Of a DNA stretch of 22,075 nucleotides, positions 1 through 22,075 are shown piece after piece. The number at the start of each line of letters is the position of its first letter. Position 1 is the stretch's first letter. The DNA is from a virus. The notes beneath the pieces are model-generated. The model was not told where the DNA came from and did no database searches. It saw only the letters and a program-made list of their open reading frames with translations. The DNA lies in the IMG/VR virus record IMGVR_UViG_3300030110_002256, positions 1 to 22,075 of that record; one strand, written 5' to 3'. The position numbers and the translations under genes were made by a program.

Positions 1-549
1 TGCTATTGTAAAATACACTATATCTCCTACACTTGTTCCAGGCATAATACCTGATGGTAATGGTACGTTTGCTGGAAAAGTAATCACACAGTTATTAGTC
101 CCAACTCCTGTTCGAGTAGCCTGTATACCTATTCCTTGTACTGAACGCAGTGGAAATTCGTTACTAATTGGATTAGCTTCATTGTTTCTTAAATAAGCAA
201 ACCATGCTCCTTCTTTTTTTATAAAATAACTATTTGTAATAAAACCTGTAGTTTGAATATCGGAAGTTACCGTAGCCCCCCAAGTATCATCAGACTGTAT
301 ACCAATAGATTTAAATATTTTATTTTCTAAAGGAGCTTCGTTAAATACACTAGTTATAGTTGAGTTAAATTGTGTTCCATAATAGTTGTTTCTTGACGCT
401 GTATTATCATTATGTTGATACAGGTTACCATTTTTAAATGTATACAAAAACCCATTCATTCCTAATATTTTTTCTGGTATATAAGAATAGAAAGATGGGA
501 ACCCTTGCACGGATTCGCTATATGTTACTGTCTGATTACTAAATGGCAT
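1..549 (-). CDS. Phage structural protein following the muzzle gene (partial, C-terminus off the window)
   Basis: The reading frame opens with ATG at 549-547, ten bases after the stop of the giant tail gene, and stays open for 183 codons to the window edge, so the C-terminus is missing. The visible protein begins MPFSNQTVTYSESVQGFPSF and contains the segment PLENKIFKSIGI. It is rich in Asn, Ser, Thr and aromatic residues and has no signal peptide or membrane segment, as expected of a beta-rich virion protein. I recall similar SESVQGFPSFYS...PEK proteins directly after the large tail protein in aquatic crAss-like phage genomes, where they are annotated only as structural or hypothetical. The position next to the muzzle-like gene points to a tail or tail-associated part. 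The exact role is unknown. Confidence 0.75.
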   Translation of the reverse strand, partial: MPFSNQTVTYSESVQGFPSFYSYIPEKILGMNGFLYTFKNGNLYQHNDNTASRNNYYGTQFNSTITSVFNEAPLENKIFKSIGIQSDDTWGATVTSDIQTTGFITNSYFIKKEGAWFAYLRNNEANPISNEFPLRSVQGIGIQATRTGVGTNNCVITFPANVPLPSGIMPGTSVGDIVYFTIA

Positions 550-559
550 ATTTAAATTT

Positions 560-3500
560 TTAAGGTGCGCAAGTTGAACTTGTTGCAATTACTATACTTT
601 CATCACTTAACTGTAATGCTGTTACTCCATTTGTTTGTTGTTCTACTCTTATCCAACCTCCTGAACTAAATGCTCTATTAGCATATCCTGGTGATGAAGC
701 ATCAGTATTAACAGCTAAATCTCCATTGTTATTTGCATAAATTTGGTCATTAACACTTATAATAGTTGAAGCAGGTTGATTTGGTTGTCTATATAAACTA
801 ATATCATCATTAGGGTCTAGACAAGCGGCTGGGTTATTAGCTCTTGTAAATTGACTTGAACTAAATGAAGTTAAATTAGCTGGACAATTAACAATTAAAT
901 ATTTAGATAAATATTCTGAAGGAGCAGTAATCAAATTATATATTTCTACCTCAAGATATTTTACCGTAGCATTTGTTGCAGGTACGACAACTGTACATAT
1001 ACCAGGGTTTCCAAGAGATGTTTTAACTTGCCCCGCTCCTACGCTTACATATTGTGTAGTGTTAGGAATAACTTGATATTGAGATTGTGAGTTTAATTCT
1101 GCTACTGGGTAATTTCCAGCACTTGGTGGAGTACCAGAACTTGTTTGTCCTAAAAACACTGGTGTATTTAAACTGTTTGGAGCTACATCACCAAATATAG
1201 TAGATGAAAATTTATTATAAATAACTCCATTATAAGTTACTTTTATTCCCACAGGTGTTTCCCACGGTACAAATTGTATTATCATAGCTCCAGTCCCTGT
1301 AAAAGTATGAGTAGATTTATAAACAGAAAGTGGTGATGTTTTCCAATATATAGCTGTATTAGCGCAACTTACTCCACATGCACAAGCTGTTATGTCAGGT
1401 TGTAAAGCTCCTAATTTTTGTAATCTTACAAAATTACCATCACTGTAATATCCATCATTAGCAAGCACCGTAAGACTACTATTAACATATACTGTATTAG
1501 CACTCGATAAGGTTGCTCCATCTAAATAGTAATTACCTTGATTGTTTACACAACAAGCAGCAAACCTATCAGCAGTAGCATTACCTGTACCTGCTTGATA
1601 ACTTAAACTAGTAACTTGAACTGAACGATAATCCCATAATAAATATAAGTAAGTTCTATTTATACTTCTTGGAAACTGAGCGCTATAAGTTACCCCAGCT
1701 GTTTCTTCTGTTATAGGAGTAGCTAATGTTGCAGCAGATAATAAACTGTTCATATCAGAAACAGTATTATTATATAAAGTATTAGACTCTAAATAATAAA
1801 ATTTATCATTGGTTAAATCAAATGTAAAATTAGCTGGCGCTATTTTATTAGACACCATTGTAACATATGCATTATTTGGCGGATAACTATTTTGACCCGT
1901 TTGTCCAGTTGTAATAGTGTAATTAGAAATAATAGGAGATGTTGTTCCTTCTGCAAAATCTATAAATGTAGAGGTTAAAGAAGATGTATACGTTGGGTTA
2001 GTGTAATAAGGTGGAGTATGCGGGCCTCCATCAAACGTATTCCAATAATATTGATTATATGATGATAAGGCATTATCGTCATCATTTGTCAAACAAATTT
2101 GCACAATATTTAAAGTAGCAGATGATGGACAAGCTTGATTTATTGTTACGCTTTGATTACCTGCTGTTTGAGTAACTGTTATTGTTACATCCACAATATT
2201 TGGCGTATTTCGAATTACAGTTATAAAACCATCTGTTGATACCGCTCCACTAGTTGCTGAAGCCGCATTTCCTAATTCATCAATCCACTCAGCTTTTATA
2301 GTTGTAGTACTTCCACTGCCATCACCAAACTCATAATTTAATCTAGCATTACCAGAAACTTCCGTAAGACGATACAAGAGCACAACAGGTGTACCTGCGA
2401 CAACACTAAATGTATTACTTACTCCACATCCATATACTATGTTTTGTACTGGTAATATATTGTTATTTATACTTAACACATATTCATTCATGTAAGGGTC
2501 AAATCCTCCTATTTTTTGATACAAAAATGATTCATTAAACAAATCTCTAAAGTAACCACGCATCCCTACTTCAGATATAACTCCTAATCGTTCACTGTCT
2601 GCTGATGCTCCTTTTAATTGTATAATAGCTCCTCTTTTAACATCAGTAAAAAATTTGTCAGCACCCCACTCTGTATAGCTTTCAGGATTATTACTTATAC
2701 CATACTTTTCTATTCTAGATATTTGTGTTCCCAATACTTGAGGGACAGAGGTTAAAGCGCTACCACCCGCAGCATCAGATAATAAATTTTTGCCTGCTAG
2801 CACATAAGATATTTTATCTTCTTGTAATGTTAATACATCAGTTTTTCTTCCAGATAAAACTTCTATAGGGCCAAACTTTTCTTCTAATGGTTTAAAGTTA
2901 ACCAGACCTAAATTAAATTCATTTAGTTTATTTATGTTTGACTCGTCATTGTATATACCACTGTAAGTAATATCGGCAAATCTATGTGCTCTTTTATATA
3001 TTTGTTCAGTTGCACCATAAACTCTATTTCCTAAATTAAAACTTTTCCCTGAAATAGAATCTCTTATTTTGTTACTTTCTACACCATTACCAAACGAATA
3101 ACAATTAGCTGAAGATATGGTAATAATTGCAGGCTGCGTTGCGGTTTGATTCTGGTCACCTGATGCGCTTCCTGATAAGTGAAAGTTGTTTGATATATCA
3201 AATGTATCAGAGCTTTCATAAAAAACACCTGGTGCAGCGTCTGTAGGTTCAGTTTCAAATACTAAAGTATTATCGCTTTTAAAAACTTGAATTGACATTG
3301 TAATTCTACTTCTTCTTTTTTCTGAACCTCCGCATGCTCGACCACCTCTAACTACTACACCTAAAGCATTACTAGTACTTGCATTACCTGCTGCATTATT
3401 AGCTCTAAAAAATTTTAATCCAAAAGTTTTTACATTTTGTGAAAATACAGAGCTAGCTGCTGATGAAGCAACTGTAATTACATTAGATGAAGCTCCTCCA

Positions 3501-6256
3501 TAATATAGGCCAGTAAAGTATTCAAAATTACCGTCAGACCCTGAGTCTCCTACTTCCCATTCCCCTCCATTTAATAATGACTCTATGTTATCACCTTCAA
3601 ACCAATCGTACATATTTGCATAAGAATTTTGTGATGCAAGTCCGTTTAGTTCTAGTTCATAAATTACTCTTTCACAATTTTTATTTCCGTCTCCTGGCCC
3701 GATTCTAGCAAAACGAAAACTCATATTAATAATACTTCCTTGAGGAACAGGTACGTCTGCATATGTAGGGTCAGCAGTAGTTGCACCAGTTGAGTTTGCA
3801 ACAGTACTTAACAGATAACCTACCTGCGGCCCGTAATCACTATTCTTAGATGGATTTGAAAAAGTGTTGCCACCGCCTGTAAACATACCATCAGTTCCAG
3901 GATTAAACACTGCGTCTGAATCTAATGCTGCTGAAAAGTTTCGTGGCGCTAAAGCCATATAAGCTCCCGCAGGCACTACTGCATTTTCAGTTGTACCAGG
4001 TATAGGTACTGTAATAAAATCATCAATTTTTACTTCTTTTTCTAAAACAGTAGAATATACACATCTACTAGTCGGCCCATCGCTATCTCTTTTAACAATT
4101 AATCTATCACCTTTTTCTATTTTCTGTGCATTCTCCCCTTCTAACAAACACCATATTCTTGCACTTTTAGGGTCTTGAAAAAATAAATTTGTATATATAG
4201 TTTGATAACCACTTCTGTCTGGTTGAACACAAAACTTATATCGTGTTGCCCATTGTGGCGGATGCATTGTTGTAGGTATTTCTATTTGTATTTGATTACG
4301 ATTTACCGCATCAGCACAAGTTACTGCAACTGTATTGTTAGGGCTTACAATAGGCGTGCTACTTCTGTTAAAATCATCCATGTAAACAATAGCCGCCTCA
4401 TAGTTTCTATTACTTTTTAAACTTGGTAAAGTGTCAATACTTTTAAGATTAACTTGAGCTCCACTAAATTTATAATATTCATATACTACTTGCGTTGCAG
4501 TCGCACCTCCACTTTGAGGACAAGTATCTACATAAGCCATAGACATTAATTGAATGCCGAGTGAAGCTGAGTTTGAAGAATTAGTTATTATTCCTAATGT
4601 AGCAAAAGCCGTGTCAAACAAAGTTGTATTACCTGTGCAAAAAATATCTTTAGTTCCACTCCAACATTTAGACAAAGTAGTTGTCGAGCCTCCAGACGCA
4701 CCTACTAAGCCAGAAGGTAGTAAACAGTTAAATCTATCCGATACTGTTATACCACTTGCACAGTCTGCTACTTTTTGAATATTAGTAGGAGACCCCATAA
4801 AAGCAACAAACTCAGGGCTGGTTGCTAAAGCAAACGCTGAATTATAATCTTGAGGTAATGTAAATGAAAAAGTAAGATTAGTTAAAGGGGTAGTAGCAGT
4901 TGGAGCTGTAAATGCACCTGAAGTATTTCCCGTAAACTGTTGATGTATAAAATTAACATCAAAATCTAACACCATTCCACTTTTTAAAGGTATGGGTGTA
5001 CCACCAGATGTACCATCCTCAGTCAAGAAAACAGTCATAACTGCATCCGTAGAACTAGTTGTTGCTGGACTACCTGTAATACAATCTATTTGAAAACTAC
5101 CAGCAGAAAAAACTGGTGTTAAAAAACTTTCATTAATTGCTGTTTGTTTTAGTGATGCTATATAATCAAACTGTATTGGATTATTTAAAGAATCAACTAA
5201 ATCATATCCTTCAACATAATTTCCATACATTAACCTGTTACCCATAATGGTTTGCGCTTTTGCTAACAAAGGAACATTATCATATAGTCTTAAAATTTCA
5301 GAATCCGCGAGTATTGTAAATATTTTATTATTATCAAACATCATCGTTTCATTATTATTATCACCTAACCCTAATTCATTTTTGTTAAATGATTCAATAA
5401 TGTTAATAGTATTACTAGATGCTTCTTTAAATAGCAGCTCTATTTCTGTTACTAATGAACTACCAGTATTATATGTTACTTCTACGGTGTTAAAATTATT
5501 CACCATACCTTCATTTAAAGCACTTTCTAAACTTAAATTAAAAGGCTTAGGGCTAAAGGCTGGTAAAGACCATTGAGAGGTTGCTGAGTATTCATTATTA
5601 GAATACTTATATCTATACGCAAAACATATAAATCTTTCGTCCATATAAGTTTCAGATTGACTTGTAGAAAACTGTCTTATAGCTGGAGAAGCAACAGGAG
5701 GTTTTTTTATTACTAAAATACTTTCTGCTGAAAACTGGTCAATGTTTCCTACTGGGTCAGCGTAGTTTTTATTTACATCAATAAATCTTGGCGGGTTTAC
5801 ATTGTCAGAAAAAAACAATAAATTTTCTACTTTATTTATACTGTTTATTAAATATTTAACTTGAAAGTTTAATGTAGTATTTACTCCATTACCATCATCA
5901 ATACTTACAACATGATTAGTAGTTACCTGTGATATTTTATTGTATGAAACAATCATATCAAGTTTGCCCGTTGCTCCTATACTTACAAGGTCAGCATGTA
6001 CAAACCAATATATAGTTTCGTTTGAAGCATCAGCATAAGCACCAAGACACACAAAAGCATGTCCTGTTCCTGTTGGAAATTGAGGTGAAACAATAAGTTT
6101 GTTTCCTTTGGAGTTTTCTACAGAACCTATTTCAGAATTTTCAGTAGAACCTAATCTTACATTTAATGCATCTACATATTCACCTTGAGGAATTAAGCGT
6201 TCATCAACGCTTTTATTCATTCTGCCTTGTATAAAATTTCTTATAGTTTTAGCCAT
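560..6256 (-). CDS. Giant muzzle-like tail protein (tail stabilization protein family)
   Basis: This 1898-aa protein is the largest in the window. Residues 7-56 carry a conserved opening (FIQGRMNKSVDERL, then EYVDALNVRLGSTE and IGSVENSKGN) that I recognise from the large tail protein of crAss-like and related aquatic podoviruses, called the muzzle in the crAss001 virion and stabilization protein in many annotations. In that family it closes the distal end of the short tail. The rest is beta-rich, Gly, Ser, Thr and Asn-rich sequence without membrane segments. A Cys cluster (CACGVSC) lies at about residues 1625-1631. Two segments, about 1568-1631 and 1812-1896, resemble the Cys-ended C-terminal module of the protein at 19416-19889. 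The ATG lies one base after the TAA of the preceding ring-like gene, so the two are probably translated together. The long C-terminal half may carry receptor-binding surfaces; that is inference. Confidence 0.78.
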   Translation of the reverse strand: MAKTIRNFIQGRMNKSVDERLIPQGEYVDALNVRLGSTENSEIGSVENSKGNKLIVSPQFPTGTGHAFVCLGAYADASNETIYWFVHADLVSIGATGKLDMIVSYNKISQVTTNHVVSIDDGNGVNTTLNFQVKYLINSINKVENLLFFSDNVNPPRFIDVNKNYADPVGNIDQFSAESILVIKKPPVASPAIRQFSTSQSETYMDERFICFAYRYKYSNNEYSATSQWSLPAFSPKPFNLSLESALNEGMVNNFNTVEVTYNTGSSLVTEIELLFKEASSNTINIIESFNKNELGLGDNNNETMMFDNNKIFTILADSEILRLYDNVPLLAKAQTIMGNRLMYGNYVEGYDLVDSLNNPIQFDYIASLKQTAINESFLTPVFSAGSFQIDCITGSPATTSSTDAVMTVFLTEDGTSGGTPIPLKSGMVLDFDVNFIHQQFTGNTSGAFTAPTATTPLTNLTFSFTLPQDYNSAFALATSPEFVAFMGSPTNIQKVADCASGITVSDRFNCLLPSGLVGASGGSTTTLSKCWSGTKDIFCTGNTTLFDTAFATLGIITNSSNSASLGIQLMSMAYVDTCPQSGGATATQVVYEYYKFSGAQVNLKSIDTLPSLKSNRNYEAAIVYMDDFNRSSTPIVSPNNTVAVTCADAVNRNQIQIEIPTTMHPPQWATRYKFCVQPDRSGYQTIYTNLFFQDPKSARIWCLLEGENAQKIEKGDRLIVKRDSDGPTSRCVYSTVLEKEVKIDDFITVPIPGTTENAVVPAGAYMALAPRNFSAALDSDAVFNPGTDGMFTGGGNTFSNPSKNSDYGPQVGYLLSTVANSTGATTADPTYADVPVPQGSIINMSFRFARIGPGDGNKNCERVIYELELNGLASQNSYANMYDWFEGDNIESLLNGGEWEVGDSGSDGNFEYFTGLYYGGASSNVITVASSAASSVFSQNVKTFGLKFFRANNAAGNASTSNALGVVVRGGRACGGSEKRRSRITMSIQVFKSDNTLVFETEPTDAAPGVFYESSDTFDISNNFHLSGSASGDQNQTATQPAIITISSANCYSFGNGVESNKIRDSISGKSFNLGNRVYGATEQIYKRAHRFADITYSGIYNDESNINKLNEFNLGLVNFKPLEEKFGPIEVLSGRKTDVLTLQEDKISYVLAGKNLLSDAAGGSALTSVPQVLGTQISRIEKYGISNNPESYTEWGADKFFTDVKRGAIIQLKGASADSERLGVISEVGMRGYFRDLFNESFLYQKIGGFDPYMNEYVLSINNNILPVQNIVYGCGVSNTFSVVAGTPVVLLYRLTEVSGNARLNYEFGDGSGSTTTIKAEWIDELGNAASATSGAVSTDGFITVIRNTPNIVDVTITVTQTAGNQSVTINQACPSSATLNIVQICLTNDDDNALSSYNQYYWNTFDGGPHTPPYYTNPTYTSSLTSTFIDFAEGTTSPIISNYTITTGQTGQNSYPPNNAYVTMVSNKIAPANFTFDLTNDKFYYLESNTLYNNTVSDMNSLLSAATLATPITEETAGVTYSAQFPRSINRTYLYLLWDYRSVQVTSLSYQAGTGNATADRFAACCVNNQGNYYLDGATLSSANTVYVNSSLTVLANDGYYSDGNFVRLQKLGALQPDITACACGVSCANTAIYWKTSPLSVYKSTHTFTGTGAMIIQFVPWETPVGIKVTYNGVIYNKFSSTIFGDVAPNSLNTPVFLGQTSSGTPPSAGNYPVAELNSQSQYQVIPNTTQYVSVGAGQVKTSLGNPGICTVVVPATNATVKYLEVEIYNLITAPSEYLSKYLIVNCPANLTSFSSSQFTRANNPAACLDPNDDISLYRQPNQPASTIISVNDQIYANNNGDLAVNTDASSPGYANRAFSSGGWIRVEQQTNGVTALQLSDESIVIATSSTCAP

Positions 6257-6257
6257 C

Positions 6258-7181
6258 TTATTTTATCCACTTATCTTTACCTCTCATATTCATCAGTAGT
6301 CTGCCTGGGTGGATATTGCTTAATCTTATTTTAGCATTTCTTAATAAAGCAGATTTGTTTTTTCTTGCACGGTTTACTATGAATTCTTGCACCCCTACTT
6401 TAGAATTTAAAATAGCATATTGTATAAATGCATATATATAATCTTCAAAGAGTTTGTTTACAGTAACATCTGCGTCTATACCACCTTCCATTCCATCGGA
6501 TATATATTCTAGAATACATAAATTTTCTTTTATGTTTGAACTAAATGTAATAGTTCCGCTTTTTTTATTAATATTAAATGTAGGATTTGCATTAGCTGTT
6601 TCAGTGTTTAATCCATAATGCGAACCAATGGGAAAATCAAAGTACCAGCACCCATTATAACACCAGCCCATTAGACCATCATATCCACTGTTATTATTTA
6701 AATACATAGATTTTTTAGTTCCTTTTAATCTTTCAACATCTATGGTTGCAAACTCTGGCTGCAATACATTACCGTTTTGGTCAAATAATAAGTTGTTGTT
6801 GCTATCTTGTAAGTAAGCGGATGCTGTGTTTAGTTGTATATTTTCTGTTAAAGGTCGAAGCACTCCGTCTTTATACATAGACACTCTAACCCAATTAACA
6901 TAGTCTATAGGCAATATAAATCTCAAGTCCTCTCCTACATTTAATTCTAACGCTTTTACTTCTTTAAAAGCATCATAATTTAATTCTTGAACTGCTCTTT
7001 TTGCGTGAAACCTTATTTTATATCTTTCTTCATTATTAACTAAAGAATGGTTTCCGTTATACATTAATAAAAAATTATTTACAATATCATCGAGACTTAC
7101 AAATTGATAAGAGCCCCAGTTAGCATCTTCTGGTGAATTACCAGAATTAGTATAATATTGATATGCGCTTAAGTATGACAT
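6258..7181 (-). CDS. Ring/tail-connector-like structural protein (307 aa)
   Basis: The start ATG overlaps the TAA of the upstream gene by one base (TAATG), and the stop lies one base before the muzzle-like gene, so these three genes form a coupled set. The protein has an alpha-helical N-terminal part (residues about 27-75, including YKIRFHAKRAVQELNYDAFK) and a beta-rich middle with FILPIDYVNWVRVSMYKDG. The closing part (IRLSNIHPGRLLMNMRGKDK) is basic. This helix-then-beta layout, with a Pro-Ile-Asp-Tyr turn, is typical of head-tail connector and tail-tube ring proteins. In crAss001 the genes just before the muzzle encode the stacked ring proteins of the tail barrel, so I infer that role here. 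I cannot say which ring it forms. Confidence 0.65.
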   Translation of the reverse strand: MSYLSAYQYYTNSGNSPEDANWGSYQFVSLDDIVNNFLLMYNGNHSLVNNEERYKIRFHAKRAVQELNYDAFKEVKALELNVGEDLRFILPIDYVNWVRVSMYKDGVLRPLTENIQLNTASAYLQDSNNNLLFDQNGNVLQPEFATIDVERLKGTKKSMYLNNNSGYDGLMGWCYNGCWYFDFPIGSHYGLNTETANANPTFNINKKSGTITFSSNIKENLCILEYISDGMEGGIDADVTVNKLFEDYIYAFIQYAILNSKVGVQEFIVNRARKNKSALLRNAKIRLSNIHPGRLLMNMRGKDKWIK

Positions 7182-7900
7182 TATTGTTCAGATTGATTTT
7201 CGTTAATTTCTGCTGTATTTGCAAATTGAACTACAGCTGCTTCTCTAATTGATACTCCTGCATATTGTAAAATTTTAACAACTAAATCTGTTTCGTAATC
7301 GGCAGACAATTCAAAATCTTGATACGCAGTATTACTACCATCAAACACAGGTTCTCCTCCAGTTATTTGTAAATATGTCCATACAGGGTCAAGAGGGTAT
7401 CTTATATATTGGGCCTGTACTTGAGCAGCTGCGTTTATAGTTGATGGAAATACTGTCATTACTGCCGCTTCTGTTGTGTATGCTGGATATGTTGTTGTTG
7501 GCGCAGTTAAGTTAGATGAATTTAATAATGTAATTTTACTATGACTAACTCTTTCTGCTTCACCAGTTAATGCACCAGCTGTATCATAACATAAAACCTT
7601 ATTAATTAAATAATAATTGGTTGGCATATTATAGTTGTTACTTGGAGGTGTATTTGTTAATGTTGCCGTGGTTGAAAATAAATCAATTACCTCTTCTATT
7701 CCTTTAGATATGTTAGCATAACCAGTACCTGATTGACGAACATTTTCTTTAATTATTTGATAATTATATTCATAAAACAAATCCTCAAACAAATCCATTT
7801 GAGCTTGCTTTGCATATAAATTAAAATCGCTAGGAGAAATGTAACCATAGTTATTTTTATTTAATATGGCTAATACAGTATTTCTAACAGAGTTAATCAT
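7181..7900 (-). CDS. Ring/tail-connector-like structural protein (239 aa)
   Basis: ATG at 7900 follows a TATCTTTG promoter box by only about 15 bases, making this the first gene of a new transcription unit with the 307-aa gene and the muzzle-like gene. The N-terminus MINSVRNTVLAILNKNNYGY, followed by ISPSDFNLYAKQAQMDLFED, is a helical segment I have seen in proteins from aquatic crAss-like phages at this position. The C-terminal part has an acidic helix (DYETDLVVKILQYAGVSIRE) like those of adaptor and ring proteins. The size and place between the head genes and the muzzle-like gene fit a ring of the short tail or a portal-adaptor. No catalytic motif is visible, and the specific subunit identity is inference. 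Confidence 0.62.
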   Translation of the reverse strand: MINSVRNTVLAILNKNNYGYISPSDFNLYAKQAQMDLFEDLFYEYNYQIIKENVRQSGTGYANISKGIEEVIDLFSTTATLTNTPPSNNYNMPTNYYLINKVLCYDTAGALTGEAERVSHSKITLLNSSNLTAPTTTYPAYTTEAAVMTVFPSTINAAAQVQAQYIRYPLDPVWTYLQITGGEPVFDGSNTAYQDFELSADYETDLVVKILQYAGVSIREAAVVQFANTAEINENQSEQ

Positions 7901-7915
7901 TTTATATTCTTTCTA

Positions 7916-7923
7916 CAAAGATA
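7916..7923 (-). promoter_or_regulatory. Bacteroidota-type -7 box TATCTTTG before the ring/muzzle operon
   Basis: The minus strand reads TATCTTTG here, an exact match to the Bacteroidota -7 consensus TAnnTTTG. It sits directly after the U-tract of the terminator at 7927-7961 and about 15 bases before the ATG at 7900. The 10-mer TTATCTTTGT is shared with boxes near 9256 and 19400. I see no clear -33 TTG element; the T-run lies roughly there. The leader would be very short, as is common in hosts that use few Shine-Dalgarno sites. Confidence 0.65.
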
Positions 7924-7926
7924 AGT

Positions 7927-7961
7927 AAAAAAAAAGAGGTTACTTTTTTTTAGCAACCTCT
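7927..7961 (-). terminator. Rho-independent terminator after the third small structural gene
   Basis: Read on the minus strand, AGAGGTTGC and GTAACCTCT form a 9-bp stem with one G-U pair around an A-rich 9-base loop, followed by a run of nine T. It lies about 20 bases past the stop at 7983 and directly abuts the promoter for the next operon. Confidence 0.88.
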
Positions 7962-7982
7962 CTTAATTATATTGAGTTTAAT

Positions 7983-8597
7983 CTATATTTTTTTAACACT
8001 TAATATTTTATAGGCCTTAGAAACAACTCCTGCATTTGTTATTTTATCTTCCCACTTGCCTGTAACATTTGGCCATGTAGAATGATATAAATTCTCAACT
8101 GCTTCATTATATCCATTCATCATATCTGCACTGTTATCGTTAGCACCATTATTTGCAAATACAAATTGTATTGATAATTGAGGATTATCTCTATTATATA
8201 GCAGGTTTAATTTAACATTTGCTGCGTCAGGAGTATTTTCTCTAGCAGTAATTACATCCGACACTCCTACCATTTGACTCTGAGTCACTGTATTAGAATA
8301 TATAAAATAATCTCCTTGATTAACAACTCCAGTTCCTAATCCAGCTGTAGCGCCTTTAGGAGTTAAAGTAAGTTCTGTATTGCTGTTTACTGTAGCAACT
8401 TGATATAAATGCGGTGACGCTTGTGGCGTACCATTTACTCCGTAAACATATACCCAGTCTCCAACAGCTACTGTAGCTACAAAGTTTTGACCTGAGTCAT
8501 TTAATTTATTTGGCCCATTTCCTGAACCAGTTCCATCTGATGTAGCCTGTCCACTATCGACTTCTCTTGCTACATCTATTTCCAAAAATTTTTCCAT
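7983..8597 (-). CDS. Enlarged third member of the MEKF-type small virion protein family
   Basis: I choose the ATG at 8597 because it gives MEKFLEIDV, matching the starts of the two neighbouring paralogues (MEKFLKINV and MEKYITIKT). An in-frame ATG at 8609 would add only MYIK. From 8597 the protein is 204 aa. Its first nine residues and a C-terminal stretch (YNEAVENLYHSTWPNVTG) resemble the corresponding ends of the smaller proteins, for instance SDAVETALSTDWRSV. Between them is a Gly, Ser, Thr and Asn-rich beta segment of about 100 residues. This suggests the same fold enlarged by an insertion. A terminator follows directly. A head-decoration or auxiliary capsid role is plausible from the position after the capsid gene, but is inference only. 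Confidence 0.7.
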   Translation of the reverse strand: MEKFLEIDVAREVDSGQATSDGTGSGNGPNKLNDSGQNFVATVAVGDWVYVYGVNGTPQASPHLYQVATVNSNTELTLTPKGATAGLGTGVVNQGDYFIYSNTVTQSQMVGVSDVITARENTPDAANVKLNLLYNRDNPQLSIQFVFANNGANDNSADMMNGYNEAVENLYHSTWPNVTGKWEDKITNAGVVSKAYKILSVKKI

Positions 8598-8609
8598 TTT
8601 TATATACAT

Positions 8610-8897
8610 TTAAGCTGTTGCTATTGTGTCAACATATCCATCTTTCTTCGCGAGATAAGGGTAAGCTACTTCAGTCCAACCTGTTGCTAAAGCTGCTTTT
8701 ACTGCATTTTGTACAGAAGTCTGTAATGCAGGAAATGCTTCACCATTAGGCCAAGTAATAGTAGTTACTCTTCCACCGTTGTAAGAAAGTTTAACAACAG
8801 TAGTACTAGTTTGTTCCACTAGTTTTAAGTCGTGTAAAGCTACTAGTTGCGTAGGGCCTCCAGAGCTTGCGACATTAATTTTTAAAAATTTTTCCAT
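8610..8897 (-). CDS. Small virion-associated paralogue B (95 aa)
   Basis: The start is placed at ATG 8897 rather than at a longer in-frame start near 8975, because 8897 gives MEKFLKINV, aligned with the neighbours, and because the duplicated 35-bp leader at 8888-8922 ends exactly around this start. The product resembles paralogue A: MEK plus an aromatic residue, a central DLKLVEQTSTTVVKLSY (A has DIKGVEQLSTTKVKMIY), and a C-terminal VQNAVKAALATGWTEV (A has VSDAVETALSTDWRSV). No signal peptide, membrane segment or enzyme motif is visible. It is a compact beta-beta-helix type protein. The location between capsid and tail genes suggests a minor capsid, decoration or joining protein; the function is not known to me. 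Confidence 0.72.
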   Translation of the reverse strand: MEKFLKINVASSGGPTQLVALHDLKLVEQTSTTVVKLSYNGGRVTTITWPNGEAFPALQTSVQNAVKAALATGWTEVAYPYLAKKDGYVDTIATA

Positions 8898-8922
8898 AAT
8901 AAATAATAAAATTAGGTTAATA
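8888..8922 (-). repeat. 35-bp perfect direct repeat, copy 2 (leader of paralogue B)
   Basis: This 35-base AT-rich segment is identical to 9213-9247. It spans the leader and the first codons (ATGGAAAAAT) of the gene starting at 8897, and begins immediately after the stop codon of paralogue A. The repeat period is 325 bases, the length of one gene plus its leader. Confidence 0.95.
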
Positions 8923-9222
8923 TTAGTTTTGTGATACAGCCGTCCATTCTGCTTGTGCGCCTGATGCTGCAACAAAAGAACAGTCTACAACGCGGGTTAC
9001 ACTTCTCCAGTCGGTTGATAAAGCTGTTTCTACAGCATCACTTACAAGAGTTCTTGGTGTAACAACTGCTGCTCCAACTGCCGTGTGGTCTAGCTCGATG
9101 TTTTTACCGTTTCCGTAAATCATTTTTACTTTAGTAGTACTTAATTGCTCTACGCCTTTAATATCGTTGCAAGAAATCATAAAATTTCCAACAGCTGTTT
9201 TAATTGTTATGTATTTTTCCAT
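8923..9222 (-). CDS. Small virion-associated paralogue A (99 aa)
   Basis: The frame extends upstream to a TTG at 9255, but I place the start at ATG 9222. This gives MEKYITIKT, aligned with the other family members, and the upstream extension would overlap the TATCTTTG promoter box at 9253-9260. The protein shares with paralogue B the core D-[IL]-K-x-VEQ-x-STT-x-VK and the C-terminal helix ending in W-x-x-V (DAVETALSTDWRSV). A Cys pair (residues 28 and 80, approximately) is not conserved in paralogue B. It is the first gene after a terminator and promoter pair, so this family has its own transcript start. The function is unknown; a capsid-surface or connector role is inferred only from position. 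Confidence 0.72.
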   Translation of the reverse strand: MEKYITIKTAVGNFMISCNDIKGVEQLSTTKVKMIYGNGKNIELDHTAVGAAVVTPRTLVSDAVETALSTDWRSVTRVVDCSFVAASGAQAEWTAVSQN

Positions 9223-9247
9223 AATAAATAATAAAATTAGGTTAATA
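9213..9247 (-). repeat. 35-bp perfect direct repeat, copy 1 (leader of paralogue A)
   Basis: Identical to 8888-8922. It covers the untranslated leader and first codons of the gene starting at 9222. The repeat stops just before the promoter box at 9253-9260, so only leader and gene, not the promoter, appear to have been copied. Confidence 0.95.
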
Positions 9248-9252
9248 AAGTA

Positions 9253-9260
9253 CAAAGATA
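9253..9260 (-). promoter_or_regulatory. Bacteroidota-type -7 box TATCTTTG before the small paralogue family
   Basis: TATCTTTG on the minus strand matches TAnnTTTG and lies between the terminator at 9264-9294 and the ATG at 9222, leaving a leader of roughly 25 bases. Its layout (stem-loop, T-run, TTATCTTTGT) closely copies that at 7915-7961. No clear -33 element is seen. Confidence 0.65.
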
Positions 9261-9263
9261 ACT

Positions 9264-9294
9264 AAAAAAAAAGAGACTGTTTTAAGCAGTCTCT
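9264..9294 (-). terminator. Rho-independent terminator after the 244-aa gene
   Basis: On the minus strand AGAGACTG pairs with CAGTCTCT (8 bp) around a 7-base loop, followed by nine T. It lies 29 bases past the stop at 9323 and directly before a promoter box. Confidence 0.88.
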
Positions 9295-9322
9295 CTTTCT
9301 AAAATATGTGCCTACACACCGA

Positions 9323-10057
9323 TTATTTTATTTTTTGTAAAAACTTTAATGTTTCTATACCTTCGTCAGATTTTAAGTAATGAGAAATCATTTCATTTCT
9401 ATCTTCTCCAAAAGGCACAGTCATCATTCGTTTTTTATTAGTCTTAGTGTTAAAATGAACATTTTGTTTTTTCATCATTAATTTACCTTCATCAAAAAAT
9501 GATTGAACTTCAGCCATAAGCTTAAGCATAGGGTCGTTTATAATGTTTAAAAAGTTTTCAGGTTCATTTTTAGCATAAACTAAAACATCTCTTTTTAATT
9601 CTGCTGTGCTAATTTTGCTAACATCTACATTAAATAATACACGGGACACTGTTTCAAGTTGCTTAATATCCATTGTTCGAGCTTCTACTAAAGCTTCTAC
9701 TTGAGCATTTAATATTTCAACTTCATCACTTGCGTCTTTTTCCGCATTTACTTTTCTATAAACTGTTTCATAACCAGGATGGTATTCTAAAAATTTTTGA
9801 AGCATAGGATTATTAGCGGGTACAGTTAACATACCATCTTCAAACACTATAGGTTCTAATATTTTAGTGCCATCTTGTTCATCAGCAAAAATTGATTTTT
9901 GATTTCTAGAGTAACATAGTTCTCTATTGATTTGTTTATCTTCATCCCAATACAGTAATGTATTTCTTTTGTTGTGGTGAGACGCTAACATATAAGTTAG
10001 GGGCGATTGCCCATTGTTTAAGACATAAGTCTCTGATTTTAATGTTTTCTTTTTCAT
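9323..10057 (-). CDS. Post-capsid protein of unknown function (244 aa)
   Basis: ATG at 10057 gives a very basic start (MKKKTLKSETYVLNNGQSPL). The N-terminal third is probably beta structure with aromatic residues (RNTLLYWDEDKQINRELCYS). It is followed by a predicted helical and acidic middle (about residues 105-190, including EVEILNAQVEALVEARTMD) and a basic C-terminus (FNTKTNKKRMMTVPFGEDR). It is the only gene between two terminators, at 10079-10106 and 9264-9294, so it appears to have its own transcript or to depend on read-through from the capsid gene. I recall proteins of this kind after the capsid gene in aquatic crAss-like genomes, always as hypothetical. A minor head or head-completion role is possible. 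No enzyme motif is visible. Confidence 0.7.
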   Translation of the reverse strand: MKKKTLKSETYVLNNGQSPLTYMLASHHNKRNTLLYWDEDKQINRELCYSRNQKSIFADEQDGTKILEPIVFEDGMLTVPANNPMLQKFLEYHPGYETVYRKVNAEKDASDEVEILNAQVEALVEARTMDIKQLETVSRVLFNVDVSKISTAELKRDVLVYAKNEPENFLNIINDPMLKLMAEVQSFFDEGKLMMKKQNVHFNTKTNKKRMMTVPFGEDRNEMISHYLKSDEGIETLKFLQKIK

Positions 10058-10078
10058 TTTATTAGATTTTATTAGATT
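10057..10078 (-). repeat. Short tandem repeat in the leader of the 244-aa gene
   Basis: The 8-mer attagatt occurs at 10061-10068 and again at 10071-10078 with a 10-base period, directly upstream of the ATG at 10057. Read on the minus strand, the leader is two AATCTAAT units each followed by AAAA or AAAT. No TAnnTTTG box is present in this gap. Confidence 0.7.
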
Positions 10079-10106
10079 AAAAAAAAGGGAGGAGCGAACC
10101 CCTCCC
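10079..10106 (-). terminator. Strong terminator with UUCG loop after the major capsid gene
   Basis: On the minus strand GGGAGGGG pairs with CTCCTCCC (8 bp, one G-U pair) across a TTCG loop, followed by eight T. The GC-rich stem stands out in an AT-rich genome. It begins 15 bases after the capsid stop at 10122. The capsid gene is usually the most strongly expressed, so an efficient stop here makes sense. Confidence 0.92.
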
Positions 10107-10121
10107 CTATTATTTTACTCC

Positions 10122-11570
10122 TTATGCTTTAAATAAGAAGAAGTTATTTGCACCCATAGTACATACACATCTTTCAGATAAGAAGTTAACGCTCATTACA
10201 TCTATATCAGACGTAGCTGCGCCACCTGCACCACCAGTTATCCATGTTTTATATCTTCTATCTTCAGTTTCTGAAGCTCTATATCTAACATGTAAAAATG
10301 GTCTTTTTGCATTTCTACCTAAAATTTGGTCATATACTGTAGTTGAACCTGCTGGTACCATCAATCCATTGATAGCTCCTCCAACTAGTCCACCTCTCAT
10401 TGTTGGGTCATTTAAGTATTTCCAATCAGACTTATAGAAGTCGTAACCTCTTCTAAATCCTCTGAAACCTAAATTTAACGCCATTTCTTCATCATTGTCA
10501 AAAAGACCGTAAGAAGAACCACCGTTTCCATATGAGTTTTGTGAAGCTAACATATCATCAATGTCAAAACCAAATTGTCTATTTAAGAATAATACATTCT
10601 CTTCAATAGAACCTTGCTTATCTAATCTTTCGATAATTGCATCGAAGTCAGCTAAGACAGTTGGGTTTCCACCTGACCATACATTTCCTCTTGTCCCCAC
10701 TACGTGGAAGATACCTTCTGAACCTTTGTTACCTGCTATACCTGCTGCATTCGCAATAGCTCCTGAAGCTGCTTCTGCTGGAACTGCTTCCACCATAGCT
10801 GTTTCTAGGTAATCGTCAAAACGTAATCTTGTGTCGTGCTCAGACTTTAGATACCATAGATATCCGTTAGCCCCGTCTTCACCTGAAATTTCAATCCATC
10901 CGATTTGAGCCATATCTGAACCATTCACTTTATAAGTATCTTTTAAGATAATTGGTGAATTAGTAAATATAGAATCATCTGAGATTAAAGTTTCTGGCAT
11001 TCCAACTTGACCTTTTTTAAATTCTGAACCGTAAATAAATACATCACAATCTACTCCTGCTGCCATAGTTTGACCTCCAGCTTCGTAATAAGCTACGGTA
11101 AAAGTTCTGTTAGCATAATCTACAGCTGTTACAACTGCTTTGTTAGTGAATGAAGACCCTGGTGTAGAGTCAGAGAACATAACAGTGTGTCCAATTCTAA
11201 TAGCAATACCTCCTGCTGCACCAGTTTGTGGCTGTGTAGCTGGAATTATTTGAGCTGCTGGAACTGTCCATGTAGCAGTGTCTTGAGCTGCTGCTGCACC
11301 TGATGTTACTCCTGTATATTTTACGTGTAATCTACCTTGCTCCGCCCAGATTACTTTATCTGAGTTTGAAGGCATTTCAGCACCTACCATTCTTAAGAAT
11401 GATGATACTGTTCTGTTACCATAACGCTCGAATTCTTTTTCATACGTATCTGGAAGATAAGTACTTAAGAAATCGAAGTTATTGATATAATTAGTGGATG
11501 TAGTAATCTGCTGCGCACTAGGCTGCAACTGAAAATTTAACAAGCCACCTGTTTCAATACTTCCTGGCAT
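10122..11570 (-). CDS. Major capsid protein (crAss-like HK97-fold family)
   Basis: This 482-aa protein forms the icosahedral shell. The N-terminal arm includes about residues 36-82, with DTYEKEFERYGNR, SFLRMVGAEMP and VIWAEQGRLH, a block I recognise from crAss-like major capsid proteins. The length also fits that group (roughly 480-500 aa). Further in are FLNRQFGFDIDDMLASQNS and the Gly-rich GAINGLMVPAGSTTVYD, and the chain ends CTMGANNFFLFKA. I see no separate N-terminal protease-type delta domain; the charged protein encoded just upstream (11603-12697) probably supplies scaffolding. No TAnnTTTG box lies in the 32-base gap before the gene, so it is probably co-transcribed with that protein. 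A strong terminator follows. Codon use is noticeably richer in C and G third positions than in its neighbours, consistent with high expression. Confidence 0.92.
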   Translation of the reverse strand: MPGSIETGGLLNFQLQPSAQQITTSTNYINNFDFLSTYLPDTYEKEFERYGNRTVSSFLRMVGAEMPSNSDKVIWAEQGRLHVKYTGVTSGAAAAQDTATWTVPAAQIIPATQPQTGAAGGIAIRIGHTVMFSDSTPGSSFTNKAVVTAVDYANRTFTVAYYEAGGQTMAAGVDCDVFIYGSEFKKGQVGMPETLISDDSIFTNSPIILKDTYKVNGSDMAQIGWIEISGEDGANGYLWYLKSEHDTRLRFDDYLETAMVEAVPAEAASGAIANAAGIAGNKGSEGIFHVVGTRGNVWSGGNPTVLADFDAIIERLDKQGSIEENVLFLNRQFGFDIDDMLASQNSYGNGGSSYGLFDNDEEMALNLGFRGFRRGYDFYKSDWKYLNDPTMRGGLVGGAINGLMVPAGSTTVYDQILGRNAKRPFLHVRYRASETEDRRYKTWITGGAGGAATSDIDVMSVNFLSERCVCTMGANNFFLFKA

Positions 11571-11602
11571 AATTTCTAATTTTTTTAAGTTTAATAATCA
11601 TT

Positions 11603-12697
11603 TTATTTTCTAGCACTTTTAATCCTCAACCTGTTTCCAGAATCAGAATTAACAGTTCTAATTTGCGTTCCCCCTTTTTGTACAACTTCTGGCGCTGAGC
11701 GTAACTTCATATTTATATTTTTAGTTTTACGCGCATCGCTTTCAATTGCTTGTGCTTTACCCTGCTCATAAAAATACTGAGCAAACTTGCTAGGGTTCAT
11801 CGCTAATGATAACGCTTTATGATATCCTGTGGCATCGTTCATTAATCCGTCCTCTCCTAAATATTTTTGAACAAAGTTCATAATATTTCCTTGAGATTTT
11901 TTTAATTCACTTACATCCCCTGGATTGTACATTACGCTATTTTCTCCAATCTTAAACTCAAAACCTTTGAATTCATTCGAAAACACCTCTTCTGTTTTTT
12001 TCGCAAACCAGTCAGCTTTTCTTTTCTGCTGCTCGTTTTGCGTTTTCGCATCATCAACATATTGTCTGTACTCGTCTAATTCTTTTTGAGCATCATTAGA
12101 TAAAACTTCCTGGCTTGACTCAAGCGGTTGTTTATACTTATCTTTTTGCTCATTAAAGTATTTTCTAGCTTCAACAATTTTTCTTTTTTTTGCTAGCTTT
12201 ATTTTTTTAATAGTTTTTTCATCATCAATATCTGCGTCAAATGTATAATCATCCATTAGTGCCTCTACATCTTCTTCATCTATTGCTGTTTCACTGTCTA
12301 AAAAATATTCAGTTAACAAAACATCAGGATTCATTTCCTCAAAATCTCGATTAAGTTTTACATAATCATTAAGTCCACGACCTGTTTCTTTTTTATATTT
12401 AAAATACGCTGCGACATCTTCAGGTAATTCTTCCTTATCCTCTCGCTTAGCCATCAAATCATCAAATGATTCAATAGGTTTATCGTATCTATTTCTTATA
12501 TATTCAAGAACATCTTTTTCTTCTAAAGATTTTTTTTCTGTTGTAGCAGCTTCTGTTTCATTTTTTGACTCAACTGCTGCTTCTACAATTTTTTCTTCTT
12601 GAACAGTTTGTTTTTCTTCGTTTTGTTTTAGTAGTTTTTCTTCTACTTGAGCGGCAGATTGTTCTGCTTTTCCTACTTCTCTAACTTTTAATTCCAT
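11603..12697 (-). CDS. Probable capsid scaffolding protein (charged, helical)
   Basis: This 364-aa protein lies between portal and capsid genes, the usual place for a scaffold. Residues 1-65 are almost all Glu, Lys, Gln, Ala and Val, a low-complexity helical or disordered region. The middle contains acidic stretches (EEDVEALMDDYTFDADIDDE) and a long helical segment (about 160-235) of Lys, Glu and Gln. The C-terminus is basic and Arg/Lys-rich (SGNRLRIKSARK), like the capsid-binding tails of known scaffolds. There are no membrane segments or enzyme motifs. Its promoter-like box at 12714-12721 would drive it together with the capsid gene. The role is inferred from position and composition; an inner-head protein is the main alternative. 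Confidence 0.62.
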   Translation of the reverse strand: MELKVREVGKAEQSAAQVEEKLLKQNEEKQTVQEEKIVEAAVESKNETEAATTEKKSLEEKDVLEYIRNRYDKPIESFDDLMAKREDKEELPEDVAAYFKYKKETGRGLNDYVKLNRDFEEMNPDVLLTEYFLDSETAIDEEDVEALMDDYTFDADIDDEKTIKKIKLAKKRKIVEARKYFNEQKDKYKQPLESSQEVLSNDAQKELDEYRQYVDDAKTQNEQQKRKADWFAKKTEEVFSNEFKGFEFKIGENSVMYNPGDVSELKKSQGNIMNFVQKYLGEDGLMNDATGYHKALSLAMNPSKFAQYFYEQGKAQAIESDARKTKNINMKLRSAPEVVQKGGTQIRTVNSDSGNRLRIKSARK

Positions 12698-12713
12698 TTG
12701 ATTTAATTTTTTA

Positions 12714-12721
12714 CAAAGTTA
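12714..12721 (-). promoter_or_regulatory. Bacteroidota-type -7 box TAACTTTG before the scaffold/capsid pair
   Basis: TAACTTTG matches TAnnTTTG and shares TTAnCTTTGT with the other three boxes. It lies in the 51-base gap after the portal gene, 16 bases before the ATG at 12697. No clear -33 element or terminator is visible in the gap, so portal transcripts may read through. Confidence 0.55.
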
Positions 12722-12748
12722 ATAATTATTTTAATGTTAAATTTAAGC

Positions 12749-15184
12749 TTATCTAGGCTCAAATTCTGCTAAATCAAAACCATCTAAACTGTCTTCATTA
12801 GACTCAAATCTTTGAGGAGGTAAATTATTTTTCCTTTGATTTATTAATCTTGACTGTTCATTATTGGCTTGACTTATTCTATTAGACTTAGCTTTTTCTC
12901 TTTGGAGCTCTCTGTCCTTCAAACCTTTTTCGCTAATATCTCTTAACTGTTGATTATACCCAAACTCTTTATCCATAAGAGTTCCTTTTAATTGAGCTTC
13001 AGCATTTAGTCGTTCTATTTCAAAAGCAACTTTTGCTTGTTCCAATTGCATTTTAGCTTGACTCTCAGCTTGAATTTTTTGCATAGCAGTTTGCGCAGCC
13101 ATTTGCTGTGATTGCATTTGAATTTGACCCTGCTGCTGTTGTTTTTGCATTTCAAACTGTCTGTCTTTTTCTTCTTTAGTTTTACGCTTCATTTTTAAAA
13201 GTTGATTCGCAAGTTTAAGATTATGAATTTCTCTAATATCAATTGCGTCTTCTAAATTTATATCACCCTTTTGCAATGCCATTTGAATATTTTGTTCTAA
13301 TTGAGCTTTTTCTTCGGCATCAGGAGTTACTTCAATAAATATTCCAAAATCATAAATGTATAAATCATTCATTTCTTGTAAAATAGTTACATTGTATTTT
13401 CCTATTTGATTTGCAAATTCATCTTTAAATTCTGCAAATTCTAATATATCAGCCATTCTATACGACAATCCTTCAGCTAAAGTTCTATATATATACAATG
13501 AACCATCTAATATGTGCCTTGTCGCTGTATTAGAATTTAATGATGCTAATTTTTGAATACCAACTAAAGCATTAGGGTCAGGGTTACTTCCATCTTTAGC
13601 TTCACTTAAGCCCGTTACTTGTCTAATCATATTTATATAATTATTCATATTTGTAATTAGCATCTGTGTTTTGCTTGCGCCAGAATTTGATGTAAGCTGA
13701 GTGATAGGAACTTTACCTTGATTAAAGTCTCCATCTTGCGTATAACTTCTACCCACTACACTACCAGTTTGAAAATACAATCTTAGTGCATCTTCAGGAT
13801 TATAAGCATTACCTGTTCCTAAATCAACTTCATTAAGACCATCTGCATCAATGTATACTCCGTCTGGAACTACTCTTGATATTACTTGTTGTAATTTTAA
13901 ATGAGTTAACTGTATTAAATCAGCAAAAGGAATCATACGCTTAGTTAAGGATTCAATTCTTCCTTTATACATTCTTGGAGATGTTGCTACATAGTTAGGT
14001 AAAGCTGCTTGTGTAGCAGACTTAGGTCTTACCATGTTTTCCATCAACTCCCACTTTAACATTATATTTGTTCCCATAACCATGATACCGTCATACCAAA
14101 CATCTATAGTTTTAGAAATTTTTCTAAAATTATTTTCCTCCATCATTTCTTCTGGCGGATTAAAAGAATCATCTTTTTCTATTATTTTAGTTGCGCCATT
14201 TTCATTTACTTTTTTCTTGTAAACATATTTTTTTGTAGTCTTATAGTTAAAATACATTAATGTAACTGTGTCTTTATAAAAAATATCGTTATTATAATAT
14301 TGACGCATATTAAAATAATCATCCCACATTTGACTGTATTGACTAATTTCTTTTAAGTCATCATTAGTTAATGACTGGTCTATCTTCATTAATTCTGTTA
14401 TAGCAACTGTTTTAATTTCACCCCAATAAAAACAATCTTTGTATTGTGGGTCTTCAGTATAACTATGAATTAAATTTGCAGGGTCTACATATTTAACCTC
14501 GACTCCTGCTCCTGGTAGGAACTCATGTTTTGCACATGCAAATCCTAATACTGCTAAATCATAATCTAATCTTCTTCGTATATCTTCATAATGATTTTCT
14601 GCAAATATTGTATCAATTCCTTCTTCTTCAGCTATTTCTATAGCTGGCTTATAATTTAGCTGCATATATAATGCAAGCTCTTCATCTGTGTTAGGTAAGT
14701 CATCAGGTGACATTGTAAATGGATTAGCTCCAGTGCCTTTTTCAATAACAGAAAGTAATTCTTTAGAAACCATCTGTGCTTCAATCATATCTTGAAAAGC
14801 ACTTCTTTTAGATTGCGACATAGCATCTTGTGCATAAGCATTTACCTTAAACAATCTGTCATTCATTCCATTAACCACTAAGTCTACAAACTTAGGGATA
14901 ATAGGTACAATTGACCAATCAAGATTTAGATAAGACAAATCTCCATCTACTGCTAATTCGTTTTTATATTTGGCTATAGGTTGTTCTCCACGAGCATACA
15001 ACCTCAATCGGTTAAAGTCTTGCCAACGACTGTAATATCTACACGCAGAAGAATCTTTTCTAAACCACTCATATTGTATAGCTTGGCCTATAATTAGACC
15101 ATACTCTTCAGTTGCTTTTTCTGCATCTGAAACATACTGGCTAGGAAACCCTACATTAGATATATCTATTTTTATATCTTTCAT
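12749..15184 (-). CDS. Portal protein (crAss-like family)
   Basis: This 811-aa protein would form the dodecameric ring at the DNA-entry vertex, acting with TerL. Residues about 57-108 hold the conserved block FNRLRLYARGEQ, DLSYLNLDW and IIPKFVDLVVNGM that I recognise from crAss-like portals. A second conserved part is GLSEAKDGSNPDPNALVGIQ near the middle of the wing/crown region. From about residue 664 to 790 there is a Gln and Lys-rich helical segment (KQQQQGQIQMQSQQ and following) predicted to form a coiled coil, probably the barrel-like C-terminal extension. The tail is acidic (SLDGFDLAEFEPR). The ATG at 15184 directly follows the TerL stop (TAAATG), so the two are coupled. The length matches the roughly 800-aa portals of this group. 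Confidence 0.93.
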   Translation of the reverse strand: MKDIKIDISNVGFPSQYVSDAEKATEEYGLIIGQAIQYEWFRKDSSACRYYSRWQDFNRLRLYARGEQPIAKYKNELAVDGDLSYLNLDWSIVPIIPKFVDLVVNGMNDRLFKVNAYAQDAMSQSKRSAFQDMIEAQMVSKELLSVIEKGTGANPFTMSPDDLPNTDEELALYMQLNYKPAIEIAEEEGIDTIFAENHYEDIRRRLDYDLAVLGFACAKHEFLPGAGVEVKYVDPANLIHSYTEDPQYKDCFYWGEIKTVAITELMKIDQSLTNDDLKEISQYSQMWDDYFNMRQYYNNDIFYKDTVTLMYFNYKTTKKYVYKKKVNENGATKIIEKDDSFNPPEEMMEENNFRKISKTIDVWYDGIMVMGTNIMLKWELMENMVRPKSATQAALPNYVATSPRMYKGRIESLTKRMIPFADLIQLTHLKLQQVISRVVPDGVYIDADGLNEVDLGTGNAYNPEDALRLYFQTGSVVGRSYTQDGDFNQGKVPITQLTSNSGASKTQMLITNMNNYINMIRQVTGLSEAKDGSNPDPNALVGIQKLASLNSNTATRHILDGSLYIYRTLAEGLSYRMADILEFAEFKDEFANQIGKYNVTILQEMNDLYIYDFGIFIEVTPDAEEKAQLEQNIQMALQKGDINLEDAIDIREIHNLKLANQLLKMKRKTKEEKDRQFEMQKQQQQGQIQMQSQQMAAQTAMQKIQAESQAKMQLEQAKVAFEIERLNAEAQLKGTLMDKEFGYNQQLRDISEKGLKDRELQREKAKSNRISQANNEQSRLINQRKNNLPPQRFESNEDSLDGFDLAEFEPR

Positions 15185-17431
15185 TTATTTCACTAATTCA
15201 CTATATATTCCTTTATTAGCATATCTTGCAAAGTTAATGCTTATTTTTGATTGTTTTTTAACAGGAGTATAGAGGTGTTTTTGATTAGCCATTATAGCTA
15301 AACCTGAGCTTATTGAAGCATCAAATTTAGTTCTATTATTAATGTCAAATTTTGCCCAGTCTTCTAATGTCCTTGTAAAAAGCATATCTCCCATCTCGTC
15401 ATTATCTCTAAAGTTACCTTGTAAATCAATACCTACATGCTTTTCTATATAAGATTCAATAGCGGCAGCGTGGGACTGTTTTACATCTTCACTCGAATTA
15501 GGTATGCCACCTAACTCTTTTTCTGTTTTAGAAAGTTTGTTGTAAGATTTGTCTGGTCTGTTTAAACTATACCCTCTATATCCTCTGTTTTTAAAATGAT
15601 ATAAAAGTCTAGGTTTGTTGTTTTCACATAATAATGGCATGCCATAAAAGATACAAGCCATTAAAACATCTTCGAAAAATATTTCTGCTGTTTGTGGCCT
15701 AGCAACATATTCTAAAAAAAAAGTATTACTTGGCGCTTTGTCCATATTAAATTTTGTCATTCCATGCAAAGCACCATTAGAACCTTTTCCTCCAACTGTT
15801 CCTGATATATCATAACTATCACAACCAAAAGAACCTATGTGTTCATTCGCTGGATAATTAACTCCATTCTTTTTAATAATTCTATTTCGCAAGTTTGATT
15901 CAGGAATCCAAGCTAAATGAAATCTTCCTTTTTGCGATGGATTAAATATTACTTCCGTGTCTTTAATTCCATTTTTCCAACTAAAATTACCTACACTTAC
16001 ATGCTGCTCTTTAATTAAAGAATCGTTGTAATCTATCTGTTGATATATTTTAGTAAGGTTAAACAAAGATTGTTTAGACTCATCTCTAAATGCATGCGAT
16101 TCTGTTCTGGGAAATTGTCTGTAAAATTCGTTAAGTGCGTTTGAGTCTTGTTTAAGAGAGTCTACTTCATTTTGCCAATAGTCTATTGCACCAATTTTAA
16201 TTTTCTCATTATCAATGCCTAAGACAGCTTTATCTTTAACAGATAAAACAGGCATTCCGTATTTGTCAATAAACCCTTCCATGTTCCACTCCATAGGTAC
16301 AAACAAACTATATAGTCCACTTTTTGTTTGACCATTTGCGTTTCTTTTTGTAATATCAGAATCTTCATATAGTTTTTTAAAACTACTCCCTCCTTTACTT
16401 AAAGCATTAGATGTAGAACCCATCATACATTTTCCAATAATTTTTCTACCTAATCTTAAACAAGTTTTTGTTACTCTCCAGTTGTTTAATATATTATTTG
16501 GCTTTATCCATTTACCACTTTCATCGTGTACTAATAATAATAGTTTTTCTCCATCATATGAATTGTCATCAGTGTTTTTCCAGTCTATTGTTGTATCTAA
16601 ACCATCCATTTCAAAATCATCTTCTAAATGCATATTTTTTTTGGTTATTTTAGAAGCTGGTACACGAAAAGCTAATTCAGTTTTTGGTTTATCCATACCG
16701 TCTTGAATCGGTTTAAAAAAGAAAGGATAATTGTTGGTTATAGGAACTACTTTATCTGTAAACATTTTTTTAGCATCAGCCCCTGTTTTAGACAAAATAC
16801 CTATTCGAGAATCTTTTGATATAGTAGCAATATTAGCACATTCTTCAGAACCCATAAATGAAAAACCTGACCTTCTGATTTTTAAATAACAAATTCCAAA
16901 ACTTCTGGCATCAGCTTTACAAGCTTCCCAGTAAATATAAAACAACCTGTTAGCCTCTCTAAAATCTGGAAACCCTACATCAATTTTAGTCCACTGAAGA
17001 TACATGTAATGTGAGCCAGTAATATAAGTATGAACTCCATTATTCCAAAACCAATGCCCATCTTCTCTTCTTTCAAACTCTTGCTCTATATAGTCAATCC
17101 AATTATTCTTGAATGCAGCAGGCATCTCATTCCATATAAAAATACTAGGTATTTTACTCATTGCTTTTGGGTACTCAGCTCTTTCCCAATATTGTTCTAA
17201 ATAATTTTTTGGTCGTTTACGACCAATTTCTGGTGATAATGGCAGCGCTATATCTAAACCACTGATACTAATAATTTCACCAATCTGCCCTGTTTTAGAA
17301 ATAATAATTACATTATACTTTTCATTATAGCCATACAACCATGATTTAGCTTTGTTTTTTTTTGACAAAACATTTTTAGGTATAACGTCTGTTAAGACTT
17401 CATATAATTTATTTTGAGTTTCTTTCTGCAA
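15185..17431 (-). CDS. terL: Terminase large subunit (packaging ATPase and nuclease)
   Basis: This 748-aa protein packages DNA: an ATPase motor plus an RNase H-like nuclease that cuts the concatemer. Residues about 126-180 (HWFWNNGVHTYITG, then YLQWTKIDVGFPDFREANR) are typical of crAss-like TerL. The P-loop position (186-192) reads RRSGFSF, without the usual GK[ST]. Walker B is LLLLVHDES (297-305), with the catalytic Glu at 304, and the coupling motif is GSTSN (338-342). Nuclease acidic residues are probably D538 (GCDSYD), E603 (LCEN) and D704 (FDASISSGLAIMA). The start is TTG at 17431: the frame has a stop a few codons upstream and the next ATG would remove 90 residues. It overlaps the previous gene by 23 bases, which suggests translational coupling. 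Confidence 0.95.
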   Translation of the reverse strand: MQKETQNKLYEVLTDVIPKNVLSKKNKAKSWLYGYNEKYNVIIISKTGQIGEIISISGLDIALPLSPEIGRKRPKNYLEQYWERAEYPKAMSKIPSIFIWNEMPAAFKNNWIDYIEQEFERREDGHWFWNNGVHTYITGSHYMYLQWTKIDVGFPDFREANRLFYIYWEACKADARSFGICYLKIRRSGFSFMGSEECANIATISKDSRIGILSKTGADAKKMFTDKVVPITNNYPFFFKPIQDGMDKPKTELAFRVPASKITKKNMHLEDDFEMDGLDTTIDWKNTDDNSYDGEKLLLLVHDESGKWIKPNNILNNWRVTKTCLRLGRKIIGKCMMGSTSNALSKGGSSFKKLYEDSDITKRNANGQTKSGLYSLFVPMEWNMEGFIDKYGMPVLSVKDKAVLGIDNEKIKIGAIDYWQNEVDSLKQDSNALNEFYRQFPRTESHAFRDESKQSLFNLTKIYQQIDYNDSLIKEQHVSVGNFSWKNGIKDTEVIFNPSQKGRFHLAWIPESNLRNRIIKKNGVNYPANEHIGSFGCDSYDISGTVGGKGSNGALHGMTKFNMDKAPSNTFFLEYVARPQTAEIFFEDVLMACIFYGMPLLCENNKPRLLYHFKNRGYRGYSLNRPDKSYNKLSKTEKELGGIPNSSEDVKQSHAAAIESYIEKHVGIDLQGNFRDNDEMGDMLFTRTLEDWAKFDINNRTKFDASISSGLAIMANQKHLYTPVKKQSKISINFARYANKGIYSELVK

Positions 17432-17621
17432 ATCCTTGTTTAGTATCAGTTTTTAAAATTCCTTTTTCTGCTAAATCCATATTTTCTTTTTCAGTTTGTA
17501 TACGGTTAAGTATTTCAAACGCATCAAATACAGCTAGTTTTTTTGTAGCCGCAGCATTTTTAAGCCTATCTGCTGACAAATCATCTTCAGGGTCGTGCTT
17601 AATTATTTTTTCCTGAGCCAC
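17409..17621 (-). CDS. Small pre-terL protein, C-terminal frame (possible terminase small subunit, apparently frameshifted)
   Basis: From the GTG at 17621 this gives 70 aa, VAQEKIIKHDPEDDLSADRL and onward (Val read as Met), with a helical Ala and Lys-rich segment (KNAAATKKLAVFDAFEILNR). GTG is the only standard start in the open frame, and clearly coding-like sequence continues upstream of it (IIAAGEKAVRELIK) up to a TAA near 17730. Removing one A from the A5 run (T5 at 17663-17667 on the plus strand) would join this frame to the 44-aa ORF at 17635-17769 and give one basic protein of about 119 aa. A small, Lys-rich, helical protein directly before and overlapping terL could be the terminase small subunit, but I see no definite DNA-binding motif. 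The break may be a sequencing error, a real mutation or recoding. Confidence 0.6.
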   Translation of the reverse strand: MAQEKIIKHDPEDDLSADRLKNAAATKKLAVFDAFEILNRIQTEKENMDLAEKGILKTDTKQGFAERNSK

Positions 17622-17634
17622 TTTAATTAATTCT

Positions 17635-17769
17635 CTAACAGCTTTCTCCCCTGCTGCTATAATTTTTAATTTTATGCTTTTGGTGTCTATCTTTGTTTCG
17701 ATTATATTTAATTTTAGGTTTTAATTCGTTTTCAAAATTGTTTCTTTTTTTTCTTTTAGATTTTCTCAT
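17635..17769 (-). CDS. 44-aa basic ORF, probable N-terminal part of the pre-terL protein
   Basis: The ATG at 17769-17767 overlaps the TGA of the preceding gene (ATGA), a spacing typical of this genome, and the frame runs 44 codons to TAG at 17637-17635. The start is extremely basic (MRKSKRKKRNNFENELKPKI), resembling a DNA-binding tail. After about residue 35 (KHKIK) the frame becomes unlike protein (NYSSRGESC), while the next frame becomes coding-like at the same place (IIAAGEKAVRELIK). I therefore read it as the N-terminal fragment of the gene that continues in 17409-17621, not as an independent gene. The 5-base T run at 17663-17667 is the likely break point. Confidence 0.55.
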   Translation of the reverse strand: MRKSKRKKRNNFENELKPKIKYNRNKDRHQKHKIKNYSSRGESC

Positions 17770-18332
17770 TTCCAAAAACCTGTAATACTTTGAGACATTA
17801 TTCTATAAAGTTTTTCATCGTCAACAATAAACTCATATTCAGTATCTGGCTTGTAACAAACTCTATCTCCATTTTTTATTCCTAAATCTTTAAGTTCTTT
17901 ATTTACATATTTCATTATTCCAGTTAATGGCTCGTGTTTTGTATTTTTATAAATTACTGAATCTTCAGTGTCAATAGGTTTTACAAAACAATATTTACTA
18001 TGAGGCTTCCATTTACCATCTTGTTTGTATAAAAAAAACTGGTCTTCATCAACCATAAATGTATTGTCTTTTAAAAAACTCCTACCGCTTCTTTGTCTCC
18101 CTCTCATGTCGTAATAAAATTTAAATACATTATGATGAACTAATAAAGTATCTCCTATTTTAATATCTCCTTTATACCCTTTAGGTGTATTTAAAACTAT
18201 ACCTTCTCTGTTTGAAAATCTAAAATCTTCTTGAGAAGTGCTAGTAATAATTTCATTGTTACCAATATTTTTAGTGTTATTATATCTACGGTTTTTTTTC
18301 GGAGTTATAATAAAGTCAACTAAAGATTGCAT
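17766..18332 (-). CDS. Tandem GroES-like (co-chaperonin-fold) protein
   Basis: This 188-aa protein looks like two GroES-type beta domains in a row. Domain 1 (about 6-103) follows the GroES pattern: FIITPKK, a flexible Asn-rich loop, REGIVLNTP, DIKIGDTLLVHHN, and a closing VDEDQFFLYK. Domain 2 (about 115-185) has CFVKPID, TGIMKYVNKELKDLGIKNGD, then VDDEKLYRIMSQSITGF, close to the GroES ending in which a Leu/Tyr-rich strand precedes the SDI motif. The start ATG overlaps the previous stop (TAATG), and the end overlaps the pre-terL ORF (ATGA). Phages such as T4 carry GroES replacements (gp31) that help fold capsid protein. A similar role here, or a purely structural use of the fold, is inference. 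I recall this family in aquatic crAss-like phages as hypothetical. Confidence 0.62.
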   Translation of the reverse strand: MQSLVDFIITPKKNRRYNNTKNIGNNEIITSTSQEDFRFSNREGIVLNTPKGYKGDIKIGDTLLVHHNVFKFYYDMRGRQRSGRSFLKDNTFMVDEDQFFLYKQDGKWKPHSKYCFVKPIDTEDSVIYKNTKHEPLTGIMKYVNKELKDLGIKNGDRVCYKPDTEYEFIVDDEKLYRIMSQSITGFWK

Positions 18333-18556
18333 TAAAAGTTTATATTATATTCGACTGATACAGGCATTGTAGAAGAAAACGATTTCCACAAAAACACATT
18401 ATTTGCTTGTATGATGTATATAAAATAATTTGAAGTTTTTGCATCCCATTTTATCAAATGTATTTTATAATTATTGTTTAATACATATTGACCAATTAAA
18501 TAATGCATAGCGCCTGATTTGTAATCAGGGCCTATTGACAATTTGCGTATATCCAT
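18332..18556 (-). CDS. Conserved small protein of crAss-like phages (74 aa, unknown function)
   Basis: The protein begins MDIRKLSIGPDYKSGAMHYL and ends SFSSTMPVSVEYNINF. It is alternately hydrophobic and polar, rich in Tyr, Ile and Asn, and probably a single small beta domain. No membrane segment or enzyme motif is seen. I recall proteins with the same GPDYK...MHY...VSVEYNINF frame directly before the GroES-like gene in related aquatic phages, without known function. The stop and the next ATG overlap by one base (TAATG), so it is translationally coupled to the GroES-like gene and may act with it. Confidence 0.68.
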   Translation of the reverse strand: MDIRKLSIGPDYKSGAMHYLIGQYVLNNNYKIHLIKWDAKTSNYFIYIIQANNVFLWKSFSSTMPVSVEYNINF

Positions 18557-18560
18557 TTTA

Positions 18561-19091
18561 TTAGAATGATGAACCTACTTGTAATACTCTGTATAATATA
18601 TTAAATGACATAGTACCATTACCTTGTGTAGGGTTAACACTACCGCCATCCAAAACTAAAGCTGAGTCTTGTGCAATAGCACCTGTCAATTCAGTAATAT
18701 TTAAAACTAAATCGGTTGCTGTATTTGCTTGAACTGAACTTATAGTACCAAAACTTACTCCGTTAATTTTAACATTTAAGTTCCCTGAAAAATTAAATAC
18801 AGTTGAACCAGGCTTTATATAAACCATTATACTTAATATATCAATAACCTCATTAGTAGCCAAAAGACTTGCTGGGATTATATCTACATCAATAGTTGCT
18901 GAAGTAAGTAATTGAGCTGCTGTAACAGTAACCTTAGCTTCATTTGTATTAATACCAAAAAATTTCTGCAATTGTTCTACTGAAACATTTTTGGTTTGCA
19001 AAGCATTTTCTTTGTCCGTTATCAATAAGTAATCATATTTATCTAAATCAGATATTTGAGGATATGAAGTAAGGTTACTAATTTTTGCCAT
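18561..19091 (-). CDS. Probable head-fibre or decoration protein with adaptor N-terminus (176 aa)
   Basis: Residues 1-46 (MAKISNLTSYPQISDLDKYD, then LITDKENALQTKNVSVEQL) form the short adaptor motif often found at the start of phage fibre or decoration proteins: a SYP..D....D.L..TD....TKN....L..F frame that attaches a trimer to the virion. After that comes a beta-sandwich-like domain of about 115 residues, rich in Thr, Val, Ser and Gly (VTVTAAQLLTSATIDVDIIP through MSFNILYRVLQVGSSF). There is no signal peptide. It is coupled to the coiled-coil gene upstream, with one base between that stop and this ATG. The role is inferred from the N-terminal motif and composition. Confidence 0.6.
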   Translation of the reverse strand: MAKISNLTSYPQISDLDKYDYLLITDKENALQTKNVSVEQLQKFFGINTNEAKVTVTAAQLLTSATIDVDIIPASLLATNEVIDILSIMVYIKPGSTVFNFSGNLNVKINGVSFGTISSVQANTATDLVLNITELTGAIAQDSALVLDGGSVNPTQGNGTMSFNILYRVLQVGSSF

Positions 19092-19092
19092 A

Positions 19093-19365
19093 TTATTTTA
19101 CTTTTTCTAGAGCTTCTACTACGTTTTCTTCTTCTGGCTGAGTCACCTCACCCGTCTGAAGATTTACCTTAGCATTATCTCCATAGGTTTCGATTAAATC
19201 TTTTTCTATTTTAGCAAACTCTTCTCTATGTTTTTGGAGTTGTGATAACAAAGCAACTTTTCTAACCTCACAGTCAGCTATTTCTATTTTAACATTGTTA
19301 AAGTTTGTGTTTAAAACTTGTAATTTACCAAGTTCTTCTGTTGTTAATTTTTGTTTTTTTGACAT
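19093..19365 (-). CDS. Small coiled-coil protein (90 aa)
   Basis: The sequence is almost wholly helical and charged, with hydrophobic residues spaced as in a coiled coil over about residues 5-65 (LTTEELGKLQVLNTNFNNVK, then VALLSQLQKHREEFAKIEKD). The tail is acidic (EEENVVEALEKVK). One short non-helical turn (YGDNAKVNLQTGEVTQPEEE) breaks it. It is the first gene after the TATCTTTG box at 19396-19403, so it opens an operon that would run into the fibre-like, GroES-like and packaging genes. I do not recognise a specific function; an assembly or oligomerisation helper is possible. Confidence 0.68.
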   Translation of the reverse strand: MSKKQKLTTEELGKLQVLNTNFNNVKIEIADCEVRKVALLSQLQKHREEFAKIEKDLIETYGDNAKVNLQTGEVTQPEEENVVEALEKVK

Positions 19366-19395
19366 TTTAAGTAAATTTAATTATTAATATTTAGA

Positions 19396-19403
19396 CAAAG
19401 ATA
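19396..19403 (-). promoter_or_regulatory. Bacteroidota-type -7 box TATCTTTG before the coiled-coil/packaging operon
   Basis: TATCTTTG on the minus strand matches TAnnTTTG and is the same 10-mer context (TTATCTTTGT) as at 7915-7924 and 9252-9261. It is in the only real gap on this side (19366-19415), about 30 bases before the ATG at 19365, and overlaps one arm of a 17-base palindrome. No clear -33 element is seen. Confidence 0.62.
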
Positions 19404-19416
19404 ATAAATTATTATC
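19400..19416. repeat. 17-base inverted repeat overlapping the promoter box
   Basis: GATAATAA (19400-19407) and TTATTATC (19409-19416) are exact inverted copies around one central A. The left arm overlaps the TATCTTTG box at 19396-19403 and the right arm reaches the stop codon of the upstream gene. It could be an operator. In AT-rich DNA such a palindrome can also arise by chance, and it has no GC to act as a terminator. Confidence 0.5.
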
Positions 19417-19889
19417 TAACATTCAGCTACACTAGAAGCTTGCTCATCTTCTACATATAATAGTCCACCGTTTGCCATTTTATAAAAGTTATCAGCCATA
19501 GGAGTAGTTCCTGTTGAGTTGGTGTAAACATTGTCTCCAACCTGTGGATAAGTTCCTGAACCATCATGGTAATAAGTTACCTCTGTAGCTGAACCACAAA
19601 CCGCTTTACCACTTCCTCCGCCAAAACTTCCTTGCCAACTAGTTAATGATGAAGCGTCTTTATCATAACTGTAAAATGAATTTGCCTGAACAGGAGTTGT
19701 GTTAGGAGGGAAAGAAGCGCTTGATGTATTAATTGAAGGATAAGATTGCCCAGACCCATATGTATCTCCACCAGCGACTAAATCTCTAATAGATATAGCG
19801 CCAGTAATAGAGCCTGACCCCCATGTGCCATATGCGCATTCTCGTGCCATATTTAAAAAATCTAATGCTCCTGATGCTGGTATTGCCAT
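19416..19889 (-). CDS. Fibre-like structural protein with Cys-ended C-terminal module (157 aa)
   Basis: The N-terminus MAIPASGALDFLNMARECAY is followed by low-complexity Gly, Ser, Thr and Asn sequence, including FPPNTTPVQANSFYSYD, typical of phage fibre and tail-tip proteins. Residues 98-157 form a compact module: VCG, YYHDGSGTYPQVGD, VYTNSTGTTPMADNFYKM and a final SSVAEC. I recognise this YHDG...VY...G.TP...YK...C frame as a surface domain common in Bacteroidota and their phages, and two segments of the giant muzzle-like protein resemble it. No membrane segment is present. The ATG overlaps the stop of the 77-aa gene (TAATG). It probably decorates the virion surface; the binding target is unknown. 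Confidence 0.65.
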   Translation of the reverse strand: MAIPASGALDFLNMARECAYGTWGSGSITGAISIRDLVAGGDTYGSGQSYPSINTSSASFPPNTTPVQANSFYSYDKDASSLTSWQGSFGGGSGKAVCGSATEVTYYHDGSGTYPQVGDNVYTNSTGTTPMADNFYKMANGGLLYVEDEQASSVAEC

Positions 19890-20122
19890 TATTTTTTAGC
19901 TTTTCTTCCTTTTCTTGCTTTGCCTTTTACAGCATCATCTATATCTCCTATTTGATTTCCTACTTCTTTTATAGCATGAGCAACATCAGCTAATTCAGCT
20001 GCTGTTAATTTATACCTTTTTTTTATTTCTTTTACCGTAGCTACAGCTTTTTCATCTAAAGATGTTTTACTCCATAGAGCATTCCACATATCTTTCCAAT
20101 ACTGTTTAGTTAATTTCCACAT
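19889..20122 (-). CDS. Small Trp/Lys-rich helical protein (77 aa)
   Basis: The N-terminus MWKLTKQYWKDMWNALWSKT is an aromatic amphipathic helix. The middle is a charged helix (LTAAELADVAHAIKEVGNQI) and the C-terminus a very basic tail (GKARKGRKAKK). It is too polar for a classic membrane segment, but the Trp-rich start could lie on a membrane surface. The ATG lies inside the last codons of the S74 fibre gene (13-base overlap) and the stop overlaps the next ATG, so it is made with the fibre proteins. I do not recognise the function; a nucleic-acid binding or assembly role is possible from the basic tail. Confidence 0.62.
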   Translation of the reverse strand: MWKLTKQYWKDMWNALWSKTSLDEKAVATVKEIKKRYKLTAAELADVAHAIKEVGNQIGDIDDAVKGKARKGRKAKK

Positions 20123-22075
20123 TTTTTATTTTTTAAAATTTCTATTTCTTGTTTTAATTCTTTAATTGATTCAATTAATAGCGGAACAAGTCTGCCGTAA
20201 TCAACAGTTAAGTAGTCTTCTTCTGTATTGTATGAAATAGGAGCTGTTTCAATAACTTCTGGTAAAACTTTTTCTACTTCTTGTGCGCTAACTCCTACTT
20301 GTCTTTCGTAATTTTCAAAGCCTAAATCTGCGGCTTGTTTATTTTGTTTGTAATAATATCCGTTTAGTTGACACACTTTGTCTAGAGCGTTAGGTATGTT
20401 TCCCTGGAAGTTTTTTAATCTTTCATCAGAATAGTAAGCCACAATATTTCCTGTAGCTCTAATAGTACCACTTGCTGTTGCTGTTGTTCCTGCTGATATA
20501 CCATATCCTGAAGGAACATAGAATCCACTTCCTGCTGTAAATATAGTTCCTTCTCCTATCGTTAATGAACCTGTGCCTCCAAAGCCATTAATTTTAGTAG
20601 ATGTATCATCTGTGTCTGTATTAAACTCAAAAACTCCGTTATTGTTTTTAAGAGAATACCCTGAGTTATCAGCAAAAATTAATTTATTTGTTGAACTATT
20701 CCATGCTAAATCACTATCACTTGTAAGACCTGTGCTACTATTCCAAAGAGCTATTCGACCACTAGACCCTGTACCTGTTACTGTTCCTGTATTAGTTGTA
20801 AATCCTGCATCATTATTCATAATAGACAAAGGAATTAATGAAGGTGTCATTTTAAAAGAAGTTCCACCTGACGAATCAATAATAAACCTATCACTGTTTG
20901 TCATAGCTCCTGTAGCAGTACCTAATTCAGTTAAATCTAAAGTTATATCAGGAGTAGTTGTTCCATTTGAAACATCTAATCCAGTTCCTACTGTAACTTG
21001 GGTTACTGTTCCATTACCTGTTCCTGCGCCTATGTCAGAACGAACTTCAGCCGCTGTTCTTGATTCTATTCTATTACTATTTCTAGTTAAAAACACTGAA
21101 GCAGCCGAACTCATAGCAACCATATTATTAACCGAAATTCCATTAGCAGTAATTGAAAACATATTTACTCCACCTCCTGCTACATATACCATATCACCAC
21201 CTGGACTATATATACCTGTGTTTGTGTCTCCATTAAAAGTTATAGAAGGCGCGCTTGTAGAACCTAATCCTACTATAACCTTGGCGCCTGTAATATTTGT
21301 TGTTGCTTCTAAATTTGTTGTGAAAATTGTATCACCATCTACATAAAAGTCTGCATCGGAATCAATAGCAGTTGTACCATTCCAAATAGCTAATCTATTA
21401 TCAACTCCAGTTCCAGTTACTGTACCATCACCTGTTCCAGCGCCAATATCACTTCTAACTTGAGAGCCAGTTCTATATTCTACAACACCACTATTACTTA
21501 CTAAAAATTTATCAGTATCACTTGTTGCATTGGCAATACTACTTAGTGTTAAGGCATCTGCAATAACTGCTGAACCAGATTGTAATGAGAAAACATCATT
21601 TGTTCCCAAACTTGCATTTCTACTGATTTTAAATTTATTACTATCACTTTTATCAATACCAATGGCATAATCCATTGCGCCTTGAGTTTCAAATGTTATT
21701 TTAGCATCATCCCCAGTAGCACTCCCTGCATTATGTATGTCTAAACTTACAGGGGCATCACCACCATCAAAATATATTTGAGTGTTTTGTTGATTTTGTA
21801 TTGTAGTAGTAGCGGTTAATTTAAGAATATTTCCCTCGCCTCTTACACTTGAATTTGCCCAACTAACAGCTTTATTGTTAGGCATATTTATTACACCTGG
21901 AACAGCAAGGTCAGTACCATCAAATGTAAAACCTGAGTTACTTTGTATCTGAGATGAACTAGCCCAATACGCTACTCTGTTAGCAGCTCCAGTTCCAGTT
22001 ACTGTTCCAGTACCAGCTCCAATATAAGATAACAAATTTGCTCCTGTGACAAATTTAACTTCACCGCCATCAGAC
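20110..22075 (-). CDS. Tail fibre with C-terminal peptidase S74 intramolecular chaperone (partial, N-terminus off the window)
   Basis: The frame is open to the right window edge; the TTG at 22035 is internal (preceded by EVKFVTGANL), so the start lies outside. The visible fibre repeats a GTVTGTG..NR.A.W......SD..F unit three times (relative to that TTG, about residues 10-40, 204-232 and 416-445), with RSDIGAGTG spacers twice (194-202, 332-340), typical of elongated trimeric fibres. The end is an S74 chaperone of about 106 aa beginning YSDERLKN: DKVCQLNGYYYKQ, YERQVGVSAQEVEKVLPEVI, DYGRLVPLLIESIKEL and a terminal coiled coil. In this family the chaperone trimerises the fibre and then cleaves itself off before the Asp of SDER (Ser codon at 20428-20430). 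It probably binds the host surface. Confidence 0.9.
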   Translation of the reverse strand, partial: SDGGEVKFVTGANLLSYIGAGTGTVTGTGAANRVAYWASSSQIQSNSGFTFDGTDLAVPGVINMPNNKAVSWANSSVRGEGNILKLTATTTIQNQQNTQIYFDGGDAPVSLDIHNAGSATGDDAKITFETQGAMDYAIGIDKSDSNKFKISRNASLGTNDVFSLQSGSAVIADALTLSSIANATSDTDKFLVSNSGVVEYRTGSQVRSDIGAGTGDGTVTGTGVDNRLAIWNGTTAIDSDADFYVDGDTIFTTNLEATTNITGAKVIVGLGSTSAPSITFNGDTNTGIYSPGGDMVYVAGGGVNMFSITANGISVNNMVAMSSAASVFLTRNSNRIESRTAAEVRSDIGAGTGNGTVTQVTVGTGLDVSNGTTTPDITLDLTELGTATGAMTNSDRFIIDSSGGTSFKMTPSLIPLSIMNNDAGFTTNTGTVTGTGSSGRIALWNSSTGLTSDSDLAWNSSTNKLIFADNSGYSLKNNNGVFEFNTDTDDTSTKINGFGGTGSLTIGEGTIFTAGSGFYVPSGYGISAGTTATASGTIRATGNIVAYYSDERLKNFQGNIPNALDKVCQLNGYYYKQNKQAADLGFENYERQVGVSAQEVEKVLPEVIETAPISYNTEEDYLTVDYGRLVPLLIESIKELKQEIEILKNKKCGN

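Follow-up and report, generated by a model that had tools for sequence, protein, structure and literature searches.

The question raised by this locus is whether a 188-aa open reading frame lying next to the packaging genes of a viral DNA encodes a co-chaperonin made of two GroES domains and, if so, on which chaperonin and for which client it would act. The DNA analysed, hereafter the window, is the whole stretch of 22,075 nucleotides (positions 1 to 22,075 of IMG/VR record IMGVR_UViG_3300030110_002256). From the letters alone, a first-pass annotation had read both halves of the protein as GroES-like, suggesting that the capsid or a very large tail protein requires modified chaperonin folding, as with T4 gp31, or else that the fold had been reused as a virion part. 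The ORF at 17766-18332 was borne out and lies on the minus strand, within a minus-strand late module composed of a tail fibre, small ORFs, the tandem gene, the terminase large subunit (TerL), the portal, a capsid-like protein and further virion proteins, among them one of 1898 aa:

Positions 20110-22035, minus strand: tail fibre with endosialidase-chaperone domain.
Positions 18332..18556, minus strand: small conserved ORF of 74 aa, directly upstream of the tandem gene and overlapping it by 1 base.
Positions 17766..18332, minus strand: tandem GroES-domain co-chaperonin gene (ORF with ATG start, 188 aa).
Positions 18018..18332, minus strand: N-terminal GroES domain, residues 1-105 (HHalign E 2e-5; fold Z up to 8.3).
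Positions 17769..18011, minus strand: C-terminal GroES domain, residues 108-188 (HHalign E 2e-11; VIA Z up to 8.8).
Positions 17409..17769, minus strand: small ORF(s) in the interval from the tandem GroES gene to TerL, with a homologue in 87 loci.
Positions 15185..17431, minus strand: TerL (PHROG 6681, E 2e-173).
Positions 12749..15184, minus strand: portal protein (PHROG 6547, E 3e-128).
Positions 10122..11570, minus strand: virion structural protein of 482 aa (PHROG 13704, E 5e-99).

The proposed vicinity to the packaging genes holds throughout the family, as TerL lies directly downstream of the tandem gene, with at most one small ORF between them, in 94 of 94 loci with room. Judging by position, the 482-aa virion protein may be major-capsid-like and the small ORF(s) at 17409..17769 may play a small-terminase-like role; family searches with the latter and with the 74-aa upstream ORF, which has a homologue in 80 of 88 loci with room, returned no match. 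The conserved small ORF 5' of TerL has an ATG start (MDSKNIKL...) in loci L006 and L013, while an isoleucine codon occupies the start position in the window and in L001/L002, and in L003 the interval before TerL holds one short ORF that has an ATG itself. Furthermore, a Lys/Arg-rich ORF of ~45 codons, whose ATG at 17769 overlaps the stop of the tandem gene (ATGA), overlaps the conserved small ORF in a different frame. An unusual start, a frameshift or an overlapping gene may underlie this puzzle.

With respect to the domain assignment, Pfam Cpn10 (PF00166) matches the window protein over residues 129-182, i.e. in the C-half only, with E 0.011 and 16.2 bits, which falls below the cut-off of 21.1 bits; this cut-off is passed by the relatives in phi38:1, phi19:3, G015, G016 and G021, and 35 of 36 relatives give a Cpn10 match at E<=0.1. 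PHROG 13932, 'co-chaperonin GroES', covers residues 1-183 (4.8e-25). A profile was built from an alignment of 46 relatives, and its halves were compared separately by HHalign with a combined profile of bacterial and phage Cpn10, resulting in a probability of 97% (E 2e-11) for the C-half and of 77% (E 2e-5) for the N-half. The N-half score of 32.7 compares with a mean of 10.7 (sd 2.3, maximum 18.4) for column shuffles, and for N-half and C-half alike the observed score was equalled by none of 200 such shuffles. Hence, the HMM search against Cpn10 families that the first-pass annotation had proposed leaves the Pfam match sub-threshold and confined to the C-half, while the combined profile is significant for both. 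The N-half scores poorly when compared only with bacterial GroES (probability 8.8%, 1 of 200 shuffles as high) and is closer to the phage single Cpn10s (46%). The two halves also match each other weakly (HHalign probability 4.5%), which leaves a recent internal duplication without support. A phmmer search of the window protein against PDB sequences gave no matches, and a profile search against the PDB gave only weak GroES matches (E 0.17).

The predicted structure agrees with the profiles and shows a GroES β-barrel in both halves, so that the reading of both as GroES domains stands, and GroES as well as gp31 were matched. AlphaFold2 returned a pLDDT of 84 and a pTM of 0.78 for the whole protein and 81.5 and 0.71, respectively, for the N-half alone. 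For the whole chain the top solved-structure matches are 7ekq_R and 7ekq_Q (Foldseek E 5.7e-5 and 5.5e-4), named 'Cpn20 co-chaperonin subunit' and 'Chaperonin 23', which are tandem co-chaperonins of Chlamydomonas; 7ekq_R aligns collinearly, residues 1..188 to 11..194, with a VIA Z of 10.2 over 162 residues, at a low identity of 11-13% between the phage tandem and the 7ekq chains. The 15 best VIA alignments of the N-half alone are all to Cpn10/GroES chains (Z 6.3-8.3), with dehydrogenase GroES-like domains lower in the list (Z up to 5.6), and its Foldseek E-values are weak (best 0.019). The C-half matches GroES with VIA Z up to 8.8. T4 gp31 is matched by each half (Z 6.4-7.8), in the case of the N-half with Z 7.8 and an rmsd of 1.9 Å over 62 residues.

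Such a fold would bind GroEL through its mobile loops, and in both domains a mobile loop with a putative GroEL-binding triplet is conserved at the aligned position:

Positions 18207..18284, minus strand: N-domain mobile loop, residues 17-42 (low pLDDT blocks 70, 62).
Positions 18243-18251, minus strand: hydrophobic triplet of the N-loop, residues 28-30, conserved as [FLIV][IV][TV] in 46 relatives.
Positions 18063..18137, minus strand: HHN motif (residues 66-68) and conserved basic hairpin (residues 71-90) of the N-domain.
Positions 17919..17975, minus strand: shorter C-domain mobile loop, residues 120-138, with a conserved pattern.
Positions 17949-17957, minus strand: triplet of the C-loop, residues 126-128, conserved as hydrophobic or aromatic-I-aromatic.

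In the N-domain triplet the last residue is mostly T and thus less hydrophobic than its GroES counterpart, and canonical forms of this loop occur in the elemo phage (NGLIL) and in phi19:3 (KTESGLEL); in the phage single Cpn10s the loop is canonical (SGLLLS). Measured directly on the sequences between the last residue of strand 1 and GxV, the mobile-loop region is longest in the tandem N-domain (~35 residues), followed by gp31 (~30), E. coli GroES (~26) and the tandem C-domain (~21). The roof loop was measured as the number of residues from GxV to GD, which is mostly 20-21 in bacterial GroES, 14 in gp31, 13 and 14 in the tandem N- and C-domain, respectively, and 11-12, by the pattern used, in the phage single Cpn10s. 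This short spacing indicates that the phage GroES domains have no roof loop, and T4 gp31 also has none (PMC6318259). The HHN motif and the basic hairpin, by contrast, have no GroES counterpart; among the 46 relatives H66 and H67 are kept in 45 and N68 and G78 in all 46, and the hairpin is predicted with low pLDDT (58, 56). They could bind a metal, or serve in contacts between domains or with a client, and the divergent N-domain that carries them may do something else.

The tandem GroES gene belongs to a group of Bacteroidota-infecting phages. Among annotated phages, 86 records contain a relative, as do at least 470 stretches of IMG/VR, with many invariant residues conserved across hundreds of contigs; the records include Cellulophaga phages phi38:1, phi40:1, Calle, phi13:2, phi18:3, phi19:3 and phi46:3, the Flavobacterium elemo phages, Maribacter Panino and the Manatee Spring genome (54% identity). 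When the phi38:1 protein served as the query for viral contigs, only 4 loci were retrieved and little was gained, and a partial tblastn match in Synechococcus phage S-B68 (E 0.02) was read as chance. A scan of bacterial-genome contigs gave 8 matches, all in MAG contigs, one of them, at 61.6 kb, as long as a phage genome. The loci L113-L118 fall in MAGs named Pseudomonadales, Aliivibrio, Cytophagales and TMED88, unrelated taxa that hold contigs of this phage group, which looks like misbinning; as such, the MAGs provide no reliable host.

As to earlier annotation, RefSeq and PHROGs already carry the family, known from phages of Cellulophaga, Flavobacterium and Maribacter, under the labels co-chaperonin GroES or cpn10. 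In Pervagoviridae, chaperonin cpn10 is counted as a core protein by Bartlau et al. (PMC8776804), and homologues of GroEL and GroES are mentioned in the Panino paper (PMC11590407). The annotated proteins (PHROG 13932; phi38:1 gp089; GroES of elemo and Panino) represent the same family with the same gene order, yet these sources give the name GroES/cpn10 without the two-domain build or the three-part set of genes described below. The co-chaperonin annotation is already known, whereas for the tandem build and the three-part set of genes no description was found in the literature searched.

At a distance from the tandem gene, the genomes of phi38:1, elemo and Manatee Spring also encode GroEL and, as a gene of its own, a single-domain Cpn10. 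Among the 25 records selected by the tandem gene, 20 encode GroEL and all 20 of those a single Cpn10, usually beside GroEL; in the relatives checked, this cassette lies 8-14 kb upstream of the tandem gene. Single and tandem co-chaperonin occur without GroEL in phi19:3 (W02), G021 and phi18:3. Neither GroEL nor single Cpn10 was found in G001, G005 and G013, whose contigs reach only 5-9 kb beyond the tandem gene on its upstream side and thus stop short of the expected cassette position, so that the single Cpn10 is present in 22 of 22 tandem records with enough sequence. The window, a fragment of 22 kb, ends too early to include such a cassette; its 88% identical relatives G002-G004 carry it. Conversely, 28 contigs picked by phage GroEL contain a single Cpn10 in 27 and the tandem in 21 cases, and all three genes are found in 14 of 14 contigs that measure 50 kb or more and whose GroEL is close, although none of these counts represents independent events, given that the sampled phages are related. 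That the single and the tandem protein are kept together even without a phage GroEL suggests that the pair is the unit, able to use host GroEL.

Comparison of 16 phage GroELs revealed that the ATP-site residues are kept with few changes, that the GroES-binding face is altered (V263/V264 to A/A and L234 to E in most) and that the inter-ring contacts are changed. In the phage GroELs (loci L083, L084, L091, L093-L101, L157-L171), residues that make the inter-ring contacts in E. coli are lost. The latter change suggests that the phage GroELs may be single-ring or use another interface, and both alterations would be expected if these GroELs had co-evolved with dedicated lids. The GroELs of phages EL and AR9 are phage-encoded chaperonins likewise, but are single-ring or ring-splitting and are not known to depend on a GroES lid, while the GroELs studied here are accompanied by one single and one tandem co-chaperonin. 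Peptides of the phi38:1 GroEL have been reported from infected cells and from free-virion samples in a methylation study, the gene numbers of which differ from RefSeq (PMC13288928).

Altogether, the two GroES folds, the missing roof loop and the company of Cpn10 and GroEL favor the co-chaperonin reading and the comparison with gp31 made in the first-pass annotation. We consider it likely that this gene of the late module encodes a tandem co-chaperonin acting as a lid on GroEL, either the phage's own or that of the host; the most plausible lid would be a ring built from three tandem chains and one Cpn10. The two mobile loops would dock on GroEL apical domains, on those of the phage where it has its own GroEL and on those of the host otherwise, and the docked lid would close a folding chamber for head or tail proteins of the phage. 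Tandem chains alone provide an even number of domains for a seven-membered GroEL ring, and the natural lid would therefore combine three of them with one single Cpn10 to reach seven domains; for plastids, such hetero-rings, in which Cpn20 and Cpn10 together supply seven GroES domains, have been described or proposed (PMC5780408). In the absence of a roof loop from all domains, this lid should be more open than GroES, as is that of T4 gp31. We infer GroEL binding, the hetero-ring, late expression and the client of the tandem protein. With regard to the client, the very large tail protein put forward initially (1898 aa) finds no support, being far larger than the capacity of the GroEL cage of about 60 kDa (PMC5780408); the capsid-like protein of roughly 50 kDa would be a more reasonable one.

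Double GroES proteins with head-to-tail domains have been described before only in plastids, i.e. in chloroplasts and the malaria apicoplast, and tandem GroES proteins have been called chloroplast-specific (PMC5780408). The phage protein shares the two domains per chain with plastid Cpn20/Cpn21/Cpn23 (Arabidopsis, Chlamydomonas; Cpn20 of the Plasmodium apicoplast), and the plastid system, the apicoplast excepted, has a single Cpn10 alongside, as in phages. It differs by being phage-encoded, by its late-gene position beside TerL, by the absence of roof loops (measured in the phage domains only), by having one long and one short mobile-loop region, and by starting directly at the first barrel with no transit peptide and without a plastid origin. 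The phage tandem thus probably works like plastid Cpn20 without being a member of that group, and its origin is probably independent. T4 gp31 is likewise a phage co-chaperonin without roof loop, with a long mobile-loop region as in the tandem N-domain; however, gp31 acts on host GroEL as a homo-heptamer of one-domain chains, whereas the phage tandem has two domains, an extra Cpn10 and usually a phage GroEL. As judged from the predicted structure, plastid Cpn20/23 rather than gp31 is the closest solved architecture. Going one step further, we tentatively propose, at somewhat less than even confidence, that these phages possess a private three-part chaperonin, in which a phage GroEL with an altered lid-binding face would be capped by a roofless lid of three tandem chains and one Cpn10, the tandem being supplied with the late genes, so that a plastid-like hetero-oligomeric lid would have been reached independently and tuned to capsid or tail folding.

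The co-occurrence of both co-chaperonins is no proof of a hetero-ring, since Plasmodium Cpn20 can work without Cpn10 (PMC5780408). A lid of tandem chains only, placing six or eight domains on the seven-fold GroEL, is rather unlikely in our view, with the single Cpn10 then forming separate lids at another time of infection. Lids made of tandem chains only are known to function in vitro: GroEL accepts concatemers of six and eight GroES/Cpn20 domains, and GroES can be replaced by Plasmodium Cpn20 on its own (PMC5780408). The timing may differ as well, since the tandem lies with the late genes and the single Cpn10 usually by GroEL, 8-14 kb away in the contigs checked. Against this arrangement speaks the single Cpn10, which is kept in every record with enough sequence, including the GroEL-less phi19:3 and G021.

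That the GroES fold has been reused as a virion part, e.g. a neck, portal or tail component, is suggested by the position of the gene between tail-fibre and terminase genes and by the conserved non-GroES features of the N-domain (HHN, basic hairpin). Virion MS/MS data, available as notes in the GenBank records of phi40:1 and phi18:3, which are relatives and not the phage of the window, speak against it. In phi40:1, at least 13 late proteins, small ones included, are flagged (gp069, gp077, gp080, gp087, gp091-093, gp095, gp097-101; the note of gp085 begins likewise), and no flag is found on the tandem gp089, TerL, GroEL or Cpn10; the DNA of the tandem region is identical in phi40:1 and phi38:1. 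In phi18:3, gp085-087, gp099, gp104 and gp112 are flagged, and the tandem gp096 is not. Given these annotations, to which the steady presence of Cpn10 and GroEL adds, the virion-part alternative of the first-pass annotation is disfavored, and we regard it as improbable.

A lid that caps the host Clp protease or blocks host GroEL, as an inhibitor or adaptor, appears very improbable. The best structural match, 7ekq, is the ClpP-capping complex Cpn11/20/23 of Chlamydomonas, and a preprint cited in PMC8889267 states in its title that the co-chaperonin complex inhibits ClpP, but the 7ekq chains are the sole tandem co-chaperonin among the PDB matches seen, so that the match reflects architecture; besides, a search of 25 records revealed no ClpP gene, while most of these phages encode GroEL. 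Finally, a decayed or neutral gene, or a domain of other function whose barrel resembles GroES, as in alcohol dehydrogenases, is scarcely credible despite the weak Pfam score and the dehydrogenase domains among the lower fold matches, because hundreds of contigs conserve the gene with many invariant residues and true Cpn10 chains outrank all dehydrogenases for both halves.

On the preferred reading of a tandem co-chaperonin joining a single Cpn10 on GroEL, the database 'GroES' beside TerL is to be re-annotated as a second, double-domain co-chaperonin in genomes in which the ordinary one is already present. An even-numbered lid on the seven-fold GroEL constitutes an open 'symmetry dilemma' (PMC5780408), and the cultured phages phi38:1, phi40:1, elemo and Panino offer a compact system for lid composition, cage size and client range. 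Two minor observations were made beside these. The 69.9 kb viral contig G112 (L223), the exception among the GroEL-selected contigs, encodes a distant GroEL, 37% identical to the query, with no detectable Cpn10, and this GroEL is possibly a lid-independent phage chaperonin. Many Bacteroidota genomes encode a second Cpn10-like protein beside normal GroES, in an open frame of ~120-270 aa (e.g. G059:C22:18324-18650).
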